Of a stretch of 64,000 bases of DNA, positions 1 through 64,000 are shown piece by piece. Made by a program: the position numbers and the translations under genes. The DNA is from Haloplanus ruber (GTDB lineage Archaea > Halobacteriota > Halobacteria > Halobacteriales > Haloferacaceae): NCBI RefSeq assembly GCF_024494725.1, contig NZ_JANHDK010000005.1:1-64000 (forward strand). Reading direction: 5' to 3'. Position 1 is the first letter of the stretch. Each line of letters starts with the position of its first letter. The notes under the pieces are model-generated. The model was not told the origin of the DNA. It saw nothing but the letters and a program-made list of their open reading frames with translations, and made no database searches.

Positions 1-158
1 ACCACGGGGTAAGAGCTGAACGCATCTAAGCTCGAAACCCACCTGGAAAAGAGGTACCACCGAGGACACTCGTAGAAGACGAGTTAGATAGACTCGGGGT
101 GTACGCGCCAAGGCAACGAGGCGTTCAGCCCGCGAGCACTAACAGTCCAAGCCACATT
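1..158 (+). rRNA. 23S ribosomal RNA, 3' end (partial)
   Basis: The first ~158 bases match my memory of the 3'-terminal domain of haloarchaeal 23S rRNA, including the stretch around 'gagctgaacgcatctaag' and the closing 'cgagcactaacag'. The gene begins outside the window. The exact mature 3' end is inferred by analogy and may be off by several bases. No convincing protein reads through it. Confidence 0.9.
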
Positions 159-283
159 CATTGGAGTCCGCACTGTGACCCGATTTGACTGTCGGGTCCA
201 GGCGCTAACTGGATCGCACGTACACACGGTCGAGAGACCCTCACCGACACTGGTATGACGACGGTTCGATTCCGTCGGTCGGC
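159..283 (+). other. 23S-5S spacer with tRNA-like processing element
   Basis: The spacer holds a perfect 7-bp hairpin (gacccga 177-183 with tcgggtc 192-198). It then holds a tRNA-like mini-structure directly abutting 5S. The acceptor-like strand is ccgac (244-248) paired with gtcgg (278-282). A T-arm mimic has a gacgg (260-264) and ccgtc (272-276) stem with the 7-nt loop ttcgatt. In Haloferax volcanii the 5S 5' end is made in vitro by tRNase Z acting on such a mini-tRNA. The structure here would place the cut after about base 283. The folding is my own reading by eye. Confidence 0.7.
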
Positions 284-406
284 ATGAAGGCGGCCAGAGC
301 GGCAGGGAGACACCCGTACCCATCCCGAACACGGACGTTAAGCCTGCCTGCGTATCGGGCAGTACTGGAGTGGGCGACCCTCTGGGAGTGCCGATTCGCC
401 GCCTCA
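284..406 (+). rRNA. 5S ribosomal RNA
   Basis: This is a 5S rRNA of about 122 nt. The terminal helix pairs aaggcggc near 288 with gccgcct near 399-404. The conserved internal stretch 'cccgtacccatcccgaac' is present, as is 'agtactggagtgggcgacc'. It follows 23S in the usual archaeal order. The haloarchaeal tRNA-Cys often found after 5S is absent; a terminator-like hairpin follows instead. Ends are approximate to a few bases. Confidence 0.95.
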
Positions 407-430
407 CCATTCATACTTCATCACTCTTGG

Positions 431-460
431 CGAGCGACAGCACTGTCGCTCGTCACTTTT
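431..460 (+). terminator. Probable rRNA operon terminator
   Basis: A perfect inverted repeat, cgagcgacag (431-440) and ctgtcgctcg (443-452), with a 2-base centre is followed by the T tract at 457-460. It sits 25 bases after 5S with no tRNA in between, so it most likely ends the rRNA transcript. Archaeal termination relies mainly on the T tract, so the hairpin may also be a processing or protective structure. Confidence 0.6.
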
Positions 461-520
461 CATACACACTACCGGACAGCGACTGCACCGCCGTCTGCCC
501 GGACTACTCCCCGAATTAAT

Positions 521-591
521 CCGATTTAATCGGCGCAAACCCGCGTAAACCCGGCCCAAACCGGGATTTAGCGCTGTCCCGATTTAACGGG
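521..591. repeat. Three AT-centred inverted repeats before a secreted-protein gene
   Basis: There are three short GC-armed, AT-centred inverted repeats in 70 bases: ccgat-tta-atcgg (521-533), cccgg-cccaaa-ccggg (550-565) and cccg-atttaa-cggg (578-591). The word ccgatttaa occurs in the first and the third. The third overlaps the likely TATA element for the gene at 616. They could be operator sites. Nothing else was seen between 461 and 615. Confidence 0.4.
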
Positions 592-615
592 GTGAGGAAC
601 TAGGGACCGAACGGA

Positions 616-2232
616 ATGAACGCACAACGAACCGGTGCGATACTGATGGCAGTCGCGTTACTGGCGTCGGCAGTGGGCCCGGCCGCAGTGGCCGCACAGT
701 CGAGTTCGCTGTCGGTCGACGTAACACAGGACGAGAAGACAGGCGTCGCGACGGTTTTCGTCGCGAGCAACGACACGGCCATAGAGAACGCGACGGTGAT
801 TGTGACCGCCGACGGAAACGAGACGTACGCTGGGACTGGCGAGTACGAGACCGGCGGGAACGGAACGGTGGCCCTCCCCACGCCCGAGGAGTCGGTGACG
901 GTCACCGTTGCGGCGACGGGCGATGACGACGCGGCGACGACCACCGTCACGCTCGATCCCGCGCTCGGCGTGACGGTGACGGGTGCCGACGACGGATCGG
1001 TCATAGTGACGGTGACACGCGGAAACGAGACGGTCGGGAACGCGACGGTAACCGCCACCGCGAACGCGACGTACGCGGACACGGGTGAGTACACGACCGA
1101 CGCGAACGGGACGGTCACGCTGGCTAACCCTTCCGAGTCGGTCGAGTTGACGATCACAGCCACGGACGATGGTGACACGACGACGCGGTCGGTGAGCGTC
1201 CAGCCGGTCGAGACGCTCGCGGTGGGTGTCGATCAGGCCGACGACGGAACGGCCACGGTGTCGGTCGGACGGCTCGGCGACCCAGTCGCGAACGCGACGG
1301 TCACGGTGTCGGTCGAGGGCAACGGCTCCTACACCGGGACTGGCGAGTACACAACCGACGCGAACGGAACGGTCGTGGTGCCCGCGCCGGCGGAGGCAGT
1401 GACGGTCACCGTTGCGGCGACGAAGGGCGACGAGACGGCGACGACGACGGTCGACCTGTCGCCGCCGGAGTCGACCGGCCCGTTCGGTCAGATCGTCTCG
1501 GCGTTCGTCGACACACTGAACGGGGCGGGCTTCAGCGGCCCGCTTGGCCAGCAGGTGTCGGAGTTCGTGACGAACAACAACCCGTCGAACGCCAACGCCA
1601 GCGAGCGCGGCCCGCCGGAGAATGCGGGACCGCCGGCGGACGCGGGTCCGGATCGTGACGCGGACGAGGACGACGCGGCCGACGGCAACGAGACCAACGA
1701 GGAGGGCAACGAGTCTCGGATCGTTCCTGCCGGCCCGCCGACCGAGAGTCCGGGTAACTCCGGGTCAGCACCAGGGCAATCCGACGGTGACGAAGCCGAC
1801 AACGAGGAGTCAGACGACCGGGGCGAACCGACCGATGACGACGAGCAGTCGGACGACCAGGGCGGATCGAACGATGCGGAGAGCGAGGGCGCACCGGGCA
1901 ACTCCGGGTCGGCACCGGGCCAGTCTGACGGTGACGACGCGGACGAAGGCGATGACAGTGACGACGCGGACGATGACAGTGACGACGCGGACGAAGGTGA
2001 TGACGGTGACAACGAGGACAGCGAGGACGCGGAGAGTGAGAACGGCGACGCCGACGAGGCGGAGTCGGACAGCGCGGACAACGACGCCGGCGACGACGGC
2101 GGTAGTAACGGCAATGGCGGCGGTAACGGAAACAGCGGTGGCAACGGTAACGGCGGCAGTAACGGAAACAGCGGTGGCAACGGTAACGGCGGCGGTAATG
2201 GAAACAGCGGCGGTAACGGCAACGGCCGGTAA
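616..2232 (+). CDS. Secreted three-repeat glycoprotein with acidic and Gly/Asn-rich tail
   Basis: This 538-residue protein is unrecognised as a named family. Residues 1-28 form a Sec-type signal peptide with likely cleavage after AVAA; there is no twin-arginine motif. Three tandem domains of about 80 residues follow (32-114, 116-196, 199-281). They have alternating Val/Thr beta-strand character and a shared motif TGEYxTxxNGT, as in Ig-like or carboxypeptidase-regulatory-like folds. From about 325 to 500 the chain is an Asp/Glu/Ser-rich linker with repeated PGNSGSAPGQS. The last ~40 residues are (GNGNS/GG)n. Eleven Asn-X-Ser/Thr sequons lie in the three domains. No C-terminal sorting signal or membrane anchor is seen, so it is probably released or held by partners in the S-layer. 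The start follows a TATA-like atttaa at 582-587. Confidence 0.8.
   Translation: MNAQRTGAILMAVALLASAVGPAAVAAQSSSLSVDVTQDEKTGVATVFVASNDTAIENATVIVTADGNETYAGTGEYETGGNGTVALPTPEESVTVTVAATGDDDAATTTVTLDPALGVTVTGADDGSVIVTVTRGNETVGNATVTATANATYADTGEYTTDANGTVTLANPSESVELTITATDDGDTTTRSVSVQPVETLAVGVDQADDGTATVSVGRLGDPVANATVTVSVEGNGSYTGTGEYTTDANGTVVVPAPAEAVTVTVAATKGDETATTTVDLSPPESTGPFGQIVSAFVDTLNGAGFSGPLGQQVSEFVTNNNPSNANASERGPPENAGPPADAGPDRDADEDDAADGNETNEEGNESRIVPAGPPTESPGNSGSAPGQSDGDEADNEESDDRGEPTDDDEQSDDQGGSNDAESEGAPGNSGSAPGQSDGDDADEGDDSDDADDDSDDADEGDDGDNEDSEDAESENGDADEAESDSADNDAGDDGGSNGNGGGNGNSGGNGNGGSNGNSGGNGNGGGNGNSGGNGNGR
2095..2231 (+). repeat. Gly/Asn-coding tandem DNA repeat at the 3' end of the secreted-protein gene
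   Basis: Imperfect tandem units built from ggtaacggaaacagcggc and ggcaacggtaacggcggc encode the GNGNSGGNGNGG tail. Such a low-complexity tract is prone to copy-number change by slippage, so its length may vary between strains. It ends one codon before the stop. Confidence 0.7.
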
Positions 2233-2253
2233 CTGACGCGGTCCTTCCGTTCT

Positions 2254-2610
2254 TCAGTCGTCGAGAGCAGCGTCGAGCGCCGCCGGCGAGCAGTTCGCGA
2301 GGTCGGCGGCCCGGTCGAGTGAGAGGTTTCGCCGGCGGACGGCGACGGCCGCGCCGGCGACGACGAACGGATCGGTGTCGGTTCCAGGGGTCCACGCCCG
2401 CTCGTCGAGTGAGGGGTCATGCTCGACTGCGAGCGATCCGACGGTCAGCAGCGTCACCGCGAGCGGATCGACCCCTCTGACCGTCCCATCCGTGTCCTCG
2501 GAATCGGTGGTTGCGGCGTCGACGACGCCTGCAAGGGCGAGCGCGGCCTCCGGATCGTCACCAACTAGCGCGTGGTCGATGGCGGCCGTCCGGACTGCCT
2601 CGAAGCTCAT
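2254..2610 (-). CDS. Hypothetical haloarchaeal protein
   Basis: This is a 118-residue soluble alpha-helical protein with no recognised domain. The last ~25 residues (LSLDRAADLANCSPAALDAAL) look like one helix-turn-helix unit, but this is weak. The start at 2610 overlaps the stop of the upstream gene as ATGA, implying translational coupling with the 97-residue protein ending at 2607. The two appear to be a two-gene operon transcribed leftward. Longer readings to 3039 run through the neighbour in a frame with unusual composition and were not used. Confidence 0.7.
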   Translation of the reverse strand: MSFEAVRTAAIDHALVGDDPEAALALAGVVDAATTDSEDTDGTVRGVDPLAVTLLTVGSLAVEHDPSLDERAWTPGTDTDPFVVAGAAVAVRRRNLSLDRAADLANCSPAALDAALDD

Positions 2611-2900
2611 GGCTCCGGGGTGGAGAGGTCGTGGTCGACGACGGTTCCCTCGGGTGTCAGCGTCACCGTCCCGAGTTCGACGCGCTCGCCGGCGTCGGCG
2701 ACCCGGCCGACCGCCCCGAGCGTTCGTTCTCGGTCGAGTCGCGCCCAGACGGCCTCCTCGACGAGTCGCTGAAAGGCGTCGCGGTCGTCCCACGGGGCCG
2801 TGAGGTCCGAGGGGACGTGGACGAGAAATCGGAGGGCATCGTCGTCGACGCCGATGCTGACGCCGAAGGTGTCCGCCGGCGTCTCGGAGTCGTCGGTCAT
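2607..2900 (-). CDS. Hypothetical acidic protein, first gene of a two-gene operon
   Basis: This is a 97-residue acidic protein with no recognised domain. It has predicted beta-strands near the start (FGVSIG, LRFLVHVP) and near the end (VELGTVTLTPEGTVV). The start at 2900 was chosen because a TATA-like agttatg element (2924-2929 on this strand) lies about 27 nt upstream, which fits a leaderless mRNA. An upstream in-frame start at 3020 would add a Ser/Arg-rich, non-acidic extension and is rejected. The stop overlaps the start of the downstream gene by four bases. Confidence 0.7.
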   Translation of the reverse strand: MTDDSETPADTFGVSIGVDDDALRFLVHVPSDLTAPWDDRDAFQRLVEEAVWARLDRERTLGAVGRVADAGERVELGTVTLTPEGTVVDHDLSTPEP

Positions 2901-3037
2901 ACACACGCTCGGCGCGCCGGCGGCATAACTCGGACGGTCGTTCGTTTTCGACGAGTCGTCGCTCGGCGTGTGAGTGATTATCTGTCGGAGAACCGCGGGA
3001 TGACGCCGTTTTTGATCCACCGTCGCCGACGGGGTGC

Positions 3038-4228
3038 ATGAGCTACGCCATCGGACTCGTCGGCAAGCCCTCGGTGGGCAAGTCGACGTTTTTCAACGCG
3101 GCGACGATGAACGACGTGCCAGAGGGAGCGTATCCGTTCACGACCATCGACCCGAGCATCGGCGAGGCGTACGTCCGCGTCGACTGTGCGGCCCCGGAGT
3201 TCGGCGAGACCTGTACCCCGAGTGTCGGCTACTGCGACGACGGCACGCGGTTCGTCCCGGTGCAACTCGTCGACGTCGCCGGCCTCATCCCCGGCGCCCA
3301 CGAGGGGCATGGTCTCGGCAACCAGTTCCTGAGCGACCTCAACGAGACGGACGTCCTAGTCCACGTCGTCGACTTCTCGGGCAAGACCGACAGCGAGGGC
3401 GAACCCACGGAGGGCCACGACCCACGCGACGACATCGACTTTCTGGAGGCGGAACTCGACCAGTGGTACTTAGAGATCCTCGAGAAGGGAATCGAGCGCT
3501 TCGAGACGAAGTACCACGGCGCAGACGCGGCCATCGAGGCGGACTTGGCCGAGCAGATGAGCGCCTTCCGCACGAACGAAGACGAGATCAAGCAGGTGAT
3601 CCTCTCGCTGGGCCTCGAACTCGATCCCGGAACGTGGGCCGAAGCGGATCGCGAGGCGTTGGCCCGGGAAATACGCAAGCGCACCAAACCCATCGTGATC
3701 GCGGCGAACAAGATCGACGACCCCGCGGCGGCGGCGAACTTCGAGGCGGTTCGGAACGACCCCGACTACGACCACCTCACGGTCGTCCCGGCGAGTGCCC
3801 ACGCGGAGAAGGCGCTGAAAGCCGCCGACGAGGCGGGCACGGTCGACTATCGTCCGGGTGACGACGACTTCGAGATGACGGGCGATCCGAGCGACGAACA
3901 GGCGGCGGGCCTAGATCAGATCGGCGACCTGCTCGCGACGTACGGCGGGACGGGCGTCCAGGCGTCGCTGGAGGCGGCGCTGTTCGACGCACTCGACCTC
4001 ATCGCGGTGTTCCCGGGGAGCGACGACGGGGCGACGAGCGAGAAGGGGGCCTTCCGCGATTGCTTCCTCCTGCCCGACGGATCGACTACAGCGGATTTCG
4101 CCCACCACATCCACTCGGATCTGGGCGATGGACTGCTCCACGGCATCGACTGCCGGTCGTCGCGACAGATCGGCGGCAGTCACGAACTCGACGACCGCGA
4201 CGTGGTCGAGTTGGTGACGACGAACTAG
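3038..4228 (+). CDS. ychF: YchF/Obg-type redox-regulated ATPase-GTPase
   Basis: This 396-residue P-loop protein belongs to the OBG/YchF family of translation-associated nucleotide hydrolases. The G1 motif GKPSVGKST is at residues 9-17, the G3-like DVAGLIPGA near residue 80, and a G4 NKID near residue 226. A long helical insertion separates G3 and G4, and a C-terminal TGS-type domain ends the protein. It probably binds ribosomes, as family members do. A T-rich TATA-like element at 3009-3014 lies 27 nt before the start, so the mRNA is probably leaderless. Its stop shares bases with the stop of the convergent gene at 4225. Confidence 0.9.
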   Translation: MSYAIGLVGKPSVGKSTFFNAATMNDVPEGAYPFTTIDPSIGEAYVRVDCAAPEFGETCTPSVGYCDDGTRFVPVQLVDVAGLIPGAHEGHGLGNQFLSDLNETDVLVHVVDFSGKTDSEGEPTEGHDPRDDIDFLEAELDQWYLEILEKGIERFETKYHGADAAIEADLAEQMSAFRTNEDEIKQVILSLGLELDPGTWAEADREALAREIRKRTKPIVIAANKIDDPAAAANFEAVRNDPDYDHLTVVPASAHAEKALKAADEAGTVDYRPGDDDFEMTGDPSDEQAAGLDQIGDLLATYGGTGVQASLEAALFDALDLIAVFPGSDDGATSEKGAFRDCFLLPDGSTTADFAHHIHSDLGDGLLHGIDCRSSRQIGGSHELDDRDVVELVTTN

Positions 4229-4746
4229 TCCATCGCGGCCAGTGGGGCCTCGAGCGCCTCCCGGACGCTCGCGGACTTGACCGCCCAGCGGTCGCCGTCG
4301 AAGACGTGACGCTCGGCCCGGACGAAGGAGTCGCCGCTTCCCCAGGGGGCGGCGTAGGCGACGCCGACGAAGACGAGGCCGACGGGCTTCCCGTCGGTGC
4401 CCCCGGTCGGTCCAGCGATGCCGGTGGTGGCGACACCCCAGTCCGTCCGCGCCGTGTCGCGAACCCCTTGTGCCATCTCGCGGGCGACGGGGGCCGAGAC
4501 GGCGCCGTGGGCGTCGAGTGACTCCCGACTCACCCCGAGGTCGGTCAGTTTGGCGTCGTTCGAGTAGGCGACCACCCCCCGGTCGAAGTAGTCACTCGAC
4601 CCAGGGACGTCGGTCAGTCGCGAACCGACCAGCCCTCCCGTGAGGGATTCGGCGACGGCAAGCGTCTCGTCCCGCTCCCGAAGGCGACGACCGAGGTGGC
4701 GTTCGGGGGCGTCGGCGGCCGGTCCGCGGTCGGTCTCGTCTGTCAT
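4225..4746 (-). CDS. pncC: CinA C-terminal-type nicotinamide-nucleotide amidohydrolase
   Basis: This 173-residue protein matches the stand-alone CinA C-terminal (PncC) family, which deamidates nicotinamide mononucleotide in NAD salvage. Visible motifs are LAVAESLTGGLVGSRLTDVPG near residue 30, VVAYSND, and the conserved ATTGIAGPTGGTDGKPVG loop. The start at 4746 (MTDETD) was preferred over 4809 because the extension is basic and atypical. Its stop codon lies in the palindrome ctag (4225-4228), which also supplies the stop of ychF on the other strand. Confidence 0.85.
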   Translation of the reverse strand: MTDETDRGPAADAPERHLGRRLRERDETLAVAESLTGGLVGSRLTDVPGSSDYFDRGVVAYSNDAKLTDLGVSRESLDAHGAVSAPVAREMAQGVRDTARTDWGVATTGIAGPTGGTDGKPVGLVFVGVAYAAPWGSGDSFVRAERHVFDGDRWAVKSASVREALEAPLAAMD

Positions 4747-4806
4747 ACCCCCCGTTCGACGCCGACGTTCATCAATCGCGTGCCGGTCGGGGTTCCCCAG
4801 CCGACT

Positions 4807-4813
4807 CATTTAT
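4807..4813 (+). promoter_or_regulatory. TATA box fixing the start of the 4839 gene
   Basis: A cattTATg element is centred about 29 nt before the ATG at 4839. It contains an in-frame ATG (4812) that would otherwise be taken as the start. An ATG inside the TATA box cannot be transcribed from that promoter, so 4839 is the likely start of a leaderless mRNA. Confidence 0.65.
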
Positions 4814-4838
4814 GTCGGGCGAGGTGAGTGAAACCCAC

Positions 4839-5741
4839 ATGGCAGACGAGACAATCGCCTTCGTCGGACTGGGGATCATGGGCGGACCGATGGCGAAGAA
4901 CCTGCTGGATGCGGGCTACACCGTGATCGGGCACAACCGGTCACAGGAACCGGTCGACGAACACGTCGCCGCCGGCGGCGAGGCGGCCGAAACTCCGAAG
5001 GAGGCGGCCGAACGCGCCGACGTGACGATCATGTGTCTTCCCGACCACGACGTCGTCGCGGAGGTCATGCGCGAGGAGGACGGAGTGCTCGCCGGTCTGA
5101 GCGAGGGCGACGTGGTGATCGACAACTCGACAATCTCACCGATGGTGACCGAGGAACTCGCCGCGGAGGTCCGCGACCGAGGCGCCCGGATGCTCGACGC
5201 ACCGATCAGCGGCGGCGAGGAGGGTGCCATCGAGGCGTCGCTCTCGATCATGGTCGGCGGCGACGAGGACGTCCTCGAGGAGTGCCGGCCCATCCTCGAG
5301 GTCATGGGTGAGACGATTACCTACTGTGGCGACAACGGCGCCGGACAGGTCACCAAGGCCTGCAACCAGATTGTCGTCGCGGGGACGATGGAAGCCGTCA
5401 GCGAGGCGCTCGTGTTCGCCTACAAGGCCGGTGCGGATCTCGAGGCCGTCGTCGACGCCATCAGTGGCGGCGCCGCCGGCTGTTGGACCTTGGACAATCG
5501 CGCCCCGAGCATGATCCAGGGCGACTTCGACCCCGGGTTCTTTGCCGACTACCAGTACAAGGACCTCCGGATCGCCACCGACGCCGGCGAGGCGTACGGG
5601 TCGCCGATGCCACAGACTGAACTCGTCCACGAGATGTACAAGTCCATGGTCGAGACCGGACGCGGAAAGGACGACAACTCCGGTGTGATGCAGGTAATCG
5701 AGGATCTGGCTGGCGTCGAAGCGCGGGTCGAGGACGACTGA
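4839..5741 (+). CDS. NAD(P)-dependent beta-hydroxyacid dehydrogenase
   Basis: This 300-residue enzyme belongs to the 3-hydroxyisobutyrate / tartronate-semialdehyde reductase family. The Rossmann motif GLGIMGGPMAKNLL is near the N-terminus. The substrate-binding DAPISGGEEGA motif is near residue 125, and the catalytic-lysine region GAGQVTKACNQ near residue 175. The C-terminal helical domain is complete. It reduces or oxidises a small 3-hydroxy or 2-hydroxy-3-oxo acid; the exact substrate cannot be read. No pathway neighbour is adjacent. Confidence 0.85.
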   Translation: MADETIAFVGLGIMGGPMAKNLLDAGYTVIGHNRSQEPVDEHVAAGGEAAETPKEAAERADVTIMCLPDHDVVAEVMREEDGVLAGLSEGDVVIDNSTISPMVTEELAAEVRDRGARMLDAPISGGEEGAIEASLSIMVGGDEDVLEECRPILEVMGETITYCGDNGAGQVTKACNQIVVAGTMEAVSEALVFAYKAGADLEAVVDAISGGAAGCWTLDNRAPSMIQGDFDPGFFADYQYKDLRIATDAGEAYGSPMPQTELVHEMYKSMVETGRGKDDNSGVMQVIEDLAGVEARVEDD

Positions 5742-5783
5742 CGGCGTGGCCGGAACCGCTTTGTCCCGCGAATCGCCTGTGAG

Positions 5784-6215
5784 TTACACCACGTCGTCGT
5801 GGTCCATCAGGGGTCGGTCCCGGTCGGCAGGCGCGGGGTCGTAGGTGACGATTTCGAGCAGGTTCCCGGACGGGTCGAGGAAGTAGAACCCCTCGAACGC
5901 GCCCCAGTCGTAGGGTCCCTGGTTCGGGAACTGGCCGTCAAGCTCCGCCATCAGTGACTCGTAGGTCTCGCGGTCGGTCTCGAAGGCGACGTGAGCCTTA
6001 TCGAGCGGGTGATCGAGTCCTCGGTCGTCCCACCCCTCGCCGCGCCCCGTTTCGACGAGCGTGACGACGGTGCCGCCGTCGGTCTCGAACATGACGTGTG
6101 CGCCCGTGAAATCCTCCGGCGGTCGCAGGAGGTCGAGGTCGAGAACGTCCCGATAGAAGGCGTACGCGGCGTCGAGGTCGTCGACATCGATGTTGATGTG
6201 ATCGACGGCGTCCAT
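5784..6215 (-). CDS. VOC-superfamily (glyoxalase/bleomycin-resistance fold) protein
   Basis: This 143-residue vicinal-oxygen-chelate protein has two beta-alpha-beta-beta-beta modules. It opens with VDHINIDVDDLDAAYAFYRDVL. Candidate metal ligands are His near residue 6, His near residue 69 and Glu in NLLEIVTY near residue 120. Members are lyases, dioxygenases or isomerases, and the substrate here is unknown. A tatag element at 6240-6245 lies 28 nt upstream of the start, supporting a leaderless mRNA. It is divergent from cofG. Confidence 0.85.
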   Translation of the reverse strand: MDAVDHINIDVDDLDAAYAFYRDVLDLDLLRPPEDFTGAHVMFETDGGTVVTLVETGRGEGWDDRGLDHPLDKAHVAFETDRETYESLMAELDGQFPNQGPYDWGAFEGFYFLDPSGNLLEIVTYDPAPADRDRPLMDHDDVV

Positions 6216-6298
6216 GCTGGCACTGGTCGGCCGGTCCCGATATAGGTTTTCCCTCCGTACCGCGAGGATTTTTTATCGTCGGGCGACGAGCGGAGGCC

Positions 6299-7438
6299 AT
6301 GTCACGGGCCCCCGAGACGGACGACGAGCAGGTCGACCCCGACACGCTGGTGGATGCCGGCGCCGTCGACGACCTACTCGCCGTAACCCCGGCAGACGTC
6401 GGCCCGGCGCCGGAACTCACCTTCGCCCGGAACGTCTTCCTGCCGCTAACGACCGCCTGCCGGTACACCTGTACGTACTGTACCTTCTACGACGTGCCCG
6501 GCGAGGCCACCCTGATGCCACCGGAAGCGATCCGCGAGCAACTCCACTTCGGCGCCGAAGCCGGCTGCACCGAGGCGCTCTTTACTTTCGGCGACGCGCC
6601 GGACGAGCGATACACGGCCATCCACGACCAACTCGACGACTGGGGGTACGACACCGTCCTCGACTACCTCTACGACGCCTGCGAGATGGCCCTCGACGTC
6701 GGCCTGCTCCCTCACAGCAACCCCGGCGACCTGCGCGCCGACGAACTGGATCGCCTCGCCGAGGTCAACGCCAGCATGGGGGTGATGCTGGAGACGACGG
6801 CCGATGTAGACGCCCACGCGGGGGCGCGACAGAAGACCCCGGAGCGTCGTTTAGGGACGATCCGTGCCGCCGGTGAGATGGCCGTCCCCTTCACCACAGG
6901 CATCCTCGTCGGCATCGGCGAGTCACGACGCGACCGGGCAGAGAGCCTGCTGGCGATCAGCGAACTCCACAAGCGTTACGACCACGTCCAAGAGGTGATC
7001 GTACAGCCTGTCGTCCCCAACGAGCGCTCGGACTTCGACCGGCCCGCCGTGGCAACCATGCGCGAGACGGTGGCGATGGCGCGGGTTGCCCTGCCGCCCG
7101 AGGTGTCCGTGCAGGTGCCGCCGAATCTCGCACCGACGCGTGACCTGCTCGACTGTGGGGTCGACGACTTGGGCGGCGTCTCCCCGGTCACCGATGACTA
7201 CATCAACCCCGACTACGCGTGGCCGGCGGTCGAGGAACTGTCGGCGCTCGCAGACGAGGCGGGCGTCCCGCTCCACGAACGGCTCCCGACCCACGACCGG
7301 TATCTGCCGGCGGCGTACCGGCGCGGCGCGGTCACGCCGGCCGAGTGCGAGGTCGACCGGGAGTGGCTCCGCCCGGCGATCAGGGACGCGCTCCGCGCGG
7401 ACGACGACGCCGGCCGCCGGTATCGCGCGCTACAGTAA
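6299..7438 (+). CDS. cofG: FO synthase subunit 1 (CofG)
   Basis: This 379-residue radical-SAM enzyme, with CofH, makes the deazaflavin FO, the chromophore of coenzyme F420. The cluster motif is C54-x3-C58-x2-C61 (ACRYTCTYC), followed by conserved VPGEATLM and a SAM-binding GILVGIGE region. The length is usual for the single-subunit archaeal form. A T-rich TATA box at about 6269-6275 sits 27 nt upstream. The partner cofH is 0.5 kb away on the opposite strand. The 3' end overlaps the convergent gene at 7430 by nine bases. Confidence 0.92.
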   Translation: MSRAPETDDEQVDPDTLVDAGAVDDLLAVTPADVGPAPELTFARNVFLPLTTACRYTCTYCTFYDVPGEATLMPPEAIREQLHFGAEAGCTEALFTFGDAPDERYTAIHDQLDDWGYDTVLDYLYDACEMALDVGLLPHSNPGDLRADELDRLAEVNASMGVMLETTADVDAHAGARQKTPERRLGTIRAAGEMAVPFTTGILVGIGESRRDRAESLLAISELHKRYDHVQEVIVQPVVPNERSDFDRPAVATMRETVAMARVALPPEVSVQVPPNLAPTRDLLDCGVDDLGGVSPVTDDYINPDYAWPAVEELSALADEAGVPLHERLPTHDRYLPAAYRRGAVTPAECEVDREWLRPAIRDALRADDDAGRRYRALQ

Positions 7439-7984
7439 TCGCTCCTCGACAGCCGGCAAGCGCTTGCGGACGAGGGTGTAGGCGCCGCCGACGACGATGA
7501 GGACGATGGCGACGCGTCGAACTGCTGGGCCGAAGGCGACGAGGCCCGGGGCGAGCAGGCAGACGGTGAGCAGGTAATCCTCGGGGGCGCCGTCGTAGCG
7601 CACCCAGTACCGCGGCGCGATCCACCGACTCCGGGAGTGGAGATACACCGCCTCCGCGGACGTCCGCTCCCACGGGCGGGCTTCGGTCCCCGCGCCGAAG
7701 GCGTCACTCACGGAGTGGACGGCCGCCGAGAGGAGAAACCAGGCGACAGCGACGGTCTCGGGGCTGGGGGCGATGGCGGCCGCGGCGAGCGCCGGGACCG
7801 CGCCGAGCCAGTAGTAATCGGGGAAGTGAAGGCTTCGACGGTGGACGCCGGCTACGAGGTCCAGATCCGGGAAGATCCCGCCGGCAATCGCGGCCAGCGC
7901 CGCGATGGGGGCCAACTCCGGCGCGACGACCGTCAGCGGAAGCGCGAACAGCAGGCCGACGGCGGCGTGGGTGGTCGCCATCAT
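7430..7984 (-). CDS. DUF457/YdjM-type membrane-bound metal-dependent hydrolase
   Basis: This 184-residue integral membrane protein has four or more hydrophobic segments. It carries the family signature histidines and aspartates: THAAVG near the start, the FPDLDLVAG loop, RSLHFPDYYW and HSVSDAFGAGTEARPW. Family members are predicted metal-dependent phospholipase-C-like hydrolases. It begins one base after the cofH stop, so it is almost certainly cotranscribed with cofH. Two adjacent ATG codons (7984, 7981) could serve. No function in F420 synthesis is known for it. Confidence 0.8.
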   Translation of the reverse strand: MMATTHAAVGLLFALPLTVVAPELAPIAALAAIAGGIFPDLDLVAGVHRRSLHFPDYYWLGAVPALAAAAIAPSPETVAVAWFLLSAAVHSVSDAFGAGTEARPWERTSAEAVYLHSRSRWIAPRYWVRYDGAPEDYLLTVCLLAPGLVAFGPAVRRVAIVLIVVGGAYTLVRKRLPAVEERLL

Positions 7985-7985
7985 C

Positions 7986-9356
7986 TCAGTCGTCTGCGGT
8001 GGGGGCCGTCCCGTCGAGCATCGGCGTCCCGTCGGCGCGTGGCCCGAGACGGGGACCGTGGGGGCCATCGTCCGGGTCGATGGGATACCGTCGCTCGTAG
8101 TTGGTCGAGCGCTCGACCGGCCGGCGGCCAATCGCCGTCACCATGTCGACGTAGTCGGCGACCGAACGGAACTCGCCGTAGTCGCCGCCGGCGCGTTTGG
8201 TGATCTCCTCGGAGAGAAGCGTCCCCATGAAGTCGTTGGCGCCACAGGACAGCGTTTTCAGCGACTTCGCGTCGCCGAACTTCACCCACGAGGTCTGGAG
8301 ATTCTCGATGTTGTCGAGGAAGAGCCGGGAGACGGCGATCATGAGTTCGTCCTCGGCGTCGGTCGCACCGCCGTCGACCAGTCCCTGTTCGGCCAGCGGT
8401 GTCTGCTGGTGGATGAAAGAAAGCGGGACGAACTCGGTGATCCCGCCGGTACGATCCTGCAGGTCGCGCACCCGTTTCAGGTGCATGACGCGGTGCATCT
8501 CGTTTTCGACGTGACCGTACATGATCGTCGCGGTGACGGGGAGACCGGCGGCCATCGCGCCCTCCATCGCGTCCAGCCACTCCTCGGTGTCCATCTTCCC
8601 CGGACAGATCACCTCGCGCACCTCGTCGACGAGGATTTCAGCGGCCGTGCCCGGCGCGCTGTCGAGGCCGGCGTCGCGGAGCCGTCGATACACCTCCGCG
8701 TAGGACCGGTCGGTACCCCGACGGGCGTGGTAGGCCTCTTCGGGGGTGATCGAGTGGACGTGGACGCCGTCGACGGACATGGCACGAATCTGTTCGACGT
8801 AGGTGCCCGGTGAGGTGGTGTACGCCTCGGGCGGGCGATAGTTCAGTGCGTCGGGGTCTGTGGCCGCTTCGAGCAGTTCGCGGTGGTCGGCGTCGAGGGC
8901 GAAGGCGGGGTGGAGGCCGCTGACCGAACACACCTCCGAGATGCCCAAGTCGACGGCGTCGACGACTGCTTGCCGCGACTCGGCCGGCGTCTTTGTGAAC
9001 CCACCGTGATCGTCGGGGGCGTCGGCCTCGAACGCCGACGCGCGGTCCTTGAAGTTACAGAACAGACAGCCGGTGTCACAGGCCGTCGTGACGTTGTTGT
9101 TGAGGTTGGCGACGAAGGTAACGTCGTCGCCGACGACCTCGGCGCGTCGGTGGTCGGCTGCCTCCAGCACTGCCTCCTTGCGGGCCGGGTCGATCCCCGC
9201 GCGGTCGGTGCCGGTCGTCAGGAGTTCTACCCCGTCGTCGACGGTGAGGCGGACGCCGTCTCGGGCCTTCGCCAGCGCGTTCTCGAAGTGTTGGTCGGTC
9301 TCGGGAACGTGCCGGAACTCGATCCCATCGACCGCGGCGGCTGGCGGATCGCTCAT
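7986..9356 (-). CDS. cofH: FO synthase subunit 2 (CofH)
   Basis: This 456-residue radical-SAM enzyme couples tyrosine with 5-amino-6-ribitylaminouracil in FO synthesis. The cluster motif is C93-x3-C97-x2-C100 (ACDTGCLFC). Further conserved stretches are EVCSVSGLHP and TATIMYGHVEN. The ATG at 9356 is preferred over 9371 because a taatat box (9381-9386) is centred 28 nt upstream, implying a leaderless mRNA. The C-terminal ~25 residues, rich in Pro/Asp/Gly, extend beyond the usual core. Confidence 0.92.
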   Translation of the reverse strand: MSDPPAAAVDGIEFRHVPETDQHFENALAKARDGVRLTVDDGVELLTTGTDRAGIDPARKEAVLEAADHRRAEVVGDDVTFVANLNNNVTTACDTGCLFCNFKDRASAFEADAPDDHGGFTKTPAESRQAVVDAVDLGISEVCSVSGLHPAFALDADHRELLEAATDPDALNYRPPEAYTTSPGTYVEQIRAMSVDGVHVHSITPEEAYHARRGTDRSYAEVYRRLRDAGLDSAPGTAAEILVDEVREVICPGKMDTEEWLDAMEGAMAAGLPVTATIMYGHVENEMHRVMHLKRVRDLQDRTGGITEFVPLSFIHQQTPLAEQGLVDGGATDAEDELMIAVSRLFLDNIENLQTSWVKFGDAKSLKTLSCGANDFMGTLLSEEITKRAGGDYGEFRSVADYVDMVTAIGRRPVERSTNYERRYPIDPDDGPHGPRLGPRADGTPMLDGTAPTADD

Positions 9357-9468
9357 CGTCCTGAAGGACACGCCCGAGGCTAATATGGGTTGTCGTCACG
9401 GGGTCGCGCCGCCGCGACCGCCCCAAGCTGTCAAAAGACCCATGTCGGTCGGCCTTGTCAAGTCGAAC

Positions 9469-10395
9469 ATGCATTCGCGGGTCCGGAAGTTGTTCGACCG
9501 CGCCTACGAGCGACTCCTCCGCCGCGACATCGGCGACGGCCCGGACCACGTCGCCATCATCATGGACGGCAACCGGCGGTACGCCCGCGAACGAGGCGAC
9601 GAGGCCACCGCCGGCCACCGCGAGGGCTCTCAGACTACCGAGCAGGTGCTCCGCTGGTGTCACGATCTTGGAATCGAGGAACTCACCCTCTATGCCTTCT
9701 CGACCGAAAACTTCGACCGGCCGCCGGCGGAGCGCGAGCATCTCTTCGATCTGATCGAGTCGAAGCTCCGGGAGTTCGCGAACGCCGACGGCATCCACGA
9801 GAATAGGGTGTGCATTCGTGCGCTCGGCGAGATCGACCGCCTTCCCGAGCGGGTCCGCGAAGCCATCGCGTACGCCGAGCGACGAACCGCGGAGTACGAC
9901 CGCTTTCGGCTGAACGTCGCGGTGGCGTACGGCGGCCGCGCGGAACTGCTCGGCGCCGCCCGCGACACGCTCGCCGCTGTCGACGACGGCCGTCTCGACC
10001 CCGTGGACGTCGACGTCGCTGAGATCGAGCGCCGTCTACACGCCCGCCCCGTCCGCGACGTAGACCTGATTGTCCGCACGGGCGGCGCCGAGCGGACGAG
10101 CAACTTCCTGCCCTGGCACGCCAACGGCAACGAAGCCGCGGTCTTCTTCTGTGCGCCCTACTGGCCGGAGTTTTCGAAGGTGGACTTCCTGCGGGCCATC
10201 CGAACATACGAGTCTCGCGAGGCGTCGTGGCGACACACCCGGACCGAGCGGGCGGCCGCTTTGGTCCGTGCGGTCGCCGGGTCCTCGCTCGTCGAGACTC
10301 GTGAGGTGGTCGGCCGCCTCCGCGAGAACCTCCCTCACAGCGACGCCGAGCAGTTGTCTGACGAACTCGACCGGCAGGATCACACCGCAGACTGA
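9469..10395 (+). CDS. uppS: cis-Prenyltransferase, catalytic subunit (UppS family)
   Basis: This 308-residue protein is a polyprenyl diphosphate synthase that elongates allylic diphosphates with isopentenyl diphosphate, making the lipid carrier for glycosylation. It keeps the catalytic-aspartate loop IIMDGNRRYAR (D33), the AFSTENFDRP loop and the RTGGAERTSNFLPW motif. The C-terminal RRFG (RxG) motif of homodimeric UppS is replaced by ASWR in the aligned segment TYESREASWRH. An A-rich element near 9433-9437 predicts transcription from about 9462, favouring 9469 over the ATG at 9442. A non-catalytic paralogue lies convergently downstream. Confidence 0.88.
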   Translation: MHSRVRKLFDRAYERLLRRDIGDGPDHVAIIMDGNRRYARERGDEATAGHREGSQTTEQVLRWCHDLGIEELTLYAFSTENFDRPPAEREHLFDLIESKLREFANADGIHENRVCIRALGEIDRLPERVREAIAYAERRTAEYDRFRLNVAVAYGGRAELLGAARDTLAAVDDGRLDPVDVDVAEIERRLHARPVRDVDLIVRTGGAERTSNFLPWHANGNEAAVFFCAPYWPEFSKVDFLRAIRTYESREASWRHTRTERAAALVRAVAGSSLVETREVVGRLRENLPHSDAEQLSDELDRQDHTAD

Positions 10396-10424
10396 TCTTT
10401 CGCCCTCATTGTCGTCACCGGCGC

Positions 10425-11033
10425 TCAGCGGCCAAACCGCCGCTGGCGATTCTGGTAGTCGATGACCGCCCGGAGATAGTCCCGCTTTCGCAGGTCCCGC
10501 CAGTTCACGTCGGTGAAGTAGAGTTCCGAGTAGACGGACTGCCAGATCATAAAATCCGAGAGCCGCTCGGCGCCCGTTTTGATCAGGAGGTCAGGCTCGT
10601 CGGGGAAGACGAGACGGTCCTCGACGTCGGTTTCGTCGACGTCGGCGGGGTCTATGCGGCCTTCGTCGACGGCCTCGGCAAGCGACCGAACGGCGGCGGC
10701 GAACTCGCCTTTGCCGCCGAGGCCGACGTTCACCTGTACGGGTGCGGCGGCGGGTTCCGTGTCGTCAGGGCCGCGAACGGCGAGTGGCCGGGGCGCATCG
10801 ATGGACTGCAGTTCGCGCTCTAATGTCGGGACCACCGCCTCGTCGAGGACGCTCACCGAGACGGTGACGCGCTCGGCGCCGCACTCGAAGGCCCACCGAA
10901 GGACTCGTTCGAGGCGGTCGTACGCCCCCTGTTCCAGCAGGTCGCGCTCTGTGAGCACGACGGCGACGTGGGTGGGCGGGTCGCCGTCGTGGAGTCGCTG
11001 TTTGAGCGCGAGATAGCGGTCGTACAGTCCCAC
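10425..11033 (-). CDS. Non-catalytic cis-prenyltransferase paralogue (UppS-like)
   Basis: This 202-residue protein aligns along its whole length with the UppS fold. The catalytic DGNRR loop is replaced by LTERDLLE in the equivalent segment HVAVVLTERDLLE. The AFSTEN-type loop is also lost (SVSVLDE). It does retain KTGAERLSDFMIWQ and a perfect C-terminal RRFGR ending. A GTG start at 11033 gives VGLYDRYLALK, the usual haloarchaeal N-terminus as I remember it. It is most simply a regulatory or completing subunit for the UppS encoded at 9469, as NgBR/Nus1 is for eukaryotic DHDDS. Confidence 0.8.
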   Translation of the reverse strand: MGLYDRYLALKQRLHDGDPPTHVAVVLTERDLLEQGAYDRLERVLRWAFECGAERVTVSVSVLDEAVVPTLERELQSIDAPRPLAVRGPDDTEPAAAPVQVNVGLGGKGEFAAAVRSLAEAVDEGRIDPADVDETDVEDRLVFPDEPDLLIKTGAERLSDFMIWQSVYSELYFTDVNWRDLRKRDYLRAVIDYQNRQRRFGR

Positions 11034-11141
11034 AGCGGAGGGAGGCGGTGGACGGTCCAAAAGGTCACGGATTCGACGGACTGGTGGACGCAAGCGGGCC
11101 GTGTCGGGAGCGTTAAGTGGCCGTCGGGGATACCGGTGGGT

Positions 11142-12461
11142 GTGACGTCCACCCTTCGGCGGGCAGGAGGGTTCGCGGCCGTCGGGACGCTCGCGCTCGC
11201 CGCCCCTGAACTCGGGCGGGCGGCCGCCGCCCCCTTTGCCATCGTGGCATTCCTCGCCGCGTTCGTCGTCGACGAGGGGCCGGTGTTCGACCTCTTCGCT
11301 CGGCCACAGGACCGCCGCGACGGCCGACTCAACGGCCTCGCGGGGTTCGCGCTCGCGGCGACAGGTCTCGCGCTCCTCTCGACGGTTCCCCGGCGGTCGA
11401 TGCCGATCGATCTCTTCGTCGCTGCCGTCCTCGTCGTCGCCTACGGGACCGTCGGCGCTCGCGTCGTCGAACGGGTAGACACTGCGACCAATCCGGGTCG
11501 GACGACAGCCGGCTTCGCTCTCGTCGCCTTTCTCGCTGCCCTCGCCGGGCAACTCGCCGTCGGGTGGACCCTCGGCACGCTCCCTGCGCTCCCCGCAGCC
11601 GTCTTTCTCGCCGCCGCGGGGGCGCTGGTCGCGGCACTCCTGCGCTCGATCCTCTACGAGCGCGACGACCCGTTGGTGATGCTCTCGGTCGGTCTCCTGT
11701 TATGGCTGTTCGACGCTATCGGCGTCGACGCGGCGCTTACCGAGGTTGGAGCCGCCCTCGTAGGGACGGTCGCACTCGGCTATCTCTCCTATCGAACTGG
11801 TACCGCGTCGGTCCCCGGCATGGTGACCGGCGTGTTGCTGGCGCTTCTCACCCTCGTCTTCGGCGGCGTCGGATGGTTCGCCATCCTTATCGCCTTCTTC
11901 GGCATCGGCGGTCTCTCCGCGAAGTATCGCTACGACGAAAAGCGGTCCCGCGGCGTCGCCGAGGACAACGAGGGGGCACGGGGAAGCGGGAACGTCCTCG
12001 GTAACGCCGCCGTGGCACTCGTGGCCGTCATCGGCTTTGCCGCCAGCGGCAGCATGCCCATGGAGGGTGAACTCTTCCGCTTTGCCTTCACCGGGTCGCT
12101 CGCCGCCGCCATGAGCGACACGCTCTCCAGCGAAATCGGCGTGCTGTTCGACAACCCACGGCTCATCACGACCCTCCGGCGGGTCGACCCTGGGACCGAC
12201 GGCGGGATCACCTGGCAGGGCTATATTATCGGGATTGTCGGCGCCGCGGTCGTCTCGGGGGTTGCCGTCGGCGTCTTCGCCTTCGGATCGCCACGGCTCG
12301 CTGCCATTGCCGTCGTCGGCGGCGGCGTTACGGGCATGACCGTCGACAGCGTCCTCGGGGCGACCTTGGAGGGCGGCCGCGTCGGCAACCAAACCGTCAA
12401 CTTCCTCGGGACACTCGCCGGCGCAGTCGCCAGCGCTGCGCTCGCCGCCCTGTTACTGTGA
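11142..12461 (+). CDS. DUF92/TMEM19-family membrane protein, possible isoprenoid-phosphate kinase
   Basis: This 439-residue polytopic membrane protein has about 12 hydrophobic segments. Its C-terminal half carries the DUF92 signature: GIGGLSAKYRYDEK, then AMSDTLSSEIGVL, then GGITWQGYIIGI. The plant member VTE6 is a phytyl-phosphate kinase, so a polyprenyl-phosphate kinase role is an inference strengthened by the adjacent prenyltransferases. The GTG at 11142 was chosen because a TTAAG box at 11113-11117 is centred 28 nt upstream. It is divergent from the UppS-like gene and overlaps the next gene by four bases. Confidence 0.8.
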   Translation: MTSTLRRAGGFAAVGTLALAAPELGRAAAAPFAIVAFLAAFVVDEGPVFDLFARPQDRRDGRLNGLAGFALAATGLALLSTVPRRSMPIDLFVAAVLVVAYGTVGARVVERVDTATNPGRTTAGFALVAFLAALAGQLAVGWTLGTLPALPAAVFLAAAGALVAALLRSILYERDDPLVMLSVGLLLWLFDAIGVDAALTEVGAALVGTVALGYLSYRTGTASVPGMVTGVLLALLTLVFGGVGWFAILIAFFGIGGLSAKYRYDEKRSRGVAEDNEGARGSGNVLGNAAVALVAVIGFAASGSMPMEGELFRFAFTGSLAAAMSDTLSSEIGVLFDNPRLITTLRRVDPGTDGGITWQGYIIGIVGAAVVSGVAVGVFAFGSPRLAAIAVVGGGVTGMTVDSVLGATLEGGRVGNQTVNFLGTLAGAVASAALAALLL

Positions 12462-12865
12462 TTCGTCGCGCGCGCCCGGCCGACGCCGCCGCGCTCACCC
12501 GACTCCAGACTCACCTCCGCGAACCGAGTCCGGGACTGCTCGACGCCGCTCTCGACGCCGACGAGTACTCGCCGGCGACGGTCCTGGTCGCCACGGCCGA
12601 TGGCGGCCTCGCGGGGTACCTGCTCGCGGTCCCCGGCGATGGGACGACGTACGTCGCGGAACTGGTCGTCGCCCCCGATCACCGCCGCAACGGCATCGCC
12701 ACTGCGTTGCTGTCGGCGTCCGCCGACCGCTCGGAGCGACTCTCCGTCACGGTCGCTCCCGGAAACGAGGCGGCGCGGTCGCTGTATCGTCGCTGTGGCT
12801 TCGAGGAGGTACGCCGCCTGCCCGACTTCTTCGCGGACGGCGCGGCGATACTGTACCGCCGGTAG
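12458..12865 (+). CDS. GNAT-family N-acetyltransferase
   Basis: This 135-residue acetyl-CoA-dependent acetyltransferase has the acceptor/CoA motif A VAPDHRRNGIATALLSAS near residue 75. Strand beta5 (LSVTVAPGNEAARSLYRRCGFEE) follows, with the typical ARSLYRRCGF ending of motif B. The substrate is unknown. The GTG start overlaps the stop of the DUF92 gene (GTGA), so it is translationally coupled to it. Confidence 0.85.
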   Translation: MIRRARPADAAALTRLQTHLREPSPGLLDAALDADEYSPATVLVATADGGLAGYLLAVPGDGTTYVAELVVAPDHRRNGIATALLSASADRSERLSVTVAPGNEAARSLYRRCGFEEVRRLPDFFADGAAILYRR

Positions 12866-12878
12866 CCGGCCGCCGAGA

Positions 12879-14192
12879 TCAGTCGGCCGTCGCCAACTGA
12901 TCGATTGTCCGCACTCGGACGTCGACGGGCGTTTTGACCATCTCACCCGACGACCGAGCGACGAACTGCTCGACGCCGCGCTGGGCCGCCACGTCCAGCG
13001 ACCGCTGTGTGAGTTCGCCGTCGAGAACGACAGCGTACGGCGCCGGCTCGGCCGTCGACACCGCGTCGAAGGCGTCGGCCGCGGGCACCGTCTCGATGAC
13101 CGCGAAGTCGTCGTCGAGGAGGCGTGCCGCCCCCGTCTCGGACTCGATCACCGCTCGCACGTGGCCGCGAAGCGTCGACGGTTCGTCACCGACGGACCCG
13201 TTCGATTCGGAGGTGTCGTCGGCCTCCGCGCCCACCGTGCCGTCCGTCTCGTCCTCGTCGGACCGGGTCGTCTCCGCCGTCGAGGCCGTGGCCGCCGACG
13301 CGACGGCGGCTGGCACCGACTCGGCGGGACCGTCCCCGTTCTCGACCCCCTCGCCACGACCGGCGGACGAAGGCGCCGGCTCCCCGTCGCCGAAGAGGTC
13401 GCCGTACGGCGTCTTATCGCGGAGCGCGGACATGACCTCGTGACGTTCGAGGTCCTCGACCGACCGACCCTCGGGGGCAAAGACGACGTAGTCTACGTCG
13501 CCCACCTGGGCGAGTTCGCGCAGGATGAGTTCGCCGCCCCGGTCGCCGTCGAGAAAGGCCGTGACGGTTCGCTCCGCGGACATGTCGGCCACCGCGTCGG
13601 GAACGTTCGTCCCCTCGACGGCCACGGCATTTTTCACCCCGTACTGGAGAAGCGTGAGGACGTCCGCGCGTCCCTCAACGACGATGACGGCGTCGGCGTC
13701 GGGGACCCGCGGGCCGGCCGGGAGACCGTGGTACTCGGTGATGTCGTCGATCCGGACGCTCTCGCGGACCTCCTCGAGAATCTTCGAGGAGTCCATGACG
13801 CTCTCGTCGAACGACCCCGCGAGCAGTTCCTTTGCGCGGTCGATGACCTTCCGGCGTTTCGCCTCGCGGACGTCCTCGATGTTCGTCACCTCGACGGAGG
13901 CCTGACACGGCCCGACGCGGTCGATGGTTTCGAGCGACGCCGCGAGGATGGCTGTCTCCACCTTGTCGAGGCTGCTGGCGATGGTGATCCGACCGAAGGA
14001 CTGTCCGTTCTCGCTGTCGATCTGAACGTCGATACGGCCGACTTTGGAGGACTGTTGGAGGTCACGGAGGTCGAGTTCGTCGCCGAGCAGACCCTCCGTC
14101 TGCCCGAAGACGGCGCCCACGACGTCGCTCCGCTCGACGACGCCGTCGGCCGCAATCGATGCGTGAATGAGGTATTTGGCTGTGTCGTCCAT
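12879..14192 (-). CDS. dnaG: Archaeal DnaG-type primase
   Basis: This 437-residue protein is the archaeal DnaG homologue. The N-terminal ~160 residues are the archaea-specific domain that contacts the exosome. The TOPRIM domain follows, with E173 in VVEGRADVL and D215/D217 in LDGDRGG. Residues ~270-350 are a low-complexity acidic linker, with a small C-terminal domain after it. In archaea this protein acts in exosome-dependent RNA decay and possibly primer synthesis. A long AT-rich TATA region (14250-14262) and an inverted repeat lie upstream. Confidence 0.92.
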   Translation of the reverse strand: MDDTAKYLIHASIAADGVVERSDVVGAVFGQTEGLLGDELDLRDLQQSSKVGRIDVQIDSENGQSFGRITIASSLDKVETAILAASLETIDRVGPCQASVEVTNIEDVREAKRRKVIDRAKELLAGSFDESVMDSSKILEEVRESVRIDDITEYHGLPAGPRVPDADAVIVVEGRADVLTLLQYGVKNAVAVEGTNVPDAVADMSAERTVTAFLDGDRGGELILRELAQVGDVDYVVFAPEGRSVEDLERHEVMSALRDKTPYGDLFGDGEPAPSSAGRGEGVENGDGPAESVPAAVASAATASTAETTRSDEDETDGTVGAEADDTSESNGSVGDEPSTLRGHVRAVIESETGAARLLDDDFAVIETVPAADAFDAVSTAEPAPYAVVLDGELTQRSLDVAAQRGVEQFVARSSGEMVKTPVDVRVRTIDQLATAD

Positions 14193-14231
14193 TGGTGATC
14201 CCCTCAGAGGGGCGGTGATGATGATGATGAC

Positions 14232-14262
14232 ACATGGGGCGGCCCATGTACGCCTATATAAT
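14232..14262. promoter_or_regulatory. dnaG promoter with inverted repeat
   Basis: An inverted repeat, acatggg (14232-14238) and cccatgt (14243-14249), lies beside a strong bidirectional TATA stretch, tatataatttt (about 14254-14264). For dnaG the predicted start site is near 14230, so the repeat lies between TATA box and start site, a repressor position. An (atg)n run at 14216-14230 lies in the leader. The same TATA could serve the rightward gene at 14401 with a leader of about 115 nt. Confidence 0.45.
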
Positions 14263-14400
14263 TTTCGGGCGGGCGGGAAATACCTGTCGTACTTCGTACC
14301 GCTCGGCGTTCGGCCGCGGCCGATACAGCCGCGACCAGTCCGTACATGTTGGTCGCCCCCGACAGGGCCGGTACGGATGGGTTCCCCGCGGGATCGCCCG

Positions 14401-15783
14401 ATGTCGACGGCCCTCGTCGCGACCGGCCTGTTCGCCGTGATCGGCGCCAACCTCCTCCCCCTGATCGGCGTCCTCGCCTGGGGCTGGGACCTCACGTCGC
14501 TGCTGATCGTCTACTGGGTCGAAGCGCTCGGGACGGTCCTTCTGGCCGCGCTGAAGTCGTTGTTCGCCACGCAGGGGTCCCCGGCGGTTCCCGGGGAGAT
14601 CGAACCGCTCCACGAACTTCGAGCGAAACGCGGCGGCTGGCGGGTCCGGGACGGGTGGCCACCGGTCTACCCGCGCAACATCCCGTTTGCCCTGTCGCTC
14701 CTCGGGTTCTGGGCCGTGACCATCTGTCCGATCACCGTCTTCTATCTCTCCTGGGTCTCGCCGGTGGCCGCCCTCTCGCCGTCGCTCGGGATTGGCATCG
14801 TCGCGCTGGTGGCCGCGCAGGTGTCGGCGTTCGTCTTCGAGTACGTCGGCGCGGGCGAGTACCGGGATGTCTCCGCCCGCGAGGTCCTGCGGACGCCGGC
14901 ACAGCTCGGACTGGTGGTCGGCACTCTCGGCTGGCTCGGCATCGGCGGTCGCCCCGGCGGTCTCGTCGCCCTCGCTGGCGCCGTCCTCGCGAAGACGGGG
15001 GCCTCGGCACACCGCTTCTACGCCGATCACGTCGGGCGGCCGATCCTGCGGCTCGGCGAGCGGTTCGGCACCGATGCGGACCTCAGCGAGCCACCGCCGG
15101 AACTTGAATCCCCCGACGCCCCCGTCCGGGCGCGGGTCGGTGCCGACAGTCGGTCGGTCCTACTCGGGAGCATCGGCGCCATCGGCTTCGGCTTCGCGAA
15201 TCGCGTCGGCTTCGCCACTCTCGCGGGATTCGGGTTCGCGCTCGTCGTCGGCAACCTCCCGTTGATCGCTGTGACCGGTCTCGCCGTCCTCGCCGTCGTC
15301 GCCGCGCGGGTGCTCAGCTACTATCTCCGGTACGGCACCGTCGAATACCGGCGCCGCGGCGACAGACTCGTCGCGTACGACCGGCTCCTCGACGCGCCAC
15401 AGTGGATCGTTCGCGTCGATCCCACCATGGACGTGTCGGTGCGAAACGCCATCGCCGACCGACTGCTCGGGACGGGCACCCTCGTCGTCTCGGGCGTCGA
15501 GTCGGTCGACCGGGATACGGTACGGCTGGGGCCTGTCCGCGATATCGACCGCGCGGTTGACCGACTCGACCTCCCCGTAGAGCGGACGGCCCGACCGGAC
15601 CGCGATCCGGCCGCCATCGTCGCCTGTGTCGTCCTCGCTTTCGCCTTTCTGGCCGTCCCCGCCGGCCTCTTTCTGACGCCCCGCGTCGAGACGTCGACGG
15701 CGGTCGGGGTGACCGTCGCCTTCGGCCCCTTCTTCCTGTTGCTGGTCGGCGTCCTCGCGTGGGCGGCCCTCTCGCGCATCTGA
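14401..15783 (+). CDS. DUF6498-type membrane protein with bacterial PH-like C-terminus
   Basis: This 460-residue integral membrane protein has an N-terminal six-helix DUF6498 region (LLIVYWVEALGTVLLAALK is typical). A second membrane pair lies near residue 265. A soluble PH-like segment around residues 315-380 (LLDAPQWIVRVDPTMDVSV) is followed by two C-terminal helices. The role is unknown. The ATG at 14401 starts directly at the first membrane helix; upstream in-frame ATGs run through promoter sequence. It is divergent from dnaG. Confidence 0.75.
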   Translation: MSTALVATGLFAVIGANLLPLIGVLAWGWDLTSLLIVYWVEALGTVLLAALKSLFATQGSPAVPGEIEPLHELRAKRGGWRVRDGWPPVYPRNIPFALSLLGFWAVTICPITVFYLSWVSPVAALSPSLGIGIVALVAAQVSAFVFEYVGAGEYRDVSAREVLRTPAQLGLVVGTLGWLGIGGRPGGLVALAGAVLAKTGASAHRFYADHVGRPILRLGERFGTDADLSEPPPELESPDAPVRARVGADSRSVLLGSIGAIGFGFANRVGFATLAGFGFALVVGNLPLIAVTGLAVLAVVAARVLSYYLRYGTVEYRRRGDRLVAYDRLLDAPQWIVRVDPTMDVSVRNAIADRLLGTGTLVVSGVESVDRDTVRLGPVRDIDRAVDRLDLPVERTARPDRDPAAIVACVVLAFAFLAVPAGLFLTPRVETSTAVGVTVAFGPFFLLLVGVLAWAALSRI

Positions 15784-15847
15784 GGGTGGTCGTCGACGGG
15801 GGCGTCCGAACCAACGGTTATCCGATCCTCGTCCGTACCGGTACCCG

Positions 15848-16681
15848 ATGGCACACATCGCACGACTGCGACGCTATCCGGTCAAGGGACTCGACGGCAT
15901 GGGAGTCGCGTCGGCGCGGATCACCGACGCGGGAACACTCGCCGGCGACCGCGAGTACGCCATGTGCGACCCGGCCGCCGGCCCCATCGAGACGGGCGAG
16001 GCGATGCAGACGCTCGCGTACAACGGAAAGCAGAGCGACCGCATCCACGCCCTCGATACGGCCGTCGACCCCGAGACGGAGACGCTGACCGTCACGCCGC
16101 CGGACGGCGACCAGCGGGGCTTCGACCTCTCGACTGACGAGGGCCGAGCGGCCGCGAGCGAGTGGTTCGGCGCGTTCGTCGACGACCCTGTCGACTTTCG
16201 CCGACGCGAACCGCCGGCGTTCGTCGACCGTCCCGGCGCCGGCCCCTCCGTGATCAGCACCGCCACTCTCGAAGCGGTGGCGTCGTGGTTCGACGACATG
16301 ACCGTCGCCGGCGCTCGGCGTCGCCTCCGGGCGAACGTCGAAGTCGGCGGCGTCCCCGCGTTCTGGGAGGATCGATTCGTGGGTCCGGACGCCCCGGCGT
16401 TCGTCGTCGATGGTGCCGACGGCGCGGTTCGGTTCGAGGGTGCCGAGTCGTGCGCGCGGTGTGTCGTTCCCTCCCGTGATCCCGAGACGGGCGACCCGCT
16501 TCCCGACTTTCGCGAGCGATTCGTCGAACGCCGGGAGGCCACCTTCCCCGAGTGGGCCGACCCCGACGCGTTCCCACACTACTATACGATCATGCTCATC
16601 TCGCGAGTGCCGGCGGAAAGCCGAGCGCGGACGGTCGCGGTCGACGACACCATCCGCGTGGTGGAGCCAGGCGACCGGTGA
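15848..16681 (+). CDS. MOSC-domain protein (mARC/YcbX-like)
   Basis: This 277-residue protein has an N-terminal MOSC beta-barrel (residues 1-~110; RRYPVKGLDGM is typical). The C-terminal MOSC domain carries the molybdenum-cofactor-ligating region ESCARCVVPSRDPETG with its conserved cysteine near residue 200. Related proteins reduce N-hydroxylated compounds using an electron-transfer partner; none is adjacent. A ggttatcc box centred 28 nt before the ATG supports a leaderless start. Confidence 0.85.
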   Translation: MAHIARLRRYPVKGLDGMGVASARITDAGTLAGDREYAMCDPAAGPIETGEAMQTLAYNGKQSDRIHALDTAVDPETETLTVTPPDGDQRGFDLSTDEGRAAASEWFGAFVDDPVDFRRREPPAFVDRPGAGPSVISTATLEAVASWFDDMTVAGARRRLRANVEVGGVPAFWEDRFVGPDAPAFVVDGADGAVRFEGAESCARCVVPSRDPETGDPLPDFRERFVERREATFPEWADPDAFPHYYTIMLISRVPAESRARTVAVDDTIRVVEPGDR

Positions 16682-16747
16682 CTCGGCTCCCGCGTCGCTT
16701 CGGATCACCGGGGGGCTATATGTACGGCCGTCCACCAGTTTGCGCGT

Positions 16748-17293
16748 ATGGAGGAGCGTGCATCGTCGTCGGTGATCGGCAACGTCCTGTTGATCGCCAT
16801 CGTCGTCATCCTCGCGGCGACGGTGTCGGTGTACGTTTTCGGCGTGACAGACCGGCCTTCCAACCCGGCGCCGACGGTCGCACAGTCCAGCGGCGAGTTC
16901 GTCCCACAGGACGGCAACCAGGGTGGGGTCGTGCGGATCACACACCGCGGCGGTGATACCCTCCGTGTCGCCGACCTGGAAATCGTCGTCGACGCGCGGG
17001 CAGCCTGCGGGAAGGTCGGTCGGCTGGTGAACCTTCCGGCGTCGGGTGGCGATCCGAAGCCCGAAAGCGAGTTCGTTCGCGGGGACGACGTCTTCGACAA
17101 CTCGGCCAACTCGGTCAGCGGCCCCATCGGTGAGGACGGCCGGACCGTCAACGGGCGGTGGTCGAGTGGCGAGACGGCAACCTTCCGGATCGCCTCCAAC
17201 GGGTGTCCCGTTACGTCCGGCGAGACGATCACCGTCCGAATCGTCCACACGCCGACGAACTCCGTGGTGATCAAGCAGACGCTAACTGCCTGA
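16748..17293 (+). CDS. Type IV pilin-like protein
   Basis: This 181-residue archaeal pilin has a short charged leader (MEERASSS) before one N-terminal hydrophobic helix, VIGNVLLIAIVVILAATVSV. This is the class III signal arrangement processed by PibD. The rest is an extracellular beta-rich domain with two cysteines. It probably forms adhesion pili or is a minor pilin. A ctataTg box at 16716-16721 lies 29 nt upstream, giving a leaderless mRNA. No pilus assembly genes are in the window. Confidence 0.85.
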   Translation: MEERASSSVIGNVLLIAIVVILAATVSVYVFGVTDRPSNPAPTVAQSSGEFVPQDGNQGGVVRITHRGGDTLRVADLEIVVDARAACGKVGRLVNLPASGGDPKPESEFVRGDDVFDNSANSVSGPIGEDGRTVNGRWSSGETATFRIASNGCPVTSGETITVRIVHTPTNSVVIKQTLTA

Positions 17294-17353
17294 CTGTGGG
17301 TCACCGGCCCCGGAGACTGGTCGTTTATATGAACACCGCCACACGTCTCACGT

Positions 17354-18256
17354 ATGCAGACCCACATCGTCCCGGTCGGCTTCGACTACGACCGGCTGAT
17401 CGCGCCGCTGATCCGCGACCAGCTCGACGTGGACCGGGTCATCCTGCTTGAGGGTGCCGTCGGGAGCGAGGCGAACGTGGAGTACTCGCGGAATATCTCG
17501 GAAAAACTCGAACAGGACTTTCGGAACCTGCTGGGCGCCGAAACCTGTCGCGTCGTCATCGAGGACGTCTACGACTACGACGCGGCCTTCGAGCGCGCCT
17601 ACGACCTCATCAACGACCAGTTGGACGAGGGGGCGCCCGACGGCGAGGTGTGGGTGAACGTGAGTTCGATGCCCCGTCCGGTGAGTTTCGCCTTCGCCAC
17701 CGCCGCCCACTCCATCACGCTCGAACGCCAGGCCGACCGGGACCGCATCCACACCTACTACACCGCCCCCGAGAAGTACCTCGAGACGGAGTTGGCCGAG
17801 GAGTTACGAGCCAACCGCGACCTGTTGCGGACGCTCCTCGACGCGGCGGACGTCGCGGACGAACGGATCAAGGACCGACTCGACGGCACTGCCGCACTCC
17901 TCGACGAGTTCGACGAACGCGGCACCACAATCGGCGCCAAACGCATCGGTGACAACCACATCGTGGAACTCCCGGTCGCCTCCTTCTCGAACGTCAAGCC
18001 ATTCGAGGAGGTGATCCTGTTCGAACTCGGCGAACACGGCGAGTTCGAATCCGTCTCCGAACTCGCGGAGGCGCTCGCGGCCGAACTCGGCGAGGAGTAC
18101 ACCGACAGCTTCCGGTCGAAGGTCATCTACAACGTCGACCGCCTCGGCCCCGGCGGGAAAGGCTACATCGAACAGGAGGAACACGGCAAGTCCTACCGGA
18201 CACGCCTGTCACGGATCGGCGAACTCTGGGTGCGCGCCCACGCCGACCGGGATTAA
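17354..18256 (+). CDS. HFX_2341/DUF6293-type regulator with CARF-like N-terminus
   Basis: This 300-residue protein resembles the HFX_2341 family of haloarchaeal predicted regulators. Residues 1-~135 form a Rossmann-like domain (THIVPVGFDYDRLIAPL at strand 1). A later strand-loop, VWVNVSSMPRPVSFAFATAA, occupies the place of the NxTGGT ligand loop of CARF domains. Residues ~200-300 form a winged-helix region (FEEVILFELGEHGEFESVS, then SKVIYNVDRL). It may sense a nucleotide and bind DNA. A ttatat box at 17325-17330 is 27 nt upstream. The stop overlaps the convergent gene by four bases. Confidence 0.75.
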   Translation: MQTHIVPVGFDYDRLIAPLIRDQLDVDRVILLEGAVGSEANVEYSRNISEKLEQDFRNLLGAETCRVVIEDVYDYDAAFERAYDLINDQLDEGAPDGEVWVNVSSMPRPVSFAFATAAHSITLERQADRDRIHTYYTAPEKYLETELAEELRANRDLLRTLLDAADVADERIKDRLDGTAALLDEFDERGTTIGAKRIGDNHIVELPVASFSNVKPFEEVILFELGEHGEFESVSELAEALAAELGEEYTDSFRSKVIYNVDRLGPGGKGYIEQEEHGKSYRTRLSRIGELWVRAHADRD

Positions 18257-19299
18257 AACTCTAGGCCGGCCGGGTCGCCGCTTGGGACGAGCGGACTCTC
18301 CGGTGGGTCCGCCGGCAGCGTCGGCAGGTTGTACGCTCCGGGCGCCACGTCGTTGGGAGCGTCGGGATAGAGCGTCGCCGCCAGCGTCTGGATGTGCGCG
18401 CGGCCGACGCCGAGTTCGAACTGCCCGCCGCCATACAGCGTCACGTCGTGATCCCAGGCGTACTCGACGGTCTCCAGCAACGATTCGACGGTGCCGAACC
18501 GCGACGGTTTCACGTTGAGCCACCGCGGCCCGAACGGCCGGTCGCGGACGCTCTCGACGCCGGTAATCGGGGCGTCCCACGACAGACGGCCTGCGGCACC
18601 CTCGACGAGCGACCGCGTCCCCTCGGTGATCGCGGGATCTTCGATGACCGCGTCGGGAAACCCCTCGATCACCCGCTCGTAGAGGGCTGGGTCCGGCTCC
18701 TGGTCCACGCTCGTCCCGACGTAGTGGCCCTTCAGGTCGAGCACCCGAACCGCGTCGGTGGCCGCAAGGTCAGCGATGAGGTCGGGCGTCCAGTCGCTCG
18801 TCGGGTCGAGTTTCAGGCCCAGACCGGGATGTCGGTCGAGGATGGCCTCGACGCGGTCGGTCGTCGGTGGCTCACCGAGGCGGGTGCTGACGACGAACCG
18901 CACGGGCGAGCGCTCGCGGCCGAGCGCCGACGCGAGGTCGGTATCCGACTGGCGCAGGGCCAGATCCAGTCCCGCGCTCTCCAGCGCCCAGCGCCGGTAG
19001 TGTCGCGACGACGGCTGTTCGGGGGCCTTCGTTGGAAAGAGATCCACCTCGTCGAGCGCGGCCGAGAACGTCTCGACGGTGAACTCGCCGGTCGGGGCGA
19101 GCGCTCCGACGTCCGTGAGGGCGTCGTGGTCTGGCGTGTCGTAGGTCACGTCCTCGCCGCGGCCGACGGCGCCGTCGCCGTGGAGTTCGAAGACGGTCGT
19201 CGCGCGGGTGAAGCCACTGGAGGTGTCGCGTTCGTGACGGCTGCGGGTTTCGCGGTCGACCCGCAGTGGCAGGTCGGCGAGGCGGTCGTAGAGCGTCAT
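18253..19299 (-). CDS. Enolase-superfamily protein (MenC/OSBS-like)
   Basis: This 348-residue protein has the MLE/OSBS-type barrel. Recognisable strand ends are GLKLDPTSDW (beta2), VLDLKGHYVG (metal Asp, beta3), VIEDPAI (metal Glu, beta4), WDAPITG (beta5) and LNVKPSRFG (beta6 Lys). The second lysine of the usual KxK pair on beta2 is aspartate here. True o-succinylbenzoate synthase activity is therefore doubtful, and it may be a divergent cycloisomerase or dehydratase. No other menaquinone genes are adjacent. A gttatc box at 19322-19327 lies 27 nt upstream of the start. Confidence 0.75.
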   Translation of the reverse strand: MTLYDRLADLPLRVDRETRSRHERDTSSGFTRATTVFELHGDGAVGRGEDVTYDTPDHDALTDVGALAPTGEFTVETFSAALDEVDLFPTKAPEQPSSRHYRRWALESAGLDLALRQSDTDLASALGRERSPVRFVVSTRLGEPPTTDRVEAILDRHPGLGLKLDPTSDWTPDLIADLAATDAVRVLDLKGHYVGTSVDQEPDPALYERVIEGFPDAVIEDPAITEGTRSLVEGAAGRLSWDAPITGVESVRDRPFGPRWLNVKPSRFGTVESLLETVEYAWDHDVTLYGGGQFELGVGRAHIQTLAATLYPDAPNDVAPGAYNLPTLPADPPESPLVPSGDPAGLEF

Positions 19300-19340
19300 A
19301 TCCGAGATACACTCCCCAGGCTGATAACCCTACGCGGGCG

Positions 19341-20072
19341 TCATCGCGATTCGAGTTTCTTCACCCGCGTCGCGAGCGTCAAGAACGTAGCCGTAAGCGT
19401 CAGGACGACGGCGCCCGCAGCGGCGAGTTCGTGTGTCGGCGAGAGGTGGGTGATCGTCCCGTCGACGATTCGCTGGCCGGGAAGCAGAGTGTGGTGGGGT
19501 GTGCCAGCGAGAGGGAGGAAGTAGTCGACTAGGTCGTTCAGGCCGTACCACGCGACGGCGACGGCGACGGCGCCGACGGGGAAGTCGCTGTACCGGTGGA
19601 TGACGAACGCCTCAACGACCATCATGAGGTGACTGCTGAGAAGGAAGGCGTACATGGGGAGTGCGGTGGTCGCGAGGAAGCCGTCGGCGAAGGCTAAGAG
19701 CACGAAGGGCGTCCAGAGGCCGAGCTTCCAGCACCCGAAGAACGCGAGCGCGTTCACCACCTCGTTGGAGCGACCGAGCCACCAGAGGCCGAGCGAGAGC
19801 GCGATAAAGAGCGTCGCGACGGGGCTGTCGGGGACGAGCGGCCACGTCGCCAGCGGTTCGGCCGCGAACTGAAACCGGTAGTACCAGAAGCCGAAGGCGG
19901 TGCCGACGATGTTGGTGGCGACGACGGCCGGGGCGAGCGAGAGGCCGAGATTCTCGACGGCGCCGGGGAGGGGAGCGAGCCACCGCGGCAGCGTGTCCGG
20001 GTCGGGGAGGCCGTCGCCGTCGAAGAGCGCGCGGAGCCGGCCGACAGCGGCGGTATCCGACCCAGAGGACAT
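19341..20072 (-). CDS. DUF1405-type integral membrane protein
   Basis: This 243-residue membrane protein has about six helices after a cytosolic N-terminus of ~45 residues. Aromatic-rich helix stretches such as FGFWYYRFQF and WLGRSNEVVNALAFFGCWKLG resemble the DUF1405 family. Function is unknown. A gataaatt element (20096-20103) centred 26-27 nt upstream supports the ATG at 20072, rejecting the long basic extension to 20291. Confidence 0.75.
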   Translation of the reverse strand: MSSGSDTAAVGRLRALFDGDGLPDPDTLPRWLAPLPGAVENLGLSLAPAVVATNIVGTAFGFWYYRFQFAAEPLATWPLVPDSPVATLFIALSLGLWWLGRSNEVVNALAFFGCWKLGLWTPFVLLAFADGFLATTALPMYAFLLSSHLMMVVEAFVIHRYSDFPVGAVAVAVAWYGLNDLVDYFLPLAGTPHHTLLPGQRIVDGTITHLSPTHELAAAGAVVLTLTATFLTLATRVKKLESR

Positions 20073-20336
20073 GGTCGACGCCAGGGACCGCCCCGATAAA
20101 TTGGTGGCGGTCCCGGCACGCGGGGCGGCGCTCGCGACGGGTGACCGGACGAACGCAGCGAGCGGCCGGCGCCGGCCGCTCCGAACCGACGCACCCTGGC
20201 GGCCAGGCCCGCGTCCCACGGCCACCCGTTCCCGGGGTGGAGGGTGCCGGCCACACCCCCTCGCGACCCGCGGCTGATCGACCGGCAACAACTACCGAAA
20301 GGCCGCCGTTAAGTGGGTCCCACCGTAATGTGAGAT

Positions 20337-21242
20337 ATGACCGAGACGGATCTCGAAGAGCTTCGGCGCGGCACCGACTTGGTGAAACGCGGGTTCGCCC
20401 GGATGCAGAAAGGAGGCGTCATCATGGACGTCGTCAACGCGAAGCAGGCTCGGATCGCGGAAGACTGCGGCGCGGTTGCAGTGATGAGCCTCGAAGCCGT
20501 CCCTGCGGACATCCGCAAGCGTGGAGGTGTCGCCCGGATGGCCGATCCGGCAGCCCTCACCGAGATTCTGGACGAGGTGTCCATCCCCGTGATGGGCAAG
20601 GCCCGCATCGGGCACACCAAGGAAGCGGAGATTCTCCAAGCGAAGGGCGCCGACATGGTCGACGAGAGTGAGGTGCTCACGCCCGCGGACGACGACTACC
20701 ACATCGACAAGCGGGACTTCACCGCCCCCTTCGTCTGTGGCGCGCGGAACCTGCCCGAGGCGCTCCGCCGGATCGACGAGGGCGCGGCGATGATCCGCAC
20801 CAAGGGCGAGGCCGGAACTGGCGACGTGAACCAGGCGGTCACCCACCAGCGAGCGATCAAGGGTGCCATCCGGGAACTCGACGGGATGGCGTACGAGGAG
20901 CGCGAGCGCTGGGCGCGGGAGCACGGCGCACCGCGCGACCTGGCCCACGAAACCGCCGAGATGGGTCGGCTCCCGGTCGTCAACTTCGCCGCCGGCGGCA
21001 TCGCGACCCCGGCCGACGCGGCGCTCATGATGCATCACGGCTGTGACGGCATCTTCGTCGGCTCCGGCATCTTCGGCGCCGAGAACCCCGAGGCGATGGG
21101 GACTGCCATCGTCGAGGCGGTCAACAACTGGGACGACCCCGAGCGTCTGTCCGAGATTGCGACGAACGTCGGCAAGGGCATGAAAGGCCAGTCGAACGCC
21201 GACATGCCCGAAGAGGAGAAACTGCAGGGTCGCGGCGTCTGA
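20337..21242 (+). CDS. pdxS: Pyridoxal 5'-phosphate synthase lyase subunit PdxS
   Basis: This 301-residue protein is a near-perfect member of the PdxS/SNZ family. It makes PLP from ribose 5-phosphate, glyceraldehyde 3-phosphate and ammonia from PdxT. The catalytic lysine K88 lies in MGKARIGH and the second lysine K156 in [10 protein letters not shown]. The phosphate site [11 protein letters not shown] and GSGIF are conserved. A gttaag box at 20305-20310 sits 28 nt upstream, giving a leaderless mRNA. The glutaminase partner pdxT is not in this window. Confidence 0.96.
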
Positions 21243-21277
21243 GGCCGACCCCCGCCACGGGCGGGACACGCCAGCCG

Positions 21278-22831
21278 CTACGTTCGGGCGTCGGGTGGCG
21301 CCGGCCCTTCCGCCTCGGGGCGCCACTTGGCGGCCGGAAAGATCATCGAGACGACCGTCCCTTCTGGGTCGTTGCTGTCTATCGTCATCGTCCCACCCAG
21401 TGGCGTCACGAGCCACTTCACGAGCCACAGTCCGAGTCCGCTTCCGTGTTTAAGCGGCCGCTCCTCGCCGGACTCGATCACCTCTCGTTCCATCTCGGGC
21501 ATGCCGGTCCCTCTGTCGGCGACGCTGATTCGCAGCGCCCCGTCGTCACCCTCGCTCACGCGGAGCGTCACCTCGGGGGCGCCCGTCGAGTGGCGGATGG
21601 CGTTGTCGACGAGTTCTTCCAGTGCGATCCGAACGGCGTGGCGGTTGGCGAGTACGACCGGGTTCGGTCCCTCGACACGGAGGGTCGCCGCGGGACACTC
21701 CTCGCGGTAGCCGGCGGCCACCGTCTCCAGTAGCGGCCGGATCTCGACCGGCCGTACGTCGCGGATGTGCTGATAGAGGTCGTCGAACTGGCGTGCCCGC
21801 TCCGAGGTGTCGAGCAGTTCCTCGGCCGCGGAGACGATGTCCTGGAGATCCGCCCGCGTTTTCTCCAGGGACATCGGAAGCGAGGCGTCGTCGACTGCGT
21901 CCTCGATGGCGTCGAGTGTCATCGACACCCGTTCTGCGTTGCCGACCACCACGTTGAGTCCGTTCCGGAGATTGTGTCGAAGGACGCGGTTGAGCACCAT
22001 CAACTGTTGGCGACGGGCCTTCCGCTCGGTGATGTCCTGAATCGTCCCCCGCAGGACCGTCGCTTCCCCTTCCCCGACCGGCTGGCATGTCGTTCGTACG
22101 ATGCGTGTGGTTCCGTCGGCCGTGACGAGTTGTGCCTCCACGTCGTACGGGAGGCCCCAGTCGAGAGCGCGCTCGACGAGTTGCCGTATCCGGTCGCGGT
22201 CGGTGGGGTGGTAGAACCCCAGCGCGTCGTCGAGTGACAGCTCGTAGGACGAATCGACGCCGTGAATCCGGCGGGTGCCCGCGGTCCACCGGAGTTCGGC
22301 GGCCTCGATGTCGAGTTCCCACCCGCCGACGTCGGCGGTCTCCTCGGTTCGCGCCGAGAGGTCGCGGCTCCGCTCGAGTGCCCGTTCGTGTTCCTTGCGT
22401 GCGGTGATGTCCGTCTGGATCGCGACGAAGTGCGTGATCGAGCCGTCCCGTTCGTCGGCGATGGGGGCGATGGTCTGGTTCGCGATGTAGCTCTCGCCGT
22501 TCGCCCGGCGGTTCACGATCTCCTCTTGCCACACCTGCCCGGTGACGATGGTCTCCCAGAGATCACTGAAGTAGTCCGGATCGTGGTGGCCGGAGTTGAG
22601 CATGTCGGGCGACCGGCCGACAGCGTCGGCGGCCTCGTACCCGGTCACCACCTCGAAGGCGGGGTTTACGTAGACGATCCGGCCCTCGAAGTCGGTGATG
22701 AATATCGCGTGCCCGGCCGCCTCGACGGCCTGTTTGAACCACGCCGGATCCAGTTCCCGACCCGATACGTCCGTGCGACCCCCGGTGTCGCCGTCGGGTT
22801 CGGTGTGAGGGTCACGGTCGCCATCGCTCAT
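21278..22831 (-). CDS. PAS-domain sensor histidine kinase
   Basis: This 517-residue soluble kinase has two PAS/PAC domains, ~residues 30-145 (AGHAIFITDFEGRIVYVNPA) and ~165-270 (ending TIQDITERK). The dimerisation/phosphoacceptor helix carries H286 (LNRVLRHNLRNG). The HATPase domain follows, with DNAIRHS, DRGTGMP and GSGLGLWLVKWL. There is no transmembrane segment, so it senses a cytosolic signal. No response regulator is adjacent, which is usual in haloarchaea. A tataag box (22858-22863 on this strand) is 29 nt upstream of the chosen start. Confidence 0.9.
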   Translation of the reverse strand: MSDGDRDPHTEPDGDTGGRTDVSGRELDPAWFKQAVEAAGHAIFITDFEGRIVYVNPAFEVVTGYEAADAVGRSPDMLNSGHHDPDYFSDLWETIVTGQVWQEEIVNRRANGESYIANQTIAPIADERDGSITHFVAIQTDITARKEHERALERSRDLSARTEETADVGGWELDIEAAELRWTAGTRRIHGVDSSYELSLDDALGFYHPTDRDRIRQLVERALDWGLPYDVEAQLVTADGTTRIVRTTCQPVGEGEATVLRGTIQDITERKARRQQLMVLNRVLRHNLRNGLNVVVGNAERVSMTLDAIEDAVDDASLPMSLEKTRADLQDIVSAAEELLDTSERARQFDDLYQHIRDVRPVEIRPLLETVAAGYREECPAATLRVEGPNPVVLANRHAVRIALEELVDNAIRHSTGAPEVTLRVSEGDDGALRISVADRGTGMPEMEREVIESGEERPLKHGSGLGLWLVKWLVTPLGGTMTIDSNDPEGTVVSMIFPAAKWRPEAEGPAPPDART

Positions 22832-22902
22832 GTAATCGATGGGTTCGTCTCGGACGCTTATAGACGGGGCGGGCCTCCTCAATGCGTGAGAACGACCGCC
22901 GC

Positions 22903-23784
22903 TCAGTCCCGAGACAGCGTCGCGCCGCCGCCGATCCGCGTCTGGTAGGCGCGTGCGTCGACGCCAACCGCGCCGAACCCCTCGACCATCGCGGCGGCGA
23001 TGTCGCGGCGGTCCTCGGGGTAACACGCCGCGAGCACACCGGGACCGGCGCCGCTGACGGTGACTCCCGTGGCGCCCGCGGCGAGGGCGGCCTCGCGCAC
23101 CTCGTCGTAGCCGGAGATGAGGTCTGCCCGGGCGGGCGTGACGAGGCGGTCGTGCATTCCCTTACCCACGAGGCGCGGGTCGTCCCGGCACATCCCGGTC
23201 GTCAGTGTCGCGGCCCGACCAATCGTGTAGACGAGCTGTTCCATCGTCGCCCCGGCGGGAACCACGTCCCGTGCGTCGCGCGTCGAGATGGCGATTTCCG
23301 GCAGGCAGGCAACGAGTGGGATGTCGGCGTCGACGGTCGTCACGTCTCGCCCGGTGGCGACGGTGAACCCTCCGAGTAGAGCGGGCGCCACGTTGTCGAG
23401 GTGGACCTCGCCGGAGACGGTCGCCTCGCCTTTTCCGGCGATGGGCACAAGCTCCGTTCGCGTGAGTCCGCGGTCGTAGAGTTCGTTGAGCGCGAGCGCC
23501 GCGGCGGCGGCGCTGGCCCCCGACGATCCCAGCCCCGAGGAGGGGCGGATACCCTTGTCGATGCGGATGTGGGCTGGGGCGTCGAGCGCCTCGGCGACCG
23601 CCCCGACGGTGTTGTTCGCGGGGTCTTCGGGAATGAACTCGCTTCCGTAGCCCGTCACGTCGATGGTCGTCCGGTCGGCCTTCTCGACACGGATGACGTC
23701 CGCCGGTCGGTCGAGGGCCGCGCCGAACACGTCGAACCCGCTACCGAGGTTCGCACTCGTCGCGGGTGCCCTGACCGTGATCAT
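22903..23784 (-). CDS. thrB: Homoserine kinase
   Basis: This 293-residue GHMP-family kinase phosphorylates L-homoserine for threonine synthesis. Visible motifs are VRAPATSANLGSGFDVFG at the N-terminus, the ATP loop RPSSGLGSSGASAAAA near residue 85, and the C-terminal GVTVSGAGPGVLAAC. An A-rich element at about 23808-23814 is 27 nt upstream of the start at 23784, which was chosen over the longer reading to 23832. The 179 bases to the next gene (carA) hold nothing recognisable. Confidence 0.92.
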   Translation of the reverse strand: MITVRAPATSANLGSGFDVFGAALDRPADVIRVEKADRTTIDVTGYGSEFIPEDPANNTVGAVAEALDAPAHIRIDKGIRPSSGLGSSGASAAAAALALNELYDRGLTRTELVPIAGKGEATVSGEVHLDNVAPALLGGFTVATGRDVTTVDADIPLVACLPEIAISTRDARDVVPAGATMEQLVYTIGRAATLTTGMCRDDPRLVGKGMHDRLVTPARADLISGYDEVREAALAAGATGVTVSGAGPGVLAACYPEDRRDIAAAMVEGFGAVGVDARAYQTRIGGGATLSRD

Positions 23785-23963
23785 GCCACGGGGTTGCGCG
23801 AGTCGGGTCAAAAACCTGCCGAAGGTCGACACCCCGTCACGCCCGGTCTCCGCTTCGACGTGGACCGTCGGGTCTGCCGACGCCTTCCCGCTTGTCGCGG
23901 GCGCCAGAGCCGTCCCTGGGCGTCGCGTTGCTGGTCAGCACGAAACGAGCGGGGTGCAGCCGC

Positions 23964-25031
23964 TCAGTCCGAGGTGGCGACGGGGGTGTCCGTCGACACC
24001 AGGTCGAGCACGTCGTCGAAGAAGTCGAGCGAGTCGTTGGGGCCGGGGTGGGCTTCGGGGTGGTACTGGCGCGTGATGACACCGAGGTCCTCGTTTTCCA
24101 GCCCTTCGGCGGTGCCGTCGTTGACGTTCACCTGCGTCACGTTCAGTTCGTCGCCCGGCTCCCCGACGGTGTAGCCGTGGTTCTGGGTCGTCATGACGAC
24201 CCGGTCGGTGTCCAGGTCGCGAACCGGTTGGTTGACGCCGCGGTGACCGAAGTCCATCTTCTCGGTGCTCCCGCCGAGGGCGTTGGCGACGACCTGCTGG
24301 CCGAGACAGATGCCCGCGATGGGCAGGTCGCCGACGAACTCGTCGACGAGCGCCTCGGCGGCCTCGAAGTTCTCGGGGTCGCCGGGGCCGTTCGAGATGA
24401 ACAGGAGGTCGGGGTCGACGGCCGCCACGTCCGCGGGCGTCGCGTCGTAGGGCAGGACGTGAACGGTCGCGTCCCGTTCCAGCAGGGACTCCGCGATAGA
24501 GCCTTTGGCGCCACAGTCGATCATGGCGACCGTCGCGGCCGACCCACCCTCGTGGACGGTCGGCTCCTCGACGCTAACCTGGGCGCCGATGTCGACGTGT
24601 TCGCTCATGCCCTTGCAGGCGTCGAGTTCGGCCTTCGCGTCCGCGGGCGTCGCGTCCGGGCCGACCGCCAGCCCACACCGCATCGCCCCTTCCTCGCGGA
24701 TCGAGGTCACGAGTTCACGCGTATCGAGGTGGTCGATAGCGGGGACCCCCTCCTCGGCAAGCCACTCGGCGACGTCGTCGGTGAACTCGCGGGCGATGGC
24801 CGCACGCGGGTGAACGCGGTCGGACTCGAAGCGCTCGGATCGGACGCCGTAGTTGCCGATCAGCGGGTACGAGAAGGTGAGCACCTGCTCCTCGTAGGAG
24901 GGATCGGTCAGGCTCTCCTCGTATCCGGTGTAGGCGGTCGTGAAGACCAGTTCGCCGCGTGTCCGACCCGGCGCACGACCACGCGCTTCGATTACGCGGC
25001 CGTCCTCCAGGGCAAGGTAGGCGTCCGACAT
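23964..25031 (-). CDS. carA: Carbamoyl-phosphate synthase small subunit
   Basis: This 355-residue protein has the N-terminal CarA domain (residues 1-~150) and a class I glutamine amidotransferase domain. The nucleophile elbow is GICLGQQ, followed by the NHGYTVGE segment and the HPEAHPGPND catalytic His/Glu region. It supplies ammonia for carbamoyl phosphate used in arginine and pyrimidine synthesis. The large subunit carB is not in the window. A ggcttatt TATA box (25056-25063 on this strand) lies 29 nt upstream, and an Lrp-type palindrome lies 20 bases beyond that. Confidence 0.95.
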   Translation of the reverse strand: MSDAYLALEDGRVIEARGRAPGRTRGELVFTTAYTGYEESLTDPSYEEQVLTFSYPLIGNYGVRSERFESDRVHPRAAIAREFTDDVAEWLAEEGVPAIDHLDTRELVTSIREEGAMRCGLAVGPDATPADAKAELDACKGMSEHVDIGAQVSVEEPTVHEGGSAATVAMIDCGAKGSIAESLLERDATVHVLPYDATPADVAAVDPDLLFISNGPGDPENFEAAEALVDEFVGDLPIAGICLGQQVVANALGGSTEKMDFGHRGVNQPVRDLDTDRVVMTTQNHGYTVGEPGDELNVTQVNVNDGTAEGLENEDLGVITRQYHPEAHPGPNDSLDFFDDVLDLVSTDTPVATSD

Positions 25032-25082
25032 TACGAGATACACAGGCCGTCGCCTCCAATAAGCCTTGCTTTCGAAACTGAG

Positions 25083-25097
25083 TTACGAAATTCGTAA
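25083..25097. promoter_or_regulatory. Palindromic operator between carA and lrp
   Basis: A perfect 7-1-7 palindrome, ttacgaa-a-ttcgtaa, lies in the 97-bp divergent region. It abuts the TATA region of the lrp-type gene (taatcggtaa, about 25095-25104) and sits 20 bp upstream of the carA TATA box. The symmetry and AT centre match Lrp/AsnC sites, so the regulator encoded at 25129 probably binds here to control itself and carA. Confidence 0.6.
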
Positions 25098-25128
25098 TCG
25101 GTAAGGAGGTCCCGACCGAAGGCGCCGT

Positions 25129-25542
25129 ATGGACGAACTGGACCGTCGCATCCTGGCGATCCTTCGCCGGGATTCGCGGACCCCGTACACCGAAATTGCA
25201 GACCGGGTCGGCACCTCCGAGGGGACGGTCCGCAACCGGGTCGAGCGACTCGTCGACGAGGGGATCATCGAGCGATTCACCGTGGCGACCCGCACGGGTA
25301 ACGTCAAGGCCATGATCGAGGTGTCGGTGGCCGTCGACGTCGACACCACCGGTGTCTCCGACCGGATGGCCGACTGGGACGAGGTGGACTTCGTCTGGCA
25401 AGTCTCCGGCGAGAAGGACGTCGTCATGGTGGTCGACGCCGCCGATACCCGCGCCGTCAACGAACTCATTACGCAGGCGCGGGACTTAGACGAGGTTCAG
25501 AACACGAAGACTCGGCTCATTCTCGACGAACGGCTGGGATAA
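25129..25542 (+). CDS. Lrp/AsnC-family transcriptional regulator
   Basis: This 137-residue protein has the typical N-terminal winged HTH (LDRRILAILRRDSRTPYTEIA, then VGTSEGTVRNRVERLVDEGII). The C-terminal RAM ligand-binding domain ends DEVQNTKTRLILDE. It is divergent from carA with a perfect palindrome between the two genes. Autoregulation and control of carA by an amino acid or related ligand is the likely role. A TATA box centred near 25100 is 29 nt upstream of the start. Confidence 0.92.
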   Translation: MDELDRRILAILRRDSRTPYTEIADRVGTSEGTVRNRVERLVDEGIIERFTVATRTGNVKAMIEVSVAVDVDTTGVSDRMADWDEVDFVWQVSGEKDVVMVVDAADTRAVNELITQARDLDEVQNTKTRLILDERLG

Positions 25543-25593
25543 TCGCGGCGTCGAACCGTCACGGGTAACACCCTGGACCGACCACCTGAAGCC

Positions 25594-26019
25594 ATGAGCG
25601 ACGTAGTCGACGACGACCTTTACCGACGGACGAAGGCACTGTTGGAACCCGGCGATATCGACCTCGCCGGGGCCATCGTCCACACCGATCTCTCGGGACA
25701 GGAGGACCTCGAGATGCACGAACTCACGGTCGAACTCAACGAGGTGATCGCCGCCCACGCCGAGATGGGGGAGACGTACATCTACGCCGGCAACGACGAC
25801 CCCGAGTTCGCCTCGAACCAGTTCCAGGGACTGACCGTCGAGGACGACGCCTTCGTCTGGGAGTGCCAGCAACTCCTCCGGGACGGCACCTTCGACATCG
25901 TGTTCTACTACGAGGCCGACGTCGATCAGGCGGCACTGGTGGCCGAGGTTCGCGACCGGGGGTACGAGGTGACGAGCGTGGTGCTTGACGAACACGGCGA
26001 CGTGACTACCGACGTCTGA
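25594..26019 (+). CDS. DUF5778-type haloarchaeal protein
   Basis: This 141-residue acidic protein matches a haloarchaeal conserved family I remember as DUF5778. Typical stretches are DDLYRRTKALLEPGDI near the start, the YIYAGNDDPEFASNQFQG segment, and FDIVFYYEADVDQ. It has no membrane segments. It lies 51 bases after the lrp-type gene in the same direction. Function is unknown. Confidence 0.75.
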   Translation: MSDVVDDDLYRRTKALLEPGDIDLAGAIVHTDLSGQEDLEMHELTVELNEVIAAHAEMGETYIYAGNDDPEFASNQFQGLTVEDDAFVWECQQLLRDGTFDIVFYYEADVDQAALVAEVRDRGYEVTSVVLDEHGDVTTDV

Positions 26020-26103
26020 GGTGGGGCACCGTCGCCGCGCCGTACGCCGGTGGCGGGCCGTTGCCCGGCCGGTAGTTTTCACCGTTCGGTAGACGACGGG
26101 ACG

Positions 26104-26109
26104 TTTAAG
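26104..26109 (+). promoter_or_regulatory. Promoter of the hemA leader region
   Basis: The element gtTTAAGa is centred 28 nt before an ATG at 26134. It predicts that the hemA transcript begins about 180 nt upstream of the hemA coding region, with a leaderless short ORF at its very 5' end. Apart from this leader, the 295 bases between 26020 and 26314 hold no other gene. Confidence 0.5.
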
Positions 26110-26133
26110 ACGCCGTATCTCGGAGGTTGGCGT

Positions 26134-26289
26134 ATGCAACGGAGTCAGGGGGACATCCGGCCGCTCGGGTCGGCGTCGTCGGGGTCGGGACAGACCCCGA
26201 ACCGGACGCCGGCGCGGCCACGGGGCCGGCGTTATTGGAAGAGTTTAGGTAGGACGGGCGCAAACGCTGACGCGAACCTGAGCGTATGA
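26134..26289 (+). CDS. Possible 51-residue leader ORF upstream of hemA
   Basis: This short ORF starts exactly where the 26104 promoter predicts transcription to begin. Its product is basic (many Arg, few acidic residues), unlike the surrounding proteome. It has no recognisable domain, so it may be a regulatory leader peptide rather than a stable protein, or a decayed remnant. Its TGA overlaps the ATG of a ten-residue ORF (26286), which in turn overlaps the hemA start. Confidence 0.35.
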   Translation: MQRSQGDIRPLGSASSGSGQTPNRTPARPRGRRYWKSLGRTGANADANLSV

Positions 26290-26318
26290 TTCTCGTGTTC
26301 CGAGGTGAATCTCTGTGA
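26286..26318 (+). CDS. Ten-residue mini-ORF coupling the leader to hemA
   Basis: The ORF reads MILVFRGESL and then stops. Its ATG overlaps the stop of the preceding 51-residue ORF (ATGA) and its TGA overlaps the hemA GTG (GTGA). It contains the Shine-Dalgarno-like gaggtga (26302-26308) used by hemA. Ribosomes finishing it would be placed at the hemA start. It could be chance. Confidence 0.3.
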   Translation: MILVFRGESL

Positions 26319-27652
26319 CGACGGGCGTGATCAGCGGGGTGACGGTCTCCCATCAGCGCGCGACCGTCGACGAAATCGAGTCCGCCGCCGCCGAGGACGT
26401 GGCCACCGCTGTCCGCGACCTTCTGGCGAGCGACGGCGTCGACGAGGCGTTTGCCCTCCAGACCTGTAACCGCGCCGAGGCCTACGTCGTCACCGAGGAC
26501 GTCGCCGCCGGCCGCGCGGCCCTTGCGGACTTCGCCCCCGAGGTCCGCGACGGTGCCGTCCGGGAGATGGACCACGAGACGAGCCTTCGCCACCTGATGC
26601 GGGTGGCAGCCGGACTCGAATCCCTGGTTCTCGGTGAAGATCAAATCATCGGCCAACTCCGCACGGCCTTCGAGACGGCCCGCGGCGCCGGCGGAATCGG
26701 TTCGGTTCTCGATCCGGCAATCACGAAGGCCCTGCACGTCGGCGAGCGGGCGCGCACGGAGACTCGGATCAACGAGGGCGTCGTGTCGCTGGGAAGCGCG
26801 GCGGTCGAACTCGCCGCCCAAGAGCGTGACCTCGACGGGGCGACCGCTCTCGTCGTCGGCGCCGGCGAGATGGGACGGCTGGCCGCCCAGGCCTTCGACA
26901 GCACGGGCATCTCGACGCTGTTGATCGCCAACCGGACGGTCCCCCACGCCGTTCACCTCGCCGAGGAGGTGGAGACGGCCGCGGAAGGTGTCGGTCTCGA
27001 CCGGGCACCCGCGGCGGCCGAGCGCGCGGACGTCCTCGTCACGGCGACGAACAGTCCGTCACACGTCCTCGGCCGCCCAGCGCTCGGTGACGCCGGAGAG
27101 ACGCTCGTCATCGACCTCGCCCAGCCCCGTGACGTCGACCCAGCCGTCGACGGCCTCGACGCCGTCGTGGCCTACGACATCGACTCGCTGGAGGCGATCA
27201 CCGACGAAACGCGGGAGCGCCGCCGGGCGGCCGCCGAGACAGTCGAACGGATGATCGACGAGGAGTTCGAGCGACTGATCGACTCGTTCAAGCGACGGCA
27301 GGCTGACGAGGTCATCAGCGCGATGTACGAGAGCGCCGAGATGGTCAAAGAGCGGGAACTCCACACCGCGCTGTCGCGGCTGGAGTCTCAGGGTGAGTTG
27401 ACCGAACAGCAGCGTGAGACGGTCGCCTCGCTGGCCGACGCCCTCGTCGGTCAGTTGCTCGCCGCGCCGACCAAGAGCCTGCGCGACGCCGCCGCCGAGG
27501 ACGACTGGACGACGATCCAGACCGCGCTCGGCCTGTTCGATCCCGAGTTCGGCGGCGACCACCCCGCCACACCGTCGGCCGAGACGCCCCGCGAGGGCGT
27601 CGACGGCGACGACATCCCACAGCACGTCCTCGACCGACTGAGCGAGGAGTAA
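26315..27652 (+). CDS. hemA: Glutamyl-tRNA reductase
   Basis: This 445-residue enzyme reduces glutamyl-tRNA to glutamate-1-semialdehyde, the first step of haem and cobamide synthesis. The active-site cysteine is in ALQTCNRAEAYV (~residue 51). ESLVLGEDQIIGQ, the NADPH fold VVGAGEMGRLA and the C-terminal dimerisation helices are present. Start: GTG with gaggtga six bases upstream, so it is translated from a leadered mRNA, unlike most genes here. Two short chained ORFs precede it. Other early haem genes (hemB, hemL) are not in the window. Confidence 0.93.
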   Translation: MTTGVISGVTVSHQRATVDEIESAAAEDVATAVRDLLASDGVDEAFALQTCNRAEAYVVTEDVAAGRAALADFAPEVRDGAVREMDHETSLRHLMRVAAGLESLVLGEDQIIGQLRTAFETARGAGGIGSVLDPAITKALHVGERARTETRINEGVVSLGSAAVELAAQERDLDGATALVVGAGEMGRLAAQAFDSTGISTLLIANRTVPHAVHLAEEVETAAEGVGLDRAPAAAERADVLVTATNSPSHVLGRPALGDAGETLVIDLAQPRDVDPAVDGLDAVVAYDIDSLEAITDETRERRRAAAETVERMIDEEFERLIDSFKRRQADEVISAMYESAEMVKERELHTALSRLESQGELTEQQRETVASLADALVGQLLAAPTKSLRDAAAEDDWTTIQTALGLFDPEFGGDHPATPSAETPREGVDGDDIPQHVLDRLSEE

Positions 27653-27694
27653 GCGCCCCCAACCGTTATTCTCCGGCCGGCCGACGGACGACCC

Positions 27695-27970
27695 GTGCCA
27701 GACCGTCTCGACGACGACGAAATCGACCGCCGACTCCCCGACGGCTGGGAGCGCGCTGGCGACGAAATCGTCCGCGTCTATCCCTTCGACGACTACCTCG
27801 ACGGCGTCACCTTCGCGACCCGGGTCGCCGAGGTGGCCGACGAGGAGTATCACCACCCGGAGATCACGATCCGCTACGACGAAATCGAGGTGCGACTGAC
27901 CAGCCACGAGGCGGGCGGGGTTACCGACGCCGACCTCCGTCTCGCGGGCCTGTTCGACGCCGAACGGTAG
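27695..27970 (+). CDS. Pterin-4a-carbinolamine dehydratase
   Basis: This 91-residue protein has the family motif EEYHHPEI followed by VRLTSHEAGGVTDADL. It dehydrates 4a-hydroxytetrahydropterin and may also serve as a moonlighting cofactor-binding protein in archaea. It begins with GTG, and a ttatt element at 27665-27669 is 28 nt upstream, so a leaderless GTG start is likely. It lies 42 bases after hemA. Confidence 0.88.
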   Translation: MPDRLDDDEIDRRLPDGWERAGDEIVRVYPFDDYLDGVTFATRVAEVADEEYHHPEITIRYDEIEVRLTSHEAGGVTDADLRLAGLFDAER

Positions 27971-28117
27971 GATAGACGCTGCCTCCGACCTCGGCGTGTC
28001 GATGAGAACTGGACTCCGGCGAGACGTCTCTAGGCGGCCACCGCCGACGATCACTCGGTCGGCGCCCCGCCGCGGGACGCCCGCCACGCACACTTGCGAT
28101 CCGCGTAATGGGGTGAC

Positions 28118-28774
28118 TCAGGACCGTTCGGGGAGGGGATCGAACGGCGTCCACCCGTCGTTCCCGGTCGCGAGGCCGCGGGTGCGGAGTTCCGGCCCTG
28201 CGTCGCCCTCGCGAACCTCGATCCGGGCGCCACAGAACTGGCCGACGGTGCTGACCGTGCGCTCGTCCTGTGTTCCCGGGTCGATGAGGAAGACGCCGAA
28301 GCCGTCGACGCTGTCGATGCGTCCGACCATGGTGTGGACGAATCGCGAAACCGTCCGGAGGTCGTTGAACGAGAGCAGGGTCGTGACCGAGCAGATGCCG
28401 GTCCGGACGCGGTCGAGGCCGGCCTCGTGGAAGGTTTGATACAGTTTCGAGTAGCGCATCCCGATTCCGGTCAGGTCGGCTGGCCCGGAGACTCCGACCA
28501 CCCGCGCGGGGAGGTCCTCGTCGTCGCCGACGCAGTCGACGACCGCGGTCCGGTCGGGGTCGACCGTTACCCCCGCGGTCCGGCAATCCTCGATCACCCG
28601 CTCCGCTCGCGAGTTGGTCGTGATGACGATGGACCCCTCGTCGTCGCCTCCGGCGAGGAGCCGGAAGGCGAGCTGTCGAGTGCCGGCGTGGGTCGGTCCG
28701 GCGAGGAGAACGCTCGTCCCCGCCCTGATCGGCGGAACGGGGAGGTCGGCAAAGTCGTACTCCTCCTCAGGCAT
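28118..28774 (-). CDS. RAD55/KaiC-like ATPase-fold protein (DUF7504-type)
   Basis: This 218-residue protein has the RecA/KaiC-like core arrangement. A modified P-loop GPTHAGTRQLAF replaces the Walker A Lys-Thr with Arg-Gln. A Walker-B-like strand VFLIDPGTQDE follows. The family is common in haloarchaea beside signal-transduction genes and probably lacks ATPase activity. The ATG at 28774 was chosen; one at 28786 is possible. No clear TATA was found. Confidence 0.7.
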   Translation of the reverse strand: MPEEEYDFADLPVPPIRAGTSVLLAGPTHAGTRQLAFRLLAGGDDEGSIVITTNSRAERVIEDCRTAGVTVDPDRTAVVDCVGDDEDLPARVVGVSGPADLTGIGMRYSKLYQTFHEAGLDRVRTGICSVTTLLSFNDLRTVSRFVHTMVGRIDSVDGFGVFLIDPGTQDERTVSTVGQFCGARIEVREGDAGPELRTRGLATGNDGWTPFDPLPERS

Positions 28775-29037
28775 TCCGATCACCACCCGGACGAATTCGG
28801 GGGCGCGGTCCCGGTGTCGCCGTGATCGCTGCGGCGAGGCGGTCGCCCGGCGCCGACCCGGACGGCCGTGTCACCGCGGTCGACCCGAGAGCGACGGCAC
28901 ACACGGGGATCACGCTGGTCGTGTCCCGCCTCCGCTCTGTCGGGCCGATACAGCAAACGTTCATCGACGGATAACGGTGTGGAGGACGTATTAATACTGT
29001 GTGACTGGGCCGGAACACACTTGATTCGTCCCCCCAT

Positions 29038-29703
29038 ATGTGTAATCGAATGGTCGCACACGCCTACGACTTCTGGCTGTTCGACCTCGACGGCACGCTC
29101 GTTGACGTCGAGCCCTCCTACACCCACGCGGTGTTCGAACGTGTCGGCGACCGACTCGGGCGAACCTTCTCCGAACGCGAGGTTGAGGTCCTCTGGCACG
29201 GTCTCTCTGGGGAACGGACACCCCAACTGCGCGAGTGGGGGATCGACCCCGACGACTTCTGGGCGGCGCTCCACGACGCCGAGGACCCCGCGGCCCGCGC
29301 CGAGGCCACCTTTCTTCACGACGACGCCGCGTTCGTCGCCGACTTGGACCGCCCGGTCGGCTTGGTCACCCACTGCCAGGAGTACCTGGTCGACCCGGTT
29401 CTCGACGGTCTCGACATTCGGGACTGGTTCGATACCGTCCTCTCCTGTACCCACGAGATCGGATGGAAACCGGACCCAGCCCCCGTCTACCGCGCGATGT
29501 CGGATCTCGGCGTCGCCGAGAGCGCGGCCGGCGCCCTCGTCGGCGACGGCCCGAACGACGTCGGGGCGGCGTGGAACGCCGGCCTTGACGGCGTTCACAT
29601 CGAGCGACACGGCCCGTACCGCCGAGGGCGCTGTGTGCTCGGTGACTACCGCGTTCAGTCACTCGACGAACTGCGGGTGACCCCGCGGACGGCGGGCGAC
29701 TGA
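29038..29703 (+). CDS. HAD-superfamily hydrolase (phosphoglycolate-phosphatase-like)
   Basis: This is a 221-residue HAD phosphatase. Motif I is FDLDGTLVD (nucleophile D16, D18), motif II is VTHCQE, the motif III lysine is in GWKPDPAPVY, and motif IV is VGDGPNDVGAAW. A helical cap of the beta-phosphoglucomutase type is present. The substrate is unknown. A ttaatac box (28991-28997) implies a transcript from about 29021, so either the ATG at 29038 or the one at 29050 is possible. The 28775-29037 gap holds no other gene. Confidence 0.85.
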   Translation: MCNRMVAHAYDFWLFDLDGTLVDVEPSYTHAVFERVGDRLGRTFSEREVEVLWHGLSGERTPQLREWGIDPDDFWAALHDAEDPAARAEATFLHDDAAFVADLDRPVGLVTHCQEYLVDPVLDGLDIRDWFDTVLSCTHEIGWKPDPAPVYRAMSDLGVAESAAGALVGDGPNDVGAAWNAGLDGVHIERHGPYRRGRCVLGDYRVQSLDELRVTPRTAGD

Positions 29704-29892
29704 CCCACGTGAGCGGGTCGGCCTACCTCACTCCGTCTCGGCTCACAACCGGATCTGTCCCTCGCTCGTCACCGCGGGTTCCCGACCGGGAACAGAGCGC
29801 CGCTGAATCCCGCGTCGTGGCTCACTGGCCGACACGCACCCACTGTCCCCGTGAGGAGGCACATCTTCGCGGGCGCGACCCGAGCCTGTCGA

Positions 29893-31779
29893 TCAGGCGT
29901 CGAAGCCGGCGAGGTTGGCGACGACGTCGTCGAGCGCCGACTCGATGGCGTCGTCGAGCGCCACGACCCCCGGCTTGTCGGTCCGGTCGGGGTCTGCCAA
30001 CACGCGGACGGACTCGGTGCCGAGGGGGACGAACCCACAGTCGAGGGCGTCGGCGGTTGCTCGGAGGCCGAGGCCGGCGTCGGCCGCCCCCCCGATGACC
30101 TTCCGTGCCGGGCTTTCGAAGCCCTTGACCGTCAGTTCGTAGCCGTCGACGGCGTCGGTCAGATCACGGCGGTCGGTCCCTCGGCGGTCTGCGAGGCGGT
30201 CCAGTTCGGCGTCGAGGCTGGCACGGAGGCCGGCGTCGGTCGACCGGTTGACAAAGCGGAGGTCGCGGTCGATCAGATCCGCGAGGGAGTCGATCCCCGC
30301 GGGGTTGTCGGTGGGGACGACGAGGCCCCACTCGCGGGTCCACCCACCGAGGTCGACGGCGTCGGTGTCGCGGTCGGAGGGTCCGGAGACGACCGCCACG
30401 TCGGGAACGCCGTCCCGGAGGCGCCGCCGCCCCTGTCGGCTGCCAACGTCGAGGTAGCGAGGCCGTTCCAGTCGGTCGAGCAGGCGGGAGAGCGCAGGGT
30501 CGTCCTCCCCGACGCCGAGGAGTGTCGGTGCGCGGACGTCCGGCGAGAACAACTGGACTCCGACCGTCTCGCCCGCCGCGAGATAGTCGGTGTCGGCGTC
30601 GACCTCCACGATACCGTCGGCCTCGACGAGACTCGTCGTCGCACCGCTCCCCTTATCGACGGGATAGACGAGGGTATCGCCGCTGCCGTCCTCGACTAGG
30701 CCGACGGGCATGAGGCGGGTCCGCCCCTCCGAGTAGCGCTCGCGGACGGCCATCTCTCCCTCGACGGTCGCCGTGCGGGGTTCGGGGAGCCCGGCGGCCT
30801 CGCGGATCGCCGGCGCGACGAACGTCCGGAAGATGGTGAGCGCGGAGACGGGGTAGCCGGGAAGGCCGACGTACGCGGAGTCTTCCAAGCGGCCGACGAG
30901 CATGGGCTTGCCGGGCTTGACCGACACGCCGTGCAGGAGGAGTTCCCCCTCGCGCTCGATGACGCGGTAGATCACGTCGACGGCGCTCGCGGAGGTCGAC
31001 CCCGACGACAGGACGAGGTCGCACTCGTCGGCGGCCTTGACGAGGAGCTGCTCCATCTCGTCGTAGTCGTCGCCGGCGTGGGGATAGAGGACGGCCTCGC
31101 CGCCCGCCTCCTCCACGCCCGCGGCGATGGTGTAGGAGTTTACGTCGTAGATCTGGCCGGCTTCGCTGTGGAGCGTCTCACCCGGCCGGACGAGTTCGTC
31201 GCCGGTCGAGACGATGCCCACCGTCGGCGTGCCCCGGACGGGGACGTCGTCGACACCGAGCGCGGACAGCAACCCGATCTCTCGGGGTGTGATCAGGGTC
31301 CCCGGACCAAACGCTCGGGAGCCGGCGGCGACGTCCGCGCCCGCGACCATCACGCGGTCGCCCGGCGCGACCGACGTACGGATGGCGATCCCCGCGTCGG
31401 TTTCGTCGGTGCGCTCGACCATGACGACGGCGTCGGCGCCAGGGGGGAGCACCGCACCGGTGGATATCTCGGCACAGGTGCCCTCCTGTACCTCGACGTC
31501 GGGTTCGGCGCCGGCGTGGACCGTGCCGATCCGGTCGAGGACAATCGGATCGGCCTCGTCGGCGCCGAAGGTGTCGCGAGCGCGGACGGCGTAGCCGTCG
31601 ACACTCGCGCGGTCGAAGCCCGGAACGTCGAGTTCGGCGTCGATCCGCTCGGCGAGGACCCGCCCCCGGGCCGCATCGAGGGGCACCGTCTCGGGGTCCG
31701 GCGCCAGGTCGAGCGAGTCGATGGCCGCGCGGGCCTCGGCGGGCGAGACGAGGTCACGGAACTGTCGTCGGTCCGTCAT
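29893..31779 (-). CDS. moeA: MoeA molybdopterin molybdotransferase fused to a substrate-binding-like domain
   Basis: This 628-residue protein is in two parts. Residues 1-~400 are MoeA, which inserts molybdate into molybdopterin-AMP. Motifs include RASVDGYAVRA, GAVLPPGADAVVMVE, SSGSTSASAVDV and GLPGYPVSA. Residues ~420-628 resemble a periplasmic-binding-protein-like or LysR ligand domain (VAVVSGPSDRDTDAV, then FVNRSTDAG). This fusion is known in archaea and may sense molybdate or tungstate. It follows the paralogue at 31823 by 43 bases in the same direction and is probably cotranscribed. 29704-29892 holds nothing recognisable. Confidence 0.9.
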   Translation of the reverse strand: MTDRRQFRDLVSPAEARAAIDSLDLAPDPETVPLDAARGRVLAERIDAELDVPGFDRASVDGYAVRARDTFGADEADPIVLDRIGTVHAGAEPDVEVQEGTCAEISTGAVLPPGADAVVMVERTDETDAGIAIRTSVAPGDRVMVAGADVAAGSRAFGPGTLITPREIGLLSALGVDDVPVRGTPTVGIVSTGDELVRPGETLHSEAGQIYDVNSYTIAAGVEEAGGEAVLYPHAGDDYDEMEQLLVKAADECDLVLSSGSTSASAVDVIYRVIEREGELLLHGVSVKPGKPMLVGRLEDSAYVGLPGYPVSALTIFRTFVAPAIREAAGLPEPRTATVEGEMAVRERYSEGRTRLMPVGLVEDGSGDTLVYPVDKGSGATTSLVEADGIVEVDADTDYLAAGETVGVQLFSPDVRAPTLLGVGEDDPALSRLLDRLERPRYLDVGSRQGRRRLRDGVPDVAVVSGPSDRDTDAVDLGGWTREWGLVVPTDNPAGIDSLADLIDRDLRFVNRSTDAGLRASLDAELDRLADRRGTDRRDLTDAVDGYELTVKGFESPARKVIGGAADAGLGLRATADALDCGFVPLGTESVRVLADPDRTDKPGVVALDDAIESALDDVVANLAGFDA

Positions 31780-31822
31780 CGGCGGACACCTCCGCGTACG
31801 GGCGCCACCGTCTCGTTGGCGC

Positions 31823-33046
31823 TCACGCCGACCACTCCCAGTCTTCGACTGTGACGCGCTCGCCGGCGTCGTACCCCTCCCGTCGCTCGGGGACGACGAC
31901 CCATCCGTCCGCGAGGGCGACACTGGAGAGGACGCCCGACCCGCTGGCGCGGGTTGGCTCGGCGACTTGGCGGTCCCCCTCGCCTGTGGTCAGCCGCACC
32001 CGGGCGAACGTCCGGGTTCCAGGCTCGCTCGATATCTTTCGGGACAGTTCGGCCTCGACGGTCGGGTGGTCGGGGACGGGCATGTTGCCGGCGCGTTTGA
32101 GGATCGGCCGCAGGAACTGGACGGCGTTGACGATACAGGCCACGGGATAGCCCGGAAGCATGACGACCGGGGTTCCCTCGACGACGCCGAGGGCGACGGG
32201 GTGGCCGGGCTTGAGGGCGACGCCGTGGACGAGCACCTCGCCCAACTCGTCGACGACTTCGGGGGTGTAGTCGCGTTCGCCGACCGACGACCCGCCCGTC
32301 GTGACGACGACGTCCTTCGCCAGGTCGCGCTGGATCGCGGCGCGGATGGCGTTGGGGTCGTCGTCGACGACCTTTCGGTAGGTCGGGACGGCGCCCCAGC
32401 GGTCGGCCATCCGCGAGACGGTCAGGCCGTTGGTCTCGATGACCTCGCCGGGATCGGGGTCGTGTTGCACGAGTTCCTCGCCGGTGGGGATCACGCCGAC
32501 TGTCGGGTGGTCGTACACCGTGACCTGATCGACACCGACGGACTTCAGCAAGCCGAGATCCGAGGGTCGGATCCGGTGCCCGGGGCGGTAGAGTTCCTGT
32601 CCCTCGGCGACGTCTTCGCCCACGTCGCCGACGTTCTCGCCTTCGGCGACGGCGTCGAACACCTCCACTTCGTCGCCGACGGTCTCTGTCTCCTCGACCA
32701 TGACGACGGCGTCGGCGCCCGCGGGCAGGTCGCTCCCGGTGTGGACGCGGACGGCCTCACCCGGGGTCACCGTTCCGTCCCCCTCACGGAGGATCGTCGG
32801 CGATCGGTCGCTGGCGCCGAAGGTATCCTCGGCGCGAACGGCGTAGCCGTCCATCGCCGCGCGGTCGTAGCCAGGGACGGGCGTCGGAGCGGTTACCGTC
32901 TCCGCGAGGGTGCGGCCGTCGGCCCGACCGAGCGCCACCCGTTCGGTGCGGTCGTGCCCGGCGACCACGTCGAGAACGGTCTCCAAGGCCTCGGCGACGC
33001 GGGTTCGGTCCTTGAACCCCGCGCGTTCGAGATCGTCGTGACTCAT
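31823..33046 (-). CDS. MoeA molybdopterin molybdotransferase (single-domain paralogue)
   Basis: This 407-residue MoeA has all core motifs: AAMDGYAVRAEDTFGA, TGSDLPAGADAVVMVEE, TTGGSSVGERD and MLPGYPVACIVN, with the C-terminal domain IV. It lacks the extra domain of its neighbour. Paired paralogues often divide molybdenum and tungsten loading, which is an inference here. An A-rich TATA-like element near 33069-33075 is 26 nt upstream of the start. Confidence 0.9.
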   Translation of the reverse strand: MSHDDLERAGFKDRTRVAEALETVLDVVAGHDRTERVALGRADGRTLAETVTAPTPVPGYDRAAMDGYAVRAEDTFGASDRSPTILREGDGTVTPGEAVRVHTGSDLPAGADAVVMVEETETVGDEVEVFDAVAEGENVGDVGEDVAEGQELYRPGHRIRPSDLGLLKSVGVDQVTVYDHPTVGVIPTGEELVQHDPDPGEVIETNGLTVSRMADRWGAVPTYRKVVDDDPNAIRAAIQRDLAKDVVVTTGGSSVGERDYTPEVVDELGEVLVHGVALKPGHPVALGVVEGTPVVMLPGYPVACIVNAVQFLRPILKRAGNMPVPDHPTVEAELSRKISSEPGTRTFARVRLTTGEGDRQVAEPTRASGSGVLSSVALADGWVVVPERREGYDAGERVTVEDWEWSA

Positions 33047-33135
33047 ACCCGTCTTTGCGCTCGCGGATACAAAAACCCGTAGTCGGGGACACCGACACCG
33101 CGGCCTTTTTCGATCCCCGCGCCTTACGCCATCCT

Positions 33136-33492
33136 ATGTCAGCACTGCGGGACGCGCTTCGGGACCTCCCCGAAGCAGTGTTCGCGGATCTGCTCGAAAG
33201 CGAGGACGCGTACCTGCTAGTCGTCGATCTGCCGGGGGCCACCGCGGATACCGTCGACGTCAACGTCGAGAAGGGACGCCTCCACATCGAGGCACGGCGG
33301 GAGAAGGATCTCCCGCCGTCGTTCGAGTACATCCGCGAGGACCGGCCGCTCTTCTTGGATGCGGAACTGCCGCTGCCGCCGGACGCGACGGGGGCGGGGG
33401 CCGACGGATCGACCGACCGTGGCGTCCTCGAACTCCGACTCCCCAAGTACGAGGCCGCACCGGAGCAGTCCATTCCCATCGAGGACGCGTAA
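33136..33492 (+). CDS. Hsp20/alpha-crystallin-family small heat-shock protein
   Basis: This 118-residue protein has an alpha-crystallin domain: YLLVVDLPGATADTVDVNVE, LHIEARRE near residue 55, and a closing LELRLPKYE with an IPI-type C-terminal anchor (SIPIED). A T-rich element at 33106-33111 is 28 nt upstream of the ATG. It holds unfolded proteins for refolding. The next gene begins six bases after its stop. Confidence 0.85.
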   Translation: MSALRDALRDLPEAVFADLLESEDAYLLVVDLPGATADTVDVNVEKGRLHIEARREKDLPPSFEYIREDRPLFLDAELPLPPDATGAGADGSTDRGVLELRLPKYEAAPEQSIPIEDA

Positions 33493-33498
33493 GCCCGG

Positions 33499-35172
33499 GT
33501 GGTTACGCTGGTCAACCTCCGTGCGTACTGGCGCTTCGTCCGCGTCCTGTACCAGTTTTTCCCCCTGATCATCGCGTACTGGCGCGACCGCCGGAAGTAC
33601 CTCCTGTTCGGCGGCAGTCGCAGCGTCGGTCCCGAGACACAGCGGGAGCGTGCCGACCGCCTCCTGAACTCGCTGCTCACGCTCGGGCCGACGTTCATCA
33701 AACTCGGCCAACTGCTGTCGACCCGCCCTGACGTCCTTCCCCCGGCGTACATCGACGTCCTGACGCGTCTGCAAGACGACGTGCCGCCGGCCCCGTGGGC
33801 CGAGACGCGACCGGTTCTCCAGACGGACGTGGGTGAGGTCGACGAGGTGTTCGACGACTTCGAACGGGATGCGATCAGCGGCGCCAGCCTCGGCCAGGTG
33901 TACCGGGCCACTTACGAGGGCGAGCAAGTGGCGATCAAGGTCCGCCGGCCGGGTGTCGAGGACCTCGTGGAGGCCGACCTCCGGGCGATCAGGTGGCTGC
34001 TGCCGATCCTCCTTCGGTTCACCGACGAGGCCCGAAGCTTCTCCGTGTCGAACCTCGCCGACGAGTTCGCCAACACCATCAGAGAGGAGATGGACTACGC
34101 CCGCGAGCGACGGATGCTCGGCGAGATCCGGGAGAACTTCCGGGACAACAGCCGCATCCGCATCCCCGAGGCGGTCGACGAACTCTCCGGCGAGCGTGTC
34201 CTCGTGATGGAGTATCTCAGCGGGACCAAGATCAACGACGTGGACCAGCTCGACGAACGCGGCATCGACCGGAGTGATCTCGCCGAGAGCCTCCAGCGTA
34301 TCTACCTCCAGATGATCATCGAGGACGGCGTCTTCCACGCCGACCCACACCCGGGTAATCTGTCGGTCATGGACGACGGATCGATCATCTTCTACGACTT
34401 CGGTATGAGCGGGACGGTGGACGCGTTCTTCCAGGAGAAAATCGTCGACTTCTACATCGCCGTCGCCAACCAAGACATCGACGGTATCCTCGACGCGATG
34501 GTCGAGATGGGGACGCTCAGCCCCACCGCCGACCGTGAGGTGATGGGGCAGGTGATGGAACTCGCCATCGCCGACGTGCGTGGCGAGGACCTCGAACAGT
34601 ACCGCGTCCAGCAGGTCATCCAGCAGGTCGAGGACACCATCTACGAGTTCCCGCTCCGCCTCCCGCGGAACTTCGCGCTCATCATGCGGGTCGCGACGGT
34701 CGTCGAGGGCGTCTGTGTCACCCTCGACCCCGACTTCGACTTCATCACCGTCGCCACCGACTACCTCTCCGAACAGGGGTATCGCGAGGAGGGCGTCCGG
34801 CAGGCCGTGGAGGCGGCGGGCGACCAGATAGAGGCGACGGCCCGGTCGCTGGTGACCGTCCCCCCGAAACTCGACGACGTTCTGGATCGGGTCAAGCGGG
34901 ACGACCTCACCGTTCAGGTGCAACTCGACGACGAACACGACGTGTTGGATCGGCTCGCCAAGCGCATCGCCTACAGCATCCTGGCCGCGGTGGGCGTGCT
35001 CTCGACGGCCATCCTCTACTCGTTCAACCAGACGCCGGAGGCGGCCATCGTCGCGGGTGTGATCACCATCCCTGTCGGTGCCCTCCTCTATCGCTCGCTG
35101 CGGCGCAAGCGCGGCGTCACGGCCCGGCCCCAGTTCACGAGACAGGAGATGCGTCGCCGCCGCGACGAGTGA
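33499..35172 (+). CDS. ABC1/UbiB-family atypical kinase
   Basis: This 557-residue member of the AarF/UbiB/ABC1 family is implicated in quinone or lipid metabolism. The family KxGQ motif is in FIKLGQLLSTRPDVLP. The ATP lysine is in VAIKVRRPG, the catalytic loop is DGVFHADPHPGN and the metal motif is YDFGMSG. Two C-terminal transmembrane helices anchor it. The start is GTG and lies six bases after the hsp20 stop, suggesting cotranscription. The 3' end lies inside a tandem duplication. Confidence 0.88.
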   Translation: MVTLVNLRAYWRFVRVLYQFFPLIIAYWRDRRKYLLFGGSRSVGPETQRERADRLLNSLLTLGPTFIKLGQLLSTRPDVLPPAYIDVLTRLQDDVPPAPWAETRPVLQTDVGEVDEVFDDFERDAISGASLGQVYRATYEGEQVAIKVRRPGVEDLVEADLRAIRWLLPILLRFTDEARSFSVSNLADEFANTIREEMDYARERRMLGEIRENFRDNSRIRIPEAVDELSGERVLVMEYLSGTKINDVDQLDERGIDRSDLAESLQRIYLQMIIEDGVFHADPHPGNLSVMDDGSIIFYDFGMSGTVDAFFQEKIVDFYIAVANQDIDGILDAMVEMGTLSPTADREVMGQVMELAIADVRGEDLEQYRVQQVIQQVEDTIYEFPLRLPRNFALIMRVATVVEGVCVTLDPDFDFITVATDYLSEQGYREEGVRQAVEAAGDQIEATARSLVTVPPKLDDVLDRVKRDDLTVQVQLDDEHDVLDRLAKRIAYSILAAVGVLSTAILYSFNQTPEAAIVAGVITIPVGALLYRSLRRKRGVTARPQFTRQEMRRRRDE

Positions 35173-35205
35173 TGCGTCGCCGCCGCGACGAGTGATGCGT
35201 CGCCG
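35149..35205 (+). repeat. 23-bp tandem duplication across the ABC1-kinase stop
   Basis: A 23-bp unit beginning atgcgtcgccg is repeated perfectly (35149-35171, 35172-35194), and a third copy starts (35195-35205). The coding stop lies across the first junction. The duplication thus copies the last codons into the 3' region without altering the protein, a sign of recent slippage. Confidence 0.85.
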
Positions 35206-35267
35206 GCGCAATACGCCACGCAGGGCTTTCCAAACCGTTTATACACCGCCTTCCGTTATCGACGCGT

Positions 35268-35642
35268 ATGGCGAGAGAGCAAAAGCAGGTGCGAGAACTA
35301 CAGGAGGGGAGCTACGTGATGATGGATGGCTCCCCGTGTGAGATCAACGCGTACAGTACGGCCAAACCGGGGAAACACGGCAGTGCCAAGGCTCGCATCG
35401 AAGGCAAGGGCGTCTTCGACTCGCGGAAGCGCTCGCTCAGCCAACCGGTCGACGCGAAGGTCTGGGTTCCAATCGTCGAGCGCAAGGGCGGACAGGTCGT
35501 CTCCGTCTCCGGTGACGACGCCCAGATCATGGACCTCGACACCTACGAGACGTTTACGATGCGTGTCCCCGAGGACGAGAACCTCTCGCCGGACGACGAA
35601 ATCGAGTACCTGGAGTACGAGGGCCAGCGGAAGATCGTGTAG
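35268..35642 (+). CDS. eif5A: Translation factor aIF5A
   Basis: This 124-residue orthologue of eIF5A/EF-P promotes peptide-bond formation at difficult sequences. The modified lysine is K36 in the loop [11 protein letters not shown]. The N-terminal SH3-like and C-terminal OB domains are complete. A gtttata box (35238-35244) is 27 nt upstream, so it is leaderless. It directly abuts an agmatinase gene, and deoxyhypusine synthase is 2 kb downstream. Confidence 0.96.
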
Positions 35643-36476
35643 ATGTTCCCTGGTGCGACCGCCGACCGGACGGACGCGGACTACGTCGTCGTCGGCGCAC
35701 CGCTGGATCGCTCTACCACCTTCCAGCCCGGGACGCGCTTCGGGCCGGACCGGATTCGACGCTTCGCTGCGTCGTTCGAGGATTACGACCACCACACCGA
35801 CCGACACTTCTCCGATCTTGGCGTCCACGATGCCGGTGACCTCCACGCCTGGAGCGACGCCGCGGCGTACGTCGACTTCCTCGCGGGCGAACTGACCGAC
35901 GTCGTCGACGACGGCGCCACACCCGTGCTCGTGGGCGGGGAACACACCGTCTCCGTCGCGGGCGTCCACGCGGTTGACCCCGACCTGTTCGTCTGTCTCG
36001 ACGCCCACCTCGACCTTCGGGAGTCGTTCGACGGCGACCCGTGGAGTCACGCCTGCGTGACCCACCGATCGCTGGCGGCGGCCGATCACGCCGTGATCGT
36101 CGGCGCCCGCGCCGGGAGCGAACACGAGTGGGAGCGCGCACGCGAATCCGACGTGAGTCTCGTCGCCCCCGAGACGGTGCGGAATCGTGGTGCGGTGGCC
36201 GTCGAGGAGGCGGTCGACGCGGCCGTCGACGACCCCGACGTGACGACCTACCTGAGCGTCGATATCGACGCGGCCGACCCCGGCGTTGCGCCAGGGACGG
36301 GGACGATGGAGCCCGGCGGGCTGTCGGCCCGCGAGATGCGCGACGTTGTCCGTGCGGTCGCCCCGATGGCCGACGGTGCCGACGTTGTCGAGGTGAACGA
36401 CCGCGACGACGGCCAGGCCGCGACGCTCGGCGGGCAGTTGCTGCGTGCGTTCGTGTTCGCACACGCCGAGCGATAG
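35643..36476 (+). CDS. speB: Agmatinase-type ureohydrolase
   Basis: This 277-residue enzyme hydrolyses agmatine to putrescine and urea. The binuclear manganese ligands are visible: H101 in GGEHT, D120-H122-D124 in DAHLD, and SVDIDAADPG. The residue following that aspartate pair in EVNDRDDGQ is slightly unusual. It starts on the base after the eIF5A stop, so the two form one operon. The linkage suggests it supplies polyamine for the hypusine-type modification of eIF5A. Confidence 0.88.
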   Translation: MFPGATADRTDADYVVVGAPLDRSTTFQPGTRFGPDRIRRFAASFEDYDHHTDRHFSDLGVHDAGDLHAWSDAAAYVDFLAGELTDVVDDGATPVLVGGEHTVSVAGVHAVDPDLFVCLDAHLDLRESFDGDPWSHACVTHRSLAAADHAVIVGARAGSEHEWERARESDVSLVAPETVRNRGAVAVEEAVDAAVDDPDVTTYLSVDIDAADPGVAPGTGTMEPGGLSAREMRDVVRAVAPMADGADVVEVNDRDDGQAATLGGQLLRAFVFAHAER

Positions 36477-36613
36477 ACCCGGCCGACAGTGTCGGTGGAC
36501 ACGGAGACCCGAGTGACAACCGCCCGGCGATGGACGCCGGCCGCTTCGACCACCGGCAGCACACTCCCCGTGCCCAGCGAAGAGCACTAATCCCCGCCGG
36601 CCGACGGGCCGGT

Positions 36614-37372
36614 ATGGACCGCAGCGAGTTCGTCGACCGACTCGACGAGGAGCTACGTACCGACGACTACGCCGACCTCGACGCGAGCGCGAACGGGTTA
36701 CAGGTAGGTCACCGACGGGGCGACATCGCGCGCGTCGCTCTCGCCGTCGACGCTGCCGAGGCGACGATCCACGAAGCAATCGAGCGCGACGCCGACGTCC
36801 TCCTCGTGCATCACGGTCTCGCCTGGGACGGCTTCGACCGACTCACCGACCTCCACTACGACCGGGTGGCGCCGCTCGCCCGCGAGGACGTGGCGCTGTA
36901 CGTCTCTCATCTGCCGCTGGACGGCCATCAGGAACTCGGCAACGCTGCCGGGGTCGCCGATGTTCTCGAACTCGGTGATCGCGAGCCGTTCGGAGCGTAC
37001 GGGCCGGAGGTCGTCGGCACCCGCGGGACGGCGGCGGACCCCTACACGGTCGACGACTTGGCCGCCCGCCTGGACCGGGAACTCGACACTGAGACGCAGG
37101 TGCTCGATTTCGGCCCCGACGAGGTCGAAGAGGTGGGAATCGTCACCGGGAGCGGCGTCGACTGGATCGAAGCGGCGGCCGACGCCGGTCTCGACGCCCT
37201 CGTGACCGGCGAGGGAAAGCAGGCCGCGTACCACGAGGCCCGTGACCGCGGGCTCAACGTCTTTCTGGCGGGTCACTACGCCACCGAGACGTTCGGCGTC
37301 CGACGGGTTGGCGACCTGATCGAGGAGTGGGGGATCGAGACGACGTTCGTCGCCCATCCGACGGGACTCTGA
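36614..37372 (+). CDS. Nif3/YbgI-family dinuclear-metal protein
   Basis: This 252-residue protein has the conserved metal-binding LLVHHGLAWDG and LPLDGHQELGN segments in the N-terminal half. GEGKQAAYHEARDRG and AGHYATETFGV are in the C-terminal half. The family forms toroidal hexamers; proposed activities (GTP cyclohydrolase-like, phosphatase) are unproven. An actaatc element centred 27 nt before the ATG supports this start. Confidence 0.88.
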   Translation: MDRSEFVDRLDEELRTDDYADLDASANGLQVGHRRGDIARVALAVDAAEATIHEAIERDADVLLVHHGLAWDGFDRLTDLHYDRVAPLAREDVALYVSHLPLDGHQELGNAAGVADVLELGDREPFGAYGPEVVGTRGTAADPYTVDDLAARLDRELDTETQVLDFGPDEVEEVGIVTGSGVDWIEAAADAGLDALVTGEGKQAAYHEARDRGLNVFLAGHYATETFGVRRVGDLIEEWGIETTFVAHPTGL

Positions 37373-37527
37373 GGGAGTCACCGTGTGTCGGCCGGTGTGT
37401 CGCCCTATTCCGGTGACACACTGGGACCCGGAGATACGGCCCTCGTGACCCTCGTCCGCGGACGACTCCGACCCGACGCCAGACGGGGATCGGACTGTTG
37501 AAACCGCTCGGACGCGGAGGGGAGAGC

Positions 37528-38541
37528 ATGACCGACGACGACGGCGACCGTACCGAAGTCCCCCGCGAGGAGTTCCACGAGGATCCGCTCGGCCACGCCG
37601 AGGTGTGGGCGGGGATGACCGTCGGCGACCTGGCGACCGAATACGGCAAGGCGGGCATCGGCGCCGCGGACATGGGTCGAGCGGTCGACCTCTACGCCGA
37701 GATGCTGGGCCGAGACGACGTGACCAACTTCTTCGGCCTCGCGGGTGCGATGGTACCCGGCGGGATGCGCTCGGTGGTGACAGAACTGATCCGCGACGGT
37801 CACATCGACGCGCTGGTGACGACGGGCGCGAACCTCACCCACGACAGCATCGAGGCTATCGGCGGGAAACACCATCACGGCCGCACCGGCCCCGAAGGGG
37901 GCGAACGCGAACACGACGAGCAACTCCGCGACGAGGGCGTCGACCGCATCTACAACGTCTACCTCCCACAGGAGCATTTCACCCTGTTCGAGACGCACCT
38001 CCGCGAACACGTCTTCTCCGCCTTCGACGGCGCGGTCGCCATCAGCGAGTTCACGCGGGAACTGGGGCGGGCGAACGCCGCGGTCAACGAGGAAGACGGC
38101 GTCGCTGAGGACGCGGGCGTCGCCGCCGCGGCCTACGAACACGACGTTCCCGTGTTCGTCCCGGCGATCCAAGACTCCGTGCTCGGCATCCAGGCGTGGA
38201 TGCACTCGCAGGTCTCGGAGTTCACACTCGATGCTCTCGCGGACATGACGAACATCACGGACGTGGCCTTCGACGCCGAGAAGACGGGGGCGACGGTCGT
38301 CGGCGGTGGCGTCCCGAAGAACTTCGTCCTCCAGACGATGCTCACGGTACCTGAAGCCTACGACTACGGCGTTCAGCTCACCACGGATCCCGCCTCCACT
38401 GGCGGGCTCTCGGGGGCGACCCTCAACGAAGCGCGATCCTGGGGGAAGTTAGAGAAGTCGGCGAAAAACGTCACCGTCCTCGGCGACGCAACGATCACCC
38501 TCCCGCTGCTCGTCGCTGGCGCCCGCGACCGGATGGCGTAA
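37528..38541 (+). CDS. dys: Deoxyhypusine synthase
   Basis: This 337-residue enzyme transfers the aminobutyl group of spermidine to the eIF5A lysine. NAD-binding segments VTTGANLTHD and GGGVPKNF are present, with the catalytic-lysine motif EARSWGKLEK near residue 310. The start at 37528 has ggagg seven bases upstream; the longer TTG reading is rejected. Its position downstream of eIF5A and agmatinase makes this a hypusine neighbourhood. If spermidine is absent, as in haloarchaea that contain mainly agmatine, the donor is uncertain. Confidence 0.93.
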   Translation: MTDDDGDRTEVPREEFHEDPLGHAEVWAGMTVGDLATEYGKAGIGAADMGRAVDLYAEMLGRDDVTNFFGLAGAMVPGGMRSVVTELIRDGHIDALVTTGANLTHDSIEAIGGKHHHGRTGPEGGEREHDEQLRDEGVDRIYNVYLPQEHFTLFETHLREHVFSAFDGAVAISEFTRELGRANAAVNEEDGVAEDAGVAAAAYEHDVPVFVPAIQDSVLGIQAWMHSQVSEFTLDALADMTNITDVAFDAEKTGATVVGGGVPKNFVLQTMLTVPEAYDYGVQLTTDPASTGGLSGATLNEARSWGKLEKSAKNVTVLGDATITLPLLVAGARDRMA

Positions 38542-38542
38542 G

Positions 38543-39499
38543 TCACACCAGCGACTCGCTCACCGCGTCGAGAGCGTCCAGCCCCCGTACCTCCCCGTCG
38601 AATTCCGGCACGCGCCTGACCGGCAGGTCGAACCGCGATTCGACGGCCGCGAGGCGCTCGGTGTGGCGACGCTCGTCCCGCCGGCACCGCTCGCAGTCGC
38701 AGTTCGCCCGGTTGGTGAACAGGCGGTTGACCACCAGCGACCCGACTGGCACGTCGGCGTCCCGAAGCCTAGCGACGAGCCGTTCCGTCTCGGCGATCGC
38801 CATCCGCTCGGGCGTGAGCACGGCCCGGAACCGGGTGTGCTCGGGGTCGGTCAGGACCGCCCCCACACGCCCGACCCGGTCGCGGAGGGCCGTCACCGCG
38901 TCGTCCGTGTCGTCGCTACCGGCCCCCCAGTACGCCGCCGGCCCGAGGACGACACTCCGGGCGGCACGGGCGGTGCGGCCGACCCGGCGTCGCACCTCGC
39001 CCGCGACGCCGAGCGTTTCGGCGAGCACCCCCGGGAGGTCGAGCAAGCGGAGCGTGTGGCCCGTCGGCGCCGTATCGAGGACGAGGGCGTCGTAGTCGGT
39101 GTCGGCGTAGCGGGCGACGTACTCCAGCGCGGCCACCTCGTCGCCGCCGGGGATCACCCCCGCCTCGAAGAGGCGTTCGAGGTCCGCGTCGTCGAGGCGG
39201 AGACCGGCGTCGCGAAACTCGGCGGCCAGCGCCTCGATCACGCCGCGGTAGGCGTCCTGTCCGGTCTCGGGGGCGACTTCCACGGCCGACAGCGACCCGT
39301 TGACGGCCGTCGGCTCCGCGCCGAGGTCACGTTCGAGGGCGTCGCCCAGCGAGTGTGCGGGATCGGTCGACACCACGAGCGTCTCCGTTCCCGAGCGCGC
39401 GAGTCCGAGCGCGTGGGCCGCCGCACAGGTCGTCTTGCCAACACCGCCTTTCCCCCCGTACAGCACGATGTCCGGTTCCGTCGCGTCGCCGTCGATCAT
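38543..39499 (-). CDS. ArsA/Get3-family ATPase
   Basis: This 318-residue single-domain deviant-Walker-A ATPase has the P-loop GGKGGVGKTT (residues 15-24), STDPAHSLGDAL, and the switch II-like VLDTAPTGHTLRLLDLP. A NCDCERC cysteine group near residue 272 could bind zinc or arsenite, or be the Get3-like CxxC. It may act in tail-anchored protein targeting or metalloid handling. No arsB/arsC lies nearby. It converges on the deoxyhypusine synthase gene with one base between the stops. Confidence 0.85.
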   Translation of the reverse strand: MIDGDATEPDIVLYGGKGGVGKTTCAAAHALGLARSGTETLVVSTDPAHSLGDALERDLGAEPTAVNGSLSAVEVAPETGQDAYRGVIEALAAEFRDAGLRLDDADLERLFEAGVIPGGDEVAALEYVARYADTDYDALVLDTAPTGHTLRLLDLPGVLAETLGVAGEVRRRVGRTARAARSVVLGPAAYWGAGSDDTDDAVTALRDRVGRVGAVLTDPEHTRFRAVLTPERMAIAETERLVARLRDADVPVGSLVVNRLFTNRANCDCERCRRDERRHTERLAAVESRFDLPVRRVPEFDGEVRGLDALDAVSESLV

Positions 39500-39652
39500 A
39501 GCCGAGCCGTACGTACCGTACCGACACAAAGGTGTGGAAGGAAACCCGTTTGAGCCTGCGCCGCGGAGAGTCGACCGGCCGATGACGAGGGCACCGCTCC
39601 GAGTCGGGGTGGCACCCGACGACGACGAGCCCTATGAGTGCCGAGGCCCATT

Positions 39653-39666
39653 TTCTGGTACCAGAA
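39653..39666. promoter_or_regulatory. 14-bp perfect palindrome, candidate operator
   Basis: The sequence ttctggtaccagaa lies 40 bp upstream of the strong TATA box of the disrupted ribbon-helix-helix gene. Such regulators usually bind short palindromes at their own promoters. Between 39500 and 39756 nothing else is seen apart from this palindrome and the promoter. Confidence 0.4.
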
Positions 39667-39706
39667 TTCCCCCCGAGCTAACAACGAACGCTGCGCACAA
39701 TATTGG

Positions 39707-39748
39707 TATAAATTAACGACGCTGGTCAGCTGTTGGCCGACTGGAGGT
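39707..39748 (+). promoter_or_regulatory. TATA box and Shine-Dalgarno of a disrupted small gene
   Basis: The element tataaatta (39707-39715) lies in a stretch of locally low GC. A ggaggt Shine-Dalgarno (39743-39748) follows, eight bases before the ATG at 39757. Both expression signals are better than for most genes in the window. Confidence 0.55.
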
Positions 39749-39756
39749 GTCGAACG

Positions 39757-39912
39757 ATGACTGGTTGGAAGCAGAACGTGTGGATGTCGGAGGACATGGC
39801 GCTCGTAACGTCGTCCGTCTCTGACGGGGTCAAAGAGACTTAGAACGAAAAGGCGGACGAACAGGGCGTCTCCCTCTCCAAGTACGTCGCCATGGGTGGA
39901 GAACCACCTCAC
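39757..39912 (+). pseudogene. Disrupted ribbon-helix-helix-type small gene
   Basis: The frame opens MTGWKQNVWMSEDM and reaches an in-frame TAG after 28 codons (39841-39843). It then continues in the same frame as NEKADEQGVSLSKYVAM, which is typical of the second half of a haloarchaeal ribbon-helix-helix DNA-binding protein. Reading the TAG as a sense codon gives a credible helix-helix continuation. The gene therefore looks inactivated by one base change, and its 3' end is unclear beyond ~39912. Alternatives are a real 28-residue peptide or stop readthrough. Confidence 0.5.
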
Positions 39913-39967
39913 CGTCCGACGCAGCCGCCCGACCGGCTGTCGCCGGCGGAGTCGCTGAATGGCGGAG

Positions 39968-41227
39968 CTAAAAGTACCCCAGCGCCGCGAGCTGTTCGCG
40001 CGTTTCGCCGGTGGGGTCGCCGTCACCGATTCGCCGGACGCCGGCGTCCTCGACGGAGGCGAAGGCCGTCGATAGCCGCTCCGGGTCGCCCTTCCTGACC
40101 GTCCCGACGGCACTCGCGCTCCTGACGTCAACCGTCCCGACGGCCTCGCCCCACGAGTAGGTCTTGCGGACGCCGTTGTCTGTCGCCTGATAGACGACCC
40201 GACTCTCTTTGAGGAACGGGTCGGCGTCGTCCACGGCGGCCTCGTAGCGCCGGCGCAGGTCACCGGTGACGGGCTGTTTCGAGGCGAGCACTCGCTCGCG
40301 GGCACACGTGGCCCGACGCCCCTCGTGGGCGGCGTCGACAACGTCGCGGACGGCGGTCAGCGTCGCCGGATCGGTGACGGTTCGGGGACGGCGTTGCCGC
40401 GGCTGTTTGACCACCAGCGGGACGTGGAGGAGGTTCTCGGTGGTCGGAACGATGTGTGCCGCCGCGCGGGGCTGATCGGCCAGCAGTCCGAACTCGCCGA
40501 ACCCCTCCCCGTGGTCGCCACAGACCACGAGGAGCGTGTCGTCGTACTCGCCGCGCGCTCGCAGTTCTGTCAGGACGGTTCCGAGGACGGCGTCCGCCTG
40601 CCGAATACCGCCATCGTACAGTGATTCGAGGCCGGCCAACTGCCAGTAGGGAATCTCGCCGCCGTGGACGGGAAACTCCCACCGGACCGGGAGTTCAGCC
40701 TGAAGCCGCCATGCGGCCCGGTCGCCCCACCGGTCGTGCTCCGGCCTCGGTTCGTAGGGCCGGTGGGCGTCCATCAGGTTCAGGCAGGCCGCCCACTCCG
40801 TCCGCTCGCTCGTCCAGTCCAGTAGGGCGTCGGCGTAGTAGAAGCCGTCCACACGCTCGCCGTCGACCCGCTCGTCGGCAGTCGTCACGACGGTATCGAA
40901 CGGCACGTCGAGGCCGACTGGGTGTGAGGCGACGAACCCGTTCCCGGTGAACAGGCCGGTTTCGACGCCGGTCGACGCGAGGTCGTCCCAGACGGTGTGG
41001 CCGGGTTCGAGGGCGTCGTGGACCGTCACCGCGTGGGCCGCGGCCGGCAGCCCGGTGAACAGCGAGACGTGACTCGGAAGCGACCAGTTCGACGGCGCCC
41101 GTGCTTGGGTGTACACCGTGGCCTCGCCGGCGAGCGAGTCGAGCGTCGGCGTCGTCGCCCGGGGGTACCCGTACAGCGAACAGTTGGCTGCGCGCACCGA
41201 GTCGAGCACCACGAGCAGGACGTTCAT
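39968..41227 (-). CDS. Sulfatase/alkaline-phosphatase-superfamily hydrolase
   Basis: This 419-residue protein starts with the metal-binding NVLLVVLDSVRAANCSLYG. The catalytic segment SNWSLPSHVSLFTGL has serine or threonine instead of the CxPxR formylglycine signature. VVCGDHGEGFGEFG supplies the second metal site. It may be a phosphoglycerol-transferase or phosphonate-type hydrolase acting on cell-surface glycans rather than a true sulfatase. There is no signal peptide. The ATG at 41227 begins at the first strand. Confidence 0.82.
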   Translation of the reverse strand: MNVLLVVLDSVRAANCSLYGYPRATTPTLDSLAGEATVYTQARAPSNWSLPSHVSLFTGLPAAAHAVTVHDALEPGHTVWDDLASTGVETGLFTGNGFVASHPVGLDVPFDTVVTTADERVDGERVDGFYYADALLDWTSERTEWAACLNLMDAHRPYEPRPEHDRWGDRAAWRLQAELPVRWEFPVHGGEIPYWQLAGLESLYDGGIRQADAVLGTVLTELRARGEYDDTLLVVCGDHGEGFGEFGLLADQPRAAAHIVPTTENLLHVPLVVKQPRQRRPRTVTDPATLTAVRDVVDAAHEGRRATCARERVLASKQPVTGDLRRRYEAAVDDADPFLKESRVVYQATDNGVRKTYSWGEAVGTVDVRSASAVGTVRKGDPERLSTAFASVEDAGVRRIGDGDPTGETREQLAALGYF

Positions 41228-41459
41228 ACCACACGCTCGCCCGGACGTGTCCAAGAGCTTGCTAAGAGTCCACAATAGCCGTCGGGAGCGGTCCCGTGTG
41301 ACTCCCTCACGTTTAGAGGGCGGAATCTCTCGGCGATTGACTCCCGTGTGAGAGACGGTGCGAGAGTCGGTCACGGCCTCAACGGCCTCATTTCCCGACC
41401 ACCGGTTCGACGCTACCGGACGACTGAGACACAGGTCTCGGACAGACGACGATGCCGGG

Positions 41460-42824
41460 CTACTGGATCCAGACCGTCTTCCGGTTCACGAACTCCTTGA
41501 TTCCCGTCTCCGAGAGTTCCCGGCCGTACCCGGAGTCGTTGATCCCCCCGAAGGGCACTCGCGGATCTGACTTCGTGAGTTCGTTGACGTAGACCGCGCC
41601 GCTCTCGATATCGCGGGCGAGTTGCTCGCCTCGCTCTCGGTCTTCCGTCCAGATGCTCGCACCCAGACCGAAGCGGGAGTCGTTGGCCAGAGTGACGGCC
41701 TCCTGCTCGTCGGCTACCTCGTACACAGCGGCGACCGGCCCGAACGTTTCCTCGCTGTCGACGGGACACCCCGACGGGACGTCCGAGAGCACCGTCGGTG
41801 GGTAGAACGCGCCGTCCCGGTCGAGCGGTTCTCCGCCGGTCAGCAGGGTGGCGCCTGCGTCGACGCTCGCCTGCACCTGTTCCTGAAGGTCCGCCATGAG
41901 GGCTGCATCGGCCTGCGGCCCAACATCGGTCGCTTCGTCCGTCGGATCGCCCACGACCAACGCCTCGAACGCATCGACGAGTCGATCCACGTACTCGTCG
42001 TACACGGCCTCGTGAACGAGGAACCGCTTGGCGGCGATACACGACTGGCCGCCGTTCTGGGTGCGCGCTTGGACGCCGGTTTCGACGGCGGCCTCCAGAT
42101 CGGCGTCGTCGAGAACGATGAAAGGATCGCTGCCACCGAGTTCGAGGACGGTCTTTTTCAGATGCTTTCCGGCGGTCTCCGCGACCGCTCGCCCGGCCGG
42201 GCCACTGCCCGTCAGCGTCGCGGCCTTGACGCGGTCGTCGGCCAACACGTCCTCGACTTGGCTCGAACCAATCATGAGCGTCTGAAAGACGCCCTCGGGA
42301 TAGCCTGCCTCCGTGAATACTTCTTCCAGAACGAGCGCAGTGCCAGGAACGTTCGAGGCGTGCTTGAGGAGGCCGACGTTACCGGCCGTGAGATACGGCG
42401 CCGCGAAGCGAATGACCTGCCAAAAGGGGTAGTTCCAGGGCATGACCGCAAGCACTGGACCCAGCGGATCGTGGACGGTCTTCACTTCCGTTCCAGGGGG
42501 ACTCGGGTAATGCTCCTCGGAGAGATACGCGCTTGCGTACTCCGCGTAGTGATCGCACGCCCACGCCGACTTCTCCACCTCGGCTATGGCTTGTGAGATT
42601 GGCTTGCCCATCTCCCGGACCATCAACTCGGCATAGCGGCGTTTGTTCTCCCGGAGGACGGAGCCTGCATTCGCCAAGAGTGTCTCTCGCTCACGGATGG
42701 GGCGGTCTCGCCAGTCAGCGTACGCATCCATCGACAGCGCAAGCTTCTCCTCGACGTCGACCGCATCGTCTTCCTCGTACGTCGCGAGCTGTTCTCCCGT
42801 CGCCGGATTGGTTGATTGCATCAT
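41460..42824 (-). CDS. NAD(P)-dependent aldehyde dehydrogenase (succinate-semialdehyde-like)
   Basis: This 454-residue aldehyde dehydrogenase has the general-base E228 in LELGGSDPF and the nucleophile C262 in [12 protein letters not shown]. The core NAD-binding [10 protein letters not shown] is present, and the C-terminus ends in the oligomerisation strand. The set of motifs resembles the YneI/Sad type of succinate-semialdehyde dehydrogenase. Two adjacent ATG codons (42824, 42821) exist. It stands alone; 42825-43121 (297 bases) holds only the cspA promoter. Confidence 0.9.
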
Positions 42825-43121
42825 CGTTGGGTACCGTTATCCGCGGCTCTGTCTCGGTCACTGTCCGCCCGAGTGCCAGTGGCAGATTGACAGACGGCAG
42901 CATAATCAGTATTGGGACGTGGATGGTCGAATCGGTGTGCGACGACCGACCACCTCCACCCTCGCAACAACCCGCTCTCCGTTGGCCCGGGTTTCGGCCG
43001 CTTGGCCGATTCACTGGATGCTGTCGCCTGTCACCGACTACCGGCCGATCCGGCCGCGTCCGAGTGCTCGGCCGTCGAATGCGGAACAGTTATGTGTGCA
43101 GTTCACCTCCGTCAGGTCGCA

Positions 43122-43316
43122 ATGGCAAACGGTAAGGTTGATTTCTTCAACGACACTGGCGGCTACGGTTTCATCGACACTGAGGATGCTGACGAGGACG
43201 TTTTCTTCCACATGGAGGACGTCGGCGGTGAGGATCTGACCGAAGGGACCGAGATCGAATTCGACATCGAACAGGCCCCCAAGGGCCCGCGCGCGACGAA
43301 CGTCGTTCGCGTATAA
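43122..43316 (+). CDS. cspA: Cold-shock-domain protein
   Basis: This 64-residue acidic cold-shock protein is an RNA chaperone. Its RNA-binding motifs are GYGFIDTED (RNP1-like) and DVFFHMEDV (RNP2-like), preceded by GKVDFFNDTG. It is slightly shorter at the C-terminus than bacterial CspA. A gttatg box (43089-43094) is 29 nt upstream, so the start at 43122 is likely leaderless. Its stop is immediately next to the convergent stop at 43317. Confidence 0.93.
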   Translation: MANGKVDFFNDTGGYGFIDTEDADEDVFFHMEDVGGEDLTEGTEIEFDIEQAPKGPRATNVVRV

Positions 43317-44951
43317 CTACGGCGACACCGTCACCGCGCGGTGACGAACACACCCGCACTTCTCTCGAACGCCGACCGGCGAGCGGTCGCGCTGACTGCT
43401 CTGTCCCGTCCCGTTCTCGGCGTTTCGCTGGACCACGTAGCGACGGCCGACCATCGGGTCGAGGAGGGAGTCGACGGGCGCCCGGTCGTCCCGGAGGACG
43501 GGCACGTCGTCGGTCGGCGGCGGCGACCGGTAGTACGTGATCTCTCGCCGGAGGTCGATCCCGACGGCCCGGCGTTCGTTCCGGCGCTGTAACGCGTCCT
43601 CGGTGAGCCGCCGATCCGATTTCGTGGCGACGACCTCTACGTTCTGGACGACGCTTCCCTCGGCGGTGGGGAAGGTGTACACCTGCGGGTACACCTGTGC
43701 CATCGTCCGGTACTCCGCGCGGTAGAACTTCGAGGCCGGGCCGCTTGGCGCCGAGATCAGGTTGGCAAAGAGCACGCCGTCCGCGTCCAGTCGCGACTCG
43801 GCGAGACGCATGAACTCGACGGTGGTCAACTGGAAGGGAACCTTGTCTTTCTTGTAGGCGTCGAGGACGATCAGGTCGTAGGTGTGATTCGTCTCCCGGA
43901 GAAACTGCCGGCCGCCGACGTTGTGGACGTTGAGACGCTCGGACTCCGCTACGTCGAAGTAGCGCTTCGCGGTGTCGATCACCGCCGGGTCGAGTTCGGC
44001 GACGTCGACGGTGACGTTGTACTCCTCGGCGAAGTGTTTGGGGCCGGTGAACCCGCCGCCGCCGACGAACAACACCCGATCAACGTCCTCGGTCATGAGC
44101 ATGGGAAGGTGGAAATAGCGGGTGTAGTCGAAGACGTGACGGTCGGGGTCGGCGACGTCCATCGCGCTGTGTGGCTGTCCATCGAGGTACAGCGTCCGCA
44201 CGTCGCCCAACTGCGTGACTTCGAGTTCCTGGTAGGGCGTCTGTGTCTGGTAGAGGACGGGTCCGCCGGCGGAGACGCCCAGGCTACCGCTGACGCCGGC
44301 GCCCACCACGAGAACGGCGACGGCGACGCTCGCGACGGTCGGCTTCCGGCGCTCCCCCGTCCAGGTGAGCCACAGCGCCGTCCCGACGAGCAGGAGGCCG
44401 AACCCGACGCCGATGGTTTCCACCCCGAACGCGGGGATCAACGCGAACGTCGTGCCGAAGGCGCCGACGATGCTGCCGACGGTACCGACGGCATAGACGT
44501 GCCCCGACGCCGCCCCCACGCCCTCGGTGTCGGAGAGTTCGGCGGCGTAGGGGCTGATGAACCCCAGCAGATACGTCGGCGGCCCGAACAGAAGTATCAC
44601 AGCGGGAAGAGAGGCAAAGCGGCCGGGCAGGGGCACGGCTCCGGCAGTCGCCAGTAGGATGTCGCTCGCGAACACCACGAGGGCGACGTAGGCGGCCGTC
44701 CCTATGAGCAGCCACGCGAGGCGTTCGTCGCTGGCGCGCTCGGCCGCCCGCTGCCCGCCGAGGTGATAGCCGAGCGAGAGCGCGGCGAGGAAGACGGCGA
44801 TGATGCTCCCCCAGGTGTAGATGCTGGAGCCGAACTGTGGGGCGACGATCCGTCCGGCGAGAATCTCCAAGCCCATGCTGGCGACCCCCGAGATGAACAC
44901 CGCGAGTTCGGGGCCCGACGGCCGACCGACGTACGCACGGAGCGACGCCAT
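43317..44951 (-). CDS. Membrane-embedded spermidine-synthase-like protein
   Basis: This 544-residue fusion has seven or eight N-terminal transmembrane helices (residues ~10-220) followed by a Rossmann methyltransferase-fold domain of the spermidine-synthase type. Cytosolic motifs are YQTQTPYQELEV, VLFVGGGGFTGPKHF and LIVLDAYKKDKVPFQL. Such fused forms are common in archaea, and few have been tested. The tail ends in a basic stretch. A gttaag box centred at about 44978 is 27 nt upstream of the second ATG (44951), favouring it over 44954. Aminopropyl transfer is not proven. Confidence 0.8.
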   Translation of the reverse strand: MASLRAYVGRPSGPELAVFISGVASMGLEILAGRIVAPQFGSSIYTWGSIIAVFLAALSLGYHLGGQRAAERASDERLAWLLIGTAAYVALVVFASDILLATAGAVPLPGRFASLPAVILLFGPPTYLLGFISPYAAELSDTEGVGAASGHVYAVGTVGSIVGAFGTTFALIPAFGVETIGVGFGLLLVGTALWLTWTGERRKPTVASVAVAVLVVGAGVSGSLGVSAGGPVLYQTQTPYQELEVTQLGDVRTLYLDGQPHSAMDVADPDRHVFDYTRYFHLPMLMTEDVDRVLFVGGGGFTGPKHFAEEYNVTVDVAELDPAVIDTAKRYFDVAESERLNVHNVGGRQFLRETNHTYDLIVLDAYKKDKVPFQLTTVEFMRLAESRLDADGVLFANLISAPSGPASKFYRAEYRTMAQVYPQVYTFPTAEGSVVQNVEVVATKSDRRLTEDALQRRNERRAVGIDLRREITYYRSPPPTDDVPVLRDDRAPVDSLLDPMVGRRYVVQRNAENGTGQSSQRDRSPVGVREKCGCVRHRAVTVSP

Positions 44952-45037
44952 CATATCCCCTTTCGTCACGGGGCGGTTAAGCCTTGGTTCGATTCGGGCG
45001 CCGAACTTATCGGGACGACGCGTGTAGTTTCACGACG

Positions 45038-45646
45038 ATGGGCGAGCGAGCGGACGACGCCGACGGCTGTAAGATCGACGACGTGTGTGCCCGTCGGGGG
45101 TTGTCGACGCTGCCCGAGCGCCTGGTCCGCCGCCGGCGGACGGCCGACGACAGCCTCCGTGACCTCGAACGGTTCTTCAACCGCGAGGTGCTCACGGCGG
45201 CGATGCGCGCGGCCGGGATGGAACTGCTCGACGACGAGGCGGCCAACGTCTACCGGCTGTTGACCGGCGACGACGTGAGCGACGCGGCGCGCACGGAAGC
45301 CCGGGACCGACTGACCCGCGCCGGCGTCGACGTGGCGCGCCTCCGCGCGGACTTCGTCACCTACGGCACCGTCCGCACGCATCTCCGGGGGTGTGCGGGC
45401 GTCGATACGAGTCGGGCGTCGGCGTCTGTCGACGAGCACACCGTCACCGACACCGTATTGGGCCTGTGTGGCCGCACCGAGGCCGTCGCCGAACGGGAAC
45501 TCTCGCGACTGGCCGAGACGACGGCCCTGGAGACCGGCGATCTGTCGGTGTCGGTAGACGCACGCGTGACGTGCACGGACTGCGGTGAGGACTACCGCCT
45601 CCTGCGTCTGCTCGAACGCGGTGGGTGTTCCTGCGGTGATCGCTGA
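45038..45646 (+). CDS. rdfA: Rod-determining factor RdfA-like protein
   Basis: This 202-residue protein resembles haloarchaeal RdfA, named for its effect on rod shape in Haloferax. The conserved core is DSLRDLERFFNREVLTAAMR, then YRLLTGDDVSDAARTEARDRL, then DFVTYGTVRTHLRGCAGV. A C-terminal zinc-ribbon-like CTDCGEDY and CSCGDR follow. The start at 45038 has a ttatcg box centred 29 nt upstream. It is followed 87 bases later by an SMC-like gene, a pairing I recall as frequent for this family. Confidence 0.8.
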   Translation: MGERADDADGCKIDDVCARRGLSTLPERLVRRRRTADDSLRDLERFFNREVLTAAMRAAGMELLDDEAANVYRLLTGDDVSDAARTEARDRLTRAGVDVARLRADFVTYGTVRTHLRGCAGVDTSRASASVDEHTVTDTVLGLCGRTEAVAERELSRLAETTALETGDLSVSVDARVTCTDCGEDYRLLRLLERGGCSCGDR

Positions 45647-45733
45647 GCGTGGCTCCCCGACATCTAGGCACAAACGTAATAGGCCAGCCCCGACGTACGA
45701 CGGACACACTCGACGGAAGACGTCGGACTCATC

Positions 45734-47668
45734 ATGACTATCGACGAATCGAACGCCGAGGACGTGGAGATGTCGGTCAGTGTCCGGAACGTCGGCGGCA
45801 TCGAGCAGGCGTCGGTGACGTTCGATCCCGGCATCACGGTCGTCGCGGGGGAGAACGCGTCGAATAAGTCCTCGTTGCTCGGGAGTCTGGGCGCCGTTCT
45901 CGGTGGCTCGCCGCCGCCGCTTCGGGGCGGTGCCGACGCCGGATCGGTGACGCTCGACCTCGACGGTGAGCGCTACACGGTCGAACTCGCCAGGGCGGCC
46001 GACGGCCGGCCCGTCGTCGACGACGCCACGCCCTACACGGCGGATCGAACCCTCGTCGATCACTTCGTCAGCCTCGACGAGGACAATCCCATCCGCCGAG
46101 CGGTCGTCGATGGCGGTGACCTCCACGACCTGCTCATGCGCCCGGTCGACACCGAGGCTATCGACGCCGAAATCGACCGCCTGCACGCGCAACGGACGGA
46201 CCTCGACGAGCGGATCGCGGACCTCGACGACCGGGCCGACACCCTCCCCGAACTCGAGGTCCGCGCACGCCGCCTGCGGGAGCGACGCGACGAGGTGAGC
46301 ACCCGCCTCGAATCGAAACGCGAGGCGCTCGCGGCGGCCGACTACCGGACAGCCGACGAAGCGACCCAGGACCTTCTCGACGCCCTCGAAGAGGCGCGAG
46401 CGGAGCGCGAGCGCCTCCGTGACCGCCGTGACACCAAGCGGCGCGCCGTCGAGTCTCTCCGCGACGACCTCGACGCCGTCGAGTCGGAGCTGTCGGCGCT
46501 GGACGCGGATCTCGGCGGTGAGAGCGTTCGGTCGCGGCTCGACGACGTGGCGTCCGACCTCTCGGCACTCCGGGAGCGTAAGGGTCGCCTCGACGAGACC
46601 ATCGACGCTCTGCGACCGATCGTCGAGGTGAACCAAGCGCTGCTCGCCGACAGCCGATTGCCCGAGGGGTTCGACGAGGGCGAGGTGGTCGACCGCCTCG
46701 ATCCCGAGTCGGAGGCGATCACCTGCTGGACCTGTGGCCAGTCGGTCGCCAGAACCGACGTCCGCGAGCAGGTGGAAGCTGTCGAGGCCATCCTCCAGGC
46801 GAAACGGGAGGAACGCGCGACCGTCGAGGAGCGCATCGAGGCGTGTCGGGGGCGGCGCTCGGACCTCGAAGCTCGCCTCGAAGAGCGGTCGGATCTCGCC
46901 GAGCGACGGCGGCACCTCGAACGCGAGGTCGAAGAGCGCGAACGCGCGCTGTCGGATCTCGGGGAGCGCATCGACACTGTCGACGAGCGGATTCGCGACC
47001 TGGAGGCGGATCTCGACGGGGCCGAGGCTGACGACGACCTACTCGACCGGCACCGCGAGGTGGGCGACCTAGAGTACGAACGGGGCCGTCTCGAACGGGA
47101 CCTCGCGGCGGTCGAGGACGACATCGAGGCCGCCGAGGCGGCCGCGGCGGAGGCCGACACGCTCCGCGAGGAGCGGGCGGAGATCCGTGACCGACTCAGT
47201 GACCTTCGCGACCGGATCGACCGGATCGAGCGCGAGGCCGTCGAGACGGTCAACGAGTGCATGGAGCGGGTTCTCGACCGCCTCGACTACGACGGGATCG
47301 AACGCGTCTGGATCGACCGCCGGAGCGACGACCACGAGACGGTCTTCGACCTGCAGGTGGTGCGGACGAGTGACGACGGCACCGTCTACCGGGCCGCGGT
47401 CGACACCCTGAGCAAGAGCGAACGCGAGGTAGTCGGCCTGGTCATCGCGCTCTCGGGCTATCTCGTCCACGACGTGTCGGCGACGGTGCCGGTCGTCGTC
47501 GTCGACGCTATCGAGATGCTCGACGCCGAGCGCATCCGTGGCCTCCTCGACTTTTTCGACGACCACGCCCGGTATGTCGTCGCGGCGGCGCTCCCCGAGG
47601 AGGCCGAGCACCTCCGCCCGGCGTTCGACACCGTCTCCCTCGAATCGCCGGGAATCGCCACACAGTGA
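45734..47668 (+). CDS. Archaea-specific SMC-related protein
   Basis: This 644-residue SMC/Rad50-type protein has an N-terminal ATPase lobe (1-~140), a long antiparallel coiled coil (~140-320 and ~345-525) and a C-terminal lobe. A central CWTC (C331, C334) looks like a Rad50-type zinc hook. The Walker A motif is degenerate (GENASNKSS, residues 39-47), with Asn for the Gly before Lys. The signature region is TLSKSERE and Walker B is VPVVVVDAIEM. It probably dimerises at the hook and works with RdfA. The ATG at 45734 follows a taatag element about 57 nt upstream. Confidence 0.82.
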   Translation: MTIDESNAEDVEMSVSVRNVGGIEQASVTFDPGITVVAGENASNKSSLLGSLGAVLGGSPPPLRGGADAGSVTLDLDGERYTVELARAADGRPVVDDATPYTADRTLVDHFVSLDEDNPIRRAVVDGGDLHDLLMRPVDTEAIDAEIDRLHAQRTDLDERIADLDDRADTLPELEVRARRLRERRDEVSTRLESKREALAAADYRTADEATQDLLDALEEARAERERLRDRRDTKRRAVESLRDDLDAVESELSALDADLGGESVRSRLDDVASDLSALRERKGRLDETIDALRPIVEVNQALLADSRLPEGFDEGEVVDRLDPESEAITCWTCGQSVARTDVREQVEAVEAILQAKREERATVEERIEACRGRRSDLEARLEERSDLAERRRHLEREVEERERALSDLGERIDTVDERIRDLEADLDGAEADDDLLDRHREVGDLEYERGRLERDLAAVEDDIEAAEAAAAEADTLREERAEIRDRLSDLRDRIDRIEREAVETVNECMERVLDRLDYDGIERVWIDRRSDDHETVFDLQVVRTSDDGTVYRAAVDTLSKSEREVVGLVIALSGYLVHDVSATVPVVVVDAIEMLDAERIRGLLDFFDDHARYVVAAALPEEAEHLRPAFDTVSLESPGIATQ

Positions 47669-47735
47669 CGCCGTACTGCCGGACACGGCCGTCCCGAACC
47701 GCGCGGCTTACGTGCCAAGTGTCGCTGGGATTTCG

Positions 47736-47969
47736 ATGCCGATAGACTCCCTGCCGACGCCCGAACCCGGCCGCCCGGTGCGCCTCAGCCGATCCTTCCG
47801 GTCGTCGGGGGGTGACCCGTCCGGACGACCGGAGCGATACGACGCGTGTCGACGCGGTGACGACGTGGACCCCCTCACAGGACTGTTCGGCGGCGCTGAC
47901 GCCGGAACCGAGGAGTCGCGTGACGCTGGCCCCCAAGTTATTTGCTCCCATCAGGAGAACGACTGGTAA
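47736..47969 (+). CDS. Possible small hypothetical protein in a 314-base gap
   Basis: This 77-residue ORF (MPIDSLPTPEPGRPVR...) lies alone between the SMC-like gene and the stress-protein gene. A weak cttacg element is centred about 27 nt upstream. It has no domain, few acidic residues early on, and two cysteines. It may be non-coding sequence in an open frame. Otherwise 47669-47982 carries only the promoter of the next gene (ttattt, 47938-47943). Confidence 0.25.
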   Translation: MPIDSLPTPEPGRPVRLSRSFRSSGGDPSGRPERYDACRRGDDVDPLTGLFGGADAGTEESRDAGPQVICSHQENDW

Positions 47970-47982
47970 GGAAGTTAGATAG

Positions 47983-48423
47983 ATGTACGAGAGTATTCTG
48001 ATCCCGTTCGACGGGAGCGACGAGGCACGGAAGGGGGCCGTACACGGCATCGACCTCGCGGCGACCTGTGGCGCGACGGTCCACGCACTCTATGTCATCG
48101 ACCTCCCGGGCGCACCGCGGACGGTGTACCTCCGGGACGACGAGGACGAGATGCGCGAGCGCTACCGCGAGTACGGCGAGGAGGTGACCGGCGAAGTCTG
48201 CGAGATGGCTGCCGAGAAGGGCCTCGACTGTAAGACCGTAATTCGGAGCGGATCGCCGGGCGAAGAAATCGTCGACTGCGCCAAAGACGAGGGGATGGAC
48301 GCCATCGTTCTCGGCAGTGCCTACCGGGGCCGGTTGGGGGCGCTGCTCGGCAGCACGGCGGAGAAGGTGGTTCGGACCGCCGAGACGCCAGTCGTGACGG
48401 TTCGCGAACAGATGAACGACTGA
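47983..48423 (+). CDS. Universal stress protein (UspA family)
   Basis: This 146-residue single-domain protein opens YESILIPFDGSDEA. It has the ATP-binding pattern GSAYRGRLGALLGS followed by TPVVTV. It probably binds ATP in a dimer and supports stress survival. A ttattt TATA element predicts transcription from about 47969, leaving a short 14-nt leader. Two cysteines lie in CEMAAEKGLDCK. Confidence 0.9.
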   Translation: MYESILIPFDGSDEARKGAVHGIDLAATCGATVHALYVIDLPGAPRTVYLRDDEDEMRERYREYGEEVTGEVCEMAAEKGLDCKTVIRSGSPGEEIVDCAKDEGMDAIVLGSAYRGRLGALLGSTAEKVVRTAETPVVTVREQMND

Positions 48424-48436
48424 CTGGTGGCCGTCC

Positions 48437-48607
48437 TCACGTCGCGGGGTCCCGCCGGAGTTGGCGCTCGCGAAGGTAGATGAGGATGCTCGCGCTCAGA
48501 AAGGTGGCTCCGGCAACGTTGAGGTGCCCTGCCGCCATCTGCCACAGCGCGACGGCGAACGCTGCGACAATCAACAGTGCCAGGGCCGTTGGAATGACCT
48601 CGGGCAT
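48437..48607 (-). CDS. Small two-helix membrane protein
   Basis: This 56-residue protein consists mainly of two transmembrane helices (IPTALALLIVAAFAVALWQM and VAGATFLSASILIYL) with a basic C-terminal tail, which predicts the tail in the cytosol. No family is recognised. The ATG at 48607 begins at the first helix; a GTG at 48625 would add six residues. The gene is convergent with the stress-protein gene. Confidence 0.6.
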   Translation of the reverse strand: MPEVIPTALALLIVAAFAVALWQMAAGHLNVAGATFLSASILIYLRERQLRRDPAT

Positions 48608-48655
48608 GGAGTGTGTCGGGTCCACGCGTCACAGGGTGAAAAGTCCCACTCCCGG

Positions 48656-49123
48656 TCAGTAGGAGTGCTTGAACTCCCAGTGATACTGGCAGTTCGGACA
48701 GGTCGCCCACTCGGGGATATCGAAGTCTTCCGGGTGGCGCTGGCCGTGTTGCATCGACGCCCGACAGACCGGACAGGTAAGCCCCAGCAACTCCAAGTCC
48801 CCGAATCGCTCGGCGGGGAGGTCGAGTCGACACTCCGGGCAGTCGATGGCGCCGCGCGAGTCGGCTTGGAGGATGCCGGCCGTACAGTCCGGACAGCGGA
48901 GGGTCGCCGGCGGACGGTACTCCCAGCCGGTGTCGCCGTCGATGGTCGTGGTGTGTGTTTCGACGCTGGACAGTCGGAACTTGTTCGGGCCGTCACCGGC
49001 TCGTAACGGTGCGGCCAGTCGCTCGGCGAGTTGTCGGAGCGCGGCGAGAAGCCACCGGAGCGCGGCAGTCGTTCGACTGCCAGCCGCCTCTCCGACCCCG
49101 TGTGCGTCCGCGTCGTCGGCCAC
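48656..49123 (-). CDS. Double zinc-ribbon protein
   Basis: This 155-residue protein has an N-terminal helical region and four CxxC knuckles in its C-terminal half (CPDC, CPEC, CPVC, CPNC), enough for two zinc ribbons. It ends in an aromatic tail, HWEFKHSY. A GTG start at 49123 is chosen because a cataaat box (49148-49154) lies 28 nt upstream on this strand. The long upstream reading (Leu-rich) is rejected. The role is unknown; a nucleic-acid or protein-binding adaptor is possible. Confidence 0.7.
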   Translation of the reverse strand: MADDADAHGVGEAAGSRTTAALRWLLAALRQLAERLAAPLRAGDGPNKFRLSSVETHTTTIDGDTGWEYRPPATLRCPDCTAGILQADSRGAIDCPECRLDLPAERFGDLELLGLTCPVCRASMQHGQRHPEDFDIPEWATCPNCQYHWEFKHSY

Positions 49124-49197
49124 TACACAGTGTAAGAGAAGCAACAGCATAAATCGTCGGGGGCGGGGACAGGCTTTCCCCAGCGCCCGTCCAAGCC

Positions 49198-49788
49198 GTG
49201 GCCGTGTTACGTTCGCGCCGACGGGCCGGGCAGCGGTGGACGGTGGGCGCCGTCGCCCTCACACCGCTCCAGTGGGGCATCGACCCGACGAGCGCTGTCT
49301 CCAGCGGTCCGGCGCGGGCGGCCGCGTCGTTTCTCCTCGTGGCGGGCGTCGCGGCAGCGGTTCGGTACTGGCGGCCGGGACTGGTCGAACGGGCGGTCGA
49401 CGGGGCGCTGGATCGACCGCTCGTCACCCCGCTGTACGGCGTCGCTGCGGCCATCTTCGGGTGGATCGCGGTGGCGTACGTCTTCGGGCAGGCGCTTCGA
49501 GTCGGCGGTGGGGTCGGCCGGGTCGCCGTCTTTCTCGGTGTCTGGGTGGCCCTCGTCGTCGGCGCGTTCGGCTTCGTCGTCGTCGGAACCGGGGTGACGA
49601 CGATTCTCACCGGCCGCCGTTCGTGGGGCGGGCCGCTCGCTGGTGCGGGCGTGAGCGCGCTCGTCCTGTTGGTGCTCCCGGATCGACTGGGACTGATCGT
49701 TTGGGGGGTCGTCGCCGCGACGGGACTCGGCGGATCGGCACGCCGCTGGCTTCGTGCCTCGGCGTCGGTCGAACAGGTAACGGAGTAG
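49198..49788 (+). CDS. Hypothetical integral membrane protein
   Basis: This 196-residue protein has about five transmembrane helices, beginning after a basic leader (RSRRRAGQRW). The helices are Gly/Val/Ala-rich and no charged motif stands out. It starts with GTG at 49198; no clear TATA was seen. It is divergent from the zinc-ribbon gene across 74 bases, and the two could share control. No family is recognised. Confidence 0.6.
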   Translation: MAVLRSRRRAGQRWTVGAVALTPLQWGIDPTSAVSSGPARAAASFLLVAGVAAAVRYWRPGLVERAVDGALDRPLVTPLYGVAAAIFGWIAVAYVFGQALRVGGGVGRVAVFLGVWVALVVGAFGFVVVGTGVTTILTGRRSWGGPLAGAGVSALVLLVLPDRLGLIVWGVVAATGLGGSARRWLRASASVEQVTE

Positions 49789-49797
49789 GTAGAGTGG

Positions 49798-51549
49798 TTA
49801 GTCGCTGCTGGCCGGGTCGTCGCCGTCCCGCACGTCCGTTACCATCTCGTCGCCGGCTGTCACCACGTCGACGTTATCACGATCGGTGAGTTCGTCGATG
49901 GTTTCGGCGAACTCCTCGGATTCGAGAATCTCGTACTCGTTGCTGAGCCCGAGGTAGACGGTGTAACACATCAGACAGAGGATGATGGCGAAGGGAAGGC
50001 CGGTCGTGATGGCGGCCGTCTGGAGCGCCGTCAGGCCGCCGCCGTAGAGCAGGATGGCGGCGACGGCACCCTCGGTAACGGCCCAGAAGATGCGCTGGAC
50101 GCGGGGCACGTCGTGTTTGCCGCCGGAGGTCAGGTGGTCGATGACCAGCGAGCCGGAGTCGGAGGAGGTGACGAAGAAGGTGACCACCAAGAGGGTCGCG
50201 AGAATGCCCGAGACAGCGCCGAGCGGGAACTGTTCGAGCATGGCGAACATGGCGACCGTCTGGCCGAGTTCGTTGTAGGTCGCGAGCGCCGCGCCGTTGC
50301 CCTGCAGCGAGTTGAACAGGGCAGCCCCGCCGAACGTCGAGAGCCAGATGGTGGAGAAAATCGCCGGCAGCACGAGGACGCCCATCACGAACTGTCGGAT
50401 GGTCCGGCCTTTCGAGATGCGGGCGATGAACATCCCGACGAACGGCGACCACGCGATCCACCAGCCCCAGTAGAAGACGGTCCAGGCGGTGACCGTCCCC
50501 CCACCAGGCGCGAGGGTGCCGCGGAAGAAGCCGAGCGCGAGAATGTTACCGAAGTACGCGCCGAGTCCTTCGACCCACGCGCCGAAGATGTACACCGTCG
50601 GCCCCACGATCAGGAGGAAGCCGAGCAGGGCGAACATCAGATAGAGGTTGATCGTGCTCAGACGCTTGACCCCGCCGTCGAGGCCGGCCGCGACCGAGAG
50701 GGTCGCGATGCCGGTGATGCCGGCGATGAGGAGCACCTGGACGAACGTGTTCGTCGGAATGGAAATGAGACCGAGGAGGTCGCCGCCGACGTAGGAGAGC
50801 CCCTGGTTCACCTGCGCCACGCCGAGACCGAGTGAGGTAGCCAGGCCGAACAGCGTCGCAAACACCGTCACGAGGTCGATGACGTGGCCCGGCCAGTCGT
50901 AGATGCGGTCACCGAGCAGGGGCCAGAAGATGGAGCGGAACGTGAGCGGCAGGCCACGATTGAACGAGAAGAACGCGAGGCCGAGGCCGACGAGGCCGTA
51001 GATGGCCCACGGATGGAAGCCCCAGTGGAAGAACGTCTGGGCGAGTGCCGCCGACGCCGCCGCCCCGGTCCCCGCCTCGGCGCCCCAGAAGCCGGGGACG
51101 TTTTGGAGGTAGTAGAGCGGTTCGGAGACGCTGAAAAACATGAGACCGATCCCCATGCCGGCGCTGAACAGCATTGCCATCCACGAGAAGTCGCTGAACT
51201 CCTTTTCGGCTTCGACGCCGCCGATTTTGATCTTGCCGTACTTGCTGAACGCGAAAAAGAGGAGAACGACGATAAAGAGGTTCACCGCCAGCAGGTAGAA
51301 CCAGCCGAAGTTCTCGCCGATGAAGTTGAACAGGGCCGTGTACATCGAGGCGGCCTGATCCCCGAGCAGGATCGTGATCGAGATAAACAACGCGATGATC
51401 ACGAGCGCAACCGGGAAGACGACTGGGTGGATGTCGAACCCGAGCGCTTGGATGTTGGTGTCGCCTGGTTCGCGGTCGGATTCGGGGTGGAACAGCTCTA
51501 CCTGTAGCCCCTCGGACATCTCGCCAGTCGTGTCGTCTGATTCAGCCAT
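49798..51549 (-). CDS. BCCT-family betaine/choline/carnitine transporter
   Basis: This 583-residue secondary transporter has 12 transmembrane helices, an acidic N-terminal tail and an acidic C-terminal tail. Family motifs are FHWGFHPWAIY and the substrate/sodium-site helix FYWGWWIAWSPFVGMFIARI, followed by SKGRTIR. BCCT proteins take up glycine betaine, choline, carnitine, ectoine or DMSP with sodium or protons. It is the last gene of the leftward half of a betaine-catabolism island, so glycine betaine for catabolism is the likely cargo. Confidence 0.92.
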   Translation of the reverse strand: MAESDDTTGEMSEGLQVELFHPESDREPGDTNIQALGFDIHPVVFPVALVIIALFISITILLGDQAASMYTALFNFIGENFGWFYLLAVNLFIVVLLFFAFSKYGKIKIGGVEAEKEFSDFSWMAMLFSAGMGIGLMFFSVSEPLYYLQNVPGFWGAEAGTGAAASAALAQTFFHWGFHPWAIYGLVGLGLAFFSFNRGLPLTFRSIFWPLLGDRIYDWPGHVIDLVTVFATLFGLATSLGLGVAQVNQGLSYVGGDLLGLISIPTNTFVQVLLIAGITGIATLSVAAGLDGGVKRLSTINLYLMFALLGFLLIVGPTVYIFGAWVEGLGAYFGNILALGFFRGTLAPGGGTVTAWTVFYWGWWIAWSPFVGMFIARISKGRTIRQFVMGVLVLPAIFSTIWLSTFGGAALFNSLQGNGAALATYNELGQTVAMFAMLEQFPLGAVSGILATLLVVTFFVTSSDSGSLVIDHLTSGGKHDVPRVQRIFWAVTEGAVAAILLYGGGLTALQTAAITTGLPFAIILCLMCYTVYLGLSNEYEILESEEFAETIDELTDRDNVDVVTAGDEMVTDVRDGDDPASSD

Positions 51550-51838
51550 GCCATCCCTCCGTCCGGCAGTTGCCGGTCGTCCGTCGTAAGTTGCTCATGG
51601 GTCGTATGTTCGTATCGTCGGTTGTCGTGCTGTGCGCCGACCGCTCGCCCATCTCGGCCACATGCGGGGGTCGTCGTTGCCTGCCTATGGATAGCTCCAC
51701 CCATGGCAGGAAGCCACATGGGTACCTCTTGGTTGTGTCAGATAAAGCTTGGTGTTTCCCGAACTGTCGTTCCTGCGGCGCCGGGCGGCCGACGGGACCG
51801 CCCCGTCGTCGCTTCGGTACCGGATCTACGCCACCCGG
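51550..51838. other. Intergenic region between transporter and dehydrogenase genes
   Basis: This is 289 bases without a convincing gene. A leftward TATA-like gcaacttacgacg near 51582-51594 could start the transporter mRNA independently of the dehydrogenase. Short ATG frames here lack protein-like composition. The gap suggests separate control of uptake and breakdown. Confidence 0.4.
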
Positions 51839-54391
51839 CTACCGGACGATCTTCTCCCGACCGGGGTCGAACAGCGGTTCCTCGCGCACGGTGGCGTCGT
51901 ACGTCTCCCCTTCACAGGTGACCTGCACCGCGGTGCCGGGCGTCGCGTGCTCCTTCGGCACATATGTGTAGGCGACCGAGGCGCCGACGCTGTAGCCGTA
52001 GTCGGCGGCTTGGACGTAGCCGAGCGTCTCGCCGTCTTTCGTGACGGGGCGGCCGCTCAGCAGCCGATCCGTGGAGTCATCGAGCGTGAGGGGGACGATT
52101 CGGCTATCGACTCCCGACTCACGGCGCTCGGTCAGCGCGGCCTTCCCGACGAAGTCGGTGTCCGTGTCGACGGCGAACCCGAGGCCGGCGGCGACCGGTC
52201 CCACGTCGGTGTCGATGTCCGTCCCCCAGAGTCGATAGCCCTTCTCTAGGCGCATCGACTCCAGCGCGCCGCCGCCCATGGGGCGCACGTCGAGGTCCTG
52301 GCCTGCCTCCCACAGGGTCTCCCAGAGGCGGTCGCCGTACTCCGCGGGCGCCCACAGTTCCCAGCCGAGTTCGCCGACGTAGGAGACCCGGAGCGCGAGC
52401 ACCGGCACCTCGCCGACGTACAGTCGCTTGGCCGAGAAGTAGGGGAACCCCTCGTCGGAGACGTCGGCTTCGGTCACCCGCTGGAGCAGGAGCCGCGACT
52501 TCGGCCCCCAGAGTCCGACGGTGGTGCGTGCGCCCTCCTCGACGGTGACCGAGACGGTATCGGGCGCGTGTTCCTTCAGCCACCCTCCGTGAATCCCTGG
52601 CGAGTTGCCGCCCCCGGTCGTCACCACGAACTCGTCTTCGCCGAGGCGGACGACGGTGACGTCCGCGAGGATGGTCCCTCCCTCGTTCAGGAGGAGTGAG
52701 TACCGCACCCGCCCCGGATCGACGTCGATATCGTTGGTACAGACCCACTGGAGGAAATCGACGGCCTCCGGACCCTCGACGGTGATCGAACTGAACGACG
52801 ACATATCGAACATGGAGACGTGTTCGCGGGTGTGGCAGTGTTCGGCGCCCTCGATGGGCGAGCGGTTGATCGCCTCCCACCCCTCCTGTTCGGGGATGCG
52901 GTCCGCGTACCGGTCGACGAGGTCGGCGTTGGATTCGTACCACTGAGCCGACTCCCAGCCGCCCTGCTGGACGAACTCGGCCCCGAGGTCAGCCTGCCGG
53001 TGATGGAAGGGGCTCCGCCGAAGGCCGCGGTGGTCGCTCGGTTGCCAGTTCGGTTCGACGATGCTGTACACCTGTCGGTACCGCGTTGCGCCCCGGTCGA
53101 CGAAGTAGGACTTGCTGCCGGCGTGAGGTTCGAACCGGTTCACGTGGATGGCACCCGTATCGACGGGACCGTCGGGGAGTTTCGGGACACCCGTCTCCAT
53201 CCACTCTGCAAGGATCTTGCCGTAGCCCCCGGAGTGGGTCCACCAGACGGCGAGACCGGTCCACAGGCCGTCGACCGCCGCCGTCTCGCCCAGCACCGGC
53301 ATTCCGTCGGGGGTAAACACGAAGATGCCGTTCTCGGTCGCCGCGAAGTCGACGTCCTCGGTGACCGGGAGGAGTTCCTCGAAGGCTCGCTTGGGCGACG
53401 TGTCGCGGTCGGGGTGGGTCGCCCGCTCCCAGTGTTCGTCGGTGAAGTCGTGGACCGACGCCTGCCGCTCTGCGGTGTTTTTCCCCATGGCGTCGGGATC
53501 GACCGTCAGCGACTCGTGGTTGTAGGACCCGAGGCCGAGCGCGTCGCCGTGGGTCCGGAAGTACAGCGAGTGGTCCTGATCGCGGCCGACCGGGCGGCTG
53601 GGTCCCTTGCCCATCGCGTCGGCGATGCGGTGGTCGCCGGGCACCTCCAAGTCGCCGGTGTCGACGCGGGTCGCTGACTCCACGCCGGCCAGTTCGTCGA
53701 GCGGTTCGGTGACCGTATACTGGTGTTCGACGGGCGCGATAGGGAGGTCGACGCCCGCCAACTGGCCCGTGCGGTAGCCCCAGTTGTTGGTCGCGAGCAC
53801 ACAGCGGTCACACGCGATGGTTCCTCGGTCAGTTTCGACTGCGGTCACCTCGCCGCCGGTCACGTCGAGGTCGGTCACCGTCGTGTGCCCGTGGAAGTCG
53901 GCGTCAGACTGCTCAATGTACCACTGGAGGGCGGCGACGCCGTCGACCCGGCCGTCGGTCGGCGAGTAGTACCCGCCGCGGATGGCGTCTTCGTCTACCA
54001 GCGGGAGGTAGTCGGTTACCTCCGCCGGTGTCAGCAGTTGCGGGTCGGGCAGCCCGTAGGCGGTGGCGTGTTCGACCCGTCGCTGGAGGAAGTCCATCCG
54101 TTCTGCCGAGCGTGCGACCTCGATACCGCCGACCTCGTCGTAGACGCCGGCGTCGGCGAGCAGGCGACTGGTGTAGTGAGCCGTCTTCGTCATGAGCTTC
54201 GACGGCGACGTCTGGAACATGATACCGGGGGCGTGTGTCGACGAGCCGCCGGTGACCGGCAGCGGTCCCTGATCGACGACGACCACGTCCTCGGCGCCGA
54301 GTTCCGAGAGGTGATACGCGACGCTGCAGCCGACCGCGCCGGCACCGACGACGACGGTTCGTGCCGATTCCGGGAGTGTGTCCGCACTCAT
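51839..54391 (-). CDS. Dimethylglycine/sarcosine-dehydrogenase-like flavoprotein with GcvT domain
   Basis: This 850-residue protein has two halves. Residues 1-~420 are a DAO-type FAD oxidoreductase with the dinucleotide motif VVVGAGAVGCSVAYHL. H53 in SSTHAPGIMFQ sits where DMGDH carries its FAD-linked histidine. Residues ~440-850 are the GcvT-like half that binds tetrahydrofolate and captures the released methyl as methylene-THF (YRLWGTDIDTD and GLGFAVD near the end). It should demethylate dimethylglycine or sarcosine. It follows the sarcosine-oxidase gene by 71 bases. An A-rich element near 54424 is a weak promoter. Confidence 0.88.
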   Translation of the reverse strand: MSADTLPESARTVVVGAGAVGCSVAYHLSELGAEDVVVVDQGPLPVTGGSSTHAPGIMFQTSPSKLMTKTAHYTSRLLADAGVYDEVGGIEVARSAERMDFLQRRVEHATAYGLPDPQLLTPAEVTDYLPLVDEDAIRGGYYSPTDGRVDGVAALQWYIEQSDADFHGHTTVTDLDVTGGEVTAVETDRGTIACDRCVLATNNWGYRTGQLAGVDLPIAPVEHQYTVTEPLDELAGVESATRVDTGDLEVPGDHRIADAMGKGPSRPVGRDQDHSLYFRTHGDALGLGSYNHESLTVDPDAMGKNTAERQASVHDFTDEHWERATHPDRDTSPKRAFEELLPVTEDVDFAATENGIFVFTPDGMPVLGETAAVDGLWTGLAVWWTHSGGYGKILAEWMETGVPKLPDGPVDTGAIHVNRFEPHAGSKSYFVDRGATRYRQVYSIVEPNWQPSDHRGLRRSPFHHRQADLGAEFVQQGGWESAQWYESNADLVDRYADRIPEQEGWEAINRSPIEGAEHCHTREHVSMFDMSSFSSITVEGPEAVDFLQWVCTNDIDVDPGRVRYSLLLNEGGTILADVTVVRLGEDEFVVTTGGGNSPGIHGGWLKEHAPDTVSVTVEEGARTTVGLWGPKSRLLLQRVTEADVSDEGFPYFSAKRLYVGEVPVLALRVSYVGELGWELWAPAEYGDRLWETLWEAGQDLDVRPMGGGALESMRLEKGYRLWGTDIDTDVGPVAAGLGFAVDTDTDFVGKAALTERRESGVDSRIVPLTLDDSTDRLLSGRPVTKDGETLGYVQAADYGYSVGASVAYTYVPKEHATPGTAVQVTCEGETYDATVREEPLFDPGREKIVR

Positions 54392-54462
54392 AGAACGTCC
54401 CGTACGTCTCGCCGAACCCGTCAAAAGGTTCCGGGTGCCTCACCTGCGACGTTTAATTCAGC

Positions 54463-55605
54463 TCACTCGAACCGGTCCAGACGGAACATCTCGATGGCGT
54501 GATCGGTATCGCCGTCGGCGGTCAGATCCGCGAGAATCTCGCCGATGACGCTCGCGAACTTGAAGCCGTGACCCGAGAAGCCGGCGCCGACGGTCACCTG
54601 CGGATGTTCGGGCAGGGTATCGAGGATGAAGTGTTCGTCGGGGGTGTTGGTGAACATGCAGGTGGCGAGGCTCATCGTCGGCCCGGCGGCTTCGGGGAAG
54701 TACTTCTCGGTGAAGTCTCGCAGGAGCACCTCGTCGGCCCGGCCGGGGTCGGTGTCGTAGTCGTCCGGGTCGACCGTCTCGTCGAAGTGGTGGTACTTCC
54801 CGAGTTTGAACCCGGGCACGTCGTAGACCGGGAAGCCGTAGAATCGACCTTCCGGAACCTCGATGTTCCACACGGGGAGGGTTTCAGGCTCGAACAGTTC
54901 GGGTGTCTGCGGCTGGAACCACGCGAGCGCCTGCCGTTCCGGCACCGCCAGTCCCGACAGGGCGTCGGCGAGCTTGTAGTTCCACGCCCCCGCCGCGAGG
55001 ACGAGCCGTTCGGCCTCGTAGACCGCCTTGTCGGTCCAGACGCGAACGCCGCCGTCGGCGGTCGGCACCCAGTCCTGGACGGCCTCGCGGGCCCGAATCT
55101 CGGCGCCTGCGGCCTGTGCCTGCTCCGTGTGTCCGATGATGGACTGCTCGGGGACGACGAAGCCGCCGTCCTCTTGGTAGAGCGCGCGGTAGTCCGCCGG
55201 AAGGTCGTAGCCGGGGAACCGCTCGTTTAGCTCCGCGCCCGTCAACACCTCGTGTGGGATGTCGTGTTCCTCACAGGAGCGGCGCGACCCCTCGAACACC
55301 ACGTTCCCCTGCGGCCCGGCGTCGATAGAGCCGGTCCGGTGGATCACGGGTCGTCCCGTCTCCTCGGCCAACTCGTCCCAAAGCTCGTACGCCCGCTCGA
55401 TCAGTGGGATGTAGGATGGATGCTCGTAGTACGCCCGCCGGATGATCCGGGTGATGCCGTGCGAGGAGCCCTGCGTGTGCGGGATATCGAACCGCTCCAG
55501 TCCCAGCACATCGATTCCCCGGTCGGCTAGGTGATACGCGGTTGCGCTGCCCATGCCCCCGACGCCGACGACGATCACGTCCCGACGCTCGTCGTTCGAA
55601 CTCAT
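54463..55605 (-). CDS. Monomeric-sarcosine-oxidase-like flavoenzyme (SolA/MSOX type)
   Basis: This 380-residue DAO-family flavoenzyme has the FAD-binding VIVVGVGGMGSATAYHLA and LERFDIPHTQGSSHG. C316 in CMFTNTPDEHF matches the cysteine that covalently binds FAD in monomeric sarcosine oxidase and N-methyltryptophan oxidase. It oxidises an N-methyl amine (sarcosine, dimethylglycine or an N-methyl amino acid), releasing formaldehyde and hydrogen peroxide. It lacks a folate domain, unlike its neighbour. It is the first leftward gene from the divergent control region. Confidence 0.88.
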   Translation of the reverse strand: MSSNDERRDVIVVGVGGMGSATAYHLADRGIDVLGLERFDIPHTQGSSHGITRIIRRAYYEHPSYIPLIERAYELWDELAEETGRPVIHRTGSIDAGPQGNVVFEGSRRSCEEHDIPHEVLTGAELNERFPGYDLPADYRALYQEDGGFVVPEQSIIGHTEQAQAAGAEIRAREAVQDWVPTADGGVRVWTDKAVYEAERLVLAAGAWNYKLADALSGLAVPERQALAWFQPQTPELFEPETLPVWNIEVPEGRFYGFPVYDVPGFKLGKYHHFDETVDPDDYDTDPGRADEVLLRDFTEKYFPEAAGPTMSLATCMFTNTPDEHFILDTLPEHPQVTVGAGFSGHGFKFASVIGEILADLTADGDTDHAIEMFRLDRFE

Positions 55606-55794
55606 ACGGCGCGGTTTGGAGGGGAGGGTATTGACGCTTTGGTCCGGTTGCACGGATCGGGAACGAGCTCAAATTAACAGCACTATCTTTGTTACTATCT
55701 ACCGGCGCGCGACCATCGTCTACGGGCGCTGACTTATACGCCCGAGATAACGCAGGTGTACGCTTATGTGTGGACAGAATAACTATCATTATCG
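55606..55794. promoter_or_regulatory. Divergent control region of the betaine island
   Basis: This region separates the leftward oxidase operon from the rightward methyltransferase operon. It contains two rightward TATA-like boxes (cttatac ~55732-55738; cttatg 55763-55768). The latter is 29 nt before the ATG at 55795, so that gene is leaderless. It also has an AT-rich patch (caaattaac, ~55671). The word ACTATC occurs three times (55682, 55694, 55782), a candidate repeated operator. Confidence 0.5.
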
Positions 55795-57180
55795 ATGACA
55801 CATAACGACTCCGCGGCGGCCGGTGGTCACCCGAATCACCCGGAGATCGACCAGTCGGATCGGACGCTCCCCCGGAACCTGCGGCAAACCGGCGACCCGG
55901 GAATCGAAATGCTCGTCTCGACGCGGGTCCGAAAGTCGCCCTTTTTCGATAAGTCGTTCAACGAGGAGGGGGCGTGGCGCTGTACGGTATACAATCGGAT
56001 CTACCACCCACGGGGATTCGTCGACCCCGAAGACGGCGGCGCGATGAAGGAGTACGAGGCGCTGACAGAGAGCGTGACGCTGTGGGACGTCGCGGTCGAG
56101 CGACAGATCCGGGTGAAAGGACCCGATGCCGAGGCACTCACCGACTACGTCATCACGCGTGACGCGACGGGGATCGATCCGATGCACGGGAAGTACGTCA
56201 TCCTCTGTAACGAGGACGGCGGCATCCTGAACGACCCGATCCTCCTCCGGGTCGCGGACGACGAGTTCTGGTTTTCCATCTCCGACTCGACGCTCATGCA
56301 GTGGCTCCAGGGCGTCAACGTCGGGATGGACTTCGACGTCGAAATCGACGAAATCGACGTAGCCCCGATGCAGATCCAGGGGCCACTCTCGGAGGACGTG
56401 TTGGTCGACGTCGTGGGCGAGGCGGTCAGCGACATCCCCTACTACGGGCTGATGGAGGCGGAGATAAACGGCTGTCCGGTGCTGGTGAGTCAGACCGGCT
56501 TCTCCGGCGAGAAGGGGTTCGAGATCTACGTCAGGGACGCGAGCGAGAACGCCGAGCGGGTGTGGGATCCGGTGATGGAGACGGTCAAGGCCCACGGCGG
56601 CCGACAGATCGCACCGGGACACCACCGCCGGATCGCGGCGGGCATCCTCTCGTGGGGGCAGGACATGGACCACGAGACGTCGCCGTTCCAGGTCAACCTC
56701 GGCTATCAGGTTCCCGACGACAAGGAGGCCGATTATGTCGGCAAGGAAGCACTCGAACGTCAGCAGGAACTGATCGAGAACGGCGAGTATCCATTCTCCC
56801 TCAAGATGGTCGGGCTGAAGATCGCCGGGGAGCCGATCCGGGAGTACGCGCCGGACTTTTGGATCGTCTCCGACCCCGACACCGGCAAGGAGTGTGGCTA
56901 CATGACCTCGCCGTGGTGGAACCCCGACCTCGAAACCAACATCGGGCTGGGGTTCGTGCCCGCCGAGACACTGCAGGCCGAGACGGACGCCCTGCTCGGC
57001 GACGAAATCTACGAGGAGGATCTCGATCTGGAGTTCGCGGTCCATCTGCCCGACGAGTACGCCGAGGAGCCGGGAGACCCCGTGTACGCAACCGTCGCGG
57101 AGGTGCCGTTCAAGGAGTCGGTCAACCCGAGCGCCCGCGAGCAGGCGAAACTGAACGCCCGTCAGGACGCCACGGAGTAG
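55795..57180 (+). CDS. GcvT/DmdA-like folate-dependent methyltransferase
   Basis: This 461-residue protein is a free-standing aminomethyltransferase-fold protein. Recognisable GcvT elements are GVxxDVAVERQIRVKGPDAEA-like spacing in LWDVAVERQIRVKG, VSQTGFSGEKGFEIYV, and the C-terminal barrel (GKECGYMTSPWW, GLGFVP). Its length and N-terminal extension (VSTRVRKSPFFDKS) are closer to DMSP demethylase DmdA and aryl-demethylase LigM than to the glycine-cleavage T protein. It probably transfers a methyl from a methylated substrate to tetrahydrofolate. It is followed 53 bases later by metF. Confidence 0.82.
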   Translation: MTHNDSAAAGGHPNHPEIDQSDRTLPRNLRQTGDPGIEMLVSTRVRKSPFFDKSFNEEGAWRCTVYNRIYHPRGFVDPEDGGAMKEYEALTESVTLWDVAVERQIRVKGPDAEALTDYVITRDATGIDPMHGKYVILCNEDGGILNDPILLRVADDEFWFSISDSTLMQWLQGVNVGMDFDVEIDEIDVAPMQIQGPLSEDVLVDVVGEAVSDIPYYGLMEAEINGCPVLVSQTGFSGEKGFEIYVRDASENAERVWDPVMETVKAHGGRQIAPGHHRRIAAGILSWGQDMDHETSPFQVNLGYQVPDDKEADYVGKEALERQQELIENGEYPFSLKMVGLKIAGEPIREYAPDFWIVSDPDTGKECGYMTSPWWNPDLETNIGLGFVPAETLQAETDALLGDEIYEEDLDLEFAVHLPDEYAEEPGDPVYATVAEVPFKESVNPSAREQAKLNARQDATE

Positions 57181-57233
57181 CCCCCGACAGCCCTAACAGC
57201 CAGCCGACCTAACGTCAGACGCCCGGATTCGAC

Positions 57234-58082
57234 ATGTCTCTCACCACACACGCCGACGACGCATCGAGCCTGCTCGTCGACCCGCGGTTCGAGCTGATGC
57301 CCTTCGACAGCTTCGAGGGGCAGATGGAGCAACTCCCCGAGGGCGCCGAGATTGCGGTCACCGCCTCGCCACAGCTCGGCCTCGACGCCACGGTGGAGTG
57401 GTCGGAGAAGGCAGCGGCGCGTGGCTACGATCCCATTCCGCACCTCGCCGCCCGCTACGTGCGGGACGCGGACCACCTCGACGAGATGGCCGGGCGACTC
57501 GCCGACGCGGGCGTCACCGATATCTTCGTCCCGGGTGGGGACCGCGAAGACCCCATCGGCGAGTTCGAGGCGGCTCACGACCTCCTCGTGGCTCTCGACG
57601 ACCTCGATTACTCCTTCGAGGAGGTGGGTATCACCGGCTACCCCGAAGGACACGACTTTCTCGACGACCGGACGCTAGCCACGGCCATGGAGCGGAAAGC
57701 CCCCCACGCGACGTATCTCACGACGCAACTCTGTTACGACCCCGAGACAATCCGGCGGTGGATCGAGGGGGTCCGTGACCGCGGGATCGACCTCCCCGTC
57801 GAAGTCGGTATTCCCGGCGTGATGAAGTACCAGCGCCTGCTGAGCATCTCCCAGAAGGTTGGCGTCGGCGATTCGGTGCGCTTTCTCCGCAAGACCAGCG
57901 GTATCGTCGGGTTTGTCCGCCAACTCGTCGGATCGCGCGGGAAATACACCCCCGACGACCTGGTCGACGGGCTGGCACCGTACGCTGCCGACCCCGACTA
58001 CGGCATCCGGGGCCTCCACATCTACACGTTCAACCAAACGGCCGACACCGAGGCGTGGCGTCGCGGACGGATCGACGAGTGA
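57234..58082 (+). CDS. metF: Methylenetetrahydrofolate reductase (MetF)
   Basis: This 282-residue TIM-barrel flavoprotein interconverts 5,10-methylene- and 5-methyl-THF. Conserved segments are EIAVTASP, DPIPHLAARYVRD, DIFVPGGDREDP, VGITGYPEGHDF and GLHIYTFNQTADTEAW. It is slightly shorter than E. coli MetF. Beside a methyltransferase that would yield 5-methyl-THF, it probably runs in the oxidative direction, feeding the methyl to the folate C1 pool. Co-transcription with the gene at 55795 is likely. Confidence 0.88.
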   Translation: MSLTTHADDASSLLVDPRFELMPFDSFEGQMEQLPEGAEIAVTASPQLGLDATVEWSEKAAARGYDPIPHLAARYVRDADHLDEMAGRLADAGVTDIFVPGGDREDPIGEFEAAHDLLVALDDLDYSFEEVGITGYPEGHDFLDDRTLATAMERKAPHATYLTTQLCYDPETIRRWIEGVRDRGIDLPVEVGIPGVMKYQRLLSISQKVGVGDSVRFLRKTSGIVGFVRQLVGSRGKYTPDDLVDGLAPYAADPDYGIRGLHIYTFNQTADTEAWRRGRIDE

Positions 58083-58101
58083 CGAGCAACCTCACGGAGA
58101 A

Positions 58102-58139
58102 CCGACCGAATGATTCGTTCGCAAGAATATATCGGTCGG
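58102..58139 (+). terminator. Stem-loop downstream of metF
   Basis: A perfect 8-bp inverted repeat, ccgaccga (58102-58109) and tcggtcgg (58132-58139), encloses a 22-base loop. It starts 20 bases after the metF stop, with a nested cgaat-g-attcg hairpin at 58107-58117. There is no T tract, so it may be a 3'-end processing or stabilising structure rather than a terminator. Confidence 0.4.
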
Positions 58140-58181
58140 ATCGTCACCACACCATCGTGTTGGCTGAAAAACACGAACACG

Positions 58182-58203
58182 TTACTTAAGAGCCTCACGT
58201 GAG
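58182..58203 (+). promoter_or_regulatory. Promoter and palindrome of the Rieske oxygenase gene
   Basis: A TATA-like ttacttaag (58182-58190) is followed by the perfect 10-bp palindrome ctcacgtgag (58194-58203). The predicted transcription start is near 58215, so the palindrome lies between the TATA box and the start site, where a repressor would block the polymerase. The leader is about 32 nt. Confidence 0.5.
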
Positions 58204-58246
58204 ACAGGTCAGGGACTTTGGGGTCACGTCGTCGATGTGATGATAC

Positions 58247-59389
58247 ATGACACGGTGGAACGACGGCGTCGCGGAACTGAATGCCGTGAGCCCCGATATC
58301 ACCGACGAGACGAACGCCCTGCCGGCGAAATACTTCACCGACCCGGACGTGTGGGAGATGGAGAAAGAGAAGGTATTCGGGCGGTACTGGATCTACGCGG
58401 GTCACGAGAACTGTATCCCCGACGCGGGTGACTACTTCACTCGCACCGTCGGCGACAAGCAGGTCATCGTCGCCCGCGACGACGACGGGACGGTGCGTGC
58501 GTTCTACAACGTCTGTGCCCACCGCGGGTCGAAGATGGTCGAGGACACGCCGATGACCGACCCCGGAAACATGGATCGGATCCAGTGTCCGTACCACCTC
58601 TGGACGTACGACCTCGACGGCGACCTGCGGAGCACGCCACGGAGCTTCGAGGAGGCGAGTCTCAACCCGGATCTCGACGATTCGGACGTCTCCGGCCTCG
58701 ATCCCGACGAAAACGGCTTACTCGAGGTCCAGACCGACAGCATCGGCCCGCTGGTCTTTCTGAACTTCGCCGACGATCCGCCACATACCCTCGACGAACA
58801 GGCCGGGAGGATGAAGACACGACTGGAGTCGCTGCCGCTCGAGGAGTACCAGCACGCCCGTCGGTACGTCTCCGAGGTGGAGTGCAACTGGAAGACCTTC
58901 GGGGGCAACTACTCGGAGTGTGACCACTGCCAGGCGAACCACCAAGACTGGATCACGGGGATCCAACTCGACGAGTCGGAACTGGAAGTCAACGACTACC
59001 ACTGGGTCCTCCACTACACCCACGAGGAGGACATCGAGGACGAACTCCGCATCCACGACGAACACGAGGCGCAGTTCCACTACCTCTGGCCCAACTTCAC
59101 GGTCAACATGTACGGCACCGCCGACGGCTACGGCACCTACATCATCGACCCCATCGACGAGGGTCGCTTCCAGTTGATCGCGGACTACTACTTCGCGGAC
59201 CCGGACCTCAGCGCGGACGAGGAGGAGTTCATCCGGACCAGCCGACAGCTGCAGGAAGAGGACTTCGAACTGGTCGAACGCCAGTACGAGGGGCTCACGT
59301 CCGGCGCGCTCGGGCAGGGACAGCTCGGCCCGAACGAACACACCCTCCACCGCTTCCACCGACTCGCCCAGGAGGCGTACAACGCGTGA
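58247..59389 (+). CDS. Rieske oxygenase alpha subunit, quaternary-amine type (glycine-betaine monooxygenase-like)
   Basis: This 380-residue Rieske non-haem iron oxygenase has the 2Fe-2S ligands C90-H92 (CAHRG) and C114-H117 (CPYHLW). The bridging residue is E224, followed by the iron ligands H227 and H232 in the segment NYSECDHCQANH. A glutamate rather than aspartate bridge is the mark of the CntA/GbcA/stachydrine-demethylase group, which removes a methyl from quaternary amines. With dimethylglycine and sarcosine enzymes beside it, glycine betaine to dimethylglycine plus formaldehyde is the best guess. No reductase (GbcB-type) gene is adjacent. Confidence 0.88.
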   Translation: MTRWNDGVAELNAVSPDITDETNALPAKYFTDPDVWEMEKEKVFGRYWIYAGHENCIPDAGDYFTRTVGDKQVIVARDDDGTVRAFYNVCAHRGSKMVEDTPMTDPGNMDRIQCPYHLWTYDLDGDLRSTPRSFEEASLNPDLDDSDVSGLDPDENGLLEVQTDSIGPLVFLNFADDPPHTLDEQAGRMKTRLESLPLEEYQHARRYVSEVECNWKTFGGNYSECDHCQANHQDWITGIQLDESELEVNDYHWVLHYTHEEDIEDELRIHDEHEAQFHYLWPNFTVNMYGTADGYGTYIIDPIDEGRFQLIADYYFADPDLSADEEEFIRTSRQLQEEDFELVERQYEGLTSGALGQGQLGPNEHTLHRFHRLAQEAYNA

Positions 59390-59733
59390 CGGCCGACGAC
59401 GCCCCGTTCGTGGCGTGCTGTCCCGACTGCGCCGAGCGGACGACGGCGTCCGACCCCAACGAGGTGGTGGCCTTCTACCGCCGGCACCACGCGGTCACCG
59501 GCCACGACGTGACGTGGGAGCGGATGCCCTCGTTGGGGACCAACCTCCCCGCCGACCCCGACATCGACGCCGTCGTCGCGGCGCTCGACGACTCGCCCGT
59601 CGCTCTCGGCGCGGTCAGCGCAGCGGCGAGCGAGTGGGGCTGGACCGTCGGCGAAACGCTCGATGCGGTCCACGACCGACGGCTGACCGGCGCCCTCTGG
59701 GAGCCACGGGACGACCACGTCGCTCTCGTCTGA
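59386..59733 (+). CDS. Small zinc-finger/winged-helix-like protein coupled to the Rieske gene
   Basis: This 115-residue protein begins CCPDC (C11, C12, C15). H34, H35 and H40 follow in YRRHHAVTGHD, a likely C2H2-type zinc site. Its C-terminal ~50 residues look winged-helix-like: GAVSAAASEWGWTVGETLDAV, then a wing ending WEPRDDHVALV. The GTG start overlaps the oxygenase stop as GTGA, so the two are translated together. It could be a local regulator or an accessory protein for the oxygenase. No known family is claimed. Confidence 0.7.
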   Translation: MTADDAPFVACCPDCAERTTASDPNEVVAFYRRHHAVTGHDVTWERMPSLGTNLPADPDIDAVVAALDDSPVALGAVSAAASEWGWTVGETLDAVHDRRLTGALWEPRDDHVALV

Positions 59734-59964
59734 GCGAACCTATCACTTTCAGCGTAACTACGTACGTCCGACACGTTGTACGCAACCGATTAGCCCGACC
59801 CGCCGGAATCGGAAACTATGCAAAAGTGAGACGGAACTCGCCAGTGTTTGTAAATTAACGAGCGGTGTGTGGACAATTCACAATGTGTACTGTGGTTGTT
59901 GCTCGCGGGGCGACCTATCAATAGACGAAATATTCTGCGTTCGTATGTGTTAACGGAGACATCC

Positions 59965-60255
59965 TCACTCCCCCGTCTCGCGCAAGAACACGGTCCCGGT
60001 GCTTCGGACGACGACGGCGTACCCCCCGTAGGAGAAGGTGAGACAGCCGTCGGACGGGTGCCCGTCGTCCCCGGTGTCCCACAGTCCGTCGAGGGCAGCC
60101 ACGTTGATGCGGGAGTCCAGTGGCGGGAGGTCGTCCGGATCGGTGTCCGCAAGCGAGGCGACGGCATCGACGATGTCGTCGCTCAGGGAGTCCCCTGCCG
60201 TCCCGTCGTGGTGGACGCGATGGATCTCGTCGGGGTCCGTGATACCAGTACTCAT
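59965..60255 (-). CDS. HalOD1 output-domain protein
   Basis: This 96-residue protein matches the haloarchaeal HalOD1 output domain. It has an N-terminal helical region (SLSDDIVDAVASLADTDPDDL), then LPPLDSRINVAALDGLWD and a C-terminal beta-sheet GGYAVVVRSTGTVFLRE. HalOD1 proteins are putative signalling outputs with unknown mechanism. It follows the Bat-type gene by 61 bases and has its own TATA-like element (cataaac, ~60308-60314) and a hairpin touching the start codon. The gap 59734-59964 holds nothing recognisable. Confidence 0.82.
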   Translation of the reverse strand: MSTGITDPDEIHRVHHDGTAGDSLSDDIVDAVASLADTDPDDLPPLDSRINVAALDGLWDTGDDGHPSDGCLTFSYGGYAVVVRSTGTVFLRETGE

Positions 60256-60256
60256 A

Positions 60257-60272
60257 CCCGAATAAGTTCGGG
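60257..60272 (-). promoter_or_regulatory. Hairpin abutting the HalOD1 start codon
   Basis: A perfect inverted repeat, cccgaa-taag-ttcggg (60257-60272), ends one base before the ATG of the HalOD1 gene. In the mRNA it would fold over the ribosome-binding region. As DNA it could be an operator. Which applies cannot be told from sequence alone. Confidence 0.45.
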
Positions 60273-60316
60273 CAGGCCGTTGACTCTCCGGGTGTCTCAC
60301 CTGTGCCGTTTATGTC

Positions 60317-60964
60317 TCACCCGTCGGACAGGATCGTCCGCTCGATGAGTCGCGAGGTGCCGCGCCGGATGCGGCCGCCGACGGCCGTCGGGGAGATGTC
60401 GAGTGTCTCGGCCAGTTCCTGTAGCGAGGTGTCGCGGGGTTCCTCGAAGTAGCCCGCCTCGTAGGCGGCCAGCAGCGCGTCGCGCTGGGGATCGGTGAGT
60501 CCCACGCCGCCGTCGACGGTGAACTCGTCGAGGCTGTAGATATGGTCGATGCGAAAGTCGATGTCCTCGCCGTCGCAGTGCTCCCAGAGCGCGCTCAGCG
60601 CCTCTCGGTCTGGGAGTTGCATCCGGACCGACCAGCCGGTGTCGGTCCCCTTGGCTTCGAGCATGAGGCCACCCATCTCGGTCGTGATTGGCGAGACGAG
60701 TTTCGTTCCCGGGGTGTGTTGGAGCCGGTAGATCCGCGTGGTCGATGCCTCGGCGATCAGCGTCGACGCCTCGACGGTGTGGTCGCCGTCGAGCGCCGCT
60801 TCGAAGTTCGCAAACGCGTCCGACTCGACTAGGAAGAAGAACATCCCCGTCTCGGGGTCGGTCGCCGTATGCGAAACCACCTGAATCGACGCCTCCGTCT
60901 CGCGGACGGTGGGCGTGAGCGCCAGATCCGGGTGGTTGATCTCGACCACGGCGATGAGGCTCAT
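60317..60964 (-). CDS. Bat-type helix-turn-helix regulator
   Basis: This 215-residue protein has an N-terminal sensor-like half (MSLIAVVEINHPDLALTPT) and a C-terminal Bat HTH_10 domain. The latter is recognised by VGLTDPQRDALLAAYEAGYF, then ELAETLDISPTAVGGRIRRG and RLIERTIL. Such proteins regulate nearby metabolic or light-response genes. It lies 93 bases after a fumarylacetoacetase-family gene in the same direction. It is a candidate regulator of the neighbouring betaine island or of that hydrolase. Confidence 0.88.
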   Translation of the reverse strand: MSLIAVVEINHPDLALTPTVRETEASIQVVSHTATDPETGMFFFLVESDAFANFEAALDGDHTVEASTLIAEASTTRIYRLQHTPGTKLVSPITTEMGGLMLEAKGTDTGWSVRMQLPDREALSALWEHCDGEDIDFRIDHIYSLDEFTVDGGVGLTDPQRDALLAAYEAGYFEEPRDTSLQELAETLDISPTAVGGRIRRGTSRLIERTILSDG

Positions 60965-61057
60965 CTCACCACCCCCGTCGCGTCCGCGCGGACGGCAACT
61001 CCGACGGGTCCGTGCATGTCCTCTCTCGGGTGGCGGATCGACTTTACCGTTTGGGAG

Positions 61058-61945
61058 CTACCGGTGGCGACAGACGTTGGTGAGTGTGCCGACGCCTTCG
61101 ACGCCGACGGCCACGTGGTCGCCGTCGTCGAGCGCGACCGGTGGATCACGGGACGTTCCGACGCCGGGAGGTGTGCCCGTGAAAATCAGGTCGCCGGGAT
61201 GGAGGGTGAACGCCCGACTGCACGCGGCGACGAGTTCGTCCAGCCCGAAGATGAAGTTCGCGGTCGTCGAGTCCTGTAGGCGCTCCCCGTTCACCTCCGT
61301 CCAGACGTCGAGGTCGTGGGGGTCCGCTATCTCGTCCAGCGTCACCAGTTCCGGGCCGAGGGGGGCGAAGGTGTCGAGGCTCTTGCCCCGGACCCACTGC
61401 CCGTCGCGTTCCTGCAGGTCACGGGCGGTCACGTCGTTGCCGGCGGTGATCCCGGCGACGTACTCCCACGCCTCGTCGACCGGCACGTCGCGGGCCTCCC
61501 GACCGACGACGGCGACGAGTTCCGCCTCGTAGTCGACCGCCGAGGTGTACGACGGGTCCCAGGTCACCGCGTCCCCGGGGTCCGTGATCGCCGTCGGGAA
61601 CTTCGAGAAGAGCACGGGGTCGTCGGGGATGTCGAGATCCAACTCGCGGGCGTGGTCCTCGTAATTTAGCCCGACACAGACCACCTTCCCCGGATCGGTC
61701 ACCGGGGCGTGGCGACGACAGTCGTCGAGAGAGACCGTCGCCGTCCCGTGTTCGGTCGCGTACGCGACCGCCATGGACGCCTTCTCGATCCAATTCCATC
61801 GCTCCAGAAGCCCCGACAGCCGTCGCGGCACGTCGATCCCGGCCGCGTGGCCCGCCGCCGGGAGGTCGATCACGGTTTCGTCGTCCACGACGGCGCCACA
61901 CCACGGCCGCTCCGACGCCGACGTGCTGAACTGACCCAGACGCAT
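61058..61945 (-). CDS. Fumarylacetoacetate-hydrolase-family protein
   Basis: This 295-residue FAH-fold protein has the metal-binding pattern VDYEAELVAVVG (two Glu) and, later, AGNDVTARDLQ (Asp), with the loop GKSLDTFAPLGP. The N-terminal cap contains CVGLNYEDHARE. It hydrolyses, isomerises or decarboxylates a 2-oxo or diketo acid; the substrate is unknown. A gtttata TATA box (61970-61976) is 28 nt upstream, giving a leaderless mRNA. No aromatic-catabolism partner is adjacent. Confidence 0.85.
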   Translation of the reverse strand: MRLGQFSTSASERPWCGAVVDDETVIDLPAAGHAAGIDVPRRLSGLLERWNWIEKASMAVAYATEHGTATVSLDDCRRHAPVTDPGKVVCVGLNYEDHARELDLDIPDDPVLFSKFPTAITDPGDAVTWDPSYTSAVDYEAELVAVVGREARDVPVDEAWEYVAGITAGNDVTARDLQERDGQWVRGKSLDTFAPLGPELVTLDEIADPHDLDVWTEVNGERLQDSTTANFIFGLDELVAACSRAFTLHPGDLIFTGTPPGVGTSRDPPVALDDGDHVAVGVEGVGTLTNVCRHR

Positions 61946-62070
61946 CGGGCGTAGTACTCTCGCCGTCGGTATAAACTCCGGCGGCGGATCGAGCGCCGAG
62001 TACGCCCCGATCCCCCGACGCCGCGTCGCGAGGGTTTATGTCGGACCCCTCGTTTCTCCATGCAACTCCC

Positions 62071-63129
62071 ATGGTACTCGGACTGTCGGGCCCACTCGTC
62101 TCGGTCGTGTTGTTTCTGGTCGGCGTCGTCGTCGTCATCGTCAGCGTCGAGGCGTTCATCGAAGCGGTCGCCGAGGGCGCGCTCGCGCTCGGGGTTTCCG
62201 GCTTCTTTCTCACCGTCGTCCTCGCGGGGACGGACCTCGAAAACGTGATCCTCGGGGTTGCCGCCGCGTACGACCAACTGCCCGACCTGGCGCTCGGCAC
62301 CGTCTTCGGTGAGGCTCTGTTCATCCTCGGCGCGGCCGTCGGCATCGCCGGCGTGTTGGTCCCCTTCGAGACGGACGTGCCGCGGAACTACCTGGGGATC
62401 ACGCTTCTCGCCCCGTTTCTCTTCTTCGGCCTCGCGCTCGATGGCACCCTCTCGCGGTTCGACGGCGCCGTCCTCACCGCAACCTTCGTCCCCTATCTCG
62501 CCGTCATCTACATGCTCGAACGCTACACCGACACCCGTTATCTCTCGGCCGAGGAGGTCGAGGTCATGGAGCGGGAGCGAGAACGGGAGACCGACGCCGA
62601 GGAGGACGAGGACGCTGACGACGGGTGGGTCGACCTCGACGTAGACGTCGACGACTTGGTCGAGGACCACGTTCCCGAACGCCACGAGGGCGCGGCGTTT
62701 CTCGGCATCGCCATCCTCGCCACCGTCGGCATGACGGTCGGGTCCGAACTCGCCGTCGAGGGGGCCAAGGGCTTGCTCACGCTTCTGGGTGTGACCGGCC
62801 TCGCCTTCGGCGCGACGGTCATGAGCTTCATCGCGTCGCTGGAAGAACTGTTCCTGACGGTCGAACCCGTCAGGCGGGGCCGCCCACATATCGGCGTCGG
62901 CAACGTCGTCGGGAGCATGCTCTTTTTCGTCAGCGCCAACGCGGGACTGATCGCGCTGGTACACCCCCTCGATACGACGGGGGCCGTCATGACCGTCCAC
63001 TGGCCGTTTTTCTTCGGCACCCTGCTTGTCGTCGCCGCCGCCTTCTACCGGGGGAAGGTGGGCCGTCCCACCGGCGTCCTCCTCCTCGGGGCGTACGTCG
63101 TCTACTGGGTCGCGAACTACGCGGTCTGA
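62071..63129 (+). CDS. CaCA-family sodium/calcium antiporter-like protein
   Basis: This 352-residue exchanger has the two inverted alpha-repeats. Repeat 1 is GTDLENVILGVAAAYDQLP and GTVFGEALFILGAA; repeat 2 is SLEELFLTVEPVRRG and GVGNVVGSMLFF. An acidic cytosolic loop (~residues 165-215) separates them. The first ATG (62038) lies within the TATA-like gtttatg (62034-62040), so the ATG at 62071 is preferred (34 nt from box centre, leader ~6 nt). It is convergent with and abuts a second CaCA gene. The ion is unproven. Confidence 0.85.
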   Translation: MVLGLSGPLVSVVLFLVGVVVVIVSVEAFIEAVAEGALALGVSGFFLTVVLAGTDLENVILGVAAAYDQLPDLALGTVFGEALFILGAAVGIAGVLVPFETDVPRNYLGITLLAPFLFFGLALDGTLSRFDGAVLTATFVPYLAVIYMLERYTDTRYLSAEEVEVMERERERETDAEEDEDADDGWVDLDVDVDDLVEDHVPERHEGAAFLGIAILATVGMTVGSELAVEGAKGLLTLLGVTGLAFGATVMSFIASLEELFLTVEPVRRGRPHIGVGNVVGSMLFFVSANAGLIALVHPLDTTGAVMTVHWPFFFGTLLVVAAAFYRGKVGRPTGVLLLGAYVVYWVANYAV

Positions 63130-64000
63130 TCACTCCCCGATGGGTACCCCGCTGAAGACGACGAGCGCGACGACCCAGTAGGCGACATAGAGGCCGCCGA
63201 GCAGACACCCGTGCCAGCGTTTCATCTCCCCCTCGTAGAAGCAGTAGGCAGCGATAGCGGTCACGACAATCATCGCCGGGAGGTGAACGGTCAGCACGGA
63301 CGGCGAGATGGTCACCTCGCTGAGGAACGTGATGACGCCGATGTTGCCGGTCACCGAGAACAGCACGCTCCCGATGACGTTGCCGACGCCAATCTCGGGA
63401 AAGCCCCGTCGGACCGGCTCGATAGTGAGCATGATATCCTCGAACGTCAGCAAGAGCGTGAGGAAAGTCGCCCCGAACACCGTCTCGGAGATGCCGAACC
63501 CTTCGATGACTACCTCGGACCCGCCCTCTAAGAGCATCGCCGCGAAGACGATGCCCGCGAGCGCGACGAGAGAGAGGGCGATCCACACGAGCCCGGAGTT
63601 TGCGAGATCACCCAGCACACGCTCCTCGGGAATCTCCTCGAGCGCGTCCGACCGCGTCGCAGTCCCACCGTCGGATCGGAGCTGTTCCCCGAGTTCCGTG
63701 TTGCGAAACACCGGCACCTCGCGCTGGCGCTCGCGGACGATGATGTAGCCGAACGCAAAGACGAAAAATGCCGTCAGTACGACGCCGTGAACGGCGGTCA
63801 GTGTCCCGAGCAGGACGAACGGAACGAGGACGAGCGGTGCGAGACCGAAGACGACGATGTAGTCGTTCGGCAAGTCGACCGGGAACGGGCGGACGACGGC
63901 GGCGAGCGCGAGCGTGACGCCGATGATCGCCAGCCCCGTACCGAGCGCAGTTCCGAGCGCCGCCTGCTCCAGTCCGCCGCCCGACAGGACCAACGCGAGA
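63130..64000 (-). CDS. CaCA-family antiporter-like protein, N-terminus beyond the window
   Basis: This partial protein of at least 290 residues resembles its neighbour at 62071, with a comparable first-repeat segment (LGTALGTGLAIIGV). The second repeat, TFEDIMLTIEPVRRGFP then GVGNVIGSVLFSVTGN, is nearly the same as in the neighbour. Its acidic cytosolic loop lies near EELPEERVLGD-like sequence. The 5' end is outside the window, so the start and first alpha-repeat are not seen. The two genes abut stop to stop with no base between them, probably an inverted duplication of one ancestor. Confidence 0.82.
   Translation of the reverse strand, partial: LALVLSGGGLEQAALGTALGTGLAIIGVTLALAAVVRPFPVDLPNDYIVVFGLAPLVLVPFVLLGTLTAVHGVVLTAFFVFAFGYIIVRERQREVPVFRNTELGEQLRSDGGTATRSDALEEIPEERVLGDLANSGLVWIALSLVALAGIVFAAMLLEGGSEVVIEGFGISETVFGATFLTLLLTFEDIMLTIEPVRRGFPEIGVGNVIGSVLFSVTGNIGVITFLSEVTISPSVLTVHLPAMIVVTAIAAYCFYEGEMKRWHGCLLGGLYVAYWVVALVVFSGVPIGE

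Follow-up and report, generated by a model that had tools for sequence, protein, structure and literature searches.

Gene content and layout

The window analysed here is a 64,000-nucleotide stretch of Haloplanus ruber DNA, in which seven open reading frames occupy exactly positions 49798 to 59733 (Table 1). All coordinates of the preliminary description were reproduced, and the gene families assigned there were confirmed by Pfam domains scoring far above their cut-offs. Seven genes had been counted and only six named; the seven ORFs exist, and the seventh encodes a small HVO_B0008-like protein. The single back-to-back operon envisaged at that stage gave way to two divergent units around a 141-bp promoter region, with the genes for the BCCT transporter, DMGO and MSOX in the minus-strand unit and those for the DmdA/GcvT-like, MetF-like, Rieske oxygenase and HVO_B0008-like proteins in the plus-strand unit, a layout kept in 4/4 genus mates. 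The search of haloarchaeal genomes that had been proposed as a check found the same genes together across haloarchaeal families, so their clustering lies far beyond chance.

Table 1. Features of the cluster and its right-hand flank, in window positions
Feature	Position	Strand	Length	Domains, models or other evidence
BCCT-family transporter	49798-51549	-	583 aa	PF02028, 594.7 bits
DMGO-A, dimethylglycine-oxidase-type flavoprotein	51839-54424	-	861 aa	PF01266 + PF16350 + PF01571 + PF08669
MSOX, monomeric sarcosine-oxidase-type flavoprotein	54463-55653	-	396 aa	DAO domain
Divergent promoter region common to both units	55654-55794	.	141 bp	sequence read
DmdA/GcvT-superfamily protein	55795-57180	+	461 aa	PF01571 (GCV_T)
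MetF-like protein	57234-58082	+	282 aa	PF02219 (MTHFR), 44.1 bits vs cut-off 24
Region upstream of the Rieske gene	58083-58246	+	164 bp	block CACGTGAGACAGGTCAGGGACTTTG common with genus mate L031
Rieske non-haem iron oxygenase	58247-59389	+	380 aa	PF00355 + PF00848 (Rieske + Ring_hydroxyl_A)
HVO_B0008-family protein	59386-59733	+	115 aa	PF25214 + PF25215 (HVO_B0008_N/_C); CxxC and His residues
HalOD1-domain (DdfA-like) small protein	59965-60300	-		PF18545; NF053557, 77.6 vs cut-off 70
BAT/HTH_10 regulator	60317-60964	-		PF04967 + PF15915

The 164-bp gap ahead of the Rieske gene and the conserved block within it suggest a separate promoter for this gene. The motif TGTGTGGACA, found upstream of both units, was rejected as a joint element, being of chance-level frequency and not conserved in genus mates. 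The HalOD1-domain (DdfA-like) gene adjoins the cluster across the genus and is conserved among the genus mates. Neighbours were counted by tblastn at 31 loci with a close Rieske relative and 35 DmdA-like loci; the BAT/HTH_10 protein, whose gene was found at 16/31 and 23/35 of these, respectively, is a candidate regulator of the cluster.

Transporter, flavoproteins and the two candidate first-step enzymes

The transporter exceeded the cut-off of the general BCCT subfamily model TIGR00842 (469.9 versus 407.55) and stayed under that of the betaine_BCCT equivalog NF047988 (514.4 versus 650 bits), and its best solved relative is the trimethylamine transporter 8zw8. It likely takes up betaine. DMGO combines DAO, FAO_M, GCV_T and GCV_T_C domains, that is, an FAD domain plus a GcvT domain, in one full-length chain, and aligns end to end and in identical domain order with the Arthrobacter dimethylglycine oxidase 1pj5 (E 1e-171). 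The catalytic residues, namely the His of the GGSxxHAPG motif and the 1pj5 positions H225, Y259 and D552, are retained in the alignment, in which 3gsi departs from 1pj5 at position 552. Unlike the Arthrobacter enzyme, the window protein sits on a haloarchaeal branch, and its activity is putative. The MSOX-type protein matches MSOX 1el5 (E 7e-88) and keeps the flavin-linking Cys of CMxT together with the aligned residues of the active site that bind the substrate. Its family models diverge: PRK11259, the N-methyl-L-tryptophan oxidase model, gave 497 bits against a cut-off of 257, and TIGR01377 (soxA_mon) gave 319 against 480.

The Rieske protein has intact ligands for the Rieske centre (C90, H92, C114 and H117) and the mononuclear iron (H227, H232 and D339) as well as the bridging E224, and its best solved relative is CntA (6y8j, E 9e-41). 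It shows the features of group Va, namely an aromatic residue at CntA position 203, Glu205 and the 2-His-1-Asp site. Asn at the CntA Y203 position marks the betaine and stachydrine demethylases of group Vb, and Tyr marks the class of choline, carnitine and benzalkonium oxygenases (PMC7948474). The window protein has Tyr222 there in place of the Asn that Stc2 shows in the same alignment, and therefore may prefer another quaternary amine. Its score of 139.3 bits falls under the cut-off of the GbcA model NF058607 (670 bits). A family search of its own genome gave no match to an FNR-type reductase (PF00175), and across the order PF00175 showed no association with the Rieske gene (25/69 observed, about 23 expected). 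With no such reductase detected, a 2Fe-2S ferredoxin is the probable electron donor. The failed GbcA cut-off, the Tyr for Asn and the lack of an FNR-type reductase in the genome speak against the ordinary betaine monooxygenase assumed earlier, and the protein is instead proposed to be a betaine N-demethylase outside GbcA. The same three points separate it from GbcAB of Pseudomonas and Chromohalobacter, with which it shares membership in group V alongside quaternary-ammonium relatives, the proposed reaction and the downstream steps. It has the bridging Glu, the 2-His-1-Asp site and the Tyr203 equivalent of CntA, but low identity to that enzyme, no CntB-type reductase, and linkage to DMGO instead of carnitine genes. 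The HVO_B0008-like protein is a conserved Rieske companion, its gene being present wherever a close Rieske relative is encoded (31/31 loci). Natronococcus has tandem Rieske paralogs in which the lost metal sites are complementary, as in the two half-Rieske proteins of N. jeotgali.

The DmdA/GcvT-like protein scored under the cut-off of the DmdA model NF009133 (241.4 versus 410 bits), and such proteins form a monophyletic haloarchaeal clade outside DmdA proper with 100/100 support in a small panel with long branches. At the DMSP-contact position, where Trp is the criterion, it has Phe; this residue is non-discriminating, because the annotated Phaeobacter DmdA has Tyr there. Its AlphaFold model, built on a shallow alignment, has a mean pLDDT of 54.5. 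The MetF-like protein lies far under the equivalog TIGR00676 (52.7 versus 293.7 bits), has 7xg9 as its best solved relative (E 2e-32), and is encoded at 22/35 DmdA-like loci of about 20 kb each. The DmdA-like protein is proposed to be a cobalamin-independent betaine:tetrahydrofolate (THF) methyltransferase working with the MetF-like protein, which is in turn proposed to reoxidise methyl-THF to methylene-THF. No description of a GcvT-fold betaine methyltransferase was found in the literature. DmdA and the SAR11_1265-metF pair fall in the same superfamily, and in SAR11 an uncharacterised aminomethyltransferase adjoins metF (PMC3160333). The window protein differs from DmdA in its separate clade, its score under the cut-off and its linkage to DMGO and BCCT instead of DMSP genes. 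MtgBCD of Ruegeria and Desulfitobacterium likewise delivers the methyl group of betaine to THF and from there to C1 oxidation (PMC12478193), but that system uses cobalamin and corrinoid proteins, whereas a single cobalamin-free GcvT-fold protein is proposed here.

Distribution across the Halobacteriales

DMGO was found in 139 of the 392 sampled genomes of the order Halobacteriales. A Rieske or DmdA-like protein accompanies it in 137/139 genomes, versus 6/253 genomes without DMGO. Within the DMGO genomes, 43 have the Rieske protein only, 73 the DmdA-like protein only, 21 both and 2 neither; this exclusion is significant on counts that share ancestry (Fisher p 1.6e-17) and persists with one genome per genus (median p 1.4e-6). 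The DmdA-like protein occurs in 95/392 genomes, and DMGO is also present in 94 of these. Genomes with the DmdA-like protein usually encode two DMGO and lack a close MSOX; those with the Rieske protein usually encode one DMGO together with MSOX. On a finer scale, this stretch varies between Haloarcula marismortui pNG700 and H. hispanica pHH400 in whether the Rieske and B0008 genes are present; H. hispanica is a DmdA-like-only species, and Haloferax includes Rieske-only strains. In the window's genus the two interchangeable slots are filled in four different combinations among five genomes. From this distribution, the Rieske and DmdA-like proteins look like interchangeable enzymes for the conversion of betaine to dimethylglycine. 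The window genome carries both; since both are kept in 21 genomes, the two enzymes may not be strictly redundant.

A literature search on haloarchaeal growth on betaine gave Anderson et al. 2011 (PMC3102087) as the sole result. The use of betaine, dimethylglycine and sarcosine was raised there for four haloarchaea, and the association of DMGO with BCCT was already noted; its passage on this subject mentions neither a Rieske nor a DmdA-like/MetF first step, nor that the two exclude each other. The paper also records a negative betaine growth test for H. utahensis and growth of H. walsbyi that was not enhanced by betaine, each relevant only if the strain carries the locus. Because DMGO is this frequent and betaine use was suggested in 2011, betaine catabolism is not the striking life-style choice that it had been taken for. 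The new part is comparative and consists in two proposed first steps that are largely, though not strictly, exclusive of each other.

Proposed pathway and alternatives

The cluster is proposed, with a probability of roughly 0.58, to import glycine betaine and strip its three N-methyl groups, the first by either of two unrelated enzymes. By the Rieske route, betaine would be converted to dimethylglycine with consumption of O2 and release of formaldehyde, a 2Fe-2S ferredoxin probably supplying the electrons. By the DmdA/GcvT-like route, the betaine methyl group would pass to THF, and the MetF-like protein would then oxidise methyl-THF to methylene-THF. DMGO would take dimethylglycine to sarcosine and methylene-THF, and the MSOX-type protein would take sarcosine to glycine. 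Glycine and methylene-THF may then yield serine and pyruvate through functions encoded at other genomic loci, namely SHMT, ammonia-lyase and glycine cleavage. In this scheme the gene content, the catalytic residues and the presence/absence pattern are observed, and the substrates, the direction of the individual reactions, the electron donor and the regulation are inferred. Recurrent neighbours at related loci complete this route (Ser/Thr ammonia-lyase, SHMT, FolD, formate-THF ligase (Fhs), PabA/B, FolC/P and DHFR), while neither Ser/Thr ammonia-lyase nor SHMT adjoins the cluster within the window. Family and protein searches together with three genomic stretches revealed Fhs, FolD and three SHMT in the window's own genome and, at one locus, two glycine-cleavage P-subunit-type genes (identified by eye) together with SHMT, ammonia-lyase and a 2Fe-2S ferredoxin. 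In Ruegeria on betaine, serine ammonia-lyase and the THF C1-oxidation proteins were more abundant (PMC12478193).

The gene families, the DMGO and MSOX catalytic residues and the recurrent neighbours support the N-methylglycine catabolism foreseen in the preliminary description. Its single first step, with the free GcvT-like protein as mere folate capture, is unsupported because that protein, paired with MetF, seems to be a substitute for the Rieske enzyme. The narrower reading, in which a cobalamin-independent betaine:THF methyltransferase is evolutionarily interchangeable with a ferredoxin-driven Rieske betaine demethylase and the window has both, is tentative, at slightly under even odds.

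The points that weigh against the main reading include Tyr222 in the Rieske protein, the DMSP demethylases among the relatives of the DmdA-like protein, the 21 genomes with both enzymes, the distance of Ser/Thr ammonia-lyase and SHMT from the cluster, the common ancestry behind the counts and the growth results for H. utahensis and H. walsbyi. Taken as the signature of choline, carnitine and benzalkonium oxygenases, and seen beside the iron alcohol dehydrogenase and betaine-aldehyde-dehydrogenase-like genes near some Rieske paralogs, the tyrosine could place the Rieske protein one step upstream, converting choline or carnitine to betaine-type products and leaving betaine to the DmdA-like protein alone. 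This arrangement is unlikely: the 43 DMGO genomes with only the Rieske protein would have no enzyme for the betaine step, the exclusion pattern fits one common step, and removal of an N-alkyl group is the reaction of the benzalkonium oxygenase, a member of the same residue class. The DmdA relationship raises the improbable case that DMSP or another sulfonium compound is what the DmdA-like/MetF pair demethylates, and that the pair has only the C1 pathway and its location in common with the betaine genes. DmdA is indeed the closest characterised family, and the nearest plasmid-borne bacterial relatives among the loci compared lie next to genes for acyl-CoA synthetase and enoyl-CoA hydratase, an arrangement known from DMSP demethylation; however, no such pair was recognised among the recurrent haloarchaeal neighbours, and DMGO, present in nearly every DmdA-like genome, plays no part in DMSP demethylation. 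The protein, moreover, scores too low for the DmdA model, branches apart from DmdA, and is exclusive with a quaternary-ammonium-type oxygenase.

The co-variation of whole gene sets would also fit a DmdA-like protein that either serves a later step, with dimethylglycine or sarcosine as substrate, or has a part in recycling folate C1 units, the exclusion then being a by-product of two inherited sets. Such a role has poor odds, as close relatives mix the sets freely, each slot varies independently in the window's genus, steps 2 and 3 are already covered by DMGO and MSOX, and the adjoining MetF points to a methyl-THF product, as would be expected of a fully methylated donor. It is very improbable that there is no betaine pathway at all, the transporter serving osmoprotection and the flavoproteins unrelated N-methyl amino acids. 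The transporter's shortfall against the betaine model, its proximity to a trimethylamine transporter and the substrate left unsettled by the MSOX models would allow this; the full-length dimethylglycine oxidase match with its conserved active site, and the near-complete co-occurrence with quaternary-ammonium-type oxygenase or methyltransferase genes, argue against it.

Betaine is among the commonest organic solutes of salty water. If the betaine pathway with two alternative first steps is true, roughly one in three of the order's sampled genomes can consume it, and the key first step is carried out by two unrelated enzymes, one of a betaine demethylase type for which no description was found in the literature. 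The near-perfect either/or pattern yields named proteins and strains, with one assay to decide, and may hint at a substrate for the pairs of aminomethyltransferase and metF genes that are still uncharacterised in SAR11 and other marine bacteria.

Layout and surroundings of the cluster

The preliminary description had placed seven open reading frames at 49798-59733, and their positions were confirmed exactly, with unambiguous domain content. The genes are adjacent as claimed, but the back-to-back arrangement gave way to two divergent units. The minus-strand unit encodes a monomeric sarcosine-oxidase-type protein (MSOX), a dimethylglycine-oxidase-type flavoprotein (DMGO) and a BCCT transporter, and the plus-strand unit encodes DmdA/GcvT-like, MetF-like, Rieske and HVO_B0008-family (B0008) proteins. 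The 164-bp gap before the Rieske gene contains a block conserved in one genus mate, so the Rieske and B0008 genes may form a unit of their own. A domain search placed a BAT/HTH_10 regulator and a HalOD1 protein after the cluster; the window also holds two adjacent, convergent Na/Ca exchanger-type genes.

Coordinates of the cluster, its surroundings and loci used for comparison
Feature	Location	Strand	Remark
MSOX-type gene		-	
DMGO gene	51839-54424	-	
BCCT gene		-	
Region between divergent units	55654-55794		141 bp
DmdA-like gene	55795-57180	+	
MetF-like gene	57234-58082	+	
Rieske gene	58247-59389	+	
B0008 gene	59386-59733	+	115 aa
Na/Ca exchanger-type genes	62038-63129, 63130-63993		
Glycine/serine locus, same genome	L245:6723-14693		
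Tandem complementary-loss Rieske paralogs	L049, L052, L131, L132, L200, L201, L203, L204, L207		Fetched loci

Flavoproteins and the predicted fate of glycine and C1 units

The alignment of DMGO with Arthrobacter dimethylglycine oxidase (1pj5, E 1e-171) spans the full length of both proteins, and the His of GGSxxHAPG and the 1pj5 positions H225, Y259 and D552 are all kept in it. The MSOX-type protein conserves the Cys aligned with the flavin-linking position as well as the active-site residues of MSOX, but NCBIfam models do not separate sarcosine from other N-methyl amino acids as its substrate. Genes for Ser/Thr ammonia-lyase, SHMT, FolD, formate-THF ligase, PabA/B, FolC/P and RidA recurred around related loci, and their predicted functions make up the set required to route glycine and C1 units into serine and pyruvate while supplying folate. 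Outside the cluster, the window's genome encodes formate-THF ligase, FolD and three SHMT, and its glycine/serine locus brings close together a 2Fe-2S ferredoxin, an apparent lipoamide dehydrogenase, SHMT, two apparent glycine-cleavage P subunits (assigned by eye) and an ammonia-lyase. Levels of serine ammonia-lyase and of proteins for THF C1 oxidation go up when Ruegeria grows on betaine (PMC12478193).

The Rieske protein and related half-Rieske paralogs

Every metal ligand and the bridging Glu are present in the window's Rieske protein, whose closest solved relative is the carnitine monooxygenase CntA. In one alignment, its Tyr222 occupies the position of CntA residue 203, where 3vca, the stachydrine demethylase Stc2, has Asn. 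The CntA structure paper splits group V oxygenases by this residue: those acting on carnitine, choline and benzalkonium have an aromatic side chain there, and the betaine and stachydrine demethylases have Asn (PMC7948474). Because the window's protein scored 139 bits against the GbcA cut-off of 670 and carries Tyr222 instead of Asn, its sequence assigns it to group V, outside GbcA. A family search for FNR-type reductases (PF00175), which matched 133 of 392 Halobacteriales genomes, found none in the window's genome, and 25 of the 69 Rieske genomes had a match where ~23 were expected by chance; together with nine Fer2-domain matches in the window's genome, this points to a ferredoxin as the likely electron donor. 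The B0008 protein, found in all 31 fetched loci with a close Rieske relative, may be accessory. On Ruegeria and Mesorhizobium plasmids (L162, L163), a Rieske protein with the same NYSEC motif adjoins an 824-aa DMGO-type flavoprotein.

Related loci encode a 336-aa Rieske paralog that keeps the catalytic iron site and has lost all four Rieske ligands; the Pfam Rieske domain was undetected in both copies scanned. Its usual neighbour is an intact Rieske copy, replaced by the converse form, which retains the Rieske ligands but not the catalytic His ligands, in Natronococcus jeotgali, N. amylolyticus, Natronococcus sp. A-GB1 and A-GB7, a Natrialbaceae MAG and G205, a genome of the same genus group. 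Where computed, dN/dS of the two half-Rieske proteins was well below 1 (0.22-0.46 and 0.12-0.26). Since electrons pass between subunits in this enzyme family (PMC7948474), the two half-enzymes could plausibly form a hetero-oligomer. Among the precedents found, NdmC comes nearest: its Rieske domain resides on the reductase NdmD (PMC4408171).

Candidate enzymes for the first step

One sample of 392 genomes was searched for Rieske (E<=1e-60), DmdA-like (E<=1e-50) and DMGO (E<=1e-100) proteins, with matches in 69, 95 and 139 genomes, respectively. Rieske and/or DmdA-like proteins occurred in 137/139 DMGO genomes versus 6/253 without DMGO, the six exceptions being four divergent Rieske relatives (44-54% identity) and two incomplete genomes (71 and 86%). 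Among the DMGO genomes, 43 had Rieske only, 73 DmdA-like only, 21 both and 2 neither (Fisher p 1.6e-17 for exclusion); by genus (n=45), 8 were Rieske-only, 24 DmdA-like-only and 11 mixed or both. The exclusion persisted with one genome drawn per genus, which controls ancestry only partly (median p 1.4e-6), and is the pattern expected from two alternative enzymes for one step. DMGO types differ as well, DmdA-like genomes tending to two DMGO genes and Rieske genomes to one DMGO plus a close MSOX.

Both candidates can share a cassette: Haloarcula marismortui pNG700 carries DHFR, DmdA-like, MetF, second DMGO, Rieske, B0008, DMGO-A (the window's type), ammonia-lyase and BCCT genes in one stretch, and H. 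hispanica pHH400 keeps this core order but lacks Rieske and B0008. Slots vary independently in the window's genus: MSOX accompanies Rieske and B0008 in the window's genome and stands without Rieske in G293, and a second DMGO occurs without Rieske in G257 and G370 and with Rieske and B0008 in G367. DmdA-like and MetF genes are present in all five.

The DmdA-like protein scored 241 bits, short of the DmdA model cut-off of 410, and grouped with haloarchaeal relatives outside DmdA proper (support 100/100, in a small panel with long branches). By the known chemistry of these families, DMGO already yields methylene-THF, so a MetF-like protein would be needed if the DmdA-like product is methyl-THF, which the adjoining MetF-like protein would then handle. 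SAR11 has a comparable, uncharacterised aminomethyltransferase-metF pair (PMC3160333). A second DmdA-like group (~70% identity; L109, L110, L111, L112, L114) lies apart from DMGO, MetF and BCCT genes. On Phaeobacter and Loktanella plasmids (L126, L127, L136), a DmdA relative (36-41% identity) lies with genes for OsmC, enoyl-CoA hydratase and acyl-CoA synthetase, which may make up another DMSP-type operon.

Known first steps of betaine use are GbcAB, Bhmt and the cobalamin-dependent MtgBCD (PMC12478193); a betaine methyltransferase of the GcvT fold did not turn up in the literature searched, a collection with limited coverage of subscription journals. Haloarchaeal use of betaine, dimethylglycine or sarcosine was proposed in 2011 from DMGO-BCCT loci (PMC3102087). 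Overall, the cluster likely serves N-methylglycine catabolism (probability about 0.85), and conversion of betaine to dimethylglycine by either the Rieske oxygenase or the DmdA-like/MetF pair is the leading model, held at somewhat better than even confidence.
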